Assembly (NCBI RefSeq): GCF_000006445.2 | Contig: NC_006047.2 | Location: forward strand, 1 to 64,000 | Source of the DNA: Debaryomyces hansenii CBS767 | Lineage: Eukaryota; Ascomycota; Pichiomycetes; Serinales; Debaryomycetaceae | Length of the DNA stretch: 64,000 nt | Reading direction: 5' to 3' | Made by a program: the position numbers and the translations under genes | Part shown: positions 1 through 64,000 of the stretch, piece by piece | How positions within the stretch are numbered: the stretch's first letter is position 1 | How the letters are laid out: every line of letters starts with the position of its first letter | The notes under the pieces: model-generated | What the model was told of the DNA's origin: nothing | Seen by the model: the letters and a program-made list of their open reading frames with translations, nothing else | Databases searched by the model: none

Positions 1-300
1 AATATATTTTGTGGGGGAAGGGGCGGGGGGGGGGGGGGGCAACCGCCCCCCTCTTTTTCCCCCTTTTTTTTTTTTTTGGGAAATATTAAAAAAAACGCCG
101 GGGATTTTCCCCACGGGGTTAAAATCCCCATTTGTTAAAAGGAGGGGAATTTTTTTTTTTTTCTTTTTTTTTTTGGGGAAAAGGGTTTTTTTTATTCTAA
201 GTTTCGCCCCTGTTTTAAGTGGGTTTTACCCTTGAAAAGTTTGGCCCCCCAAAAATATTTTTTAAAAACAACCAGAAGGGGGGCCCCCTGCCTAGGCAGT
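1..300. other. Low-complexity contig end, probably unreliable sequence
   Basis: The first ~300 bases are a chain of long G, T, C and A homopolymer runs with almost no ordinary sequence between them, unlike anything else in the window. It does not resemble a telomeric repeat. The simplest reading is degraded base-calling or assembly at a contig end. No gene should be called from it. Confidence 0.7.
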
Positions 301-414
301 TTCGGCCGGGCCCCTTTATTGGGCTATAGGGTTTTTTTAATGTTTCAAAATCATTTGTGCAAGGTTTTAATTGGTTGACCAATTTTTTCCCCTGTCGGAG
401 GTTTCATGTGCTGA

Positions 415-798
415 ATTTGTACGGGAAATGCTTTTCTTAGGTGGAGAAAAGCGATTAGCCATAATAAACTGAGGGACCGTGTACCATTTAAAACTCCTTT
501 ACACCCCTATGGCACATGGTTTGCTATAATTCTGATTTCATTGGTTGCCCTTACAAATGGATATGAATCCTTTTTTAGTTGGAATACATCTAACTTTTTT
601 GCAGCTTACATTACTTTTCCTTTTTTTTTTATTCTCTACTTTGGACATAAGTTATGGTATAAAACACCTTGGTTTTTCAAGATCGAGGACGTTGAAGTCC
701 TTAGTGGCTTGAATGAGATCGAAGAAGAACAGGCAAATGAAGTGCCTTTGCCACCATCAAAGAATTTGTGGGAAACATTTCTTAGATGGTTACTATGA
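415..798 (+). pseudogene. Amino-acid permease, C-terminal remnant
   Basis: An open frame of ~127 codons ends at TGA 796-798. It encodes the end of a yeast amino-acid permease (AAP family, proton symport across the plasma membrane). A basic loop containing FLRWRKAI and the PFKTPLHPYGTW segment precede two hydrophobic stretches and a polar cytoplasmic tail, the usual order at the C-terminus of Gap1/Agp/Dip5-type carriers. Family members have ~550-600 residues and 12 membrane segments, so only the last one or two helices remain. The frame closes upstream at a TGA (412-414) and then runs into the damaged contig end. Either the gene is truncated or its 5' part is lost in bad sequence. Which amino acid it carries cannot be told. 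Confidence 0.6.
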
Positions 799-1348
799 AT
801 TGGTTAACAAGATTTCTATTATTATTAATTTTAATTCTGTATCCTGAGCTTTACAAACAGCTATTATTTTATAGAGAATATATATTTTACTTTTGATGAT
901 ATGTCTATATTTATCAAACTGTAGTAAAAGTATAGGAATACTCTTGTTCTTACGAAGGAACTTGGTCATAAATAGAAATAGAAAAACTGAGGATTTGAAT
1001 TGGTCACGGAAGTTTCAATATATCTGTTACATTTGAAGTTTTAAGGTGTGGAAGAAATATGTGCGATGTATTAATACCTGGTATAATTTGACCATTATAT
1101 CTAAGGATTATAGTATTACTTTATTCAATCTCTTTAATCTAAAGAAATATAGCACATGGTTCAAAATGTATCAACGTTCTTCTCGGATGTTTATACTATA
1201 TTGGGTAAATAAAATACATTCATATCTTTTAAACTGAATGAGGAAATAATGTATGTCCATATCTCATATTCTTCTCCAATAAACTATATAAATAGCTGCT
1301 TTTTTAAAGAATAGCATTTCAAGTTTTAATGACTTACAAACAAAGAAC
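799..1348. other. Intergenic, no gene recognised
   Basis: AT-rich spacer between the permease remnant and the dioxygenase-like gene. A 63-codon frame at 1046-1237 lacks a credible ATG and resembles nothing I know. A TATA-like ACTATATAAATAG lies near 1283, about 65 bp before the next ATG, and is a plausible promoter element for it. Confidence 0.4.
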
Positions 1349-2491
1349 ATGCTAACAGAGGAAGTTATTAACGGTTCAAAAGCCCATGATCTTCCAAAGG
1401 AAATCGTCGAAAATGAGATTGCAACCTTATTAAAAGGTATTGAGATAAAAGAAGAATTTAATCCTCATCAACCGTTTGACCCAGAAAAGCATATTTTGTA
1501 TAAGGAAAATGACTTCGAAAAAGTAAGAATTCATAAGTTAAAAGAGTTGGGAATTGACAAAACCCATGTTCCATCAATATCTGATGTAGCTGTTACTGAT
1601 CCTTTTCCTTTATTTACAGAAGACGCTTGCAACATCATGAAATGGGAAGCATTTCAGACAAAGAATGTTGAAAAGTACGGAAAAATTCCTATTATGTCGA
1701 AAGGCACCACTTCTACCGATTTTCAAGTTTGTGGATATACAAAGAACTCTCCATTTACAGTTGCCGCGTGGAAACACCCAAAAACACAGGAGATAGTCAA
1801 TAAATTTGCTGGTGTACGATTAAAAATTATGTTTGATTACGAAATTGCTCATATCAATGCTTCTTTGATAAGCCTGAAATACGGTAGTGGACATAGAGAA
1901 ACAAACGAAAATGGCGCTAACCCTGAAGAGGACAGCAAAGCTGTTTTTGATTGGCACTACGACTCTAACTCATTCTCAGCAGTATTAATGTTGTCGACTA
2001 ACGACAAAATGGAAGGTGGTAAAACCGGTTTAAAAACTGGTTCGGAGGATGTTGTTTATGTTGATGGTCCAAGGATAGGCTATGTAACCATCATTCAAGG
2101 TAGAGTTGTTAAGCATATTGCAACCAAGCCTAAAACTAATGATGAAAGAATTTCCTCAATTGTTGGCTATGTTCCTGAGTCTCTAGATGTACCTGATACT
2201 ACAGTTCTCACTACATTCCGTCCTTCAGTTTCTCCGAGGTCGTTGCATAATGAATATTATCCACAATGGATGGAATATAGATTTAAAAGAATTGAAGATC
2301 GCTTAGCTCGAAAGAGAAAAGAATTAATAAGGAACCTGGAGCATGGTAAAATATTTGAACAATTGGAAGTGGTAGAATTTTGCGAAGATATTTCAAATTA
2401 TTTAAGCAAAAGCTGGAATGAGTTTGAATCTGTTGTTGATAATGAAATCTTTCCTCCTAAAATTTTTTCTACTCCATACAATGAGCTTTGA
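1349..2491 (+). CDS. Fe(II)/2-oxoglutarate-dependent dioxygenase-like protein
   Basis: Intact 380-residue protein with no signal peptide or membrane segment. The double-stranded beta-helix signature of 2OG-Fe(II) oxygenases is visible: H203 and D205 in WHYDSNSF, distal H256 in RVVKHIATKP, and R267 in DERISS, eleven residues later, where the 2-oxoglutarate-binding arginine is expected. From family knowledge it would oxidise a small molecule or side chain using O2 and 2-oxoglutarate; the substrate is unknown. The C-terminal ~80 residues are charged and probably helical. The ATG at 1349 follows a TATA-like box, and the next in-frame ATG is far inside. Proteins of this type are common, uncharacterised fungal hypotheticals. 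Neighbours on both sides are decayed, so context does not help. Confidence 0.7.
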   Translation: MLTEEVINGSKAHDLPKEIVENEIATLLKGIEIKEEFNPHQPFDPEKHILYKENDFEKVRIHKLKELGIDKTHVPSISDVAVTDPFPLFTEDACNIMKWEAFQTKNVEKYGKIPIMSKGTTSTDFQVCGYTKNSPFTVAAWKHPKTQEIVNKFAGVRLKIMFDYEIAHINASLISLKYGSGHRETNENGANPEEDSKAVFDWHYDSNSFSAVLMLSTNDKMEGGKTGLKTGSEDVVYVDGPRIGYVTIIQGRVVKHIATKPKTNDERISSIVGYVPESLDVPDTTVLTTFRPSVSPRSLHNEYYPQWMEYRFKRIEDRLARKRKELIRNLEHGKIFEQLEVVEFCEDISNYLSKSWNEFESVVDNEIFPPKIFSTPYNEL

Positions 2492-3101
2492 TATCGATTA
2501 ATTAATGTCTGAATCTACCTATTATCGGAAAGAAATTTCTAGTGTCGGAAATATGTTTGAATAAAATAAGTATATTATATTCTGTTACGATAATTCGTTA
2601 TGCAATTACAATTACCATCAATAGATAGTAGTAATATTTAAAAGTAGATGCTCGTTTCCCTTTCTTCAAGGTACTTGTAAATCAATTAGGAAATAGAAGT
2701 TTCGTACCTAATTAACACAATATTCCTGCAGAAGCAAGTATCGAGATATCATAAGATACTTCTCAAATTCCGCTCTTCAAACTCAACAATGTATTATTTG
2801 CAATACTCTCGTGGGATATTCTTCCCAAAGAAGTAACCAAATTCTGAAGTTAATGTCGAACGAAGAAATTTTTTGTGTTAGTTATCTTTACTGGAATCCG
2901 TTTATTTTTGCCATGGAAAAATATTCCTAAATTAGTAAGAGTTCCGAGCTATCATATAATAGGCTATGTGTATTTTCTATTGTCCTAATTCTGATGCTGG
3001 CTGACACAAAATATTGTTAATAATAATAATACTTAAACAGCAAATATGGAACATCTGCAACACAAAAAAACTCTCACTACCAAAACCAACACTGTATCAT
3101 A
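2492..3101. other. Intergenic, nothing recognised
   Basis: AT-rich spacer between the dioxygenase-like gene and the dehydrogenase relic. I see no convincing frame, repeat or RNA gene. Part of it presumably carries the terminator of the former and the old promoter of the latter. Confidence 0.4.
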
Positions 3102-3905
3102 ATGCTGTATGGCTCCAAAGTTTCCGAACGCTTAGCAAAAAAATTATTTTAATTACGGGTGCATCTTCTGGTATTGGAGAGACAACTGCTAAAGAAATTG
3201 CTTCCGCCACAAAAGGCGATATTAAGCTAATTCTAACTGCTAGAAGAAAACAGCGCCTAGAAACTCTATCGGAAGTATTATCAATAAGTATCACTCTATC
3301 AAGGTTCATGTTGCACAACTTGATATTTCCAAGATTGAAGCTGTTGGTCCATTCATTAATAGTTTGCCTGTGTAATTTTCTGATATTGATGTACTAATTA
3401 ATAATACGGGCTTGGCTCTAAGAAAAGACGAGGTTGGTAATATTTACTCCTTGGATATTCTGAATATGTTTGGAACTAATGTTTTAGTATTAATAACTAT
3501 GACGCAGGCAGTATTACCAATTATGAAAGAAAAGAATAGTGGAGATATTGTTAATTTGGAATCAATTGCAGGAACGGACCCTTATCCAGGAGGAGGAATC
3601 TACTGTGATACCAAGGCAAGTGTGAAGTCTTTCTCCAGTGTATTGAGAAAGGAATTAGTAAAAACTAACATCAGGGTTCTCGAGGTTGATACTGGTAAGT
3701 AGAGACTGAATTCTCAAATATTAGGTTTAAAGGGGATATTAAAAAGGCAAAAGAGGTTTATTCTGGTACTGAGCCCCTATTAGCTGAAGATATAGCAGAA
3801 GTTATTACTTTTGGTATCAGTAGAAAACCAAAACCTATGATAGCAGAAACATTGGTATTTTCAACAAATCAAGCCAGCGCCACACACTTGTATAGAGAAA
3901 AATAA
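3102..3905 (+). pseudogene. Short-chain dehydrogenase (YMR226C/TMA29-type) pseudogene
   Basis: Pieces in different frames line up along the length of an NADP-dependent serine/3-hydroxy-acid dehydrogenase like S. cerevisiae YMR226C. They include an N-terminus starting at ATG 3102, the Rossmann motif TGASSGIG, the strand around VHVAQLDIS, LINNTG, ESIAGTD and an intact YxxxK (YCDTK). The C-terminal part FSTNQAS ends at TAA 3903-3905. Breaks: a one-base shift in an A7 run (3137-3143), a shift near 3275, an in-frame TAA at 3373-3375 where homologues have Glu or Gln, and a shift around 3700-3725. The active-site residues survive, so loss of function looks recent. The second codon is CTG where, from memory, the S. 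cerevisiae protein has Ser, which fits CUG=Ser. Confidence 0.8.
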
Positions 3906-4200
3906 TCATAGTGAAAGTTAGCAGAATATATATTTATATATATATATAAGTTAACATATGCGAGATACATCCTTAATTTTTAGTTGAATCGAAGCAAATA
4001 AAATGATACAATAACATGAATTGAACAGCAGACTATTGCTCGTAATCCTAAATTTAAATTATTGACTTAAGCTCTATTCGATTACGGTACTTAAGATATG
4101 TACTATTAATAAAAGAATATAAACTACTCTTGTAGAAATCATACAAACATTAAAATTGAAATAATATCTATTCAAAAGAGGAATACATAAACCGCATCGG

Positions 4201-4430
4201 CTACAAGTTACCCTCAGAAATTAATTCTTGTCTAAGTTCTTCAATTGACTTAACAACCTTAGTGCAAATCTCCATTATATCAATTCTAGTAACAACAAAT
4301 GATGGGGCTAATGATATATGATCACCTATATAGCCATCTGCACAACCTTGGACTCCCATAACTGTGACTCCATTCCCCAAGCAATTTTTCTGTAAACGGC
4401 TTGCAATTCGAAGGACGACGGGAAATGTTT
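4201..4430 (-). pseudogene. Class-III aminotransferase, C-terminal relic
   Basis: The minus strand encodes ~75 residues ending at TAG (4201-4203). It holds the typical last segment of class-III (PLP, omega/beta-alanine type) aminotransferases: GDHISLAPSFVVTR followed by an amphipathic helix (IMEICTKVVKSIEELRQEL). Upstream the frame meets a stop near 4440 and no further homology is visible, so ~380 N-terminal residues are gone. It lies head-to-head with the Zn2Cys6 regulator at 4934, possibly an old regulator-target pair. That is inference. Confidence 0.6.
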
Positions 4431-4933
4431 CGTTTCATCTAGCGTGCTTACACCTTACCTTGAACTAAACTAATGATGCAAAGTAATATTTACCTTATTT
4501 AACTAATATTAGTCAAGGTTCACCAAATTGGTTAAAGGGTACTCGTGTGTTAAAGTCGGAATATTCTAGATCAAAAACGCCACATAGGAAAGATCTGATT
4601 AATACATGAAAAAGCTTATTCAAGTAAAACGTTTCTGATTAGAACTATCACTCTTTGTTTCGTAATTTTTTTTTGTTATTGCTTCATTTCCAAATTAAAT
4701 ATTAAGAGATATCTTGACTCAATTGGAAAAAAAAAAACACCTGGCTCGACTTAGATGCGAAGTTCTTATCTGCGATAAGCCTATGTTATGAGCGATGCTA
4801 TCAATCGCGCCATCTTAGATAAGGTTTCATAGAGCCGAATCCTCGACAGCATCAAGAAATATTCCGTTGTATAAGAAGAAGGGAATTCTAATACCCATTT
4901 AGGGATTTGTTTTCATTCTATTTTAATTCTAAT
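4431..4933. promoter_or_regulatory. Promoter of the Zn2Cys6 gene, with GATA-factor-like sites
   Basis: No gene. At 4765-4779 there is an inverted pair of GATA sites, CTTATC-TGC-GATAAG, and a third GATAAG at 4818-4823, all within 170 bp of the ATG at 4934. In yeasts paired GATAAG elements are bound by nitrogen-responsive GATA factors (Gln3/Gat1 type). This suggests, but does not prove, nitrogen control of the downstream regulator or of the lost divergent aminotransferase. Confidence 0.45.
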
Positions 4934-6952
4934 ATGGAAGATGAAACAAATACTGAAAACTCGAACTCTATTCGAAAGAGAAGCTATAGTCGTAAGGGTT
5001 GTAATGAATGCAAAAAGAGAAAACTAAAATGTGATGAAACTAAACCTTGTTGTTTGAAGTGCAGCAAATCGCTGAAAGTTTGTTCATATAAACAAATAGC
5101 CAAGTTCTGTGATTCAAGGACTGCGACTCTAGGGAACATTTTATTAACTAAACAGAACAAAATTTTCAAAAATTCTTGTTCTAATCTATCTCCATCAGTT
5201 GATCTGACTAAGGTAGATAACAGGAAAGAAAATAAAGCCCAAGCAATTCAGTTGAATAAAGACAACAGGGATGTTTTAAGACACGATACTAGTAAATCCA
5301 AAGTTTTTCCATGCATTCATAAAGATGATGAATTTCTGATAAAACATAGAAAACCCAAATATTCTGCAATAAACGAACCTAAAATTTCAAATGAAAGCCC
5401 TTCTGAAGTTATAATTCAAGAGAGTACTACCCCTGGCTCATTAAATAGGATTCTTGATAAGTACAACAGACATGATCAAACATTATTAAATGATGCTTCT
5501 TCTTTAACCCATGGGTTGAATGATATTGCAATAATTGATATGCTCGATGAAATGCCAAACGTTATGGACGAGATTAAACATAAATCATCAATCGGTATGA
5601 ACCGTGCCCAATCAAACTTGATTAAGGATACAGATTCTAAAATAAATAATTTGATTCTATTTTATGATTTGAATGCAGATCATAAAAACTACTTAAGCTT
5701 ATTCTATAATAAATACTCTATATGGTTGATGCCTTTTTCATCGGGGACAAAGAACATTTGCAATGAAACATTGATGAACCTAGCTCTAGAGTTTCCATTT
5801 TTACTCAATGCAATATTTTCCATAACTGCACGATATGAAAATTTTTGTGTTTCCAATTCTGTTGATGAGTATTATCAAAAATATTATTTTATAATGTGTT
5901 GCAAAGGGTTTGCAAGTATGTTTGAAGACAAAACGCAAATATCGAAATATATTGAACCATTAATTTTAACCACTTTAATATTGGTTACTGATGCAGTTGC
6001 GTTTGTCAATGGCGACTGGAGATCTCATCTAAAAGTTGCACATAACTTATTCAGCAAATATGTGAGCATTTACAAAAGAACTAGTAATTCAATATTACTT
6101 TCGACGATTTGGTTTGCCGCGCTAGAGATTTTGGCAGTGGTCTCTAATCCATTGGGTGGAGCAATTAATTCACAGGCGGAGTTTGATACGATGATGAGTG
6201 CAGGTGTCAACTTGAAAGATAATAGCTTGAGTATACAATTAGGGTTGACTTTACCCAACGGGTATAATGTATTTTTGGGATACTCTGAAGAAGCAGTCAC
6301 CATGTTCACGACATTTGTCAGAATAACACTCAGGATGAAAGAAAACTCCATTCATCGTGTTTCCTCGGACGATTTAACATCACTTTTTTGTAAAATAAAA
6401 GATGCGGATAGATACTATTTAGCTTCACATGATTGCGTAATATCACAAGATAATCCATATCATCCAAACAATAAAGCTGGAATGCTTTTACCAATAGCAA
6501 CTTATGGATACAATAACAATATTATTTTCTCCTGGTTTGATATTTCACACAAGCTTCATGTGCACGCGCTCTACTTGAAGATACTAACTGATAAGCATTT
6601 TCTCAATTTACCAGAAGATTCTCCTTTGGTACATGACGTAGTGAAAAAAATTCTAGGACTATGTCACTTTTTTCAGGGAATTGACTTTGAGAGTACAAGC
6701 TTTACTATTGCCGAACAGTTAGAAGAGAATAAGAATACTCCATTGTGGCTGGATAGAAGATTATTGACTGTTCATTGGCCGTTGCTAACTTGCGGTCTCT
6801 GCTGTGTAGATAAACTTGAAAGATTGAAAATTAAATTGTATTTCAAGAGTTTAATTCAAATGGGTGCCAGGTCATTGGAAAGATCACTTAAGAATGTGGA
6901 GAATAAATGGAGCGGTGGGTCAGGAATTTCAGATTATGTACCTTTTGTGTAA
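4934..6952 (+). CDS. Zn2Cys6 transcription factor (Uga3/fungal_trans_2-like)
   Basis: 672-residue nuclear regulator. The binuclear zinc cluster is C23-x2-C26-x6-C33-x6-C40-x2-C43-x6-C50, flanked by basic residues (RKRSYSRKG). A long polar linker (roughly 60-210) precedes a ~430-residue mostly helical region resembling the fungal-specific domain of Uga3/Lys14-like factors rather than the Gal4-type middle homology region. The start chosen is ATG 4934; the frame is open further up, but the only earlier start-like codon is TTG. Its promoter carries GATA-type sites, and a class-III aminotransferase relic lies divergently upstream. Uga3 itself controls a class-III aminotransferase, so an amino-acid or GABA-type role is a reasonable guess. 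No obvious defect. Confidence 0.75.
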   Translation: MEDETNTENSNSIRKRSYSRKGCNECKKRKLKCDETKPCCLKCSKSLKVCSYKQIAKFCDSRTATLGNILLTKQNKIFKNSCSNLSPSVDLTKVDNRKENKAQAIQLNKDNRDVLRHDTSKSKVFPCIHKDDEFLIKHRKPKYSAINEPKISNESPSEVIIQESTTPGSLNRILDKYNRHDQTLLNDASSLTHGLNDIAIIDMLDEMPNVMDEIKHKSSIGMNRAQSNLIKDTDSKINNLILFYDLNADHKNYLSLFYNKYSIWLMPFSSGTKNICNETLMNLALEFPFLLNAIFSITARYENFCVSNSVDEYYQKYYFIMCCKGFASMFEDKTQISKYIEPLILTTLILVTDAVAFVNGDWRSHLKVAHNLFSKYVSIYKRTSNSILLSTIWFAALEILAVVSNPLGGAINSQAEFDTMMSAGVNLKDNSLSIQLGLTLPNGYNVFLGYSEEAVTMFTTFVRITLRMKENSIHRVSSDDLTSLFCKIKDADRYYLASHDCVISQDNPYHPNNKAGMLLPIATYGYNNNIIFSWFDISHKLHVHALYLKILTDKHFLNLPEDSPLVHDVVKKILGLCHFFQGIDFESTSFTIAEQLEENKNTPLWLDRRLLTVHWPLLTCGLCCVDKLERLKIKLYFKSLIQMGARSLERSLKNVENKWSGGSGISDYVPFV

Positions 6953-7638
6953 AATATACTTTTTATGAAAATGAAATCAAAATGATATACTCTCAAGTTA
7001 AGTGGCTCTTACTCTTCGTATAAGATATTTATGAAACCTACAGTAGAATGGTCATCGAAGCCAAAAATTATAATACGGTCTGGTGCGCTAAAAGTTGGGA
7101 CCCTGAAAAATTGTACATAATGTACATTCTAAGATTGTAGGACTTCGCCATTTAGTCAAAATACGAGGAATATTAGATGTTGTGTATTATGTAGTAAATA
7201 GTAGCCTGTTATTTTGATATATGGTAAATTAAATGGCAAAAGATGTACTTGAACATTTCACGTAGTAGTAATTTGTTTAAAAATATGACACATGGAAAGC
7301 TTTGTAAAGATTCAGAAAAAATAGAGAATTTAAGAGTCCTTTTAATAAGCTTAAAAGCCACTATTTTGCAATACTGATGCCAATTATTTCAAATGTGTAA
7401 CATTGAATATATACAGGATTTATACAAGTAATTATGTTAGTGGCATACTTCAGGATTTTATTTTGGTCACAACTAAGTGATGTCCTAATGTGATATTTTT
7501 TCGTGAAAAGTTGCCTCTCTAGACATTCACATGGACTAGACACGTGCCAGCGCACAGCTGTACAACTTTTGACGACGGATGAGGCGTCATTCTTCGCAAA
7601 TGATAAAACCTCTAACCTTTTGCAAAAAAAAAGGAGGC
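6953..7638. other. Intergenic, downstream flank of the helicase element
   Basis: Spacer between two converging genes. A 15-bp palindrome TGTACAT-A-ATGTACA lies at 7112-7126. A 93-codon minus-strand frame (7361-7642) begins with GTG at the helicase stop and continues in its direction, but shows no helicase motif. I regard it as non-coding or as very decayed 3' sequence of the element. Confidence 0.35.
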
Positions 7639-9939
7639 TCACTTCATACGATTTTTTTTTTTTTTAATAATCAATGGTTGTACATCCAGCCTCTCGGAGA
7701 ATCCGGCTTCTGATCCAGCACGATTGGGAACACTGCCGATGGCTATTACATGGCTAATGCCCTCAACATCCACGCCATGGCTGAATGCCGACGTCGCAAC
7801 CATCATAGCACTCTCCGTATCTGCAAATTCCTTATATGCCTTTGCTTTTTCCTCGGGAACCATATGCCCGTGAAATACCATCCACCTTAGACGTTCACCA
7901 AGATCCTTCGCCATCTCCCGCAGATAGACAAACACAATACCCTTCGTTCTTCGAGGCCTTATTTCCTTTGCATATATCGTGCGCAACGCCCTCTTGACAT
8001 CTACATGCTCCCGTACGACAACATGCTCGATATTCTTTCTGATCGTATCTTCACGATGCACGCGCCTATCCGATATACCAAACATCGGGCATAATTCCCT
8101 TTCCATGGCCTTGGGAAACGTCGCCGTTAGAAAAAGCTTGGGAATACTCTCCCCAAATACATCGCGCACTCGCGAAACAGACTGGCCTCGAAACTCCCGA
8201 TGCTCAATCAATGCATGAGCCTCATCCATTATTAGCCGCCGTACTCTTCGAAAGACCGATCCCGACTCAAAATATCGGACTAGCCCGGCTGCATCCAGCA
8301 CCTTTTCCAACTGAAGCACAATTATATCACAATTGCTATAATATTCATGAGCCATATCGCTATCGAATATCTCCACCTCTAGCTCTCCGAGCTCCTTCAA
8401 CTTCACTTTTACGTCTTCAAGCAAACTGATGAACGGACAGATGATAAAACTGACAAACGGAAGCCGCAACTTCTTCTCCATCAAAATTGGCATCTTATAT
8501 GCATTGCTCTTACCCGATCCCGTCGGACTGATCACCATAAGATCCTTGACACTATGAAATGCGTCATACACCGTATGCACCTGGCCCATGGACCCAAACT
8601 TGAAATTGCCATATAGCCTTCTCCCAACTTCTTCTATTTCTTCTTTGCCCACATCAACCATCGAAAGAAGCTTCTTCAACTCCTGCCTATTGCTGGGCGC
8701 CGGCTCATCCTTCACCTCCTTCTCTTCCAACTCCAAGATTTTATGCCATGCAAACGAGATCTGGATATCGATATTATTTCTGGCCGCGCTGGGAAGATAC
8801 ATATTGCTATGCGTAACTCCGTACTGCAAATCGGCGGTCTCTGACCTATGACCTGCAATGGAATCAATTCGATTGAGAATCCCCACTCCTTGATGCTTTG
8901 CTTCTCCCAAGAGCGTCCGCGTAAAATAGACTAATGCCTGCCGTAAAATTCTGGGCGTATACTTCTCCCTGATATACTTTTCACTCACCAGCTCCAAATA
9001 CTTGAACACCTGGCCCCCGTTTCTCGGTCCGAGCTTATACATGAACAAGAGCGTCTTTATTTCATCCCTCTTGGAAAGCGCCTTGGACGCTAACAAGCTA
9101 GCCTCATCTTCCAGATCATTTCCGTCCAGCTCGTCAAACTCAGCGTCGTCTTCCCAATCGTCTGCCACGCTCATATCGCTTTTGGACTTGGCCCACCCGT
9201 GCTCTTCCACGATTGCAACCTCCAAATATTTGATAATTGACACGTAATGGATGACTATTTTGGAAACCTCAATGGGCAACATCTTGGTATGGTTCGAATA
9301 TCGCATGCTGCTATGTGTATTCTTATTGTAGAGAAGGTTAATCTGAATATGCCCGTTGGAATAATACATCGTACGCACCAAATCCGTCGGGTTGGCAAAC
9401 GTCAACGTGAGCAACTCCGTCACCCGAAATGGACTGCCACAGGTGATCAAGATGCACACAAAGAGGTTCAAGTTGAGCCTGGTAAACTGGTCAAACATGC
9501 TTCTCATATACTTTTGATTCTTCCATTTATCGCCGACAGCTTCCTCGTACGTGCGTCGCTGCTGATACGAAAGCTTGTTGAGTTCGTTCGTTCCGTAGAA
9601 AACACTATATCCTAAATCCATGCAGCTGAACATATCTTTGGCATGTTTTCGAAACTCCTCGTATAGCTCGTCCACCATCAACATCCCGTCCGGTAGCAAG
9701 TTTCGAACCGTGGTATGGTACTCCCGAACCAAGCATCTAACCAACTTGCCAAGGTCGCTCGTACTGAACCTTACTGACCCGATCATCACCTTTCGGTTAT
9801 CCTGCTGGTCGACTATCGTCTGGAAAGCCTGCAATGTCCTATTGAATTTATGGTTGTATGACCGTGTGGACTCAAATGCCTGGTATGCTAGATTCTCCCA
9901 GTTTTTGATAATCTCCTTGGCGTTATTTCTTATCAACAT
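7639..9939 (-). CDS. Tyrosine-recombinase-like domain fused to a RecQ/DEAH-type helicase (mobile-element protein)
   Basis: 766 residues in one frame, noticeably more GC-rich than its neighbours. Residues ~60-400 carry a tyrosine-recombinase pattern: R172 in SPFRVTELL, a Lys near 206-208, R333 in ILRQALVYF, H364 in AGHRSE, Y373 in LQYG. Residues ~430-730 carry an SF2 helicase: Walker A TGSGKS (473-478), DEAH (572-575), TAT (605-607) and GVDVEGISHVI (motif V). Motif VI (QxxGRxGR) is absent. The reading frame ends in a 14-base A run (plus-strand T run 7652-7665), so the C-terminus looks truncated. The ATG directly follows an in-frame TAA that ends the upstream zinc-finger part. The order OrsD-like region, recombinase, helicase resembles fungal subtelomeric RecQ-like genes. 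A relic of the same gene lies at 35316-35470. Confidence 0.75.
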   Translation of the reverse strand: MLIRNNAKEIIKNWENLAYQAFESTRSYNHKFNRTLQAFQTIVDQQDNRKVMIGSVRFSTSDLGKLVRCLVREYHTTVRNLLPDGMLMVDELYEEFRKHAKDMFSCMDLGYSVFYGTNELNKLSYQQRRTYEEAVGDKWKNQKYMRSMFDQFTRLNLNLFVCILITCGSPFRVTELLTLTFANPTDLVRTMYYSNGHIQINLLYNKNTHSSMRYSNHTKMLPIEVSKIVIHYVSIIKYLEVAIVEEHGWAKSKSDMSVADDWEDDAEFDELDGNDLEDEASLLASKALSKRDEIKTLLFMYKLGPRNGGQVFKYLELVSEKYIREKYTPRILRQALVYFTRTLLGEAKHQGVGILNRIDSIAGHRSETADLQYGVTHSNMYLPSAARNNIDIQISFAWHKILELEEKEVKDEPAPSNRQELKKLLSMVDVGKEEIEEVGRRLYGNFKFGSMGQVHTVYDAFHSVKDLMVISPTGSGKSNAYKMPILMEKKLRLPFVSFIICPFISLLEDVKVKLKELGELEVEIFDSDMAHEYYSNCDIIVLQLEKVLDAAGLVRYFESGSVFRRVRRLIMDEAHALIEHREFRGQSVSRVRDVFGESIPKLFLTATFPKAMERELCPMFGISDRRVHREDTIRKNIEHVVVREHVDVKRALRTIYAKEIRPRRTKGIVFVYLREMAKDLGERLRWMVFHGHMVPEEKAKAYKEFADTESAMMVATSAFSHGVDVEGISHVIAIGSVPNRAGSEAGFSERLDVQPLIIKKKKNRMK

Positions 9940-10935
9940 TTAGTCTGCTATGGCCAACTTCAAGAAATAGTTGATGCCGTCAAAGATTTTGGCTCGCACC
10001 TTCGACTGCGCAAACCGGTCATCGGGAAGCATCAACGAGATAATCACGGCTTTCATAAACGTTTCAGTCGTGTCTTCTTCCACCACAATATACTTCTCGA
10101 TCGTCTCCATCACCGCTCGCTTCACCACTTCGTCGGTGGGATTGGTCACCACCTCCTCGATGATTCGGTTATCGCATAACTTGGCAAACGTGTAGAAAAA
10201 GCGGCCGGCGTAATTTGCATATATCACCTGCGTCGTAAAGAGAACCGGCACCTTCAATATTCCCTCTCGCAACATCCGGTTGTAAATGGGATGCGTGCCT
10301 TTCAAATGTGGCCTGTCCTGGAGAATATACTTCTTGACGGCCTCAAACACCGGTATGCTCTCTTCCTTGTTTTCGCTGTGTAGATACTGCGGGTATCCCT
10401 TTCCGTAATATAGGTTGGCGTTGATTGTGCGGAGGAACTTGTCCTCGTGCCGGAGATGGGTATGCGGGCCTTCGATGGTTGTCATTGAAGTGGGCGGTTT
10501 GGTGTCTTCTTTTTCGCGGTATATATAGGAAAAGCCGCACTTTTGGTTGGGAATTGCATACCCGGTTGTTCTGAAGACGTGCCGTTGGAAGTTGCAATTG
10601 ACTCTGTGTTCTGTTCTAAGATGATGATTAATGTGTGACTTTGAGGCATGATTGAAGCAAAGCTTGCAAACATTTAGCTTAGATTCTTTGACTCCTGGTA
10701 CCTCGGAGTCATCTGTAACAGCAATTATCTGCTTCAATAAATAATGCTGTTTGGAATGTTCCTGGTAGTAACTTTTAATTTCCGACAATATAGTACTGCG
10801 GATTTCACTACTTTCGATAAGACGTGGTAGATATTTATTTGCAAATTTCTCAGCCAAAGGATTTACTATTTTGTCCTTGTGCACTAAAATAGACACTCCC
10901 CCGACTTCTCTAATACGTAATTCGTGCGACTCCAT
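9940..10935 (-). CDS. OrsD/DUF3505-like zinc-finger N-terminal part of the recombinase-helicase gene
   Basis: 331 residues from ATG 10935 (the frame is open a little further, but only from a GTG). A C2H2-type finger is visible, C90-x2-C93-x11-H105-x4-H110 (VCKLCFNHASKSH...). It resembles the N-terminal zinc-binding region (OrsD, former DUF3505) of fungal RecQ-like helicases. The following ~200 residues look like the N-terminal helical region of a recombinase. The stop is TAA 9940-9942, immediately and in the same frame followed by the ATG of the helicase part (TAAATG). The two parts therefore make one ~1,100-codon reading frame interrupted by a single UAA. They may be one recently broken gene, two proteins made by stop-restart, or a readthrough product. 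Probably DNA-binding, nuclear. Confidence 0.65.
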   Translation of the reverse strand: MESHELRIREVGGVSILVHKDKIVNPLAEKFANKYLPRLIESSEIRSTILSEIKSYYQEHSKQHYLLKQIIAVTDDSEVPGVKESKLNVCKLCFNHASKSHINHHLRTEHRVNCNFQRHVFRTTGYAIPNQKCGFSYIYREKEDTKPPTSMTTIEGPHTHLRHEDKFLRTINANLYYGKGYPQYLHSENKEESIPVFEAVKKYILQDRPHLKGTHPIYNRMLREGILKVPVLFTTQVIYANYAGRFFYTFAKLCDNRIIEEVVTNPTDEVVKRAVMETIEKYIVVEEDTTETFMKAVIISLMLPDDRFAQSKVRAKIFDGINYFLKLAIAD

Positions 10936-11801
10936 TTTATTAAAAGACGCAGGGTAAAGTATCAATCCAGAATAGGACAGCACATTTGTTCGTCGACTTC
11001 TTTCCCCTCACGACATTTGTTTCCGACACTACAAATACATTAAATTCACGACATTCAAGTACTCAGAAAATGACTGCGTACCACAAATATGCCGCAGAAA
11101 AGGGCTCTATAATGACTACATTTTATAACTCGTTTAAAAATAACAAGTTACTTTCGTATTCTTAAGTGCTGAAAAAAGAATAAATATAAAATATGAGGTC
11201 CATCCGACACGGTTCATATTTTCAAGATTTTGCGAATATCGGTTAGGATTCTGAATTTTTAGAAACTTTCTGAGAAGAGTGCAAAAAACTTGCAAATGTG
11301 ATTTCTCACTTTCTCAGAATTTTCTCAAACTTGGTTATAATGCCTCCTATATACTACATGATGATATAAATATCACCGGATATACATAGGAATTAAAGAG
11401 TACAGACAGTTTACAATTGGAAATAGGACAGTTTACACTTTTGGCTTGCGCACTTTTTTTCAGTGTGAGACCAGTTTACAATTTATATACTTCGCGACCA
11501 GTTTGAAATAGCTTTCGCGTATTAGAAATTTATTCGAATATCTATATATGGTCCACATATTGCATGCTTCTGCATGTGAAATTGGTTGAAATTTTGTATG
11601 AACAATTAATTCATTGCGACTATTTCACATGTTAGAAGCTTAACCGCTAAGCCTTAACAATTTCATGTGCATTTTTAATTTGAATAATAAGGCTGTACAG
11701 AGAACCAAATAAATTGAAATCATTTGAAAGTTTTCTAAAAACCGTATAAAAAAATATATATTAGTGGAAATAACAAGTTAAGATCCGTCTAAGTAGGTAA
11801 T
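10936..11801. repeat. Spacer with repeated CAGTTTACA motifs, left flank of element family 2
   Basis: Spacer between the divergently transcribed family-1 and family-2 genes. CAGTTTACA occurs at about 11407, 11428 and 11472, with a related CAGTTTGAA near 11501. The version ACAGTTTACACTTTT near 11427 recurs as ACAGTTTACACTATT at ~14840, just beyond the palindrome downstream of the 944-residue gene, and as ACAGTTTGCACTTTT in the inverted copy near 19960. These may mark the ends of the family-2 element, which would then span roughly 11.4-14.9 kb. Confidence 0.45.
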
Positions 11802-14636
11802 ATGATATGCAGGTGTTGTGGAAAAGAAAAAAAAACAGCGAGTCAGAAGAAAACATGCAAAAAATGTCGCCAAAAGCTGAAACGAAGAAGAATATCAAAA
11901 GCACAAGCCTTTGATATGTCTAACAATTCTAGTTGGTTTGATTCTTCATCTCCACAGTTAGATGAAAGTAAACCGCGTCCAATAATCAGTAATAAGCCAA
12001 ATAATGACAAAGCCTACTTGAAAAATGAAGAATTTGATAGTCAACGAACTATAGATATTCCAGATAGTCAGCTTACCGTGGAAATGTCTTCTCAGAATGA
12101 CTATGGAGATCCTGTCTACGATGAAGTATCTTCTGAACAAAATACTGGTGAGCAAAGTAATTATGAAGTTAGTATTCAGATTCAACAAGACGAGGTACTT
12201 CGGATGAAAGGAATTGACTTGGTGGAAAAAACACAAGAAGGTTTAGAAGATATTGAAGATGATAATAACAGTATGGATGAGAGCAACTTTGAAATTGAAT
12301 ACGATAATTTTCAAGATGATTACAGTGACCCCAGTTACATAGAATCCGAAAGCCAAGATAGCATAGAAAATTCTATAGACGTAGAGGAAACCCTTCCAGA
12401 GCCTTCAAATAATGGAGCCAATTTGCCAACTATTGGTGAAATCGAAGAACTACTAGAAGGGAGCGATATAAGTATAGATAATTGGGCCAAGGTGGCGGTT
12501 AACAAAAAGACGGGAAATATTATTGATATTCACACAACAGAAAGATGGCTAAAATATATTGTTCCAACAGCCAGTATATATTCAAAAGCTTTGGCTAAAG
12601 AAATGGTATTAAAAGCTGTCCCAGAAAACAATTACCAAATTATTAAGAGTGGGTTCATACCACGTCCAATTAATTTCGCTAAAATGTATGATTTACAATA
12701 CTGTCCAGATTGTACTAGACTCAAGTCGATCCAAAATCATTTTTCTCATCGTATTCCTTCTTCTCTGAGAGACAAGTGTACTTATCGAGGTCCATTTAAA
12801 CTTGGTCAAGGGCATCGCATAGGTCTCACATATATTATGTTATCTAACGTACATGAATTCCCAGAAATCTCTAGCTCCATAAAAAACAAGCTTACTAATC
12901 CACAGTTGACTAGAGAATTAACCGAATACATTCTGAGTGGAAATAAATATTTAGAAGATATTAATTTTAAGCAAAACATTTTTGATAAATATCACAAAGA
13001 GTTTAAGTTCCTATTATTGCAGTTACCTACAGCCTCTGATAAAATAAATGAGTTAAGACAATCATTGGTCGACAGGATGGTTGAAATTAGTGAATATGCT
13101 AGACTGAATCATGAAGTGGGACAAAGTCTATTCAAAAAGTTCCGTAATGTTCGAAAGGAAACAGTTATTATGTATACTAATATAGTTTTTAAGATTCTTT
13201 ATACTATGATCAAATTACAAGATCTTGGTTATTTGAGGCTATTCGATATTAATGATAAGGCTGAAGATATTGGCTGCATTGAAGTCGTCACAAATTATTT
13301 TGATAACAAGTTGATGTTATATAAGATAAATCCAGTTGGATACGAGTTTCAGACATCACCATTCATAGTGGCTTTATGGTTAAATCATCTAGATCCAGTA
13401 GATCATTGCCTAAGAGACGAAAGTGGAATTCAACATTTATTTGATGCTACTCAGCTTTTTATGAAATTGGAATTAATCAATTATTGTCGAACAAACCATA
13501 AAAATATGGAACTAGAATACAAAGAATATTTCAAGGCGACTGAAGATTACACAACTATTTACAAGATTTTAAGAATTATGAAAGGTAGACTTTTTGACTT
13601 TAGAACTATTGTTTCTAATTATTACGATGTTTATTTCACTAAAAAGTATACCACCATGCTTTACAAAGAAAAAGAAATACATTTATCTGATGTCCCCGAA
13701 TTTGTTGTTTTCCTTATTGAAAGTTTTTGCAATACGATATTACCAATACTACCAGATCACTTTAAAATTAAAGATTTCATTGAGCGAGTATATGACCCAA
13801 ACTTCTATTCATCTTTATCCTGCTTTGCACCTCTTCATTCCTTTAGAGAACGCCTTCCATTTGTGTTGCTAGAAACAGCAGACGATTTAAGAAGAGTACT
13901 TTGTTTTAATTTCTTCAAACTAAACAAGCTCATTATATTAATTATGTACTTTACAGGAGGACTTCCATTTCGTATGACCGAAGTATTAGGATTACAATTC
14001 AACGATAAAAAAAGAAACATATTTTTTCGTGGCGGGAAAATGGTATGTACATATACGTACAACAAGACTGATAACATATCAAATAAGACAAAACTCATAT
14101 CAAGAGGATATCCTATTATTGTATCAAAAATAGTATTCTTTTACATTAACTATGTCAGGTATTACGAACTCAGGCTAATGGAACAATTAAAGCAGTTGGA
14201 TAATAATAAAAGCAGATGGGAAACACTACAAGAAAGATGTACAAGGTATTTGTTTGTCGATATTAGTGGAATTGTTCAACTGGAAGACATGTATGCATTA
14301 TTCATGCAAATGAGTACGAAGTTCATCAAAACAAGATTAGGAATACGAGATTGGAGACAGATTATGGTCCAATTTGTTAAAAAGAATGTCTCTTCTACTA
14401 GTATGTTAAGCTCCTCATTCATCCATAAGTTTTTAGAGATGCAAGCAGGCCATGGATCAACAGTAGCCTTAAATAGTTACGAAAAAACTACCACCAGAGA
14501 TTATGAAAATGGTATAGTTGAAGCACAACAGTTGATGTCGGAACGTTGGCACGAAATCATCAACCTTCCCTTATCACTTAATGAATTAGAAAACTTCAAA
14601 CCCAATATCCAACTTTCCAGCAAAGAAATAAACTGA
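11802..14636 (+). CDS. Large tyrosine-recombinase-like protein, family 2
   Basis: Intact 944-residue protein. A Cys-rich start (CRCC...CKKC, residues 3-22) is followed by basic KRRR, an acidic Ser/Asp/Glu-rich stretch (~40-215), then a CPDC...H...H segment near residue 305 resembling the OrsD-like finger of family 1. The C-terminal ~250 residues match the family-1 recombinase motif by motif: LPFRMTEVL (R724), YNKT and a Lys-rich strand, DWRQIMVQF (R852), AGHGS (H884) and NSYEK (Y893). The H-to-Y spacing of nine is identical to family 1. No helicase follows. It probably binds and rearranges DNA in the nucleus as a transposon integrase/recombinase. The residue after the conserved His is Gly, not Arg. 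The far 3' end exists again, inverted, at 19.9-20.2 kb. Confidence 0.7.
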   Translation: MICRCCGKEKKTASQKKTCKKCRQKLKRRRISKAQAFDMSNNSSWFDSSSPQLDESKPRPIISNKPNNDKAYLKNEEFDSQRTIDIPDSQLTVEMSSQNDYGDPVYDEVSSEQNTGEQSNYEVSIQIQQDEVLRMKGIDLVEKTQEGLEDIEDDNNSMDESNFEIEYDNFQDDYSDPSYIESESQDSIENSIDVEETLPEPSNNGANLPTIGEIEELLEGSDISIDNWAKVAVNKKTGNIIDIHTTERWLKYIVPTASIYSKALAKEMVLKAVPENNYQIIKSGFIPRPINFAKMYDLQYCPDCTRLKSIQNHFSHRIPSSLRDKCTYRGPFKLGQGHRIGLTYIMLSNVHEFPEISSSIKNKLTNPQLTRELTEYILSGNKYLEDINFKQNIFDKYHKEFKFLLLQLPTASDKINELRQSLVDRMVEISEYARLNHEVGQSLFKKFRNVRKETVIMYTNIVFKILYTMIKLQDLGYLRLFDINDKAEDIGCIEVVTNYFDNKLMLYKINPVGYEFQTSPFIVALWLNHLDPVDHCLRDESGIQHLFDATQLFMKLELINYCRTNHKNMELEYKEYFKATEDYTTIYKILRIMKGRLFDFRTIVSNYYDVYFTKKYTTMLYKEKEIHLSDVPEFVVFLIESFCNTILPILPDHFKIKDFIERVYDPNFYSSLSCFAPLHSFRERLPFVLLETADDLRRVLCFNFFKLNKLIILIMYFTGGLPFRMTEVLGLQFNDKKRNIFFRGGKMVCTYTYNKTDNISNKTKLISRGYPIIVSKIVFFYINYVRYYELRLMEQLKQLDNNKSRWETLQERCTRYLFVDISGIVQLEDMYALFMQMSTKFIKTRLGIRDWRQIMVQFVKKNVSSTSMLSSSFIHKFLEMQAGHGSTVALNSYEKTTTRDYENGIVEAQQLMSERWHEIINLPLSLNELENFKPNIQLSSKEIN

Positions 14637-14801
14637 TGAGGCCAATCATGTACTTACGTACTTATATATTGTTAATTATTTGTTTATCTTTTTTGTTTAT
14701 TTCTACGAAATGAATGACCTATGCTTTCTATTAATGGAGCATGCTTATGTAAAATCATGAATATTCTATTGTTTATCTTTGTTTATTTGTTTAGAATTAA
14801 T

Positions 14802-14823
14802 AGTACCATGACGTCATGGTACT
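14802..14823. repeat. 22-bp perfect palindrome, copy 1
   Basis: Perfect palindrome with core GTACCATGACGTCATGGTAC plus one flanking base pair. It lies 166 bp after the family-2 stop codon. An identical 22-mer at 19984-20005 is flanked by similar sequence in inverted orientation. The centre TGACGTCA is also a CRE/ATF-type site. It could be a recombinase target or a regulatory element. Confidence 0.85.
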
Positions 14824-15245
14824 CTGAAAAGTAAACAAAAACAGTTTACACTATTAGTATGGGGTTGAACGGTTTGCACGCAGTTGCAGGGTATAGTCGT
14901 GTTACTAGAATATATTATGGTAATTTAGAGGAGGCTGATTCAAATGAGAAGTTTCAAAATGAATCTGCCCAAATTTGGAATGATACATATAAACTAGGAC
15001 ACAAAATTTTTAAAGTCGAAAATCTGATCTCAAGCTCTATATAGTTTTGGAATATATCCTCAGAGATATGCTGATGCTATACAATTCGTATATTTTCTAA
15101 AGCATCAAGGTTAGAACACATATTCAAATAATCATTATAAAATGTTCTGCAAACTTTTAAACCAAATATTGTTTGACAATGCTGTTTTTTTTCGACATCA
15201 TTAAAACCTTAAAAGTTGCAAAGTATCCCCCGTGCTATCTAGGTA

Positions 15246-15276
15246 AACCCCAAGTGGAGTTTCCCCACTTGGGGTT
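15246..15276. repeat. Hairpin, 12-bp perfect stem with 7-nt loop
   Basis: AACCCCAAGTGG (15246-15257) is exactly complementary to CCACTTGGGGTT (15265-15276). No T-run follows. It could be a relic of a small inverted-repeat element. Function unknown. Confidence 0.7.
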
Positions 15277-15669
15277 CTCCCTTTATTTTATAACCGCGGT
15301 CAGTACTGCAGGTCAAGAAAAACGTCTCCAAATTTACAATTCAGGCGCGCAGTAATTATTTCCAAGACCAATTGCAACTACTGGAATGTGCGCTTATATT
15401 TTATTGGCTATTTCTAAAATATTAAGCTCGGAATCTGAAACCAGAACTCTTAAACTAGTTTTATATCCTCGGATAAATTGTAATCTCTACTAAAAAAAAC
15501 ATCTTATTTGTCACTAGTATAATGGGCGTAAGGAAGATGAGAAAATTAACTAATGATAAAAAGGATACTAAAAAGAAGTCACTTCTGTATTTTTCTACCT
15601 GAAAACATATAAAAATTATGGAAATTTCTCAAATATTTATAGGATCAAAAATAAAAAGGTATTAGAAAA

Positions 15670-16791
15670 ATGAAGGCTTGCCCAATTATATATTTTATTG
15701 CTGCTATAACTATTTCATTTGTGGATGCCTATAACAATGTAATCTATAACTTGGCAGTCGATATGGCAGAATACTGCCGGATAAGCTACTGCATCAAAGG
15801 CTTCGGAAATTATGACTTTTTAGTTGATGCACCCTTGCTTAAAATTGGTGATCTTCCATTAGCTTGTCCAACATTAACTTTTTGCCAAGACAACAAAGAT
15901 ATTGAAATTGTTCAAATACTTAATCCTAATATTAAGGAAGCCCAGATGAGTGGAAGTGGCTATGTCGCAATAAACCATGCTAAGAAACATATCGTTGTTG
16001 TTTCTCGTGGGAGTTATACAATTCAGGATTGGGTTTCAGATTTTGAATTCGCTCTAGTACCGTACAAACGTTGTTCTTTATGTGCTGTACATAAAGGTGT
16101 CTACGCAGCAACAGAAGTTATTAAAAAACAGGCATGGAACACAATTAAAAATCTCTTGAAAGAATATCCAGATTATGAACTTATAGCTACTGGACATTCC
16201 CTCGGAGGTGGGCTCACTGTTCTTGTTGGCCTCGAAATGCAGCTTGACTTCAAAAAGCGTGTCACAGTTATTTCACTCGCTGGTTTGAAAATTGGTAACA
16301 ACCATCTTGCTGGATTTATAGATAAAACTTTCAACTCTTCTAAATACTTAGAAGAAGTTAACAAAGATGCTAATAAAACACAATTCGGTGGGTTTTTAAG
16401 AGTAGTACACGAAGCTGATATAGTTCCACTTATTCCACCTACCCCTTTATATGCTCATGGAGGTATTGAGCTCTATATTAATAAAGTCAGGCTCCCTCAT
16501 CCTCAAGGGTCCACGGAAATAAAAGGTATGTACAAGTTTGAACCTTTGTCATCCCAGCTTTTCAATATAATCACTCAAAAAACACTACAAGAGACTTTAA
16601 CCATATATGAGCATAACAACTACTTCATGTACATATATGGATGTAATTCAACAAGTATTTTTGACTTTATTCCTGGCCCAAACCCACAAGATGAGGGAAA
16701 TATTACTGCTGCTGCACTTCGAGCAACAATAATAAATCGTTCTACAAGTTATTCACAATCAACTTCCGCTGTTTCCATCACTACATTTTGA
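15670..16791 (+). CDS. Secreted class-3 triacylglycerol lipase
   Basis: 373 residues. An N-terminal signal peptide (hydrophobic residues ~5-18, cleavage near VDA-Y) suggests secretion. The alpha/beta-hydrolase lipase-3 fold is indicated by the nucleophile elbow GHSLGGG with S177, D250 in HEADIVP and H315 in YEHNNYF. The spacing resembles Yarrowia LIP2-like extracellular lipases, which hydrolyse ester bonds in triglycerides outside the cell. Length is normal and no break is visible. The C-terminal ~40 residues are Ser/Thr-rich with NxS/T glycosylation sites. It lies between the inverted copies of the family-2 element end, so it could have been carried or flanked by that duplication. ATG 15670 is the only sensible start before the signal peptide. 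Confidence 0.85.
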   Translation: MKACPIIYFIAAITISFVDAYNNVIYNLAVDMAEYCRISYCIKGFGNYDFLVDAPLLKIGDLPLACPTLTFCQDNKDIEIVQILNPNIKEAQMSGSGYVAINHAKKHIVVVSRGSYTIQDWVSDFEFALVPYKRCSLCAVHKGVYAATEVIKKQAWNTIKNLLKEYPDYELIATGHSLGGGLTVLVGLEMQLDFKKRVTVISLAGLKIGNNHLAGFIDKTFNSSKYLEEVNKDANKTQFGGFLRVVHEADIVPLIPPTPLYAHGGIELYINKVRLPHPQGSTEIKGMYKFEPLSSQLFNIITQKTLQETLTIYEHNNYFMYIYGCNSTSIFDFIPGPNPQDEGNITAAALRATIINRSTSYSQSTSAVSITTF

Positions 16792-16993
16792 GTACCTTAT
16801 ATAGTATAAAAATATTAATTTTGAAGTATTTTCCTAATAAATCTTAAGTCATTAAATATAATGCTCAGAATGGAAATTTTTTTAATGTTGAATAAAGCTG
16901 CTCACCTTCTCTGGCAAAAAAAACAATGAAACTACAAATTACGTATCAACACATCAGAAGGAAGGGGGTTGTCTGCTTGGGTATATAATTTTT

Positions 16994-17026
16994 GGATGTT
17001 GGGATGCTTAGGTGTAGGGATGTTGA
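16994..17026 (+). repeat. Interstitial telomere-like repeat, G-rich on + strand
   Basis: Contains AGGTGTAGGGATGTTGA (17010-17026), one full 16-nt unit, preceded by a degenerate partial unit (GGATGTTGGGATGCTT). The same unit appears at 25214 and 33623 on the opposite strand. The core GGTGT..GGATG is typical of Saccharomycotina telomeric repeats. The orientation would point the former chromosome end to the right. Confidence 0.6.
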
Positions 17027-17149
17027 TTGATCTAGGGTTACCCCGATTTAAGTGACTTTCTTGATCATGTAATAAAAAAAAAAACGTCTTGTTAGTGTTA
17101 CAAAGAAAAACTGATTATGAACTGCATATGTACTGCACATGACTATTGC

Positions 17150-17209
17150 CTGCACTTGGAGATTGCGCGTTTTTTCCATGGTTTAGGTGCACACCCATTC
17201 GGGTGCAAT
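17150..17209 (+). repeat. 60-bp dispersed hairpin repeat, copy A
   Basis: Begins CTGCACTTGGAGATTGCGCG and ends in a hairpin GTGCA-CACCC-ATTC-GGGTG-CAAT. A close copy in inverse orientation is at 29298-29357 (loop GTTT instead of ATTC), and a more decayed one at 42689-42740. Stem and flanks are conserved while the loop varies, so the fold may matter. Confidence 0.8.
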
Positions 17210-17389
17210 ATCTTAGAAGGGATTACGTCATGTATATATTTTTCGGGGTAGATAGTAATGCTATCACTGTTGATGATCCTAGCAACGAGTGCATTATAGG
17301 AGACTCATAGTTATATGGGTGAGTTCAAATTAAGAAGGAACAAAATGCAAGAATCTTTTGGATACACACTTATTAAGAATTTGAAGTAG

Positions 17390-17835
17390 AAGATGTGAGC
17401 AAAAACTCTCCTCAGAGAATAGTGCCCAAGAGTAGGTCATCCCAGGACATAGGGAATATGCCGTTTATACCGTACATTGATTACTACTGAATTCATGGAG
17501 ATGAGTACTGATAAATTCAGGGATAGGTACCGTGCCCCGCTTGATCATGCTCTTAGAAAATCAAGTATTAGGAGTCGACTTTTATCAGAAAGCTATTGGT
17601 ATCCATTGGGAGATGTTCTAGATAGGGAGCATGATATCCAAGACTACTTTAGTGAAGTATCAATGCCGATTAGGCGACTTTATGGTGATGTGTTTGAGTT
17701 ACCAGGTTTAAAAAAATCTGCTTCGCAAATAGGTATCACCTATGCGATTTGTTCGAAGCAATATCTTCCTTTGTTGTTCTTGTGTTTAGTGATTCTAAGC
17801 TCCCCTCGTCAAAAACTGCGAGAGAAGAAGTGATA
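17390..17835 (+). pseudogene. Truncated copy of the protein-kinase-like gene (N-terminal part)
   Basis: The plus strand encodes segments closely similar to the minus-strand relic at 19.1-19.5 kb: IVPKSRSSQ versus IVPKSDAS, TTEFMEMSTDKFRDRY versus TSEFGEMSSDEFKESY, and HDIQDYFSEVSMPIRRLYGDV versus DDIQEYFNEIAIPIRGLYRDV. A stop in the TGA-rich patch near 17488 and a frame change separate the pieces, and similarity ends after RLYGDV. It is a partial inverted duplicate of the neighbouring pseudogene; the kinase catalytic part is missing. Confidence 0.65.
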
Positions 17836-17844
17836 TACTTTCAT

Positions 17845-19668
17845 ATTTGTCATCTTTACCAGCCTTATCAAAATGCACGCATTCCCTTTCTTGAATAGAA
17901 AGGCTGATTTGATTATCTTTCTCATTAGAACTATTTCGTGAAGAGATTTAAAGTCATTTTTCTTATATTCTTCGTTATTGGAACAATCCGATAGGCCAAA
18001 GTCTATTAAACATGAATGTTGGCCTGCCTAACATCATTATGCGAAATTCCTAACAGATGGAGCTCGTTAAGTCTTGCTTTTATAAATTCATAGACACTAT
18101 CCATATTCCATTCGTCTATCGGCATTTCTGTCCCTAGATTTTCAAATATATGCATCAAATTATCGGGAAGACCATTTCAATAACCAGAAACAAGTAGCTT
18201 CGGAATCTTGGATGCAAATTGTGATTTCGCAATTTTTTCATTAATTACAAGCTCATTGAAGAACATGCCATAATAACCTTTCTATCAGGAATGCTGAAGC
18301 ATGTTAAATCATTCTCTTCCCATAATCGACTATAATAATAGTATAATTTGACAAACACCGTGTATGGAAGTTTTAAATCAGGATAACGTTTTGGTGCATC
18401 ATATATGACTTAACAATGCGTGTTACCATGAATTTAATCAGTCTCATCACTATCAGCAGTTTCCTTGATTAAGTCCAAATCTTCTGCAAACTCATTACCA
18501 GGCAGACTCTCCGAAAGTCTACTAATCTCATAGATAATCCTCGCGATGGTTCACTAGTCTGCCTAGGTAACACATTCTTAAATGGATCCGGTCCATCAGT
18601 TTTGCACGCTAATTCAAATTGACTTAGTAATTTACTCTTTGTATCGTATGTGTCAGTCACATTTTTATAAAAAACACCCACTATTGCAGATCCCAAAGTA
18701 ATACCATGTGCAACAGTCTCGGAATTATTAATATTATAGTAGTCTATAGTCATTTTTTCATCCAAAATTCTATATTTAAAAAAGGCAGAGAATGTTTGGT
18801 CATCTGAGATAAAAATCCTATCAGTACCACAGAGGAATACTTGATAGACATATTTCCTTAAAACCAAAGCAAGTAAAATCCCAGGAGACAACTCCCTATC
18901 AGCAAATAACGGTCGACCTTTCAGTGATCACACCTGCTTTTTATTTAATAAATTTTGTTTGTGATCGTTTATAGCTACCCTTAATTCTTCAAATCCTTGT
19001 GCCAAATTGTATGTTCCTTTTCTGTAATCCCCTATAGCAAAACAAAGGTCGGGGGTTTGCAAATTTAGAAACGACCCCTTTTTCAAAATACGGGCTATAT
19101 CTGGTTTTACTATTCTTCTTCTATCCAAAGGTGACCGAATCATCGAAGGTTTGCCAAATTAGTTGTCCATATCACCAACATCACGATAAAGTCCCCTGAT
19201 CGGGATTGCTATTTCATTAAAGTACTCTTGGATATCATCATCCACATGAGTAGCATCCCCAAATGGATATTTATATCTTTTGGTTAAGAAGTTGTCGCTA
19301 ATGTTCGTATCTTTAAGTACTTCATCAAATGGAGCAAGATAGCTCTCTTTGAATTCATCACTACTCATCTCTCCAAATTCAGACGTCATCAATGAATTAG
19401 CAACATAAACAACAAGATGCATGAGAGGCATGGCTCCTACTGAAATAGATGCGTCACTTTTGGGCACTATTCTCTCTGAAAAGCTCTATTGCTCATCCGC
19501 ATCGTCTCGTTTCCTTAATAAATGAGTATCCAAAAAGACCCTTCTGTTTTGTTGATTGTCATTTTGCACCGTAGCGTATAATGATGGAATTATTCTAACA
19601 CACCGATTCTCGGGGTCATCATACGTGGTACTTTCACTCTCTTCTCCTGAGAAGTACATACATGACAT
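17845..19668 (-). pseudogene. Fungal protein-kinase-like (FunK1-type) pseudogene
   Basis: A ~600-codon minus-strand gene broken by stops after ~60 codons (19486), at 19159, 18928, 18469 and further on. The downstream part shows a kinase core: FFNELVINEKIAKSQF (possible helix C Glu), HND in LLGISHNDVRQANI (18033-18041) and, one base out of frame, LIDFGLSD with DFG at 17995-18003. The upstream ~350 residues (MPIRGLYRDV-like, LNLQTPDLCFAIGDY) match the small plus-strand copy at 17390-17835. An HND catalytic loop instead of HRD and a large N-terminal region before the kinase fold suggest the fungal FunK1/atypical kinase group. It presumably phosphorylated unknown targets before decay. Confidence 0.65.
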
Positions 19669-19924
19669 GATTGCATGAGAAGTAAGTAGCTAGTTGGTTA
19701 GGTATGAGAACACTCACGTTTTTTTGCTTATCCCTTAATCATTGATTTTGTTGCGACCCTACCATACATAATAATCTCGCTAACAGAGTAATCCTAATAT
19801 GTATTCATATCCCATGACTAACCGGACCATTCCATACATTTTCAAGAAAGCGGGCTTTTATCAACTCACATCTGATCTATTATAATTTCTTATACTATGC
19901 ATAAGCTTACTATTATATCTTGCT

Positions 19925-20160
19925 CCGTGATAACTGTTCAACCCCAAACTAAAAGTGCAAACTGTTTTTTATTTACTTTTCAGAGTACCATGACGTCATG
20001 GTACTACTAAATCGAAACGAATTTCATTTCATAGAAATAAACAAAAAAAAATACAAAATATATATCAATATAAGAGCAAATAGTTGGCTTGGTCATTTTA
20101 TTTTTTATTTGAGAGTTGAATATTGGCTTTGAAGTTTTCCAATTCATTAAGTGATAAGAA
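19925..20160 (-). pseudogene. Inverted 3'-end copy of element family 2
   Basis: Read on the minus strand, this segment repeats the last ~20 codons of the 944-residue gene (LSLNELENFK-like), its T-rich flank, the 22-bp palindrome (19984-20005) and the following ACAGTTT...GGGGTTGAAC sequence of 14820-14870. It is diverged by point changes and small gaps. The rest of the gene is absent. With the copy at 14.6-14.9 kb it forms inverted flanks around a 5-kb segment. Confidence 0.8.
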
Positions 20161-21151
20161 GATTGATGGTTCCACACTAGAACTCTAACATCACAATACC
20201 ATTATACAGTCTCATCCCAGTGTAAGATCACACGCACATAGTAGAAAGAGTTGGTCATACAGAAATAAACAGATATAAACAACAAACTGTCTCATGAAAA
20301 TACAGGGATATAATTTAAGACATTGGTATTTAGCTTCTTCATAGAGATTAGATATTGGCTTTGTATTCTGTTTGAGAAAGACACAGTTGTAATTAAAGCC
20401 TTCAATTTGTCCATCTTCTTTTGTTTTATGCCATTCACGGAGTACGAGTTCGAAGACAAAGATGGAAATTTACCAAACCCTGGTACTCTTCATAATATTT
20501 GTCCAAGTGATGCAACTGACAGCCTCTAATTCGAACTTTTCAGATATAGAATTTGAATCACTGAACCAAGAAATTCCAGACGTTGCAGATAGTATTTTGA
20601 AAACAAATATATTTCAATGAAGATCATACTAGGAAAATAATAACGAATGTGCTTTACATTAGTTTTCAATGAAGTTATGAACTTACTAAACATATTATAT
20701 CAAAAGTGGAAGATACTTACATAGATAACTTTAAAGAATATTTGTTTAAGCCTGTAAGTGGATATATTGCAGCTTTATTAGGCTTTGAATGATGAAGGTG
20801 AGGAAATCATTTCTTCTGAGGTAAATCATAGAGCAACGAGTTTCGAATCTTACGATACGTAAACTGAGACTACAACGAAGTAGGATTTACTTCAGTTGAG
20901 CTGATTGTCATCGGTTTATACTAATTACAGAATAAACGGTTAGTAAATGAAATTAACTGACTTAGCCAAACTAACTGTCTTGGTCCAATCTAATATACTA
21001 ATAATCGATCATTCATATCAGAGAAATATTTTAATAATGATAATAATTTACCTTTATTTGATAACTTTTGAAATAATCTATTCTAAATATTTCTTTTTCC
21101 ATATTCTCATTTTTTTTCAAGAACTAATTATTACAGTCTAAATCCTACATA
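20161..21151. other. Relic-rich spacer
   Basis: No intact gene. Short plus-strand pieces read like degraded coding sequence, for example EYEFEDKDGNLPNPGTLHN near 20440-20500 and NFKEYLFKPVSGYIAALL near 20730-20790, in different frames with many stops. I do not recognise the family. Confidence 0.35.
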
Positions 21152-21926
21152 TTAGCATTCTTTGCATAGGGGTAAAAAAACTCTGGCATCTGCATGGAAT
21201 GTACCACCATTCCAACCAATTAAGCAGTAGGCCGCCATCTCGCGTCTATTGGCTTCTTCAATGGCTTCGTCACAGGAATTAGCGAACATGCTAGCTGTTC
21301 CATCAGTATAACATTCATCATTGGTCTCATTAGTCCAAGCCGAGACGGCACACTGCCATTTTAATCCGGCTGCCTCCACGAATTGTATATACCCCCGACA
21401 AGTCCCACCGGCTGAATTATTCTTTAAATCGGCAATGGCTCTCCCTAATTGTGCAAGGGCTGAATCTAGAAAATCGCCTTGAATTTCATACCAGCTCTCT
21501 ACTAACCAAGTTCTCGAAGTGCTCAATCGAATTTCTTGATATACGTTCACTCCTTCAACGTATCAGGTTTTACGTAATCCGGAACCGATATCGATCTCTT
21601 CTCGTTCACATATGCCGACTTACTGTTGTTCTTTTTCATATATCGAACTATTTAAAGTCAAATGCAAACGGGTCTAATCTGTTGTCCCTTCCGAAACTCT
21701 GTATCATCTGCTTGAACTCGTCCGTTACCACTGATGTTTTAAATAGCTCATCTGGCATTTTATTACCGTTGCCACCACTTAAATATCCCTCTGCCTCTTT
21801 CGATATGTTACTGATTAGTATAGTTACACGAGGTAAGTCCCCCGTATTGGCAATTTCTTGTTTAGTTGGAAAATTAGATGCATAGGTGGACACTAAGAAA
21901 AATAATAAGAACGTAACGAACTTCAT
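21152..21926 (-). pseudogene. Secreted Cys-containing protein gene, frameshifted (killer-toxin-like layout)
   Basis: The first part starts at ATG 21926 with a clear signal peptide (KFVTFLLFFLVSTYAS) and ends at a stop at 21648. The second part (21550-21152) has seven Cys residues, including a C-terminal CKEC. Between them the frame is broken at least twice, near 21648 and 21555. A Lys-Arg dipeptide lies in the gap near 21596, a possible Kex2 site. A signal peptide, pro-region, dibasic site and Cys-rich module is the general plan of secreted yeast toxins and pheromone-like proteins, but no specific family is recognised. An alternative start at 22118 would hide the signal peptide. Non-functional as it stands. 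Confidence 0.45.
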
Positions 21927-23678
21927 TATCTTTGATATTTTTTTAGGTATGTGAAAGATTCGTAATGTAAAACTCGGATCTGATATTTCAAAGACGAAAT
22001 AACTAAGTCCCTCTCGCAGGGCAATAGACGGATTATATGCTTTAGAAAAAAACATTGATTTTGCACCATTACCATTATTCTTGAGAACATTTATTGGTAT
22101 TATATCATAAAACTTCATATGCTGTCATAATACCCCATATGTTGTCGTAGCGCTTCAAAGTATTACTGGAAATATGAAAGTTTTATTTTCCGGCTTAACT
22201 TCGGAAATGTTATTATAACTACCCTGCAACTGCAAGTTGTAAAATTTTCAACTCCATACAAAAAGTTTTAATTTTTTTTTACTTTTGATAGTTTTCTCTT
22301 GGAATAGGAGTATATGGGGTGGTCTAATTTGATGTGTTGAGTGAATAACAATCTTAAGAGTTTTTGTATTACCTAAATATGCCTTAATTTTATTCTGCAT
22401 TATGTCACAGATTACGGTGTCTATGGTTTTGCAAGAGATTAGATAGTGGATACATAGAGACTTGGGGAAAGAGCCCCGTAATACTACAGATGTCTGTATC
22501 AAATTTTTAAAAGTCCCGAACTCATAAAAACAATTGAAAACCCCCTGGTTAGAACCTTGGGATGATGCAGAATTCAAAAAGATATATGAAAGGTATAGGA
22601 ACCCTGACGAGCCTATTTAGCAGCCTGACTACGCGATAAGAAGGGATCTTACAAAAGTTTTCGGGTGACATTTTCTGGCTGGAGCCGTTCCTCTAAATTC
22701 ATGTACTAGGGCTTGCAGTGCTATACTTATATCATGTAGACTATATTCCGTGAAGAATATATACTTATAAGAGTGATTCATCAAAGTTGAAATGTTGCTT
22801 CTTATAATTTTGAAATTTGTACTAAATGATATGAAAAAATCATAAACTGGGTGATTTTTAAGAAATTTTAGAAATTTATAAAGTAATAGTTTTAAGCTGA
22901 AATTGAGAGATGTCGAATGGCCATCTTTTAAAATGGTAACACTGTAATAATAGCCTCATATATAGTCTATATGTGCTTCAATGCTAATAATTTATATAGG
23001 ATGATTATGGTAATCGAAACCATGTGATCTCGTTTTGTGTTGCGTTTTCGCCTTATGCTGTAATCATTTCGCTCTTTCAAATATCGTCAGATTATTATAT
23101 AATTCATCGCTAAAATTCAAATTTACTAACCTAGATATGCCTCCTCCAATATATGCATTAATTAGAAACTATTTGGATCCAGAACGATTTTTACTATCTA
23201 AACGAGAAATAAAGCGAGCAGTTCTCATGCTCAATAAATAGATTTTCAAAACGCACAGAAATGCAATATTGGCTGCATAAGCCAACCCGCCGAGAATTAT
23301 GGATGATGGAAACATACAGAAACAGCGCATTATATTTAAGGAGATTATGGGAAAAATGCTGAGACTTTAATACATATTAGATGATTTTATATTTTGATGA
23401 AAACAAGGTGCAATAATCATAGACGATGTTCCTTCAATACTTTTGATTCAATCATAATCCATGTAACATAGTTGATTAGTACCGTGTAGCAGATAATCTT
23501 ACTCCAATTAAACGAGAGTATCTAGTTGTGAAAATACGTATTACCCCCTTATTATCCTTTGCTGGTTGTGAATGCTCATAAATTGTTTTTGTGTTGGTGG
23601 ACTGTGTACAATGTTTTGTATCGGCTATTTTCCCATTTCTCGAAAAAATTCTTTTCTGGTTTTCTTCAGCCATCAGAT
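21927..23678. other. Spacer with unassigned fragments
   Basis: No intact gene. A 109-codon minus frame (22248-22577) and a plus-strand patch near 22545-22620 (WLEPWDDAEFKKIYERYRN) overlap; the latter looks more protein-like and may be a relic. A 68-codon plus frame at 23035-23241 is unsupported. The end of the stretch is presumably the antiporter promoter. Confidence 0.3.
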
Positions 23679-25160
23679 ATGGCACCAACGTATCTCCCAT
23701 TCGAAGAACCAGGTGCTATAACGTTACTTATATATTCTTCATTTTTGCTTTTTCTTAATGGTTTGAATTACATTCTTAATAAATTTTTATTTTGTGGACT
23801 AGTTGGGCAGATTCTTCTAGGCGTTTGCTATGGAGTACCTGGTACAAATTGGCTCAGCAAACATTCCCAAGAAAGTATTATGGAATTGGGGTACATTGGA
23901 TTACTCTTGATGGTATACGAAGGAGGATTGTCTACCTCTTTCAACGTTTTGAAAGCCAATATTCATATAGCACTTTTGGTTGCTTTCACTGGTGTTAGTC
24001 TTCCTATTGCACTCAGTTTTTCAATAATAGGCTATTCCAACGCTACACCAGTAGCTGCGTTTGCAGCTGGTGCTGCACTAAGCTCCACTAGTTTAGGTGC
24101 ATCTTTTACTGTCTTACTAACATCTGGGTTCAAGCAAAGTAGAGTTGGCATTATATTGACTAGTGCTGCTGTACTAGATGATATTTTTGGATTAGTAATG
24201 ATCAAAATAATTTCAAATTTGGGTGATGGATCATTTAATGCAATCAGCGTTATACGTCCCGTATTTGTTTCAATAGCGCTTATAGTTATAGTTGGGGTAG
24301 TTGCTAAATTTTTTATGCTTCCGTTTGCATTATGGTTTAGAAAACAAAAAAGAACATTTCCAAGAATCTTGAGAATATTATTAAAGACAAAAAAGTATTA
24401 TTTTGTGTTACATACTATTGCACTAATTGGTCTAATTACTGGAGCAACATATGCTGGAGCTTCAAATTTGACGGCTGCATATGTTTTTGGTGCAGCACTT
24501 TCGTGGTTAGACGAAACGATAATAAGTGTAGAATTTGAAAGTGAGGCTAAAGAGGAGAAATTTAATTTTAATCAAGGCAGTATGACCAATAATTTAGAAT
24601 CGCCAATCACCGAATTCTCTATTGATATTAACGGAAAAGAGAAATTTGAAAATTACGATCAAGAACTAATTTTTACTGGATCTGAAGTGTTTGACGAATT
24701 TTACTCCCAAGTCATGAACAAAATATTGCAACCATTTTTTTTTGCTTCGATCGGGTTTTCTATACCTATAACTCAAATGTTTATAGGAAGATTGATTTGG
24801 AAAGGTTTTATATATGCATTAGTAATGATAGTTTCGAAATTCGCTTGCGGATTATGGCTCATTCGCTTTAAAGATGAAAAAAATAAATTTTCTATACAAA
24901 ATTTATACCCTACATCAATGCTTGGTTTAGCAATGGTTGCCAGAGGTGAAATAGGATTTTTAATATCTTCATTGGCCGAAGCGAAAGGTGTGTTTTCTCC
25001 TAATAGTGAGCCGAAGGAAGGCTCATCTGATATTTATATTATTGTCACATGGGCAATTGTTCTTTGTACATTTCTTGGTCCAGTTTGCGTAGGATTTTTA
25101 GTACGGAGAATAAAAAAATTAGTATCACTTGATAAGCATCCTTTAGGTATATGGGGTTAG
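23679..25160 (+). CDS. Cation/proton antiporter (CPA family)
   Basis: 493 residues from ATG 23679. The frame is open 40 codons further up, but only a TTG could start there. About 11-12 membrane helices are visible, with the sodium/hydrogen-exchanger fold: Gly-rich QILLGVCYGVPG, an early GYIGLLLMVYEGG and the AAVLDDIFGLV helix (conserved DD) in which the ion-binding aspartates lie. GLAMVARGEIGFL late in the protein is also typical. A ~75-residue acidic insertion (~300-355) sits before the last helices. It should exchange Na+ or K+ for H+ at the plasma or an internal membrane. It is intact although surrounded by relics. Its stop codon is 54 bp from the telomere-like repeat that begins the G-depleted stretch. 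Confidence 0.85.
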   Translation: MAPTYLPFEEPGAITLLIYSSFLLFLNGLNYILNKFLFCGLVGQILLGVCYGVPGTNWLSKHSQESIMELGYIGLLLMVYEGGLSTSFNVLKANIHIALLVAFTGVSLPIALSFSIIGYSNATPVAAFAAGAALSSTSLGASFTVLLTSGFKQSRVGIILTSAAVLDDIFGLVMIKIISNLGDGSFNAISVIRPVFVSIALIVIVGVVAKFFMLPFALWFRKQKRTFPRILRILLKTKKYYFVLHTIALIGLITGATYAGASNLTAAYVFGAALSWLDETIISVEFESEAKEEKFNFNQGSMTNNLESPITEFSIDINGKEKFENYDQELIFTGSEVFDEFYSQVMNKILQPFFFASIGFSIPITQMFIGRLIWKGFIYALVMIVSKFACGLWLIRFKDEKNKFSIQNLYPTSMLGLAMVARGEIGFLISSLAEAKGVFSPNSEPKEGSSDIYIIVTWAIVLCTFLGPVCVGFLVRRIKKLVSLDKHPLGIWG

Positions 25161-25213
25161 GTTTATAGATATAAAGAGCTGCTCTTAAATATAATACAGA
25201 ACAATATACTTTG

Positions 25214-25236
25214 CCTACACCTCAACATCCCTACAC
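25214..25236 (-). repeat. Interstitial telomere-like repeat, G-rich on - strand
   Basis: The minus strand reads GTGTAGGGATGTTGAG followed by GTGTAGG, i.e. ~1.5 perfect 16-nt units. Orientation would put the former chromosome end on the left and the subtelomere on the right, where the G-depleted stretch begins. Confidence 0.7.
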
Positions 25237-27120
25237 TTCTTCTTAACTCATACCAATCCCGACCCTTCTATCATACTACATTTTCCTATTCTTTTCATTA
25301 TAAATTCATCTCAAACTCCTCAATACACTCTCCAACCCTCAAACCTAAATATTATCAACCACTTTTACAACAAACCTTTTCAAAATCCATATCCCCACTC
25401 CATTCCAAACAATCTACACTTCTTTTAATCAATTCTTAAATTTAAAAATTCCTCCGCACCGCCATCTCAACTCCCCTCTTTCAATTTCATTTTATATTTC
25501 GATACAACGCTAAACTTCAATCTTTTACTCTAATTAATTTTATTATTACAATCCGCCTTTAATCCACCCAACTATGAACATCGCCTCTATTCATTTCCAA
25601 CCTTTCATTACTTAACCTCTATCTCCACTTTTTAACTCATTCCCACCCTTCCTTAACTTCCTTTCCTTATCCTAATCCTCTAAATCTTATCTCAAAATTT
25701 ACCAACTCTACTTCCGGCCCTTTAAAATTTCCTAAATATTATCAATCCAATAAACCTTAAACCTCAATTTTTCATTTAAATTTTCTCCACAAATTATATT
25801 ACTTCTTCAATTCTTAATTTAAATATTTTATCGCCACATTCATCCCCAATCTTGTTATTTTACTTCTTTTTCAATACATTTCTATATTTCAACATAACTC
25901 CTTTATATCACTTAATATTATCACTCTCTTCAATATTAATCTCATTATTTACTTCATTCTCAATCTATACCACCCCGACTTCCTTTTCTCCTCCTGAAAT
26001 ATCGCCTAAACTTTACCAATTCAACCTTCCAAATCACGACTTATTACTCTAACTATAAACTCACCATTCACCAAAGCATATTACTTTAACCTTTATCAAT
26101 ATCTCCTTTCATCCTTCATTTACTTCTTTCTCAATCTCATCATACCGACAAAATACTTCATCTTACGCTATTTACCTCTCCTTTCATAAAATCACAATTC
26201 TCAACCCTTATTCTACTATATATAAACTTTACCAAATTCAAAATCTATTATCCACTTCCAATTTTATTTAACGCAAATAATAACGCAAATAATAACTATA
26301 TACCTCCTCCTCTTTTTTTTTTCTTTTATTTATTTACCTATTCCATATTTTGACGCCACGCTACTATCTCCTTACCACTTTATTAATCCATCCCAACGCC
26401 CGAACTCATTTAAATCCCTTATTCTCCCTCCTCTTCTCTTTTCATTCTAACAACCATTACATCTCAAACCCAACCCATATCATCACAATTCAATCAATTT
26501 ACACTCACCTTATCCCACCTATTACGCAATCTCTCCTCAAAAACTCCTCAATTTCATACGTACGCACCTCTTCATAACACCTTCTTCACGACGCCCTCTC
26601 CATAACGCCATCTTTCTACCAGCTTTTTCATTTTAGCTCCTTATATAATTCTCTTAAAACGCCCTAAATATATACTAAATCAACCGGACTATATACCTTA
26701 TTTAACTATCCACTACCGATATCCCGGCTTCAATCAAATAACTAATCTTCCCAGGGCCTTCATATCGCCCTCCATATCGCTCTTCAATATTCTATAGATT
26801 ACCCTTCATAATCGCATTCCAATCTAAAGGCATAAATTCACGCAATAGATACGACAACGCCCTTTCTATCTGAAATAATCATCCTCTTCACTACTCGATA
26901 AAGCCAACATCTTTATCGAAACCAACTCAAAGCTCCAACATCCATATTATCCCCAGCTCATCGCCTCTCCGCTAACCAACAAACAATTAAACGGATTAAT
27001 CATTTTCCTACTTCCTAATTCAATAACTCCACATTCTCTCATTCAATTTACGCTATGACCCCAGCTTTCATTCGCTTCTAACACTTCACGACTTCATCGC
27101 TTCATTCCCACTTCAAACTG
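25237..27120. other. G-depleted, strand-asymmetric stretch
   Basis: By hand count, G makes up about 2% of the + strand between 25321 and 26340 (20 of 1,020), and 15 of those 20 are in CG dinucleotides. Several 60-base lines have no G at all while C is 30-40%. From ~26580 G slowly rises and becomes normal after ~27120. Sequence before 25210 is normal. Frames here are artefacts of the composition (TAG and TGA cannot form). The pattern equals loss of C outside CpG on the minus strand. A minus-strand patch near 26700-26790 (RYGGRYEGPGK...) looks protein-like, but I cannot assign it. Confidence 0.85.
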
Positions 27121-27218
27121 CTTAAACTTGAAAATATTGCTTTATCAGGCGACACAAAAATCAACGCTCCGCTATACCAGCTCGGATCCCAAGCATATCC
27201 GAAATAGAATCAACTTCG

Positions 27219-28729
27219 TCATCTGCATAAACAGGATTCCGCATCCGCATCAACAACAGAATCAGGCGCTGGATCAGGTACAGGATCAACTATACATTCC
27301 TCAAAACTGATAAACTTCCGACGCAATCCCAGCCGGTGCCAGACCTGGCCCAAATGACGGGACCGGAGCACATGTGCGGCGTTGACGGATGGCGGATAAT
27401 TGGCAATCGTCCCATAATGCTCCGTGAACGTGGCCACCGAATGGCCCAGAGTCCGTGTAATGGTCTCGTAAGCCAGACGGTTAATTTCGAGATCCACACT
27501 GACACCTTTGGTGTAATGGAACTCGATGCATCGCTTGAGGATCTGGCGCACCTCGCAAAACTTATAATCGCGCTGGTTATTCATGCCGTACGTGAACTAA
27601 TACAGTACTCCTCTCCGAATCTTGTCCGGCAGCGTTGCAGCAAACTGGTACAACTTGGCACTGTTCTCCACACGCGACGGCTCCATTTACAATCGTCTGA
27701 AGACGAGTACATATCATAAAAACAATGACGACAACTCAGGACCGATTTCCCGGGTGATGGGGTCTTTGGAATTGGCCGATTTGTTATAGTTATAGCAAAA
27801 CCCAAAAGTGGGGCCAAGGAAGTACACATCCCGATACATCTTGGATGTGCCCTCCAGCGATAATCGGTATCTCTGTTGACCGTGCCGGCAAGCACAGGAT
27901 ATGGAGGAGCGTGATGAAGCTAATCAACACCCTGGAATTCTCCTTCCGGAACAGGTCAATGTTGTTGTTATGGATCATAAGCACGCAGTACTTGTATTGC
28001 GAATACAGCGGTACTCTCACGCATTCAGTAAACGAAACCATACCATCCGGGCGTTGTCAACTGAGTAGTCTAATTCTTCACCGTCCGACACATTTCGAAT
28101 GATCCCTTGTGCAAGATCGTACAGCCGACCGAATATCTTGTGGCTCACAACCACGTTGTCACGGTTGAAGATGTCTCCCGTGGAAAAGTTGAGGTGAAAG
28201 AGATTACCCTCGCTTCGAGCCAAAGATAGCCCGAGGTACATATAATGGGTGCGCACCTGGACCAAAATACGGTACAGACCGGTGTCCACAATAGACGGAT
28301 CCTCAGCCTCTCGAAGAGGTACGCGGCAAGTGTGATCCCGTTTGATGATATCCAACAAAATGCTGGCCACATAGCATATTCCGCTCAACGACCAGTAATA
28401 CTGCTTGGTCGGGTACTTAGCCTCTAGGTACCGAGATACACCACAAACGCATTTTCTTTTGACGACACAAGTTCTTCTTCTTCTTCTTCTTCTTCTTCTT
28501 CATTATTGTCGTTGTCGTGGCCATAGAGAGGATAGTACAAACTTGCCAAAGACTCCGCAACTGTTTGCAGCTGCGAGGACGATATTGTTGTATTCGTGGC
28601 CTCCAAATACTTCTCTGGGGTTTTTTTGTTGTCTTCGCCGTCTTCATCCAAGATAACTGCGGCTATGGCATCACTCCCAATATCGACTCCGTTGATATCT
28701 GGTTGCTGCTGCTGCTCATACCCCGCCAC
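27219..28729 (-). pseudogene. Tyrosine-recombinase-like gene, family 3, decayed
   Basis: GC-rich minus-strand remains. It begins with an acidic region (28729-28424, including a run of ten Glu from a TTC repeat), continues in another frame with AKYPTKQYYWSLSG and GLSLARSEGNLFHLNF (possible box-I Arg), then in a third frame with VPLYSQYKYCVLMIHNNNID. It ends with CEVRQILKRCIEF and TLGHSVATFTEHYG (27584-27219). The RQ-[IA]-[LM] motif and the nine-residue H-to-Y spacing equal those of families 1 and 2. At least three frame changes disable it. If it once continued into a helicase, that part would fall in the G-depleted stretch. A smaller relic of this family lies at 40785-40985. Confidence 0.7.
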
Positions 28730-29945
28730 TTTCGTCGAATTCCTTTCTTATGCAGTGTTACATAATTCAATGCACGAGCTGGTCGATATCGCGAAGGGAC
28801 CAAGATTAACAAATTAGTAACATCGCGGATGATATCAGGAGGATGGAAGAAGACGTATACGTTTTTAAACAATTTTAATATGCTGAATTCTAAGGGGACT
28901 ACTATATAAAACACATCAAAAACAACAATTTGCAAGTTATAGTTGTGTCATATGACAAAAAATTAAAACCGCTGATTTTACATTCGCATTTACGAAGTTG
29001 CATTTCACTATATAGGTGTAGGTTGCACACGTTAATTCTTGATTTAGGCTTTTCGAGTCTCAAGTTTGAAATTCATATGTTGTGGCATTGAATGGTTACA
29101 ATATGAAAAGCACAAGTGTATTTGAAAATATTTAAGTGGAAGCTCAGCATCAAATAAGATAGATAAAATCTTTCAACAAAGCGAACAACCATAAACGACT
29201 ACGTTCCTAATGTGCAATTATGTGCTTTACTAAAATTCTTCGATAACGTAATAAAATTTCACTTTCTCTTTTTTTCCAGTTTACAAACATTTACGACATT
29301 GCACCCAAACGGGTGTGCACCTTAACTATGGGAAAAACGCGCAATCTCCAAGTGCAGGGGATAGTAATCAAATTTTATTTATCAGTTTGGCCATGGAAGG
29401 AAGTAAGCAGCGCAAAAACCTTTTTTGCTAATTTTCTGTCGTTTTGATAACCATAATTTATGCTGGATCAAAGACGTATTTCATGGGCCCTTTATTAATA
29501 CAATTAGTTGAAATGGATCTCGATAGTTTATTTATTGAAGATGATATAATAAACGCAGAAAGTATCCTTGATAAAGGTGTTTTCAGGAGTTTTTTTTTTT
29601 GATGATTTCAAGAGTTTTATTAGTCACTTAAGCCAGAAACATTTATAACGTCATCCATATCAACTTTCTATCATTACAGGGCGTTGACTATGTATCACAT
29701 TTTCAAAGTATCTGAAAAAGTCAGTTACATTTATACCTTCTAGCGCCACAATTCTACAATGTTTGTTTTGGATAATCATTTATACCTTTCTTCATACCAT
29801 AATACTATGCTTGAGATCTTATTTCATCTAATCCTAAGTTCAACCAAACATTCTTTAAATTGCTTGGAATATTAGCAGCTATTTATACGTTAGCGTTTGC
29901 TCAGGATTGAACGGTATGATCACATGACATGTCAAGCTTCCCTAT
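28730..29945. other. Intergenic, contains repeat B
   Basis: AT-rich with no recognisable gene. Contains dispersed repeat B at 29298-29357 and, near 29015, a lone GGTGTAGG that may be a trace of the telomere-like unit. Confidence 0.4.
29298..29357 (-). repeat. 60-bp dispersed hairpin repeat, copy B
   Basis: The reverse complement matches copy A (17150-17209) at most positions. It has the same CTGCACTTGGAGATTGCGCG start and CACCC...GGGTG hairpin, with loop GTTT. Confidence 0.8.
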
Positions 29946-30926
29946 TTAGATTATTTGAAACCAAGCAGCAATTTCACCAACATCCTGATCCACAACATCT
30001 GGCTGATCATAATGTTGAAAATGGGACTTATCATTCCATATAAGTTTCTTTCTATCAGTTGGGATAGATTCAAAATGTCTTCTTGCTGCAGCATGGTTCA
30101 TACAATTATCGCCATGGATAATTAAAGCGGGTTTGGTGAGCCTCGCAACACCCTCAACAGTAGAATAGCTAAAATGATCCAAGTCGCTCATGATTGCATA
30201 CCGGTTATCGAATTTCTTCAAAGTCCATGGTCCATACCATGACCAAATAACTGGACCCGGTAACCCTGCTAAAGATCCAGTGTTTGGATCTGCAACTTTT
30301 GGATCAACCAAAGGCTGGTAGACAACCTCCCCAGTTGTGTCGTAAAGCTCTCGAGCCTTTTTTGCTCTCTCAATTCGGGCGTCGTAAAGTACTTTCCCTT
30401 GTTCTGGAGTAGGCATCTTCATTGTTGCGACATCAGCACCTGGTTTCCAATCAACACAACCAGCACAAATCATATAAATATCTGTTTCAAGGTCACGGTA
30501 GTAGCCTGAAACAGATGCTACGCCTGCAACTCTATCATCGTATGAAGCGATATCCAAAGATTCAGGTCCTCCTTGACAAACGCCAACAAGAAAAATTTTT
30601 GCTTTATCAATATCACCTCTTTGGACAAGATAATCGATACCAGCAATTGCATCTTCGTTCTTCATTTTAGGATTCTCTAGTCTTCTTGGTTCACCAGTGC
30701 TTTCACCAACGGTACGAGGATCAAAAATCAACGCAGCATATCCTTGATTTGCAAGACGGGTACCATATTGCATTGGAGCCTGTTCCTTAACAAAGGAATA
30801 AGGACCAATGATTACAACGGCAGGTGGGTTAGATACATTGTTTGGACGATATAATACCCCAGCAATATTCTCACCATGAGACGGATAAGTTACTGTTTCA
30901 GTTGTATAGTGACCAAGAAAAGACAT
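29946..30926 (-). CDS. Alpha/beta hydrolase with cysteine nucleophile (dienelactone-hydrolase-like)
   Basis: Intact 326-residue soluble protein. The nucleophile elbow is GVCQGG with C117 instead of Ser, as in dienelactone hydrolases. An Asp lies in ALIIHGDN and a candidate His in SHFQHYDQP near the C-terminus. The oxyanion-hole side GPYSFVKEQ and DPRTVGES follow the usual alpha/beta order. It would cleave an ester, lactone or thioester; the substrate is unknown. It is transcribed divergently from the Zn2Cys6 regulator at 31431 across a 504-bp shared promoter, which suggests that regulator controls it. A Dal5-type transporter follows the regulator, so the three may form a small catabolic module. 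Such genes are commoner in filamentous fungi and bacteria than in yeasts. Confidence 0.75.
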   Translation of the reverse strand: MSFLGHYTTETVTYPSHGENIAGVLYRPNNVSNPPAVVIIGPYSFVKEQAPMQYGTRLANQGYAALIFDPRTVGESTGEPRRLENPKMKNEDAIAGIDYLVQRGDIDKAKIFLVGVCQGGPESLDIASYDDRVAGVASVSGYYRDLETDIYMICAGCVDWKPGADVATMKMPTPEQGKVLYDARIERAKKARELYDTTGEVVYQPLVDPKVADPNTGSLAGLPGPVIWSWYGPWTLKKFDNRYAIMSDLDHFSYSTVEGVARLTKPALIIHGDNCMNHAAARRHFESIPTDRKKLIWNDKSHFQHYDQPDVVDQDVGEIAAWFQII

Positions 30927-31430
30927 GTTTATAAAATTTCTTGGACAATTTTCTGTTTTTTTTTGTTTGAAATAAATAGTAAGTTAGATATTTTTGCGGT
31001 GAAGCCATCCCATATTTATGTAGTCTTGAATTTAATATATTATGGATTTTGCCTCTAGTAAGTATGCAGCAATCAATGCGGCTTATACACTATGCGGCTT
31101 ATAGCCGTCAAGTAGAAATTAGTTCCGTATTGAGAAATGTTACAAATAGCTTACATACGATTTTCTAATTAGATCAATTTCGTTTTTGCGTGTTGAATTC
31201 ACATAAAGTGCGAGCCAATCGGACAAAATATTTCAAAATTCTTTTCTAAGAATAAACTTAAGATTGATCCGGGCACAACCTGTTGTAATTAGCTTCATCA
31301 TATTTAACGAATGCTCCGGTAAAAACTTGATCACATAATCAGATCAAATATTCACGGATCTGGATCAAAGACTAAATTTAATTAGAGACCAAAATTCGAA
31401 CCTTATGAAATAGTGACAAACATTTCTAAA
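30927..31430. promoter_or_regulatory. Divergent promoter of hydrolase and regulator
   Basis: 504 bp between two divergent ATGs. It has two close TTATACACTATGCGGCTTATA-like repeats (GCGGCTTATA at 31078 and 31094) and an inverted GATCAAA/TGATC-rich patch near 31320-31370 (AATCAGATCAAA, GATCTGGATCAAAG). These repeated patches are candidate regulator sites; none is identified. Confidence 0.35.
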
Positions 31431-33566
31431 ATGAATCGTTCTAATTGTGAATTGAACAGCAGAACTAAGTTCTCCTACTCTTGTGGAAGATGCAGAAAGC
31501 GTAAAATTAAATGTGATCGTCAGCTCCCGTATTGTAGCTCATGCTTGGAAAAAGGAGAAACAGTAACCTGTAAATATGATTCTAACCCTTGGCAAAGAGA
31601 ATTGATGGTATATGAGCCGGGGAATGCACAATTGAGAAAAGAATTAGGGATTTTGAAAACGACAGTAAGTTCTTTAGAGAATATGGTCGGTAATCAAAAG
31701 GCAGCCTTGGATGAGATGAGAAGGAACACAACCATAGAACAATCTGTGCGTAATGGACTAGAAGATCAGAAATTAAAGGTCAATATGTCCAATTTTCATA
31801 GCCTTCTCTTGAAGAATTTAAGATTGACATATTACGGGCCTACAAGTTACTTAAGCCTTTTAATGAATGACCAGTATGGTATTAAAGTTCTTGCGAAATA
31901 CGCAGAACTTCAAGAAGAGAAAGTCTTGGAAACCGGTGGCAATGATCTAGACGCTAGCGTTTCAAACCATAATCGTATAGTTCCAGTTACAGAAGATTGT
32001 TCCCGTATTCCAGAACCCATGCAGCTAGAAATGCCATGTTTACCACCGTATGAAACTTTGATTTATTTGGTCGAGCGATTCTTTCAAGTATGTTATCCAT
32101 TAGCTCCATTTCTCGATAAAGACGTTTTTATGAAAAATATTTCTCCCTTATCGGAGGATAGAGGCTATTCTCTGGAGAATATACTGCCAATTAAATGTGG
32201 AATACTATCAGCATTGTTGATTATGTTGAGATTTGCAGCCTTGACTTTGTCCTCAGAAAGTGATCCCACTGAACCCAAAATTACTATACCGTCTTCTTAC
32301 ATTGAATATTCCAAAATGTTACTTTTATCCCCAGAAGGATCTGGAAGAATTAATCTAGATATAATTCAAGCAATTTTACTTTTACGAACGTATAAGACAA
32401 TCTGTCCTGAGGATGATAGTGAATCATCAGATACGAGGGTATTATTAGGTATTGCTATTGATATGTCAGTAATTCAAGGACTTTCCTTGAACATAAGGGT
32501 GAATCTGTTTATTTCAAAACAAGAATTATATATACGAAGGAAAATTTGGCTTCAACTTCTTTATGATGATAGTTTTAATTCATTTAATTTTGGTATACAA
32601 CCTTCAATTTCTGAGTTTGATACCGAAGAATTCTCTAAAGGTTTGGAAGAGGGAGGTACTGTGTTTGAAGTTGAAGAGGAATTTATTATAAGACAACTCA
32701 GGCTAAAACTTTTGGGTGTATCAATAATAAAAAAAGTGGTCTTGTTAATGAACAATAGAAAACAAGAGATTAGTTTACTTCATGTTTCAACTATTTTGGA
32801 TGATTTTGATAAATTATTATACAGAGAGATGTATAATTTTCAGGAATTAATAAATTCTGACATAGGTTTCACGAATAGCCATAAAAGTTATGGAGTTGTG
32901 GAATTTATTATGAGAATAGATCTCTATTATAAATCCTTCATGCTATATTACTTTTTGTTTTTAGTCTGGAATGATGAAATATCCTCGGGTTATTGTAAGG
33001 CTCATTTTCTACATTTGGCTCTTGAAAAAGGAATGATTTTATCTCTTTTAGGTGATTATTTCACAAAAGATACAACCTTATTCTTTGGAATCGAGTTTGA
33101 AAAGTTAATTGGTACTAGCATTTGGTCATCCTTAGCAAAGGTAATACCTCCTATGATATGCTTATTATGTCGCTCTCTTGACGGAGAATATAATTTATCT
33201 ACTGCAGTTAAAAGCTTTGAATCATCTGATTTTGACATAAGATCATGGGCAAATATAGATATTATGGATAATACGATTTCCGTAAAAAATATTGTTATAA
33301 AATATAAAGATTTGTATCAAAAATGCATTCAGCTTCATGCTAAATATTTCATCACTTATAAAGTTGGAGTTTGCCTTCAATTTAGCTTGGATTTTATTCA
33401 AAATACATATCCAACACTTTTTCAAGATAGTCTTCTCTCAGTTAATAGTGATTTTATTGAAGAGATTGATAAATTTCTAGACGCCGACAATTATGACACT
33501 TTCAAGAATTTTATTGATTATGACTTCGATTATAATCTATTTCTGTCATTTTTGGAAGAGAATTAG
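31431..33566 (+). CDS. Zn2Cys6 transcription factor (Gal4-type, fungal_trans)
   Basis: 711 residues from ATG 31431; an upstream GTG-started extension is not credible. The zinc cluster is C18-x2-C21-x6-C28-x6-C35-x2-C38-x8-C47, followed by a Leu/Glu-rich coiled-coil dimerisation stretch (roughly 65-110). The middle region (~190-480), beginning YLVERFFQVCYPLAPFLD, matches the start of the fungal-specific transcription-factor domain. Nuclear, probably a dimer binding CGG-type sites. It lies head-to-head with the Cys-hydrolase and upstream of a Dal5-type transporter, so it likely controls one or both. No defect is visible. Confidence 0.8.
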   Translation: MNRSNCELNSRTKFSYSCGRCRKRKIKCDRQLPYCSSCLEKGETVTCKYDSNPWQRELMVYEPGNAQLRKELGILKTTVSSLENMVGNQKAALDEMRRNTTIEQSVRNGLEDQKLKVNMSNFHSLLLKNLRLTYYGPTSYLSLLMNDQYGIKVLAKYAELQEEKVLETGGNDLDASVSNHNRIVPVTEDCSRIPEPMQLEMPCLPPYETLIYLVERFFQVCYPLAPFLDKDVFMKNISPLSEDRGYSLENILPIKCGILSALLIMLRFAALTLSSESDPTEPKITIPSSYIEYSKMLLLSPEGSGRINLDIIQAILLLRTYKTICPEDDSESSDTRVLLGIAIDMSVIQGLSLNIRVNLFISKQELYIRRKIWLQLLYDDSFNSFNFGIQPSISEFDTEEFSKGLEEGGTVFEVEEEFIIRQLRLKLLGVSIIKKVVLLMNNRKQEISLLHVSTILDDFDKLLYREMYNFQELINSDIGFTNSHKSYGVVEFIMRIDLYYKSFMLYYFLFLVWNDEISSGYCKAHFLHLALEKGMILSLLGDYFTKDTTLFFGIEFEKLIGTSIWSSLAKVIPPMICLLCRSLDGEYNLSTAVKSFESSDFDIRSWANIDIMDNTISVKNIVIKYKDLYQKCIQLHAKYFITYKVGVCLQFSLDFIQNTYPTLFQDSLLSVNSDFIEEIDKFLDADNYDTFKNFIDYDFDYNLFLSFLEEN

Positions 33567-33622
33567 ATACTGGTTATTTGATGCTTCAATTGATGTCCTG
33601 TACAACAATCTCCGAATCGAAT

Positions 33623-33643
33623 AACATCCCTACACCTCAACAA
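33623..33643 (-). repeat. Interstitial telomere-like repeat in front of a transporter gene
   Basis: The minus strand reads TTGTTGAGGTGTAGGGATGTT, one full 16-nt unit plus flanks, 8 bp upstream of the ATG at 33652. It therefore lies where the 5' leader of the transporter would be, suggesting a break and repair event that changed its promoter. Confidence 0.65.
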
Positions 33644-33651
33644 TTTCATAT

Positions 33652-35229
33652 ATGAAGAACTTCGTGAATTTTTCTGCAGCTTCTTCTGTAAATGTGCTTA
33701 ACCACAGCGACGAAGACGCTATAGTCAGTACCAAATATGCCGATGTAGCAGTTTCATTTATGCAAGCTCATGATTCCCAAACTCCTATTATTACTCCTGA
33801 GCAAGATACGGAGCTCAGTAGAAAATAATTATGGCGAGTCTTGGGCCTTACTTTTTTAATCAACATGATTATGTATATGGATAAAGCTACTTTATCATAC
33901 AGTTCCATCTCTGGATTCTGGGAAGCTACTGGATTAGATCAAGATAAATATAATAATGTTAACACAATATTTTACGTTGGGTTCATCGTCGGTCAATTAC
34001 CAGGTACTTATTTAATTCAAAAATTATCAATCAGTAAATTAATTTTTGGTATTACATTTTTTTGGTCCTTGGATATTTTCTTGCATTGTGCGGCTTATAA
34101 TTATGCGGGTGTTATAGTGTTAAGGTTTTTCCTCGGATTACTTGAATCGGTTGCAATACCAATTATGCTTACCACCAATGGTATGTTTTTAAGTCAGCAT
34201 GTTAGAGAACTGACTCAGCCAGTTTTCTACGCTTCATGTATGGCATCACCTATCCCAATTGGGTTCATAAGTGACGGTGTCTTGTACGCTGGTGCAGACA
34301 TTGGTGATTGGCGAGTCTTGAATATTATTATAGGCGGATTAACCTTAATCTTACCCGTATTTGTTTTCTTCTCATACCCAGATAATCCAATTAATGCATC
34401 TTTTTTGACCACAGAAGAAAAGGTCTGGGTCATTAGAAAAGTTCAAAATACTTCCCACCAGTCTATTGAACAAAAAATGTTCAAAAAACGTCATGCAATT
34501 GAAGCTTTCAAAGATCCAATTTCTTGGTTAATCGTTGGTTTCTTCCTTTTACAACAGTTAGCTAACAACTTACCTTATCAACAAACAATCTTGTACGAGG
34601 AAATGGGTGGGTTAAGTAATTTAAACTCAACTTTAGTGACAGTTGCAGGAGCTGGATTTGCTGTATTTGCTGTATTTTGGTCATTAGCTGCATGTCTTTT
34701 CATGATATGGAAACCAAGAAAGACTTGTCTCACAATTATTTGGTCCACCTTACCATCCCTTGCTGGTTCAATTGCTGCTGTTTCCATTCCATTGACTAAT
34801 GCTACAGGTGTATTGACAGCTATTTCCTTAGCCTCACAATCCTTTGGTGTTGGATGGATTTGTGCATTTGGTTTAGGACAAAGCACTGCAGGTGCAAGTT
34901 ATACCAAGAGATTGGTCAGAAATGCAATGATCATGGTTTCATATTCTGTTGCAAACATTATCTCACCACAACTATGGAGAGCTAAGGGTGCTCCTAATTA
35001 TATCCCTGCATGGGTTGTTCAAATTGTCCTAAGTTTTTTCACTGCCCCAGTTTTGATTGGTACTGTATGGTTTATTTTACATAGAAGAAACAAAGAGAGA
35101 TTAACAACTTTGGATGAAAAGCTGAAGGTTGGTCATGTCAAGAACGAAGAAGGGGAAGTTTTCGAAGTTAACGTTGTTGCTTTAGATCTTACAGATTTAG
35201 AAGATAAAACTTTCATTTACCCAACTTAA
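33652..35229 (+). pseudogene. Dal5-type MFS transporter (anion:cation symporter family) with one in-frame stop
   Basis: 58 codons from ATG 33652 end in TAA 33826-33828. The same frame then continues without interruption to TAA at 35229, giving a full-length ~525-residue carrier if the stop is ignored. The region after the stop has the ACS-family signature: LINMIMYMDKATLSY in helix 1, FYVGFIVGQLPGTYL, LRFFLGLLESVAIP and the middle loop with FSYPDNP, and about 12 helices. Relatives (Dal5, Tna1, Liz1, Yct1) import allantoate, nicotinate, pantothenate or cysteine. Re-initiation at ATG 33865 or 33871 would cut into helix 1. Either it is freshly inactivated or UAA is bypassed. The telomere-like repeat just before the ATG may also have disabled its promoter. 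Confidence 0.75.
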
Positions 35230-35315
35230 CTTTAATTCGTAATAGATTGTAAATATTAAAGAGGTTACTAGAAACTAAATATAGAGTAACTAAGCTTAAG
35301 AAATACCTAATTTAG

Positions 35316-35470
35316 ATGCAATTCCCTGACCCCAACGCTTGCAGCAAAACTCTCGGCGATATAATTCACCTTGATATACTTTTCACTCACCAGCCTTAAT
35401 TAAATGAATAGCTGGTTCTCTTTTTGCGGACTGAACTTATACATAAACGTTCTGATTTCTTCAAAGGATG
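35316..35470 (-). pseudogene. Relic of recombinase-helicase family 1
   Basis: Matches ~8870-9070 on the same strand. The run TGATATACTTTTCACTCACC is identical, with similar flanks (CAAAACTCTCGGCGATATA versus TAAAATTCTGGGCGTATA) and GAACTTATACATAAACG versus GAGCTTATACATGAACA further on. It is a ~150-bp piece of the recombinase-domain coding region with small deletions; nothing else of the element remains here. Confidence 0.8.
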
Positions 35471-36075
35471 TATCTAGAGAATTAAAACTTTTAGATTGTT
35501 ATTCGTTTCATTTACGTTTCAAGTCCATACTATAAAATATTCTTAAAAGTACAAGGTATTAATAATATTATATTTATAAGAAGTATAAATATAATATTAG
35601 TGTATCATGTATGTTGAAGTAAATTCTCAAATCAGATTCAGGTTCAATTCAATCAAATGCAGTATTAATTATAATATATAATTTACTTAATCTCTAAATA
35701 TTATCTACATTCTAGAGGTCCAAAAATCTCTTTATATTGAAAAAGTAAATACAAGAATAGGATTACTCTTCCGGTTGTTCCAAGTTAACGGCTAACGGGA
35801 AGATATATTAGTAAAAGCCATAAGGCATGAAAACATTATATCCAATGATAGCTCGAATAACTGTAAGCAAATGTACTCTTCATGATAAGTATTCTGATTT
35901 TACTGAAATAAGAATTCACTAAATTAATTTGCAGCAGATGTACAAATTTCTTTATAAATTATGTCTTCTCATCGAATAGTATCGACTGGATTCAAATTGG
36001 TAATGGTATAATTTTGCAAGAATCATAATGTCGAGATATTATGCATTTGTTACATAAGCGATTAGACTAAAGTTA
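35471..36075. other. Intergenic, nothing recognised
   Basis: AT-rich spacer between the element relic and the alpha-glucosidase promoter. No frame or repeat of note was seen. Confidence 0.4.
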
Positions 36076-36120
36076 AATAATTCGTTCAAATTATCGCAAA
36101 ATATTTCGCTTGGTTAAATA
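36076..36120 (+). promoter_or_regulatory. MAL-activator-type site upstream of the alpha-glucosidase
   Basis: CGC-AAAATATTT-CGC (36095-36109) fits the MGC-N9-MGS consensus known for the S. cerevisiae Mal63 activator. It lies 246 bp before the ATG. A 45-bp block around it is repeated almost exactly at 40263-40307 in front of the alpha-glucoside permease. Confidence 0.75.
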
Positions 36121-36354
36121 AACCCCACTCTCAAAAATCTAGGCACAGTAAACATAATGAACAGAAAATTCAATAGATTGAGCAGCAATTTCAGCGAAGG
36201 GTTGAGCGAAATATATAGCAGCAAACATAGCGAGAATGGAGAATATAGAAATATGCGAAATTACACAAGTACAGAGAATATACAGGCGATATAAATATAA
36301 ATATGTGTAAATTCTCTTTAATTTTTGTTTCAATTATTGAAATATCTACTCAAA

Positions 36355-38091
36355 ATGACAGTTATTGAATTGAATAAAGCTTTAAAGCCATCATGGTGGA
36401 AGGAAACCACCGTCTACCAAGTCTATCCTTCTTCCTTCCAAGACTCTAATGGTGATGGAATCGGTGATCTTCCAGGTATTACTTCACGCTTGGACTATAT
36501 CAAGTCTCTCGGTGTGGATGCAATTTGGTTAAGTCCTTGTTTTGACTCTCCCCAGGTTGATATGGGCTATGATATTTCGGATTACAAGAAGATCTATCCT
36601 GCTTATGGTACAATGGAAGATGCAGATGAACTTATCAAAGGCGTGCATGAACGTGGATTAAAAATCTTGATGGATCTTGTTGTTAATCACACATCAGATC
36701 AGCATCCATGGTTCAAAAAATCACGCTCTAGTATTGAAAACTCATACCGCGACTGGTATATCTGGCGTAAACCGAGATATGATTCAGAAGGTAACAGACA
36801 ACCTCCAAATAATTGGGCTGCTGCTTTCGGAGGAAGCGCATGGACCTTCGATGAAACAACTCAAGAATACTATTTGCATCTTTTTGCAGTTGAGCAGCCA
36901 GACTTGAATTGGGAGAACGAAAATGTCCGTGCAGCAGTTCATGACATTATGAGATTTTGGTTGGATAAAGGCGCTGATGGATTCCGTATGGATGTTATCA
37001 ATTTTATTTCAAAAGACCAAAGATTCCCGGATGCTGAGGTTAAGCATCCAAATGCTAAATATCAGGATGGTTCTCCCTATTTTGCTTGTGGACCGAGACT
37101 ACATGAATACTTACAAGGAATTGGGCAAATCCTTATCGAATACGACGCTTTCAGTGTTGGCGAAATGCCTGCTTGTAATGACCCTGAAGAAATTATTAAG
37201 GCAGTTAATATCGACCGTCACGAATTGAATATGATCTTCAACTTTGAATTGGTAGATATTGACCATGGGAATGAAGGCAAGTTTACAGCTGGAAGCTGGA
37301 AGCTCGCTGATGCTTATAAAATTATCAACAAGTGGCAAACATTTATGCAAGAGAATGGTGGTTGGAATGCTATTTATTTGGAAAACCATGATCAACCACG
37401 TTCCGTTTCTCGTTTTGCTGAAGATAGCCCAGAATTCAGAAAGATTAGTGCCAAAATGGTCAGTACTTTCTTAGCACTTCAACAAGGCACATTATTTGTT
37501 TATCAGGGACAGGAACTAGGGCTCAAGAATGTCCCAGAAACATGGGATATTTCCAACTACAGAGATCTTGAAGTCCTTAACCATTATAATGAACTAAAAG
37601 AAGATGGCGCATCTCCAGAAATTCTTAAGGCAGCCATGGCTGAATACCAGAAGAAATCAAGAGATAATGCACGTTATCCAGTTCAATGGGATACTTCAGC
37701 TAATGCCGGCTTTAGCTCGTCAACCCCATGGATAGATGTCAATGAGGACTACTTGGAATGGAATGCAGCAGAAGAAGAAAAAGATCCGGAATCTGTTTTA
37801 AACTATTGGAGAAGCATTTTAAAAATTAGAAAGGAATGGAAAGATATCTTGATATATGGAAGGTTTGAAATGGTTACAAGTATTGAAGACGAAAAGGTCT
37901 TGGCATTTAAACGTACTACTAGCGATAAGAGTGCTATTGTAATTTGCAACTTTTCTAGCGATGCTGTTCTGTGGACCATTCCTGAGGAATTTGAAAATAG
38001 CAAAGTTATATTATCTAACTACGACAGATCAAAGGTTTCTGGACCAAGTGTTGAATTGAAACCCTATGAAGCTTTCACTTTACTTAAATAA
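36355..38091 (+). CDS. Alpha-glucosidase, GH13 (isomaltase/sucrase-type maltase)
   Basis: 578 residues from ATG 36355 (family ~580); a TTG-started extension was rejected. Intracellular, no signal peptide. GH13 regions: DLVVNHTSDQHPWF, GFRMDVINFISK with nucleophile D213, VGEMP with acid/base E270 and ENHDQPR with D346. The residue after the nucleophile is V214; in Saccharomyces this position is Val in isomaltases and Thr in maltases, so activity on isomaltose, sucrose or palatinose is more likely than strict maltase activity. The DVINFISK form is that of bacterial and many fungal oligo-1,6-glucosidases rather than of Saccharomyces MAL12. It would release glucose from imported alpha-glucosides, partnering the permease at 38411-40159 with which it converges and shares a promoter site. 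Confidence 0.9.
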   Translation: MTVIELNKALKPSWWKETTVYQVYPSSFQDSNGDGIGDLPGITSRLDYIKSLGVDAIWLSPCFDSPQVDMGYDISDYKKIYPAYGTMEDADELIKGVHERGLKILMDLVVNHTSDQHPWFKKSRSSIENSYRDWYIWRKPRYDSEGNRQPPNNWAAAFGGSAWTFDETTQEYYLHLFAVEQPDLNWENENVRAAVHDIMRFWLDKGADGFRMDVINFISKDQRFPDAEVKHPNAKYQDGSPYFACGPRLHEYLQGIGQILIEYDAFSVGEMPACNDPEEIIKAVNIDRHELNMIFNFELVDIDHGNEGKFTAGSWKLADAYKIINKWQTFMQENGGWNAIYLENHDQPRSVSRFAEDSPEFRKISAKMVSTFLALQQGTLFVYQGQELGLKNVPETWDISNYRDLEVLNHYNELKEDGASPEILKAAMAEYQKKSRDNARYPVQWDTSANAGFSSSTPWIDVNEDYLEWNAAEEEKDPESVLNYWRSILKIRKEWKDILIYGRFEMVTSIEDEKVLAFKRTTSDKSAIVICNFSSDAVLWTIPEEFENSKVILSNYDRSKVSGPSVELKPYEAFTLLK

Positions 38092-38410
38092 ATATTAATG
38101 ATTATTTAGAATGTTCTATAAATGTACAAAATTAACCATTGGAAACAATTTCTAATTTGAGTTTATTCTTCATAACCTTCTTTTCCACTCCTATTCAAAT
38201 GCACAAGTAGTTTGCTAAAAGTTTAGTCAAATAACTTTGAGTAAATCCCATTCTAATTAGTTAAGACTTCTTGAGGGTTTAAGATTCAGGTTTACTTAAG
38301 TGTGAAGCTATTAATAAATAACATTGAAGTAATACATATATTTTCGTGTACATAAAAAATATACTGTAAGAGAAACTAAGCCAAGTGTAATTAAGAAATC
38401 ATGGGCATTA

Positions 38411-40159
38411 TTATACTTTTCCAGTATTATTGGCAAACTCATTCTGCTCAACAAGCTGCTTTATCCCATCATCTCCTAGTTTATGGATGTAGCTCTCGGC
38501 ATCAAAAACAGAAGCTTCCGTATTTTTGAAGTCTCTTGATTTGATATTTTGTTGGAAAAGATAATCAAGATCCGCAAAAGTTTTTCCCTTGGTCTCTGGT
38601 AAATCAAAAAAGCACCAGACTGCACAAACAATAGTGAATCCTGACCAGAAAAACCCAACCTTTGCCAGCCAATCCCAAGCTCCTGGATTAAGCATATAAG
38701 GAGTAAGTATACTCAAAACTATTCCAGAAATATTGTAGAGGTTTCTAGCAATAATAATACTCTTTGCGCGAAGACGAACAGAAGGTATTTCAGCAACAAT
38801 ACAATAACATAACGGACCGACAGTTAAATCGTAGACCATAACGTAAATAATTAGAAGAGTGCCAACACCCCACATAGAATTCTTATCAGTTGAGCAGCCA
38901 AGCCCGCCTATCACCATCAATATTACAGCTAAAGCACAAAGCCCTCCAAAATAAATTGTAAAGCGACCAAATCTCTTAGACAAAAACCAAGACCCAATAG
39001 TGCCTACAATACCAAGTGCAAATTGAATAATTGTAAATGTAAATGACATCTCTGGAGCCATACCTGCTTGAATATAGAAGTAGCTCGAATAACTCAAGAG
39101 AGTGGCGCCACATAGGTTTTGAGTTAGCCAAGTCAATGCAGCAATTCGTGTCCGACGAAGCTCTACACCTTTGAAACATTCCAAATAAGAAGGTAGCTTT
39201 TTTTCTTGCTGCTCACCTTTAACTGTCATTTGCATTTTTTGTAACATCGCTTCAGAAAGTATATTTTTGTCCACATTTTTGTTTTCAGTAATGAGCCTCT
39301 CAATCGATCTCTTGGCCTCTTTATATTTGTCATTCTTGACTAACCAATAAGGTGATTCTGGAGCAAAAAATACACCGATGATAATTGGAACAGGCCATAC
39401 CCATTGAATAGCAAATGGTACTTTATAGGATTGCTCTGAGGTGCTAGTAACAAATGCCCGCATTACACCAGCTGAGAGTAATTGCCCAAAAATCCAACAA
39501 ATATTGGAATATGTCGTCAAGTAAATTCTCAAAACCATAGGACATACTTCAGAAGCATAAGCAACTGATAATGTCTGAAAGGCACCCCAGGGAAAGCCTA
39601 GTAAAATGTTACCTGCCATTAACATACCAATATTCTTTGCGAAAAAAACAATGAAAATAAAAATTGCAACCAAGATCAAGTTAGCTATAATAGTTTTTCT
39701 ATATCCAAACCTATCTGCAAGAATACCAGCAAACCAGAGTCCAATTATAGAACTAGCATTACCACAAGTACCCATGATGGTCTGATATTTTGCCGGAATT
39801 TGATACGATTGAGAAGATGGCTCAAACATACCAAATTTCTCAGCAAATGCAGGCATACCATATAATGATCCCATGAGCGAAGTATCATAACCTTCCATAA
39901 CCAAAGCTGTTGATAGAATCACTGACCATGCAGCTGCTTTGGGATATGTTTTCAATCCCTCAAGTAGTGACATCTCTTTTTCTTGCTTGTCGTTATTTCT
40001 TGCATTATCCGAAATGTCTAGAAACTTTTCGATATAATCATTAATATCCTTATCAGCGGTAGGATCTACTTCGAAATTCACCTGTTCATATTTAGTTTTG
40101 TTCTCAATTTCAATATTAGGTTCCACTTCGTTTTTAACGATAAAAGATAAGCGTGACAT
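38411..40159 (-). CDS. Alpha-glucoside/maltose:H+ symporter (MFS sugar porter)
   Basis: 582 residues, 12 membrane helices, long hydrophilic N-terminus (~75 residues), as in Mal31/Agt1-type permeases. Hallmarks: SVILSTALVMEGYDTSLMGS in helix 1, GLWFAGILADRFGYRKT after helix 2, APESPYWLV before the central loop and DLPETKGKTFADLDYLF at the end. It sits in the plasma membrane and brings alpha-glucosides in with protons for the alpha-glucosidase. Their 3' ends face each other across ~320 bp. The upstream region contains a CGC-N9-CGC site identical to that of the glucosidase, so both should answer to one MAL-type activator. None of the regulators in the window can be named as that activator. Intact. 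Confidence 0.88.
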   Translation of the reverse strand: MSRLSFIVKNEVEPNIEIENKTKYEQVNFEVDPTADKDINDYIEKFLDISDNARNNDKQEKEMSLLEGLKTYPKAAAWSVILSTALVMEGYDTSLMGSLYGMPAFAEKFGMFEPSSQSYQIPAKYQTIMGTCGNASSIIGLWFAGILADRFGYRKTIIANLILVAIFIFIVFFAKNIGMLMAGNILLGFPWGAFQTLSVAYASEVCPMVLRIYLTTYSNICWIFGQLLSAGVMRAFVTSTSEQSYKVPFAIQWVWPVPIIIGVFFAPESPYWLVKNDKYKEAKRSIERLITENKNVDKNILSEAMLQKMQMTVKGEQQEKKLPSYLECFKGVELRRTRIAALTWLTQNLCGATLLSYSSYFYIQAGMAPEMSFTFTIIQFALGIVGTIGSWFLSKRFGRFTIYFGGLCALAVILMVIGGLGCSTDKNSMWGVGTLLIIYVMVYDLTVGPLCYCIVAEIPSVRLRAKSIIIARNLYNISGIVLSILTPYMLNPGAWDWLAKVGFFWSGFTIVCAVWCFFDLPETKGKTFADLDYLFQQNIKSRDFKNTEASVFDAESYIHKLGDDGIKQLVEQNEFANNTGKV

Positions 40160-40262
40160 ATTCCCTTACTGACCTTTAAATAGCTATACTATAAATTTAT
40201 CCAGAACTATTCTTTTTATATCAGTTTATATGAAGCTGTGATTTACCCAACTAAAGCTTATG

Positions 40263-40307
40263 AATAATTCGTTTAAATTATCGCAAAATATTTCGCTTAG
40301 TTAGATA
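40263..40307 (+). promoter_or_regulatory. MAL-activator-type site upstream of the permease
   Basis: CGC-AAAATATTT-CGC at 40282-40296, about 125 bp before the permease ATG (minus strand). The surrounding 45 bp differ from 36076-36120 at only about four positions and have the same orientation on the + strand. That indicates a duplicated or strongly constrained control element. Confidence 0.75.
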
Positions 40308-40784
40308 GATAATCTCCATCCTCAAAAATGTGAGCATTACCACTAGTAAACTACTTCTTTTAAAATTTAGCTATGAAAATAAATACATGCTTGCTATTTT
40401 ATGGCTGTATGGTATTTACCGCCTAACTTATAAACAGAGGATTGTTGTATATTTGGAAAATTAGGAATATTGCTTATTATTTTAATTAATTGTCATTCTA
40501 AATAGCTCCCTGAATACATGCTCATCCATAAAAAAAAATCTCGATGTAGCAAACAATTTTAAGTTCAATTATGTATCAATGCCGCATTAGGTAATATATA
40601 TTATATTTCAAGATATCAGCAACCCAAAGACTTTTTGAAACCAACAATTTTAGTGGCACGCTACATATCGTGGCATAAATCCTACAATTTGATCAAAATC
40701 TTGATATAAATTCCGACAATTGCTATCATCCACATCGTCTCAATCAACCCAATCTATGCTCATTCCGTCTTCCCTCGAAATCAA

Positions 40785-40985
40785 TAAATTACTGGCGCAA
40801 TCCCAGCATATGCCAGACTTTACCCAAATGATGCAAATGGAAAACATATACTGCTTTGACTGACTGCGTGTGAAACAGAGGTCCCGTAATGCTCCGTGAA
40901 CACCCCTCCGAGTGTATCTCGTGGCACATCTCGAGATTGACACTGAAGTTCCTGGTGTACTCAAGGTACACAACTCGAGAATTTG
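40785..40985 (-). pseudogene. Relic of recombinase family 3
   Basis: Aligns along its length with 27310-27540 on the same strand: GGCGCAATCCCAGCATATGC versus GACGCAATCCCAGCCGGTGC, CCCGTAATGCTCCGTGAAC versus CCCATAATGCTCCGTGAAC, and TCGAGATTGACACTGAAG versus TCGAGATCCACACTGACA. It corresponds to the C-terminal recombinase segment; the GHS motif has been lost by indels. It is a second, older or more damaged copy. Confidence 0.8.
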
Positions 40986-41763
40986 AATTATACTCAATTA
41001 TCTCCCCATTCGGTAGGTTGCAACAGCTTATTTTTTAGATTGTTTGTCTGTAAAGGTTTGCATAACAGGGAGTAGTGATAAAATATTATTTCAAAGATTA
41101 AAATATGGTCTGTGGCCCGATGTATTGAAAGTTGGATTTTTTAGGATTAGTCGAATTCGAAGCGAGCTTTGCACAATTTGAAACCTTTCTGATCCCCATG
41201 AAATCCACTTTTAATTCATATTTTCGAAACTTCTAGTAGTTGAATGTACTTTTGATAAGCTACAATGCTATTGTCATATAGTGGTCTTCGATATTTTGTG
41301 AAATTTTATCATAACTTGCAAATATTCACCGTTTTCTGGAAATTTCTAATTAAGCTTTGAAGAACATAAATACACTGGCGTCCAATAAATAAACAACCAG
41401 AACTTAAAAATAATTTTTCATTGGAGTATTGGAAGCAACGTATTATTCAAAGCTCACACTTAAAAATACGAAGCTACAAGGTATATCGTCTATATTATCG
41501 ATTCCTATTCTTGAACTTATTCCTGAAAATGCGCTTAAGTATATAAGGACCTTGAATAATATATATGTCTCGATATATTTAGCGGCCGGTTTAGTATAGT
41601 AGATAAAATGTGGCTATCCACGCAGCGCAAGGAGAGTGGGTCTTAGCCCAACAAGATTCGGTCGTTACACTACTAATTGCACATGAAGCTTCTTCCGGGC
41701 TTTATTTTCCAGCAAACATAAAATTAGAGAAATACATAACAACTAAACATTAAAAGTAATATA

Positions 41764-41919
41764 GTTGTTGCTGTCGATACTCATGTTAGATTTATAGTTA
41801 CTGCTAATGATGTTTTACATTGTTTCACAATACGTTCATTCGGTATTAAAATTGATGCTTGTCCTGGTCGTTTAAATCAAGTTAGTGCTTTAATACAAAG
41901 AACTGGAAGTATTCTTTAA
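41764..41919 (+). pseudogene. Nuclear copy of mitochondrial COX2 (NUMT)
   Basis: Fifty-one codons read [20 protein letters not shown], then [20 protein letters not shown] and QRTG before a frameshift and TAA at 41917-41919. This is the copper-A-proximal domain of cytochrome oxidase subunit 2, encoded in fungal mtDNA. The typical continuation (EGVFYG) is visible one frame over. A short, out-of-context, broken piece in nuclear DNA is a mitochondrial insertion, as reported often for Debaryomyces. It has no function as a gene. Confidence 0.85.
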
Positions 41920-41974
41920 TTGGTATTTATGAACGCCGAAACCTCTCAGAAATTTTTTCGCAAAATCAAGATAT

Positions 41975-42345
41975 TACAATATGCCCTCAAAATTAGATAA
42001 TTGAATCATTATGGCAGTTTTACGTGGATCAGCAGCAGACAAGGGCGGGTACTATTTCAGATATTTCAGCAGATATATTCAATTTCGTGTTTGATAAGTT
42101 TTTTTGCCATTAAGTGGTTAGGTGTAACCTGACTTTAACAAGCTGAGTTTGCACCTTAGAGGTCAGAGCCCCTGTCAATGGGCCATCAATGGCTTTTTTC
42201 AATATATGAATTATTATTAGAAATTGAATAATTTAAAACAACTAAAACTATTGCAAAGATACCAGACCAATCTTATATAACAAACTGTAAAGAGACGGAG
42301 GTTATTTGAATTTATAAATATAAGCGGTCTTTCCATGAATTCAAG
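41975..42345 (+). repeat. Duplicated ~370-bp segment, copy 1
   Basis: Matches 45685-46000 in the same orientation, e.g. AAAATTAGATAATTGAATCA versus AAAATTAGAGAAATTGAATC, GGTTAGGTGTAACCTGACTT versus GGTTAAGTGTAACCTGGCTT, and GGAGGTTATTTGAATTTATA versus GGAGGCTATTTGAGCCTATA. No coding sense. Each copy lies upstream of a transporter gene or relic, so it could be promoter sequence carried along in a duplication, or a very old solo LTR. Confidence 0.75.
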
Positions 42346-42688
42346 AACAAATATGTTTAACTGATTGGACACAACAATACTTTCTCGTTTCTGACCCTGT
42401 GATGCATAGTTCTCTCAAAGAATTAGTATCGCTGTATTTTATAATTTTCTCCAATTCCTCCCTTGATTGTAAAATTGCATTAGCATTTTATGAAAGAAAG
42501 AATATAGTATCTGAGGAATTTGAGAACATTTATCAAAGACCAAGTGTATCATCAACTGGATGTTCTAAGGTTTTCTCTGCCTTAAAAGAGTCTTAAACAT
42601 TTTTATTTCTTACTCACCGCACCTCTGCCTTTTTTTCGTTAGAAGCATTTTACAACTCAAATGAAACCGAGACATAGTACTTTTTTGT

Positions 42689-42740
42689 ATGCAAGAGGGT
42701 TGTACACCTTGACTAGAGAGAGCGCGCAATGTCCAAGTAG
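42689..42740 (-). repeat. Dispersed hairpin repeat, copy C (decayed)
   Basis: The minus strand reads CTACTTGGACATTGCGCG, then CAAGGTGTACAACCCTCTTG, aligning with copies A and B, but the hairpin stem has lost pairing. Confidence 0.6.
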
Positions 42741-43327
42741 AGAAAACTGCCTCAACTGAATTTTTTTTCATACAAACCGAATGGTAATGCGCTTCTTCCC
42801 GCATCAGTATGTCCTAATGTCACATTATCAACTTAAAAATACGATCTTGACAAAATTTTGAGCTTCAGATATTATATGGAGTGCAAATTAATACAAAATA
42901 AGTTTACATTCACACTAAGTCAGATAAATTATTAAATCTCTTGACATAAACTATTTGAATAAGCGAAAGTCTTGCTATTGTAAAACTATGTTAACATGCA
43001 TTCAAGACTAGACAATGTAATAAGCTAAGAAATTAAAAAGATAATACATCAATAAGATACAATGCTTCATAGTTGCATGAAGTATTTTATTGGATAATTC
43101 GAGAAAATAGGTAAAGATATAAATCCAAAAGTTATCTGATTAATCTTGGCGTGATTTATTTTTTATGCAGAATCGGACATATGGATTTCAAATCGGCGAA
43201 TAAACGGGCTTATAGATATAGATATAGATATATTTTTATATATACATATGATGTACATAGATTGCCAGAATATTAAGAGGAAATTTTAAGATAACACTAC
43301 ATTTATTGAGAAAACACTCTTTCCAAT

Positions 43328-45152
43328 ATGAAAGATGTGAATAGAGAAAAATTGAAACTGAAGTGCCTTTTTCAAATTCTGATGATGAATTTGTTAAGAA
43401 GTCGAGAGGTGTTCTTCTCATGTCATCTGTTAAAGATTTGATAAAAGAGGAAGGCGTAAGAAGCAAAGCTATGTGGATCATAATTATTTCTATTTGGGTT
43501 CTTTCATGGTCACTCTCGTTAGATAATCAGACAACCTCAAATTATCAGGTATACGCAACCTCAGATTATGGACATCATACTTTAATTTTTACTTTAGGTA
43601 TTGCAAGTAGTATTGTAAGTGCAGTGGGTCAATTGTGCTTCGCAAAATTTGCTGATATGACTTCTCGGCCAATGACTTATATTGTTGCATTACTTTTGTA
43701 CGTGACTGGGTACATCATTATCCCTGCTGGTTCCAAAATTTCATCATATATAGTAGGGATTTATTTGGTGATCTTGGAAGTTCTATTTTGGATCTGACTA
43801 ATACATTTATTGTTGGAGATCTTACTCCATTAAAATGGAGGTGCTTTGGTCTTGGTGTTGTAGATTCGCATAATATTATTAATCCTTGGTTTGCTGGCTT
43901 TATAGTAGACGAAATAACAATAAGTAACTGGAGGTGGGGCTATGGTATGTTTACTATTATTGTTCCTGTAACACTAATTCCTGCAATAGCTAGTCTCGGT
44001 TACTATCAAAGAAAAGCTTCCAAGATTGGAATTGTACAAGAAAAATCAGAACTACAAGGCATTAAAGTGTATAAAGATAATAGTAGTTGGATGCAAGTAT
44101 ACTTCAGTGTTCTAAAAGAAATTGACATTATAGGATTGCTTCTATTGGGTACGTCGTTAGCTCTTATTCTTTTGCCTTTATCGTTGTATCGGATAGCAGA
44201 AAATGGCTGGAAAAATCCAAGTATTATTGCAATGTTTGTTGTAGGAGGTGTATTATTGATAAGTTTCGTTCTATTTGAAATATATTTTGCACCATATCCA
44301 TGTATTCATAAGAAGAATTTTAACAGAACTGTGACTACAGAAGTCATTTTCAACGTTTTTTATTTCATGTCGTCGACTATGCGCAAAACTTACCTTTCGT
44401 CTTTTTTTTTGATCTATAAAGATTGGAATAATAGGGATTGGACTTATTTTAATAAATCTATTGTAGTATCAAAATGCCTTTGGTCTTGTGGCTGGCTTGA
44501 TACTCAGACGTACCCGTCATTATAAATATTTGCAAATAATTGGGATATCTATTGAGATCATTGGTGTTGGTTTGTTGATAAGCATCACAGATCCCAACAC
44601 AAATACAGCAACGCTAGTAATGTCCCAAATTCCATCTGGCATGGGTGGAGGTTTAAGTGTTTATAGTTCACGTACTGCAATCCAAGCAGCAGTTTCACAT
44701 CAAAACATGACACTGGCAATTACAACTCTCGTTTTATTTTCTAGTATTGGAAGTGCAGTTGGAAGCGCAATTGCTGCTGCTATTTGGAATAGCAAAACAC
44801 CTGCTAATTTAAGAAAATATATGCCAGATAACATAACAGATGAACAAGTGCGAAATTTCTTTGGAAACTTGAAATTATTACGGAAGTACCCAATGGGTAG
44901 TTCAGTCAGAAGTGCAGCTATATATGCATATATTGATACTGTTTATTACCTTTTTCTCCTGCATTAGGAGTCTTATTTATATCTTTTCTCGTTTGCTTTT
45001 TCCAAAAAAACTACTACTTAGGTGATGGTCAAAATGCGATAGAACCTAAAGAACATAATAGTCCCGAAAGTGATGATGATAAATCAGACTTTGTTGAAAA
45101 GCTTCTGAGAAAGTTAACTAATAGAATAAAGCTGAAGTCAGTAGGTGTATAA
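43328..45152 (+). pseudogene. Siderophore-iron MFS transporter (SIT/ARN family) pseudogene
   Basis: Pieces in shifting frames span a whole ~590-residue, 14-helix siderophore transporter. It starts at ATG 43328 and continues with SDDEFVKKSRGVLLM, LSLDNQTTSNYQVYATSDYG (the Tyr-Thr-rich substrate side of helix 1), LTNTFIVGDLTPLKWRCF, YKDWNNRDWTYF, GLILRRTRHYKYLQ, RTAIQAAVSHQNMTL and a final charged tail ending at TAA 45150-45152. Frame changes occur near 43345, 43790, 44465 and 44950. The motifs are still well preserved, so inactivation is fairly recent. Working relatives import ferric siderophores through the plasma membrane or vesicles. Confidence 0.8.
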
Positions 45153-45684
45153 TAAATTTAATTTTTACAGCTTTAGATTGTATTAAACTTATATTATTAT
45201 TGTGAAAGCTTATTTCGTATTAGAAAACGAGACTTATGTAAGAACTAGTTTATCATATTGTGGATTTCGTAGACCGGCTAGAATGGAATTGTATCGTTAT
45301 GCTCTTTAATACTCTACTTAATGATAAGCTTGCACTAATATGATGCTGTGAACTCAAAAGGTAGAAGATCGAATGCGAATAAGTTTTTTGCAGTCGGTAT
45401 ATTGATTATTACTACTCATAATGAACCGTTTATCAGGAGCGTGACTCTAACCGAGAATACATCGTCTTCTAAATTGTTGTTACTGTAGAATGTACTTTCT
45501 GCATCTTGGCATAGCATATTTGTATACCCTGGAAAATTGCTAAAAATAAATGTAATAACATGTGAGTCAATTTTAACAATAATTATCATAATTAATATCA
45601 TAATTATAAAGAACACTTTATTAAGTAGCTATCATGATACGAGCCGCATTATGCAACGGTGAATATATATATGTTCATACGAGT

Positions 45685-46000
45685 GTCCAATGCGCCAAAA
45701 ATTAGAGAAATTGAATCACTATGGCTGTTTGATGTGGATAAGCAACGGCAGTAGACAAAAGTGATACTAATGTAGAGATTCAAGCACCGGTTCCTTTCAC
45801 GTATGATAGCTTTTTGCCGTTAGATGGTTAAGTGTAACCTGGCTTTAACCAGTTGAGATTGCATCTTTCAAGATCAAGCCACCGTTAATGGGCCGTCATT
45901 TACCATCTTGATTGCAATGATTAGTCTTTTGGGCCTGATTAAACTTATATAGCAAATTATAAAAATGCGGAGGCTATTTGAGCCTATAAGTATAAGCGTA
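45685..46000 (+). repeat. Duplicated ~320-bp segment, copy 2
   Basis: Counterpart of 41975-42345, same orientation, with scattered indels. It ends ~365 bp before the ATG of the transporter at 46365. Confidence 0.75.
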
Positions 46001-46086
46001 AATGCATTTACAACGGTTACCAGTAATGCGAAGCTATTCTCGGTATTATCGACTCCCACATTTTTCTGATTTCTCTGAGAAAATTA

Positions 46087-46104
46087 TTGATGGGGGGAGG
46101 GGAA
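46087..46104 (+). promoter_or_regulatory. G-rich promoter motif (pectin cluster), site 1
   Basis: TTGATGGGGGGAGGGGAA, ~260 bp upstream of the transporter ATG at 46365. Nearly the same sequence stands on the minus strand upstream of GH105 (49654-49636), and a weaker version (GTGGGGGAGTGGAG) stands near 55931 upstream of the aldolase. AGGGG is also the yeast stress-response (STRE) core. Confidence 0.5.
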
Positions 46105-46364
46105 TCAACAGTAAGCTGATTTCGGCCTATTTTCATGCCGTGAGCCCACATAAGCTTCACTTTTTTGATTTTAACTCATCTCTAATACAATGTATCAACT
46201 TTCAACCACTATGTGATTAATAGTAGTCACATAATTAAAGTTAATGCTATAACGAAGTTAAGTACCCCACATTTGGAATTATCAAGCACTAGATAGATTT
46301 TTGTTTAAAAGAACAAAGATTTCCATCTGCTTAGAAGTCAATAAATATCATCCCAATTTACGAA

Positions 46365-48023
46365 ATGATATCATTTAAAGTATCAAAAAACAACAGCAAT
46401 AGCAGTTCCAGTATATATTCGGCTGCGATTTCACATTTGGAAGAAGGTAAGATGAAAGGTTTAGTTGAGCATGTGGAGACAGTCGAAACTGGTCCACACG
46501 GAAAGGGAAAATTGCATTTGCGGGATGGTGATAACATAGATGAAGAAAGAGTTGATAAAGATATCCTAGCCTACATGGAAGATAGTGCTATTGAAATTGA
46601 TGATACAACCAACAAAAGGTTAAGAAGTATGATAAATAAGAGAATATTACCATGCATGATCGTTACTTATTTTTTGCAGGCATTAGATAAAGGTACACTT
46701 TCTTTTGCATCTATAATGGGTATAAGAGAGGATGCCGGATTGGTAGGTCAACAATACTCGTGGTTAACAACTTGTACTTACTTGGCTGTATTATTTTGGG
46801 AATGGCCAACAAATTGGATAATCCAAAAGTTACCAATTGCTAAATATTTGGCTTTCAATATTATAGCCTGGGGGATTGTCTTAAGTTGCCATGCGTTGGG
46901 AAAAAACTTTGCAATTTTGGTTGTTGTGAGAACCTTATTAGGGTTCTTTGAGTGCTGCTGTCAACCATGTTTTATTCTAATGTCTGCCATGTGGTATAAG
47001 AGATCCGAACAGGCTCTGATTATTGCCTTATGGTATATGATGAATGGTGGGCAGCAGATTGTTGGTGGTTTGCTATCATATTGCTTTTCGTTGATTGACG
47101 GAGCAGCATTAAGAAACTGGGAAATATTATTTTTGACTTACGGATGCATTACTGTGGTATGGGGGGTTTTTGTTTTATGGTGGACTCCAGATTCTCCAAT
47201 GAAAGCTAAATGTTTCTCTGAAACGGATAAAAAATTGATGGTTGAAAGAGTCCGTTCGAACCAAACTGGAATCCAGAATAAAGAGTTCAAAAAATATCAA
47301 CTTTATGAAGCTTTGAGTGATCCTCAAACTTACTGTTATTTTTTTATTCAATTTTTAACATCATTGCCAACCTCTGGACTAGGGGCATTTGCTAATATAA
47401 TTATCTCGTCTTTTGGTTTTTCTGTCTTACAAACTCAATTATTAGCTATGGTATTAGGTGCTTATTTGATTGTTTTATTATTATCATCTGCATGGTTATC
47501 ATCTAGATTTAACCAAAACATTCTTTTTATGATTTGCTATGTGGTGCCTTCGATTATTGGCACTGTTGTATTGATGACAGTAACATATACTGGAATGGAT
47601 ACAGACTCTTACGAATATAAACTTAGGCGAGGAGTATTGCTCTTCTGCTATTATTTAACATTGTCCTTTTGGGGTGTTGCCAACTTGGGACTTTCTTTGC
47701 TCTCAAGGAATATTGCTGGTCAAACTAAAAAGTCTTTCTGTACTGCTTTAAACTTTGTTGGGTGGGCTGTCGGTAATTGCGTTGGTCCCCAGGTTTTCAG
47801 AGACCAGGATTCACCAAGGTATTTGACTGCATTTGCAACTCACATGGGCTGTTATGCTGCTCTAATAATCTTATTACTATGTATGAGATTATGGTTGATG
47901 AAAGAAAATTTTAGAAAAGATAAACTCATCGAAAGAGGTGAAGCAGTTGCTGACAGCAAATTGAAGCATGCTTTTGAAGACTTAACAGATATGGAAAATG
48001 TTAACTTCCGTTATGCGTATTAA
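46365..48023 (+). CDS. Dal5-type MFS transporter (anion:cation symporter family)
   Basis: Intact 552-residue protein with a ~95-residue polar N-terminus and 12 helices. ACS-family marks: FLQALDKGTLSFASIMGI in helix 1, WLTTCTYLAVLFWEWPTNWI, VRTLLGFFECCCQP and the WWTPDSP turn before the central loop. Relatives carry small organic anions such as allantoate, tartrate, nicotinate or sugar acids with protons. Its place at the head of a gene group for rhamnogalacturonan breakdown makes an (unsaturated) uronate or a small oligosaccharide product a likely cargo; this is inference from context. The promoter shares a G-rich motif with the GH105 gene. Plasma membrane. Confidence 0.8.
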   Translation: MISFKVSKNNSNSSSSIYSAAISHLEEGKMKGLVEHVETVETGPHGKGKLHLRDGDNIDEERVDKDILAYMEDSAIEIDDTTNKRLRSMINKRILPCMIVTYFLQALDKGTLSFASIMGIREDAGLVGQQYSWLTTCTYLAVLFWEWPTNWIIQKLPIAKYLAFNIIAWGIVLSCHALGKNFAILVVVRTLLGFFECCCQPCFILMSAMWYKRSEQALIIALWYMMNGGQQIVGGLLSYCFSLIDGAALRNWEILFLTYGCITVVWGVFVLWWTPDSPMKAKCFSETDKKLMVERVRSNQTGIQNKEFKKYQLYEALSDPQTYCYFFIQFLTSLPTSGLGAFANIIISSFGFSVLQTQLLAMVLGAYLIVLLLSSAWLSSRFNQNILFMICYVVPSIIGTVVLMTVTYTGMDTDSYEYKLRRGVLLFCYYLTLSFWGVANLGLSLLSRNIAGQTKKSFCTALNFVGWAVGNCVGPQVFRDQDSPRYLTAFATHMGCYAALIILLLCMRLWLMKENFRKDKLIERGEAVADSKLKHAFEDLTDMENVNFRYAY

Positions 48024-48356
48024 GCGGATTGGCATGTGTAATGAGGTTATGTTGATATATAGCCGAAATAAAAAATTTTAAAATTCAATCAAAGACTTCT
48101 TTGTAGGCAGAGCACTCGATTATTCATTGATGAGCGTTAAATAGTAGATGAGAGCCTTATGCAATACCCAAAAATGCTTTATCCTAGAGGATGTTGAACA
48201 AAAATTGCAAACTTTAAAGCAAATTAAAGACAGGAAAAGGGAAATTCATTTATTTCAATTATTTAGATAAGGCAAAATAGCGTACCCTAAATATCAAACT
48301 TAAAGCCTAATTCATATCTCTAAAAAAATACCAACTCATCAAATATATGGTTTAGA
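48024..48356. other. Convergent 3' spacer
   Basis: 333 bp between the stop codons of the transporter and the GH105 gene. AT-rich, presumably both terminators; nothing else was seen. Confidence 0.4.
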
Positions 48357-49475
48357 TTACAAATAGAGTTTAGAAAATTCTACCAAAGCCATAATTGCCA
48401 TAGCTTGCCCATATGGCATTGAAGTTAAAGAAATGTCCTTGTAGAATTGTAAAGTGTCACCCATACCAGTCCCAAATGAAGTGTTCAATAACTCGCCTTT
48501 CTCATCTATCTGTCCAATCACCCCCTTAATTGCTTTTATGGCAACGCTTTTATATTTAGAATCTAAAATTCTCATTCTGATTCCCTTTAAAATTCCATAG
48601 GCAAAACCAGCTGTTGCAGAGGATTCTAAATAAGATGAAGGATCATCCAATAAGGTATGCCATAATCCAGAATGCTCGTCTTGAACCTCTGATAATTTGG
48701 AAACTTGCGCTTCAAGTGTTTCAGCTAAGAAATCCCTTAAATAGTCACCTGGTCTCAATTCTAATAGCTCGATAAACTCAGGGATAACGATAGTGACCCA
48801 GGAATTTCCCCTTGCCCACAAAGCATTTGCAAAGTTGTGGTTGCCATCAAAAGTATAACCATGAAACCACAAACCTGTTTTTCTGTCAGAAAGGTATTTA
48901 ATATGGAGAAGAACTTGTTTTTTAGCTTCCTCGACATAATAAGGTCTATCTAATAATAAGCCTATTTTTGCAAGGGGCATTATGGTCATCATCAAGGTAT
49001 CATCCCACATCTGATCGTAATTCTCTGTAAGGTATGTTGTATGCTGGAACCCACCACATTTTGTTTTTTGTAGATCATACATTGCCCATTCGCCCCAGGC
49101 ATCTAAATAGGGCAAGTATTTCTTAGTTCCATGCCTTTCGTAAATATACGATAAGGGCAAAAAAACTGCCATAGTGTTAATATTCTTCGATGTAGTACCT
49201 TCTGGACCAAACATCTGTACTTCAAACCAATTTTCTATGTGCTTTAAAATCTCAGGATCATTTTTAAGCTCATAATAATGCCACATTCCATAAAGACCAA
49301 TCCCATGCGTCCATTCCCATCCTGTGATCCATCCTTTTGTATCTATAATACGTCCATCGGGAATCTTCATTAAAAATTTTCCACTTTCATCTTTGATGCT
49401 GATCAAGTTTTGAATCAAGGTGTTGACCAATTTGTCGACGTGATTGGCTTCAATATCATGTAATTGAGCTGGCAT
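48357..49475 (-). CDS. GH105 unsaturated rhamnogalacturonyl hydrolase
   Basis: Intact 372-residue (alpha/alpha)6-barrel protein with no signal peptide, so probably cytosolic. Family GH105 marks (B. subtilis YteR/YesR type): GWEWTHGIGLYGMWHYYEL, QMWDDTLMM with D158/D159 where the catalytic Asp is expected, GLWFHGYTFDG and ALWARGNSW (220-225). By family knowledge it hydrates and releases the 4,5-unsaturated galacturonyl residue from the non-reducing end of oligosaccharides made by rhamnogalacturonan lyase. It is divergent from exactly such a lyase (50115, now broken), a strong functional pairing. The unsaturated sugar opens spontaneously to a keto-deoxy acid, plausibly handled by the aldolase at 54761. 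GH105 is rare in yeasts, so horizontal origin is possible. Confidence 0.88.
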   Translation of the reverse strand: MPAQLHDIEANHVDKLVNTLIQNLISIKDESGKFLMKIPDGRIIDTKGWITGWEWTHGIGLYGMWHYYELKNDPEILKHIENWFEVQMFGPEGTTSKNINTMAVFLPLSYIYERHGTKKYLPYLDAWGEWAMYDLQKTKCGGFQHTTYLTENYDQMWDDTLMMTIMPLAKIGLLLDRPYYVEEAKKQVLLHIKYLSDRKTGLWFHGYTFDGNHNFANALWARGNSWVTIVIPEFIELLELRPGDYLRDFLAETLEAQVSKLSEVQDEHSGLWHTLLDDPSSYLESSATAGFAYGILKGIRMRILDSKYKSVAIKAIKGVIGQIDEKGELLNTSFGTGMGDTLQFYKDISLTSMPYGQAMAIMALVEFSKLYL

Positions 49476-50114
49476 TGTTTATTACTTTCTGTATATTTGT
49501 AAAGAATTAAACAACTGGAATCTCCTTTCACAATTGACCTGGATTTAGCAGGATTTATTACACTATATTAGGTTTTATCATCATAAGCTACTGACATAAT
49601 TAAGGACAAGATAACGTGAACAATTTTCATACGCTCCTCCCCTCCCCCATCAAAACATTCGAGGATTAGTTTGACCATCGGGGGATCTTTTAAAATTTCA
49701 ATGCATTATGTACACGACAAGATTGCCGCATGGCTGAGTGCATAACTATCAAGTGCGTACTGAAAGTACTTTTTGCAGCTTCAAACCCATTAAACAGCTT
49801 CAAAATGGAATAATTGTTTAAAGAAAGCCCGATATGCCGTCCCACATATCTGTAAATAATTATCAACTTTACAAATAAGACATTAAATAATCTTTATTCA
49901 TTAAACACTAGTACAAAATGATTATGAGTGAGAAAACTCCACTCGAACCAAGTTTTAAAGAGATGTTATTATTTTTCTATTGTTCTATCCTAAACCATAG
50001 AATCAAGGACATGAGGAATTGTATCGGATACCAGGTATCGTTAAAGAAAAGGGAGTATAAAATCTTATCAAAGATTTGCAATGTATTTTGCTTTGCTGAA
50101 AGTTTTAATTAGAC
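49476..50114. promoter_or_regulatory. Divergent promoter of GH105 and PL4, with G-rich motif and tRNA-Ser-like relic
   Basis: The minus-strand motif TTTGATGGGGGAGGGGAGG (49654-49636) lies ~160 bp from the GH105 ATG and matches the motif at 46087. A tRNA-Ser-like patch follows at 49724-49800 (listed separately). A 64-codon frame at 49918-50109 is probably not a gene. Confidence 0.5.
49724..49800 (+). pseudogene. tRNA-Ser-like relic
   Basis: TTGCCGCATGGCTGAGTGC resembles the acceptor/D-arm start of a serine tRNA (A-box TGGCTGAGTGC). A TGA flanked by an imperfect anticodon stem (GTACTGAAAGTAC) and a B-box-like GCTTCAAACCC follow. Pairing of the acceptor and anticodon arms is imperfect, so if real it is a decayed gene. 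Confidence 0.3.
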
Positions 50115-51927
50115 ATGGAGCTTAAACAAATGATAGGATATTTAGCTATCTTTTCGATAATTCAAAGTATTGTGGCTTATTCTGATATCTCTCAAGAGGG
50201 CAGCCTTTTGGAAGAAAATTCACCATTCAAGGCAGAAATCTTAACTTCACATAATGCAGGTTCAAATTTGAGCGTATTGATAGGTAATAATAAGTTCACT
50301 TTTGTAATGGGCAATCAATATGATAGAGAACTAATGTGGAAACAGTATATGGAGAAGGGGTTGATTTGGTGGGAAGTGCACTCGGGTTGTATGCTTCATA
50401 TGAAGGTAGTTTACACGACATCAATTGTACTAGCGTCAGTTTACAAGAGGTAAGCTCAAATAAACTAGATATTTCTTTCAATGCATACGAAGGAGAGCAT
50501 TCATATGGTGTTGTTTGACGGCTTGGATGGAATTTATTCCTATTTTGTAAATAAAAACCTTCCGGATCTAGGAGGATTTAGAACGGTTTTCAGACTAAAC
50601 CCGAAGTGTCCTCAAATGCCCATACCTCTATTAAAGATCAAGCATTACCATTATGGCCGGAGGACTACCAAGGGAAGGAGGTTTTTGATGAGGCTTGGTT
50701 GGACACACATAATACCGGATATATTACTAAATATGACTGGAGCTCTAGGTTACACGAAGAAGAATTTTATGGTGTATACGGTCAGCACAGAAATAGAAGC
50801 TATGGTTTCTGGCTTAGTTCACCCGGCCGTGATTATTACTGTGGTGATAATATCAAACAGGAATTGTTGGTTCATAGGGAATCAAGTACGGGAGATGTTG
50901 TTCTACTTAAATGTTACATGGTACACATTTCCAAGTTGAGAACGAAGAAGAATTGCCGGAAGATAAAATTTGGGGTCCGTATTTATGGTACTTCAATGAC
51001 GGCAGTATTAGCGATGCAAATAGGAGACTAAAAAAAGAGCAATATAATTGGCCATACAAGTGGTTCAATAATAAGAAGTTTTCAAGCAGAGGTTCTTTAA
51101 AAAGAAGATTAGCCTTATCTAATGGTGCGCCAGCATCAAATGTCAATTCGTTCTTAGGCAATTCAGATTATACAATGGTTCAAGGTGCTTCATATAAATA
51201 TACTGTATATACGGATGAAGAAGGGTATTTCCAATTGAGCAATATTAGAACTGAGAATAAATATTACCTTCAAGCATATACTTCCGAATGGTCGAGTAAG
51301 TATACCGATATTGGTGGCGTTATAGGAAATTTCACTTACAACGAGGAAATTGAAATCAAGAAGGATAGTTCTTTAGATTTGGGTAAAATAGAATGGAAAG
51401 CTAAAGATTATGAATTAATTTGGCAAATTGGGACCTACGATAGAACCTCTAAGGGATTCAAGAACGGAGGTGTATCTTACAGAGATTTTCAGACCGAAGA
51501 AGCACCTGCAGAATTTTAATTTACAATAGGTGACGATTCAGATGCTGATTGGTATTATGCTAAAGGAAAACCTGGAACATGGACAATAAATTTTACTTTA
51601 GATGAAGTTAAAAATAAAGATGCAGAACTATATATTTCTCTTGCTGGATATACCGGTAATAACTCATATGTTGGTGGAAACTCTACAATATTACGGTGCT
51701 TGGCAAATGGATTTCAATTGGACAGAGATGGATTTGATACTCTTATAACAAATGATAAATCCACTTATAGATCATCCTCTTTTGTAGGTAATTGGTTTTA
51801 CAATAAATTGACAATCCCTAAACAGTATATTACTCAAGGAAACAATAAGATTCAGTTAATAAATTCAGAATATTCAGAAAATAAAGGAATCATATGGGAT
51901 TCTCTAAAGTTGGTTTGGAAGCCTTAG
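50115..51927 (+). pseudogene. Rhamnogalacturonan lyase (PL4) pseudogene
   Basis: Starts with a signal-peptide-like stretch (IGYLAIFSIIQSIVAYS) at ATG 50115 and covers all three domains of fungal PL4 lyases. The pieces are SNLSVLIGNNKFTF, GVDLVGSALGLYASYEG, TGYITKYDWSSRLH with FYGVYGQHRN and KQELLVHRE, then the fibronectin-like part GYFQLSNIRTENKYYLQAY, and the final carbohydrate-binding part IGDDSDADWYYAKG to WDSLKLVWKP. Breaks: frame changes near 50335, 50510, 50610 and 50910, and an in-frame TAA at 51517-51519. Working enzymes are secreted and cleave the rhamnose-galacturonate backbone of pectin by beta-elimination. Lyase, GH105 and aldolase together show a rhamnogalacturonan pathway whose first step is lost in this copy. 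Confidence 0.82.
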
Positions 51928-52252
51928 AATACGAGAAATGAATTGGTGTTAAATCCAATATTATTATATATGTCATGAAAACCTGATGCACTTATTTAAA
52001 TATTTTTATTATAATCAGCTGATCATAATTATGATTATGAAGGTATAAATTCGGAGTAAAATGATTTTAGTTGAAGATAACAATTCTTGGATGAACCTGT
52101 CCATTCCCTCTGCCAGATCATCGTGTTATCAGGATCTAAAACGTATGGATTTATTATATGTACTCAATCACTAGTTAAAAATTTTACTAGGGGACGAATA
52201 CTTTTTATAATTTATATATGATGAAGTTTCGAGAAACATAGTTGAAATAACT
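51928..52252. other. Convergent 3' spacer
   Basis: 325 bp between the lyase relic and the Zn2Cys6 gene. Includes an ATAATCA-centred inverted repeat (near 52010-52035, ATAATCAGCTGATCATAATTATGATTAT-like). No gene. Confidence 0.4.
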
Positions 52253-54454
52253 TTAAGGGGTCATATTGGAAGTTATCAAAGTATTAGTATTATTTCCAAA
52301 ATTTGTTTCTGGAAACTTAAACCATTCGAACATATCCATAAAATCATTTTCGTTACTCTCTGACGCAGCTTCATTTTCATTTTGTTTGAATTTTTCGATT
52401 TTATTATATAGTAGGACATCCAACGAATAGGCGTTTAATCTCATATCTGATATAATCCTTACGTTTTTCGAGTGATCTTTAACGTCCTCATTCAAATCAT
52501 CATTATCAGTATCATTATAAGTATCCACATTCGCTTGTAAGTTCTTCGTTCGGCCATAAAAACTTGAACCATTCTTTTTGGCCAATAGTGCTTCATCCTT
52601 CAAGAATTTCAAGATATTTGCATACCTTAACGATCCTTCCCATCTGCTACCCATCTTCGTTAATAAACCTACTAAATAATCGAGCTCTGGGGGTATATCA
52701 ACATGTGTATTAACGGCATTCACAAAAATTAATCTTGCACTTACCCAAACTGCAAAAGCATATTGTGGGCCACACATTTCATAAATGTCACCACCCGTAT
52801 TATTAAACATTAGGGGAAACTGTCGTGACAATTTAACTATATGACTAGCAGAACCCAAACATTTAGACCTTGCGAGTTCAGAAGGAGGAAAGTATTCAGA
52901 ACTAAAATACGGAAAACCTGGTGTTGAGTTTAGTCTAATTATCATGGTATGATATAAGGCGTGAAACAAGACATCTTTGACAGTGAAAGTGTTCTTGAAT
53001 AAGCAATTATTATTATCCAACAAGTCTATAAAACTTTTTGGAATTGTTTTTCTCCAAGTACTGACTTTTTGTTCCAATTGGTTGAATTTGACTTGCCAAG
53101 CAGAAACATCTTCTTCGTTATGAACGTCTAAAGACTGTCTCATAAAGGAATGAACTTCTCCTAAAATATGCATTACTTCAATTAGAAAGCAATTTGAATC
53201 ATAAATATCACTAGCTATAATATGATCGTTTACTATGGCAAGCTTTCTGTCTTGAACAAGATTAATTAGGCCCGCACTTCCTTCCCTATTCCCTGAGATC
53301 CACAAATCAAGCCTTGCTGGTAATAAACAATTGATTTCATTTTCCGGAATTTTAAATGGGAACGAGTTAGAAAGACTTGACAATTTATCTAAAATGTAAA
53401 TTTCCCAAAATAAATTTCTTCTTGATTCCTTGTCCAGCCAAGCTGTAGGATCATGTGTCGTAGATATATTCCTTATAGAAAAACACTTATTTCCTTGACT
53501 TCTACAAGGTTTTGATATGCCGTAACTATTATATTGATAGTCGTTATCTTTAGTTAAGTTAAGATGAATTGCTCCTGAAGATATCATAGATATTACACTC
53601 CATGTTTCAGGATTATTAGATTTTCCAAACAAATCAAAGGCAAGCAAAGACATTGCTTGTAACTCCTCAATGCTACCAAGACCAATGAAATTTGATATAA
53701 TTTTGGATTTACAGTAACTATAGTATTTCATGATTTCCTCTTCCTGAAGCATTTCATTAGCGAACCTCAATGCACATAATATCACACCATATAATTGGGG
53801 CTCTGGTGACCCAGTCATAGACGCCAATAGTTTTGGAATTGTTGACACGGGATATAAAATTGGAAATATAGGATGTACTTTGTCAAAGAATATTTCAATT
53901 AGCTTTTCAGTTTGTTCTACCGTTGGAAAGGATCTTGGATCAACGAAGGTATTGGCGTTTTTGACATCGGCTATTCCTTCTTTGCCAGGTGCATTTGTAA
54001 TTCGAACGGATTCATTATCTGTTGAATCATTTCCATTAGATAATCTCTCTTTATTTGACCCAATTCTCTGTGTACCAAATGTATCGGTAAAATCTTTCTT
54101 GGACTCTAATGTGACGATCTTTTGCTCGAGCTCCAGTATCTTTTGTTTGAATAAATTCATCTCATTTCTTGTTGTTGATGATTCTGTACGTAGAGTGGTC
54201 TCTATATTTTCTAACTTATCTAAAACATGTTGCCCATAACCAGGTTTTATACCAGGCTTCCGTGTTTTACTATAAACACATGATTCATTATGCTTGATGC
54301 AGTAATTGCAATTTGGTTTAGTTTGATCGCATTTAACTTTCTTTAATTTACAGTAGTCACAAGACCTTGAAATCTTAACATTATTATCGTAAGGAAGAAA
54401 CTTTTGGTTCTGTAGTTGCGCCTTATTTATTGGTGAATTTGTTAATCTATGCAT
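52253..54454 (-). CDS. Zn2Cys6 transcription factor, probable regulator of the pectin cluster
   Basis: 733 residues from ATG 54454; the frame is open further up only from a TTG. The zinc cluster is C32-x2-C35-x6-C42-x6-C49-x2-C52-x6-C59, followed by KPGIKPGYGQHVLDKLENIE and a heptad-rich segment (~75-120) as dimer interface. The fungal-specific domain begins near IEIFFDKVHPIFPILYP (~190). The KPGxKPGYG linker after the zinc cluster is found in several regulators of filamentous ascomycetes; I do not equate it with a named one. It lies inside the rhamnogalacturonan gene group between lyase and aldolase, so it is the best candidate for the pathway activator, by context only. Intact, nuclear. Confidence 0.75.
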   Translation of the reverse strand: MHRLTNSPINKAQLQNQKFLPYDNNVKISRSCDYCKLKKVKCDQTKPNCNYCIKHNESCVYSKTRKPGIKPGYGQHVLDKLENIETTLRTESSTTRNEMNLFKQKILELEQKIVTLESKKDFTDTFGTQRIGSNKERLSNGNDSTDNESVRITNAPGKEGIADVKNANTFVDPRSFPTVEQTEKLIEIFFDKVHPIFPILYPVSTIPKLLASMTGSPEPQLYGVILCALRFANEMLQEEEIMKYYSYCKSKIISNFIGLGSIEELQAMSLLAFDLFGKSNNPETWSVISMISSGAIHLNLTKDNDYQYNSYGISKPCRSQGNKCFSIRNISTTHDPTAWLDKESRRNLFWEIYILDKLSSLSNSFPFKIPENEINCLLPARLDLWISGNREGSAGLINLVQDRKLAIVNDHIIASDIYDSNCFLIEVMHILGEVHSFMRQSLDVHNEEDVSAWQVKFNQLEQKVSTWRKTIPKSFIDLLDNNNCLFKNTFTVKDVLFHALYHTMIIRLNSTPGFPYFSSEYFPPSELARSKCLGSASHIVKLSRQFPLMFNNTGGDIYEMCGPQYAFAVWVSARLIFVNAVNTHVDIPPELDYLVGLLTKMGSRWEGSLRYANILKFLKDEALLAKKNGSSFYGRTKNLQANVDTYNDTDNDDLNEDVKDHSKNVRIISDMRLNAYSLDVLLYNKIEKFKQNENEAASESNENDFMDMFEWFKFPETNFGNNTNTLITSNMTP

Positions 54455-54760
54455 CGTAAGCAAGTGAAGTGGATTTTCTACTTCTTTAATTGTGCCGAGT
54501 CTAATTTAATAGGGGTACATAAATTTCAAAAGGCTTTTTACACACTAATCTATTTTATCTCGAATACAAGGTACAACAATACGTTAGTTAGGAACGCATT
54601 ACCTACATTATAAATAGTTTAATATTTCTTTATTTTAAAAACTATGTTACATGCCGTATATATTTACCTTTAGTTTACTTATATGAAAATATATCTTATC
54701 AACTAAGGAGAAAACAAAAAAAACATATATTTATGAGAGTTTGCTTGCATCCAAGAAATT

Positions 54761-55711
54761 TTATAAAGCTCTTTCAACATTGAGTAAATCATTAAAAGCA
54801 CTTTCATGCTTCTTCCAAACATCGATATCTATTTTGACATTCAACGGAGGCCTTCCAGTGAGCACTTCTCCAAATCCGTAGACAGCATTCAAAGCATGTT
54901 TAACCCCTACTAAGTTAAGGTCCATAATCATTTGGTCTACCTTTGTAACCAAGTACTGTAATTCAGCCGCCTTTTCATATTGCTTGTCTTTGTATAAACT
55001 GAAGATTCTCAACATACATTTTGGAAAAATACCTGATAACCCGTCAATGGCCCCAAACGCCCCGATACTCAAAGACGGAACGAGAACCTGTCCTAAACCA
55101 GTAAAAGACCGGAAATTATTGATCTTATTCAATTTTGTATTGCCTGTCAATAAAGTGTATTTATCCAAATTGAAATGGGTCAACTTTACTCCAACTATTT
55201 TAGGATGGAGCAGTAACTTCTCGAATGTTTCCGTTTTAATATCCACATTATTGCTTACGCCTGGATAATTATAAATGATAATTGGTAAAGGCAGTTTATC
55301 TGCTACAGCAACGAAATAATCAATAATGCCTTGCTGACTCGTCAATGATGGTCCAAAATACCCGGGCACTAGCACTATAGAATAATCGGCACGCGAATTC
55401 GATGCAGCCTCAATATCAGCAACTGTGTCTTGAATATTTAAAGGTGGAACCCCACCAATGATTTTGAAGTTGGTATCAGGTATGGCTTCTCGAATGCTTT
55501 TAAAGAGGATGCTTCTCTCATCTCTAGTTAAATGACTAGCTTCTCCCATTGATCCTGCGACTACTAATCCATTTATTCCATTAGAATATAACATCTTTGC
55601 ATGTTTTATTTGTGTCTCAATATCTAATGAATAATTTGCATCATTTTTATAAAAAGTAGGTACGGGAGAATAAATCCCTTCTGGTATTGTAGTATCTTCG
55701 CCTGTTGTCAT
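54761..55711 (-). CDS. Dihydrodipicolinate-synthase-family sugar-acid aldolase (GaaC/Lga1-like)
   Basis: 316 residues from ATG 55711 (an upstream TTG extension was rejected). Class-I (beta/alpha)8 aldolase. The Schiff-base Lys is K176 in IVGVKLTHFN, the proton-relay Tyr Y147 in IIIYNYPGV, and the entrance motif AGSMGEASHLTRDER corresponds to GTTGE in DapA. Yeasts make lysine by the aminoadipate route, so this is not lysine synthesis. In fungi the same family includes L-threo-3-deoxy-hexulosonate aldolase of galacturonate catabolism, giving pyruvate plus glyceraldehyde, and related keto-deoxy-acid aldolases. In this cluster it would split the keto-deoxy acid formed from (unsaturated) galacturonate. 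Which stereoisomer it uses cannot be told. Cytosolic, intact. Confidence 0.8.
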   Translation of the reverse strand: MTTGEDTTIPEGIYSPVPTFYKNDANYSLDIETQIKHAKMLYSNGINGLVVAGSMGEASHLTRDERSILFKSIREAIPDTNFKIIGGVPPLNIQDTVADIEAASNSRADYSIVLVPGYFGPSLTSQQGIIDYFVAVADKLPLPIIIYNYPGVSNNVDIKTETFEKLLLHPKIVGVKLTHFNLDKYTLLTGNTKLNKINNFRSFTGLGQVLVPSLSIGAFGAIDGLSGIFPKCMLRIFSLYKDKQYEKAAELQYLVTKVDQMIMDLNLVGVKHALNAVYGFGEVLTGRPPLNVKIDIDVWKKHESAFNDLLNVERAL

Positions 55712-55775
55712 ATCAATAGCCTTTAATATAGGATTTGAGATATATTTCAATAAGAATAATAGATGTATACATAGA

Positions 55776-55811
<36 letters not shown>

Positions 55812-56849
55812 TACGGGCTAAAGATAAGTCTGAATAACGATTTTTCATTCTTATCTTATTTTCGGCTTATCACCTACTCTGGATCTTTTGAGTGGAGGAG
55901 GTTTCCTTACGAGAAACAATAGACGCGTAAGTGGGGGAGTGGAGTAATGCACATAAAGTTTTGTGGGGAAGATATAATTTTTCAATAAGTCCTTCGATGT
56001 GCTTATGTTGTAGTCATAGAGAGCCAACAATAAATGTATACACCTCTCCCTCATCATGATCATTCTACCCATATTGCATTGAACTATAAATAATATTTTA
56101 TAACTTATTATTTAATGGAAAGTAATAAGTTACAAAAGTTGGTCCTAAGTACTAAGTGAGCACGATATTTGGACGTCAAGTATTCAAAGCCTTAACTGTT
56201 AATATAGTGTTAAAAATAAACTTCCCTGAAGTTGCAACTTAAGAAATACATCACATAACTTCATAGGTCCACTCACATCAAATATCATTAATATATAGAC
56301 TCTTTTTATGATTGTATATCTAGTATAGGTTTGAGTCTTACTGTTACAATTATTATAATCAAATCTTGAATGAACTATTTCATTTCCGCACAAGAAGCCG
56401 TTTACTCCCCTATTTTCACATAACCACTTTGTAAATTTAGATATTTTACTCCCGGGAACATTAATGTCATAGCCGTTGTTGTTCTTGCTCTTACTAAACC
56501 CAGACAATATAAACATGCATGCATATTCACTGTAGTTCATAAGAGATAGAATTTTCTGGGTTAATTAGATGAGAAAATTTTAGTAGTCATCTTACAGTCA
56601 TTGTTGATATAGCATTCTTAATTGTAGAGTGTCTTCACTTAGTTCATTCAGTCTTATGACATTCCATGTGGCAAAGGGCCTTTAATCTATAAATCAATAT
56701 GTTGAAATCGTCTGATCGCCTGCATAATATCTCTGATCTGTGGGGATAGTTAATTCCTCGAATTGTTTTCTAGTGCAGATTACCATACCTAAAATTCCAT
56801 AAATTAGGTGAAGCTATTGCCCACAAATGAATTTGAAGGGAAGGAGATT
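55712..56849. other. Intergenic between aldolase and C2H2 regulator
   Basis: Contains a (TA)n run (about 55781-55806), a G-rich motif GTGGGGGAGTGGAG (55931-55944) similar to the cluster motif, and a GAGTGGAGGAGG patch near 55889. A 113-codon minus frame (56199-56540) has no recognisable similarity and normal AT-rich codons; it may be chance. No RNA gene was seen. Confidence 0.4.
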
Positions 56850-59540
56850 ATGACTGAAGCCCCACAATTATCTCATCTAAAGAACGGGAATCAAAACATG
56901 CCAATATTTTGCGATGAACCAGGTTGTAATAAGTCATTTAAGAGAACAGATCATCTTACCAGACATAAACGAAATCATGTATCTAAAAATTTGTTCACTT
57001 GTACATGGTCTGGGTGTACTAAATCTTTTGTTAGGAGAGATGTATGGTCTAAGCATATGCAACGTCATGTTGCTAGACAAGAAAAACAGAAGCAGGATCT
57101 TCAAAATGGCCCAATACAATTTTTAGAGATCTATACGCCTAATTCTAATTTTGATGAAGTAGCTAGGAAAAGAAGAAAGTCCTCTAATATTTCATCAATT
57201 TCCAAGAACCATGACGAAAACCACTCACTGAACGATCATCAATGGGTACATATTCCAAATCATAAATTCCAAAATGAGCAAATACCTTTGTTGGCTAACT
57301 CAAAGAAATCGGATATAAGTGAATCTTCTCTACTGGATAGACAAAAAAACACAGAAGTTTCATGCTCCAGTGATGAATTTCAGGAGTTAAATTCTCAAAC
57401 GAATGAGGAAAATATTGATATGGAGATAAGTCGAACCGCTAATTATCGTTGTAGCACTAACACGGATGTCAATTCAGCGACTAAAAATTTGACAAATAGT
57501 ACCGTAAATAATGCCAAATATTCTGAAAATACTGAAGGATATCTGAATATTGACAATAATAAAAGACCTGCTTCTATGGATTTTGGTAATTTGATTTGTG
57601 GACCAGAGACAAATAAAGATACTCCTACAGAATTAATACATTGGATGTTGAATGGGCATGCACTGTACTCAGAACCATTCCACAAATATTTAGATTATTC
57701 GCCAGATTCTCCATTAAAGAACTTGTTAAATATTTCCTCGCCCTTCCCAATCTCAAATTATCAAGTTGATATATCGGATACTACAAAATCAAAGTTGGTT
57801 GAATTCATTCCTTCGCTTCTGTGTAATCCAGATTTCAATATAAGACATATTAAAGAATGCTTAGGATCGTATTGGAATATATTTCATGTCCAATACCCAA
57901 TTTTGCATAAGCCATCTTTTTCCACCTTAGAAGCTCATCCACTATTGTTGTTAAGCATGATTTCAATGGGAGCCTCTCTTCGTTCCCGTAATAACAGATT
58001 TGATTGTAATTCTTTTAAAAATATACATAAGTTAGCAGATGAAATTGCTGAACCTTTGAGATGGCTTATTTTCTCAACTAGTGAATTGACAGCACACATT
58101 ACACCATGGGTTATTCAAAGTTTGTTGATCGTAGAGTGCTATGAAAATTCATGTTCTAACAGAAGGTTACATCAGCGTGCTTACTTACATCATGGTCTAA
58201 AGATTCAATTGTTAAGACGGAGTCCTTTACTTGGTGGAAATTCTCTGAGAAATACTAATAGCGATGATGGCTTAACTGATGAGGTCGATGCCTGGAAAAA
58301 GTGGATTGACATAGAATCGTTGAAGCGATGTGCATTTATGGCCTTCTTAATCGATGCCATTCATGCAACTATTTATGGACATGAGACAATTCTCTTCACA
58401 CATCAAATAAAATTATCACTTCCTTGTGACGAAATACTATGGGAAATGACAGATTTTAAAAGCAATTATTTGCCGCCAAGGACAGAGACGCCTAAGTTTT
58501 TGAATGCGTTATCAAAGCTGCTTCATAAGGAAAAATTTGAAACTGGAGCGTTTAATAAAAGGATTCTCTTTGCCGGACTTTTAACCACTATGTTTGGAAT
58601 GGAGCAAAGGGATATTCAAATCAAAGAGTTTGAATGGGAATCCGTTAAGTCTTCATGGAAGGAAACAATATTTGGTGCAATAGAGTTTTGGTTTGAAGAT
58701 ATGTGCCACGGAAGTTGTTGCAATATAACGACTGGATACTATGTACCTTCGGATTTTGAAACGCTACCTGCTTCTTTGAAAGTAGACGATACAACTTGCA
58801 AGCTAGCGATGTATCACCTTTCTCAAGCTTTTCTACGAGTTCAGCAATATGATTGTATCATATATGCTGGAGCCCCTAGTAGAATGAATGTTAGAACTAA
58901 TTACAGTGATTATGAAATTGTGAAGAAAAGGATTCATGAGTGGGCAAATTCTTATAATGGAAGAATATCAGTTGTTCATGCCTATTTATTTATTTCTGAG
59001 ATGTTATTGAGTCTGAATGAATCTAGAGAAAATATTCTATTGTCATATGATCCCAATGAAGACCCAATTCTATATAGGCCAAATGTTGTTGCTTCATTAT
59101 TGTTTGTAATATGGTGCTACAATTATTGTTTAGAAGGACCCGAATCCAATACCTATCCAAATCCTAACCAAACCACTTCCACTTTGACTTTGAATAGTCA
59201 AAAAACAGGTCTGAATTTTGATATGGCTACAAAACTATCTACCAAGTACCTACCGGAGAAAGTAAACGGTTATCGCTATATAAGCCGTATTAATGCATCA
59301 TTTAAACTGTGTTCTATTGGTCCAGTTAAGCTGACATTTGTTGATATTTATGCGAAAGCTTTAGATCAAGTCATGGAAAAAAATTGCACTGTTGGTTTAT
59401 TAAGACTTTTTAAAGACAAATACGAAAATTGCAATTCTCAAATTTGTCAAGAGTATGGTAAGCTTTTAGAAAATTGTATCCAAAGGAGTTTAGGTAAAAC
59501 AGATGTTATCTGTGATAATATGTATGAAAATTCTTCCTAG
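56850..59540 (+). CDS. C2H2 zinc-finger / fungal_trans transcription factor
   Basis: 896 residues from ATG 56850; 14 upstream codons are open but start with GTG. Two adjacent C2H2 fingers: C21-x4-C26-x12-H39-x3-H43 (KSFKRTDHLTRHKRNH) and C51-x4-C56-x12-H69-x3-H73 (KSFVRRDVWSKHMQRH), followed by a basic AxRKRRKSS nuclear-localisation stretch, a polar linker, and from ~340 a fungal-specific transcription-factor domain (YWNIFHVQYPILHKPSF). This finger-plus-fungal_trans layout is that of the Rsf2/Tda9/Usv-like and filamentous-fungal carbon regulators. Place in the pectin cluster suggests pathway or carbon control; not proven. Intact. Confidence 0.78.
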   Translation: MTEAPQLSHLKNGNQNMPIFCDEPGCNKSFKRTDHLTRHKRNHVSKNLFTCTWSGCTKSFVRRDVWSKHMQRHVARQEKQKQDLQNGPIQFLEIYTPNSNFDEVARKRRKSSNISSISKNHDENHSLNDHQWVHIPNHKFQNEQIPLLANSKKSDISESSLLDRQKNTEVSCSSDEFQELNSQTNEENIDMEISRTANYRCSTNTDVNSATKNLTNSTVNNAKYSENTEGYLNIDNNKRPASMDFGNLICGPETNKDTPTELIHWMLNGHALYSEPFHKYLDYSPDSPLKNLLNISSPFPISNYQVDISDTTKSKLVEFIPSLLCNPDFNIRHIKECLGSYWNIFHVQYPILHKPSFSTLEAHPLLLLSMISMGASLRSRNNRFDCNSFKNIHKLADEIAEPLRWLIFSTSELTAHITPWVIQSLLIVECYENSCSNRRLHQRAYLHHGLKIQLLRRSPLLGGNSLRNTNSDDGLTDEVDAWKKWIDIESLKRCAFMAFLIDAIHATIYGHETILFTHQIKLSLPCDEILWEMTDFKSNYLPPRTETPKFLNALSKLLHKEKFETGAFNKRILFAGLLTTMFGMEQRDIQIKEFEWESVKSSWKETIFGAIEFWFEDMCHGSCCNITTGYYVPSDFETLPASLKVDDTTCKLAMYHLSQAFLRVQQYDCIIYAGAPSRMNVRTNYSDYEIVKKRIHEWANSYNGRISVVHAYLFISEMLLSLNESRENILLSYDPNEDPILYRPNVVASLLFVIWCYNYCLEGPESNTYPNPNQTTSTLTLNSQKTGLNFDMATKLSTKYLPEKVNGYRYISRINASFKLCSIGPVKLTFVDIYAKALDQVMEKNCTVGLLRLFKDKYENCNSQICQEYGKLLENCIQRSLGKTDVICDNMYENSS

Positions 59541-60004
59541 ACTAAGCATTGAAAAAGTTCGTAATATCATCTTTTATAGATAACATGGAACTTAATACTT
59601 CATTTACTTTAAAATTACAGAATTAATAATGTACAATGAACTTGGATAAAGCTATGAATCATATCAGATCACTGGCCCTACTTGTTTTGAATGTATAACG
59701 AATAACTTGTTTGTATTCCAAAATAGTAAAAGCTTTCAAATATTTCAGAATTTATTTCTTAATTTAATATATAATGTATTCACGGAACAATGTTTGCTTA
59801 GTCCATATATAGAATCAAGTTATCTATCGAATCGTTCTACAATATTAAATCTAATTAGAACAATTTAAAATATGGTGCAAAAAAGTGGAACCTACAGGGG
59901 AAGGGTACAACAACTAACACAATGAACAGAAATATTGCATTAAAAATCCTAAACTACAAACAAAATTAGCTAATATTAGTGTTTTGGGGTAATTAAACAA
60001 ATCC
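59541..60004. other. Convergent 3' spacer
   Basis: 464 bp between the C2H2 regulator and the sugar porter. AT-rich, no frame or repeat recognised. Confidence 0.4.
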
Positions 60005-61669
60005 TTAGTTTTTATCTACTTTCTCTTCAATGTGTTCAACAGACACATCATCTTTGTTTACCTCCTCAATTCCGTATTCAAGTGCATGATCACCAGCCTT
60101 GTAGCCGGCGGTTACATCCTCTCCGAATACTTGGGCAACTTCTTCTAAACCCAAACCTTTAGTTTCTGGGAATATCCAGTATACGATGTTCATTTGCACC
60201 ACTAGCCAGATACACCATACAATATAGTATCTCCAAGTTATAGCCTGCATCGCAATGTTGTTCACATAATTATTAAAGAAACCAATTACATTTCCAGAAA
60301 GTTGATAGAGAGTAGCTCCTTGTGCTCTCAAATGGAAAGGGCAAACTTCCATAACGAAAGTCATAGATACAGGAGATACAATATGATAAAACCCCAGGAA
60401 AAGATAAATCATAGCAACGACACCTCTTCCTAGACCCTTATTTTCGAAATCACCCTGTTGATTAATTGCAGATAATATAGTCCAAACAACATATGTAATA
60501 CACATTAGGATATAGCCTCCAATAAAAGTATGCTTACGTTTGAACTTGTCGACAAATGTTGCGCAACCAACAGACCATACTAAACCGTAGACTGTCATTC
60601 CAATATTAATTTTAAGTTGGTCATTTGTTTCAGTGATACCAATATTGGTCAAAACTATTTGCAAGTAATATGAAATAAGTGCATTTCCACATAGTTGTGC
60701 CATTGCTGGGACTGCCAAAACAATAAACAACCTACGGAGACGTTGTTTTGTCCTGAACCATTCACTCCATTTGCTCTTTTTTTGGACCTTTTCTTGTTCG
60801 ATAATAGCTTTTATTTCGGCCATTTCATAACTCACTAACGGACTACTCGAATCGCCTCCAGCATGATATTTTATAAAAAAAGCTTCAGCTTCATCACTTC
60901 TGCCTTTGTCGATCAACCATCTCGGTGATTCTGGACCAAAAAAAGCAAGTAATAATTCAATTGCAGGGAAAGCACATTGCAAAATAGAGGGTATTCTCCA
61001 GGACCAATTATTATACTTCATGCTTGAATGATAAGGGCCCCAAGTAACTACAGAAGCAACAAAAGATCCAAATGGCCATGATGCTAACAACAACGCTGTC
61101 ACGACAGGCCTCTGAGATGGATACGATGTCTCAGCCAACAAGGGTGAAGCAGCTGCTGATGCAAAACATGAACCAATACCAAGTAGCACTCTCGCGGCCG
61201 TGAACATTCCAAAATTCACCGCACCACCTTGAATTGCTGCACCTATAATGACAACAATACAGCCGAACATAATCGTTATCCGTCTACCAAAATAATCACA
61301 TACAAACCAAGTAAATGGAATCGAAATTAAGGTACCAATTGTAACACCATTAGCCATAGTACTTAAAATGCTTCCCGTTGGTTGATCAAAGTAATTTCTC
61401 CAACTTGGAAGCGTCTGCAAATTGTTCATCATACTACCATCATATCCAGAAGTAACCTGAGCCAAAATACCTCCTAAAAGAAAAATATTCAATTGTAACA
61501 ACCAAGGATATTTAAACCATATTTTTTCAAACTTGGGTGTAACATCTGCTAGAGTATAAACATTTTTAGGTGTCTTCACCGAATCATTCCTCGAGTTTTC
61601 TAGAGAAATATCCTTATCACTCATATTCAATCTAGTATCCATAATGTCCCTTATTATCACTATCTTCAT
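60005..61669 (-). CDS. MFS sugar porter (lactose-permease/hexose type)
   Basis: 554 residues, 12 helices. Sugar-porter signatures: QVTSGYDGSMMNNLQ in helix 1, CDYFGRRITIMFGC, ARVLLGIGSCFASAA, GPESPRWLIDKGR before the central loop and FPETKGLGLEEVAQVFG at the end. The GYDGSMMN form and the ALISYYLQIVL segment place it with the Lac12/Aspergillus disaccharide-hexose group. In this cluster, L-rhamnose, galacturonate or a rhamnogalacturonan disaccharide are the sensible cargoes; context only. Three in-frame ATGs (61669, 61642, 61624) are possible starts. Plasma membrane, intact. Confidence 0.82.
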   Translation of the reverse strand: MKIVIIRDIMDTRLNMSDKDISLENSRNDSVKTPKNVYTLADVTPKFEKIWFKYPWLLQLNIFLLGGILAQVTSGYDGSMMNNLQTLPSWRNYFDQPTGSILSTMANGVTIGTLISIPFTWFVCDYFGRRITIMFGCIVVIIGAAIQGGAVNFGMFTAARVLLGIGSCFASAAASPLLAETSYPSQRPVVTALLLASWPFGSFVASVVTWGPYHSSMKYNNWSWRIPSILQCAFPAIELLLAFFGPESPRWLIDKGRSDEAEAFFIKYHAGGDSSSPLVSYEMAEIKAIIEQEKVQKKSKWSEWFRTKQRLRRLFIVLAVPAMAQLCGNALISYYLQIVLTNIGITETNDQLKINIGMTVYGLVWSVGCATFVDKFKRKHTFIGGYILMCITYVVWTILSAINQQGDFENKGLGRGVVAMIYLFLGFYHIVSPVSMTFVMEVCPFHLRAQGATLYQLSGNVIGFFNNYVNNIAMQAITWRYYIVWCIWLVVQMNIVYWIFPETKGLGLEEVAQVFGEDVTAGYKAGDHALEYGIEEVNKDDVSVEHIEEKVDKN

Positions 61670-62305
61670 TATAACAACTATGGAATGTTATTCTTTATAC
61701 TTTTATATACTATTTTCACAACTATATGAAATGATACTTGATATGATTCCTTACCCCAGATCCAAATCAAGAAAGTAACCGTATTAATATTTAACCGAAA
61801 AGATAAAAGAAAGATATTATATATTTTGCTCTAACTGTTCACTGTGATAGGTGAAGAATTGATGTTCAGAATACCCCATTTCTGATGAACATGATACTTT
61901 CGTATTTATGTCAGAGCATACTGTCATTTTTCAGTCGCATTATGGCCTGAATTAGACACGATAAAAATGATCTTAAATGGATGCAAAACAGTGGGGTACA
62001 TCCAACGACGTACGTAACGTTACAGTTTGATCGTTACCTTTTTGGAGAGAACATGGCTCATTGCAACACTCCACTCGATTTCAAATAGATATGGTATAAG
62101 TTTTAATGAGCTATCTTCTATTAACTAAAAATGTGAACGTTTTGGCAACTTTGTTACCTTAAGCAGTGAAAGAAACTTGTTCGTAACGCCTTGTAATTAA
62201 AATATTGTGTACTAAAGAACTGAATATGTTAATGGATTATTATCATAAACCCACTGTTATTTAAAAATGACATTTTATTTCTATATAACTAATTTCAATA
62301 GAAAA
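61670..62305. other. Intergenic, promoter of the sugar porter
   Basis: No gene. GTGGGGTACATCC near 61991 and ACCCCATTTC near 61872 are the only G/C-rich islands; neither equals the cluster motif. The 3' end adjoins the DUF2264 stop. Confidence 0.35.
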
Positions 62306-64000
62306 CTATATGTTGCATAAAACTCTTTTCGAAATATTTTTTAAGTTCTCTAAATCAGTTTTATCTGGAAGCATTAAACTTTCAATCCATTGCAGTTTAG
62401 AAAACATGGTTGTTTTTGGTTGACAATAGACAGCACATGCATACTTGACACTAGTATTCGAAGCAATAGAACCTATCAATTGTGGGAGCATCACCTTAGA
62501 CGCCATGATATTGGTATTAGGTTCAGGTTTGGATACCTTAGGTTCTCTTGAACGTAAAAGATCAAACATAATGCTGGTGTCTTCTGAGGTTGATATTTCA
62601 GCGTGTTTGCTACTGGTTGTATCCTCAAACGACTTATTATCTACTTCATTACTGAATGAAATAGGAAATCCACCTTCCCTAGTATGAACTTTTTCAGAGG
62701 CATTATTTGTGATTTCATGTATTCTCAAATGATAGCTACCTTTCTGTAGTATCCAGGATTTTACTTCAATTTCAGGGTTAGGTGACCACTCTGAGTACAA
62801 GCCTCCTTCGAAGATCCAAGATTTATGGTCTACTCTAACAAAAAAATCTCTCTTATTGAAACTGAAGCCAATCATATTGTCGATGCATGCAGAGGTGAAA
62901 TCTCCGGAAGTGGTTCTTACGCCGAACCCATATCTAGTACTATAGGCAAATTTACTATATTTCTCACATTGATACTCATCATTCCAGGGCCCACTAACTA
63001 ATGCAATTGTGTTATCGTTATTATGAGAAATATGCATACCGACAACGTTTAAAGTTGCATCTTCTAAAGACAATGCTTCAATCTCTGCTGACCAAAATGG
63101 ATGTGATTCAGGTAGCATTTATGGAGCAAATGCTTTGAAAGCCCAATATGGAGATTGGGGAGAATTGTATCTTTCAGACATAAACATATTAGGATATGAA
63201 AACCCTACGGACAAAATTTCACTTCCAAATGTAGATATTGGCTGCTTTGACCACCATTGTAAATTTCTTAAATACAATCCTTTCAAAGTTCCCCAAGAAA
63301 TAAACGGGTCTTCTTTGGTATTTAATACGCATGGTAATATTCCCCAAAATGCAACAGCTGCAAATCTGTATGTCAAAGAACGACCGTATGGAAGTGACGC
63401 ACCGTTATCACTGAACCAATTTATGAACTGCTTCGCAAAAGATTTAGCTCTTTCTATATATCTAATAGATCTTACTGGATCTTCTTCACGCATTACAATC
63501 GCGTATATTATACCATAGAAATGAAATGCGTACGCATTGTAATAGTCAATTCTAAAGGATTTACCGTCGCCATACCAGCCATCTTCTAGATACATGGTTT
63601 CAATGTCTTGTAAATACTCTTCTGTCATATTATTATCATATTGAATTCCCACTTTTTTCAAGCCCAAATCGATTATAACTCTGAAAAATTTCCAATTATT
63701 ATGACAAAAGTCGCTACCTCTCACTTTAATCAAATAAATGGACAAATTTCTCTTGCCTTCATTTGTCAAAGGGTACCATGCGTATTCAGGTACAAAACAT
63801 AAAGCGAATCCAATTGCTGCAATATCTACTAAGGTCTGATCACAATTTTTAGGTTCACCCCAATATTCAGAATGATGCAAGTTCGTTCCATTTGTAAATC
63901 CTCTTCGATACAATTCCCAATGCTTGAATTCACCACCACCATAGACATATGGGACTACTCCCCATAAAGGTCTAGCAAAGCCTTCCAATTCTGCAGAATG
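62306..64000 (-). pseudogene. DUF2264 protein (GH154-like), 5' end beyond the window, one in-frame stop
   Basis: The frame enters from the right edge (LEGFARPLWGVVPYVYGGG) and runs to TAA 63119-63121. In the same frame, directly at ATG 63118, it continues to 62306. The first part has the DUF2264 (alpha/alpha)-barrel marks WGEP...DQTLVDIAAIGFAL, RFAAVAFWGILP and YNSPQSPYWAFKAFAP. The second begins MLPESHPFWSAEIE, which normally follows without a break. So one codon (a Leu-type position) has become UAA, and ~560 residues are seen in total. DUF2264 members often accompany pectin or glycosaminoglycan use, and some are classed as GH154 uronidases; here it would trim rhamnogalacturonan side groups. 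Either freshly inactivated, or two chains by stop-restart (TAAATG). Confidence 0.75.

Follow-up and report, generated by a model that had tools for sequence, protein, structure and literature searches.

The stretch of Debaryomyces hansenii DNA analysed here, referred to as the window, covers 64,000 bases (C5:1-64000) at the left end of chromosome 5, in a genome of 12.18 Mb and 8 contigs. Each chromosome end is identified by its contig and side (for example, C7L) and written with the telomere leftmost; in the window, the telomeric G-strand is the minus strand and the C-strand is the plus strand. Well inside the contig, a remnant of the telomere repeat is followed towards the centromere by a tract strongly depleted of cytosine on its G-strand and then by part of a decayed subtelomeric gene (Table 1). 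The gene remnant retains 98% identity over 50 bases (27191-27240) and 85% over 1543 (27299-28800), and holds short frames only; a (TTC)10 microsatellite lies within it at 28472-28501.

Table 1. Features of the buried subtelomeric stretch in the window
Feature	Position	Strand	Remarks
Telomere-repeat remnant, about 1.4 units	25214..25236	-	23 of 23 bases match; 25 kb from contig end
C-depleted tract on telomeric G-strand (G-poor on plus strand)	25230..27180	.	78 G in 1951 bases, ~4%; context rule and gradient
Degenerate middle portion of subtelomeric gene (L015, about 5254-7021)	27191..28800	-	oriented to old telomere; frames broken
12-base match GTTGACTATGTA to centromere-side end of element	29683..29694	+	tentative

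Elsewhere in the window, a subtelomeric gene of higher GC content that encodes DEAD and helicase C-terminal domains (7639-10983, minus strand) comprises two adjoining frames separated by a stop at 9940, with recombinase-like motifs recognized by eye. A 944-aa frame at 11802-14636 (plus strand) has no Pfam match and bears motifs that, by eye, resemble those of recombinase-like proteins. Adjacent frame pairs at 43788-44967, 50481-51519 and 62306-63988 resemble single genes split by a stop or frameshift, in keeping with subtelomeric pseudogenes. Bases 1-200 are homopolymer-smeared, as in a poor read at a contig end, and the start of C4 (L012) is alike.

A one-sided tract beside an internal telomere repeat

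An earlier note on this DNA had described a near-absence of G from the plus strand over ~1.9 kb, with C staying high and three quarters of the G residues in the core lying in CpG, and all of this was borne out by recounting. G occupies 70 of the 1907 bases in 25214-27120, 45 of them within CpG; the ratio is 24 of 30 in 25301-26600, and every 100 bases between 25201 and 27100 contain 21-41 C. The left edge was correctly placed at 25214, while the right end lies at about 27180 rather than at 27120. The core of the tract (25240-26800, plus strand) has 46 G in 1561 bases, 32 of which are preceded by C, at a C fraction of 0.30; at a genome-like rate of 0.172, the probability of so few G (46 or fewer) is ~10^-70. 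The rarer base makes up 0.08 of G+C in the tract, against a minimum of 0.35 elsewhere in the 64 kb (1.5-kb intervals). The longest G-free run, starting at 25262, measures 194 bases, and the longest C-free run on either strand in the remainder of the window (25.0-29.0 kb excluded) measures 53. Along the tract, G climbs from 0-2% to about 8%. A library artefact is an unlikely source, since the same pattern recurs at several contig ends and in diverged copies.

The left edge, previously noted as telomere-like with its G-rich strand on the minus strand, matches the repeat of the terminal arrays at two chromosome ends, C2R and C6R, at every base, so that the genome's own telomere repeat lies within a chromosome here. 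Since its G-rich strand is the minus strand, the old terminus faced left. On the centromere side follow the tract and the gene remnant, in the order and orientation seen at C7L and four other ends. The remnant and this subtelomeric order support the link to telomeres and to a buried former chromosome end that had been drawn earlier; judged from its sequence, the stretch is a fossil chromosome end. Lone exact internal repeats also occur at C3:1367278, C4:1557604 and C6:1442637 (L041, L042 and L043), in flanks that look ordinary by eye, and were perhaps inserted at repaired breaks. A search of viral_contigs with two units of the telomere repeat gave no match.

Related tracts at other chromosome ends

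A sequence search with the window stretch returned matches at the ends of C1, C3, C6 and C7, and we surveyed ten kb at each of the 14 chromosome ends. G-poor DNA extends from the very start at C1L, C3L and C6L and from about base 100 at C7L, and lies beside the telomere array at C6R. A C-depleted tract followed by a telomere-directed gene is thus found at five ends besides the window, one of which (C6R) directly adjoins a telomere array, and C1R carries an inner relic tract at 4.3-4.8 kb. The remaining 8 of the 14 ends have no tract within 10 kb, a reach that would also miss the window's own tract at 25 kb; as telomere arrays are present at C2R and C6R only, absence elsewhere may reflect missing sequence. 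At C6R, a shortened form of the C7L tract separates array and gene, which lie about 1.2 kb apart. At C7L, the final 200 bases of the contig revert to ordinary composition and may represent other end DNA or a cloning join.

All tracts and relics (C1L, C3L, C6L, C7L, C6R, C1R and the window) share a single orientation. Scanning 194 kb, we detected 15 runs of strong skew, every one G-poor on the C-strand: 8 in the tracts, 6 in one T/C-rich piece of the gene and 1 in a telomere array. One-strand cytosine loss is a property of chromosome ends and not a one-off, although the five tracts are near-copies, so that independent lineages number about three (the C7L family, the window and the C1R relic). 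At C2R, the telomere array sits directly on ordinary DNA (L019, last 300 bases), with C after A at 15/48 in the first 300 bp. This is perhaps a recently healed broken end, and its ordinary composition means that nearness to a telomere, or the cloning of ends, is insufficient for the pattern.

The gene at C7L is a frame of 1466 codons (code 12; minus strand, 8565 to 4165) directed at the telomere, and the tract starts past its stop codon. Stop-to-stop frames of 1390-1474 codons occur at five ends; the longest at C1R has 933. Five ends have the word AAGCGTCCCTGTGTTGACTAT in common on the centromere side and differ in the DNA past it; tract and gene thus act as a single element. A common end sequence followed by different DNA fits a mobile unit, though it does not itself demonstrate movement. 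For the 1466-aa product, Pfam gave no match up to an E of 1, and public proteins include two close relatives (among 8000 scored candidates); judged by eye, its motifs may be tyrosine-recombinase-like. A further copy of the telomere-side end of the gene (L057, C7:2037200-2039400) lies 12 kb inside the right end of C7; it stops shortly past the tract edge, where it is fused to other DNA.

The window and C7L tracts contain homologous segments that agree at 580 of 693 aligned columns; at least one copy has G in 42 columns, and in 17 of these both do. As homologous segments are depleted at several ends, the depletion predates their divergence. Near-identical copies differ at 16 of 2689 tract columns (2 of them A/G) compared with 125 of 3211 gene columns; with so few differences, no ongoing hypermutation is visible, and it may be masked by nearly exhausted targets and by recent copying between ends. 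We also considered G-to-A turnover between tracts and rejected it. G differs at 27 of 73 G sites (12 have A, 9 have T and 6 have C), the share in the gene being 12%; the same pieces align to reversed sequence at 72% identity (84% for the real alignment), so that part of this turnover is noise.

Context, gradient and fate of the lost cytosines

To describe the loss, we measured C/(C+T) on the telomeric G-strand, split by the preceding base. In the window tract the values are 2/220 after A, 23/227 after T, 8/21 after C and 44/197 after G; at C7L they are 3/538, 25/399, 18/40 and 91/370, respectively. The C7L gene gives 0.46-0.60 whatever the preceding base, and on the C-strand of the window and C7L tracts C/(C+T) after A is 0.41 and 0.34. 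The loss is therefore confined to the G-strand, leaving the opposite strand of the tract untouched, in support of the strand specificity proposed earlier. A G or C following a cytosine likewise protects it, GCG being best preserved and AC lost first. The previously suggested sparing of CpG holds in so far as most G lie in CpG (45 of the 70 noted above), but the main rule is the preceding base (A >> T > G), of which CpG sparing is only one part. Methylation shielding CpG was rejected, as the genome gave no methyltransferase match. At C1R, C after A stands at 4/53 and after G at 2/22, the relic being C-poor without the order A > T > G. Strand-coordinated loss at cytosines with a fixed 5′ context, as expected of an APOBEC-like activity, is what the tracts display, in terms of composition and not of polarised mutations.

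Past the C7L stop codon, C after A vanishes immediately (0/28, 1/29 and 0/21 in successive 200-bp steps), C after T declines within about 1 kb, and C after G is lost more gradually, across about 3 kb. The loss rises towards the telomere at C7L (p=0.002 after G, 1e-7 after T) as well as in the window tract (p=0.0002 after G, 0.01 after T). This gradient bears on a transcription-linked origin, in which R-loops or transcription downstream of the telomere-directed gene would expose the non-template G-strand and the telomere would be incidental. The gene does point at the telomere, with the C7L tract beginning where it ends. Human subtelomeres show GC skew downstream of TERRA promoters, with the G-rich strand running towards the telomere and RNA:DNA hybrids accompanying it (PMC5286223); in the available portion of that study, the skew concerns some ends only and CpG-island DNA, with no base nearly lost. 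As the loss increases away from the gene and towards the end, and most of the gene body is spared, we regard this origin as unlikely.

Traces of the rule may reach into the C7L gene. At third codon positions, C after A falls to 3/26 in the last 267 codons from 107/186 in the first 1000 (p=1e-5) and C after C drops to 18/36 from 74/98 (p=0.006); values after G (17/26 versus 63/98) and after T (12/19 versus 98/155) are unchanged. With a free cut point, the drops after A, C and T exceed shuffling (p 0.001, 0.001 and 0.004) and that after G does not (0.42). The four other intact gene copies also show 3/26 after A, but are near-copies. The pattern is compatible, short of proof, with a rule under which C after G is spared. 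The window gene remnant, compared with C7L, carries 35 C-to-T differences on the G-strand and 40 on the C-strand; the lack of strand bias right beside the tract means that the effect is limited to the tract and has a sharp edge.

That edge is better accounted for by the main rival to mutation, namely selection holding the tract C-poor on the G-strand, whereby a telomere-like composition would aid capping, binding at the overhang, G-quadruplex formation or an unstructured transcript directed at the telomere. The ordinary GC content of the tract and the few differences among its copies also speak for selection, as do the Drosophila telomeric retrotransposons HeT-A, TART and TAHRE, DNA on the telomere side whose centromere-running strand is extremely G-poor, like telomerase repeats, and for which a requirement has been suggested (PMC5537684, as far as its accessible text goes). 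These elements replace telomerase, however, whereas the yeast has telomerase-type repeats, the Pfam-negative product of its subtelomeric gene gives no sign of Gag or reverse transcriptase, and its tracts display both a gradient and an order of contexts. An excerpt of another review calls the Drosophila strand bias subtle beside that of canonical telomeres (PMC10088271). Selection does not predict that AC should disappear while GCG persists, nor a gradient, both of which mutation explains better, and the telomere at C2R lacks a tract of this kind. Overall, we find selection rather improbable, while ranking it above the other alternatives.

The fate of the lost cytosines is partly constrained. 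T on the G-strand of the tract (A on the plus strand) stands at 0.30, without excess, so lost G on the plus strand was not simply turned into A, and the GC content of the tracts, 0.325 and 0.342, compares with 0.341 for ordinary window DNA. We fitted a model in which lost C has shared fates, using three baselines (genome window, subtelomere interior and gene). A model of C-to-T only was worse by 107 to 274 log-likelihood units in 6/6 fits. The best fits were C-to-G 0.67-0.77 and C-to-A 0.23-0.33 with no C-to-T for the two ordinary-DNA baselines, and C-to-A 0.62-0.67 with C-to-T 0.30-0.31 for the gene baseline. C-to-T as the sole change is thus firmly rejected, which leaves unsupported the C-to-T change on the minus strand proposed at the outset (T at 0.30, GC unchanged and a deficit of at least 107 log units); the other fates depend on model and baseline, because an unmutated precursor was not found. 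Three-letter searches (G=A, G=C and G=T) with the C7L and window tracts, tracts masked, of the chromosome-end sequences, the window and L057, with reversed-sequence controls, yielded no such precursor. Beyond the known tract edges, matches were at control strength or slightly above, the best having E=7e-7 (C4L) and E=1.5e-6 (window 10724-10830).

The earlier note had envisaged a single C-to-T, CpG-sparing deamination event on a resected end at this locus, later healed by fusion. The strand, the telomere remnant and the share of CpG are as it described; yet T is not in excess, homologous tracts at other ends are depleted too, and G columns are common to the window and C7L. With depletion older than the divergence of these tracts, one local event is highly improbable. 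An origin from decayed telomere repeats or other C-free simple sequence, in view of telomere repeats also lacking C on the G-strand, appears equally far-fetched: telomeric 6-mers are not enriched (41 versus 48 expected at C7L, 22 versus 24 in the window) and satellite structure is absent. A tandem or satellite source was likewise rejected, the sole repeats being two-copy ones and one diverged internal duplication at C7L.

Repeat-induced point mutation (RIP) resembles the present case in its context-dependent loss of C from repeated DNA. RIP requires a methyltransferase relative, affects both strands and yields C-to-T. The yeast tracts depart from it on each count. A methyltransferase of the RID or DIM-2 type was sought through PF00145, which had 0 matches in the genome (the control matched in 10/14 genomes); the change lies on one strand only, and C-to-T alone is rejected. 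The absent methyltransferase family and the single-strand change make RIP unlikely.

Proposed strand-specific cytosine damage at chromosome ends

Strand, gradient and context order together favour cytosine damage on a single-stranded G-strand. The explanation that we prefer, and to which we give about an even chance, is long-lived strand-specific cytosine damage to telomeric DNA in its single-stranded state; a family of end elements would carry it, and one such end would lie buried in the window. Several ends bear the element, a telomere-directed gene followed by a non-coding tract on its telomere side. Over a long period, damage or deamination would have removed cytosines from the G-strand of the tract while it was exposed by 5′ resection, by break-induced copying of ends or by displacement by telomere-directed transcripts; the loss is strongest after A, less after T and least with flanking G or C, and rises towards the telomere. 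If the precursor was ordinary genomic DNA, the lost C would have been replaced chiefly by G and not by T, the outcome expected of uracil excision followed by bypass of the abasic site through Rev1 and Pol zeta. The element may have spread from end to end by recombination, as 96-99% identity suggests, and the window end would later have been joined to 25 kb of other DNA by fusion or translocation.

By family search, the genome has 2 matches to UDG, 1 to REV1_C and 6 to PF00383. Neither this last search nor one with PF08210 (APOBEC_N) brought up a dedicated DNA deaminase: six PF00383 matches is the size of the usual housekeeping set, and PF08210 had 0 matches, although its control matched in no genome either. 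When the overhang strand was deaminated in UNG1-carrying S. cerevisiae, the outcome was 41.7% C-to-T and 46.9% C-to-G in the accessible part of the study (PMC3521656), and the part available of another reports C-to-T and C-to-G classes during break-induced replication via abasic sites, Rev1 and Pol zeta (PMC6765108). According to an excerpt of PMC6527239, yeast under redox stress favours cCca, unlike the rule of the tracts. We propose, tentatively and at somewhat less than even chance, an end-directed cytosine loss by a putative deaminase or lesion at work on single-stranded telomeric DNA, with a 5′-AC preference on the G-strand, protection by flanking G or C, an increase towards the telomere and mainly C-to-G outcomes, of which budding-yeast chromosome ends would preserve a natural record.

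A close parallel is the subtelomeric single-stranded DNA hypermutation induced in S. cerevisiae by APOBEC3G, bisulfite or break-induced replication, which also strikes cytosines towards the telomere, on the overhang or the nascent strand (PMC3521656, PMC6765108). In the portions of these reports at hand, it is induced, sparse and in other contexts, whereas the loss in the tracts is natural, near-complete and peaks at AC. The ends of Encephalitozoon cuniculi have GC skew limited to the ends and ascribed to replication or transcription mutational asymmetry (PMC4704409); there, it extends across GC-rich repeats and rDNA, and the available text describes no near-loss of a base. Among the matches listed in a literature search, with most subscription journals outside its scope, no title concerned such tracts in Debaryomyces.

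If the preferred explanation is true, what telomere-uncapping experiments induce as hypermutation would have a natural counterpart in the chromosome ends of a living yeast, where it could be asked directly which strand is exposed, how far inward, and what damages it. The fossil permits a tract removed from its end to be compared with tracts still at ends. A mutational origin would then be at hand for the asymmetry by which telomeric DNA has a G-poor or C-poor strand, a feature discussed in insects as a requirement of the ends.
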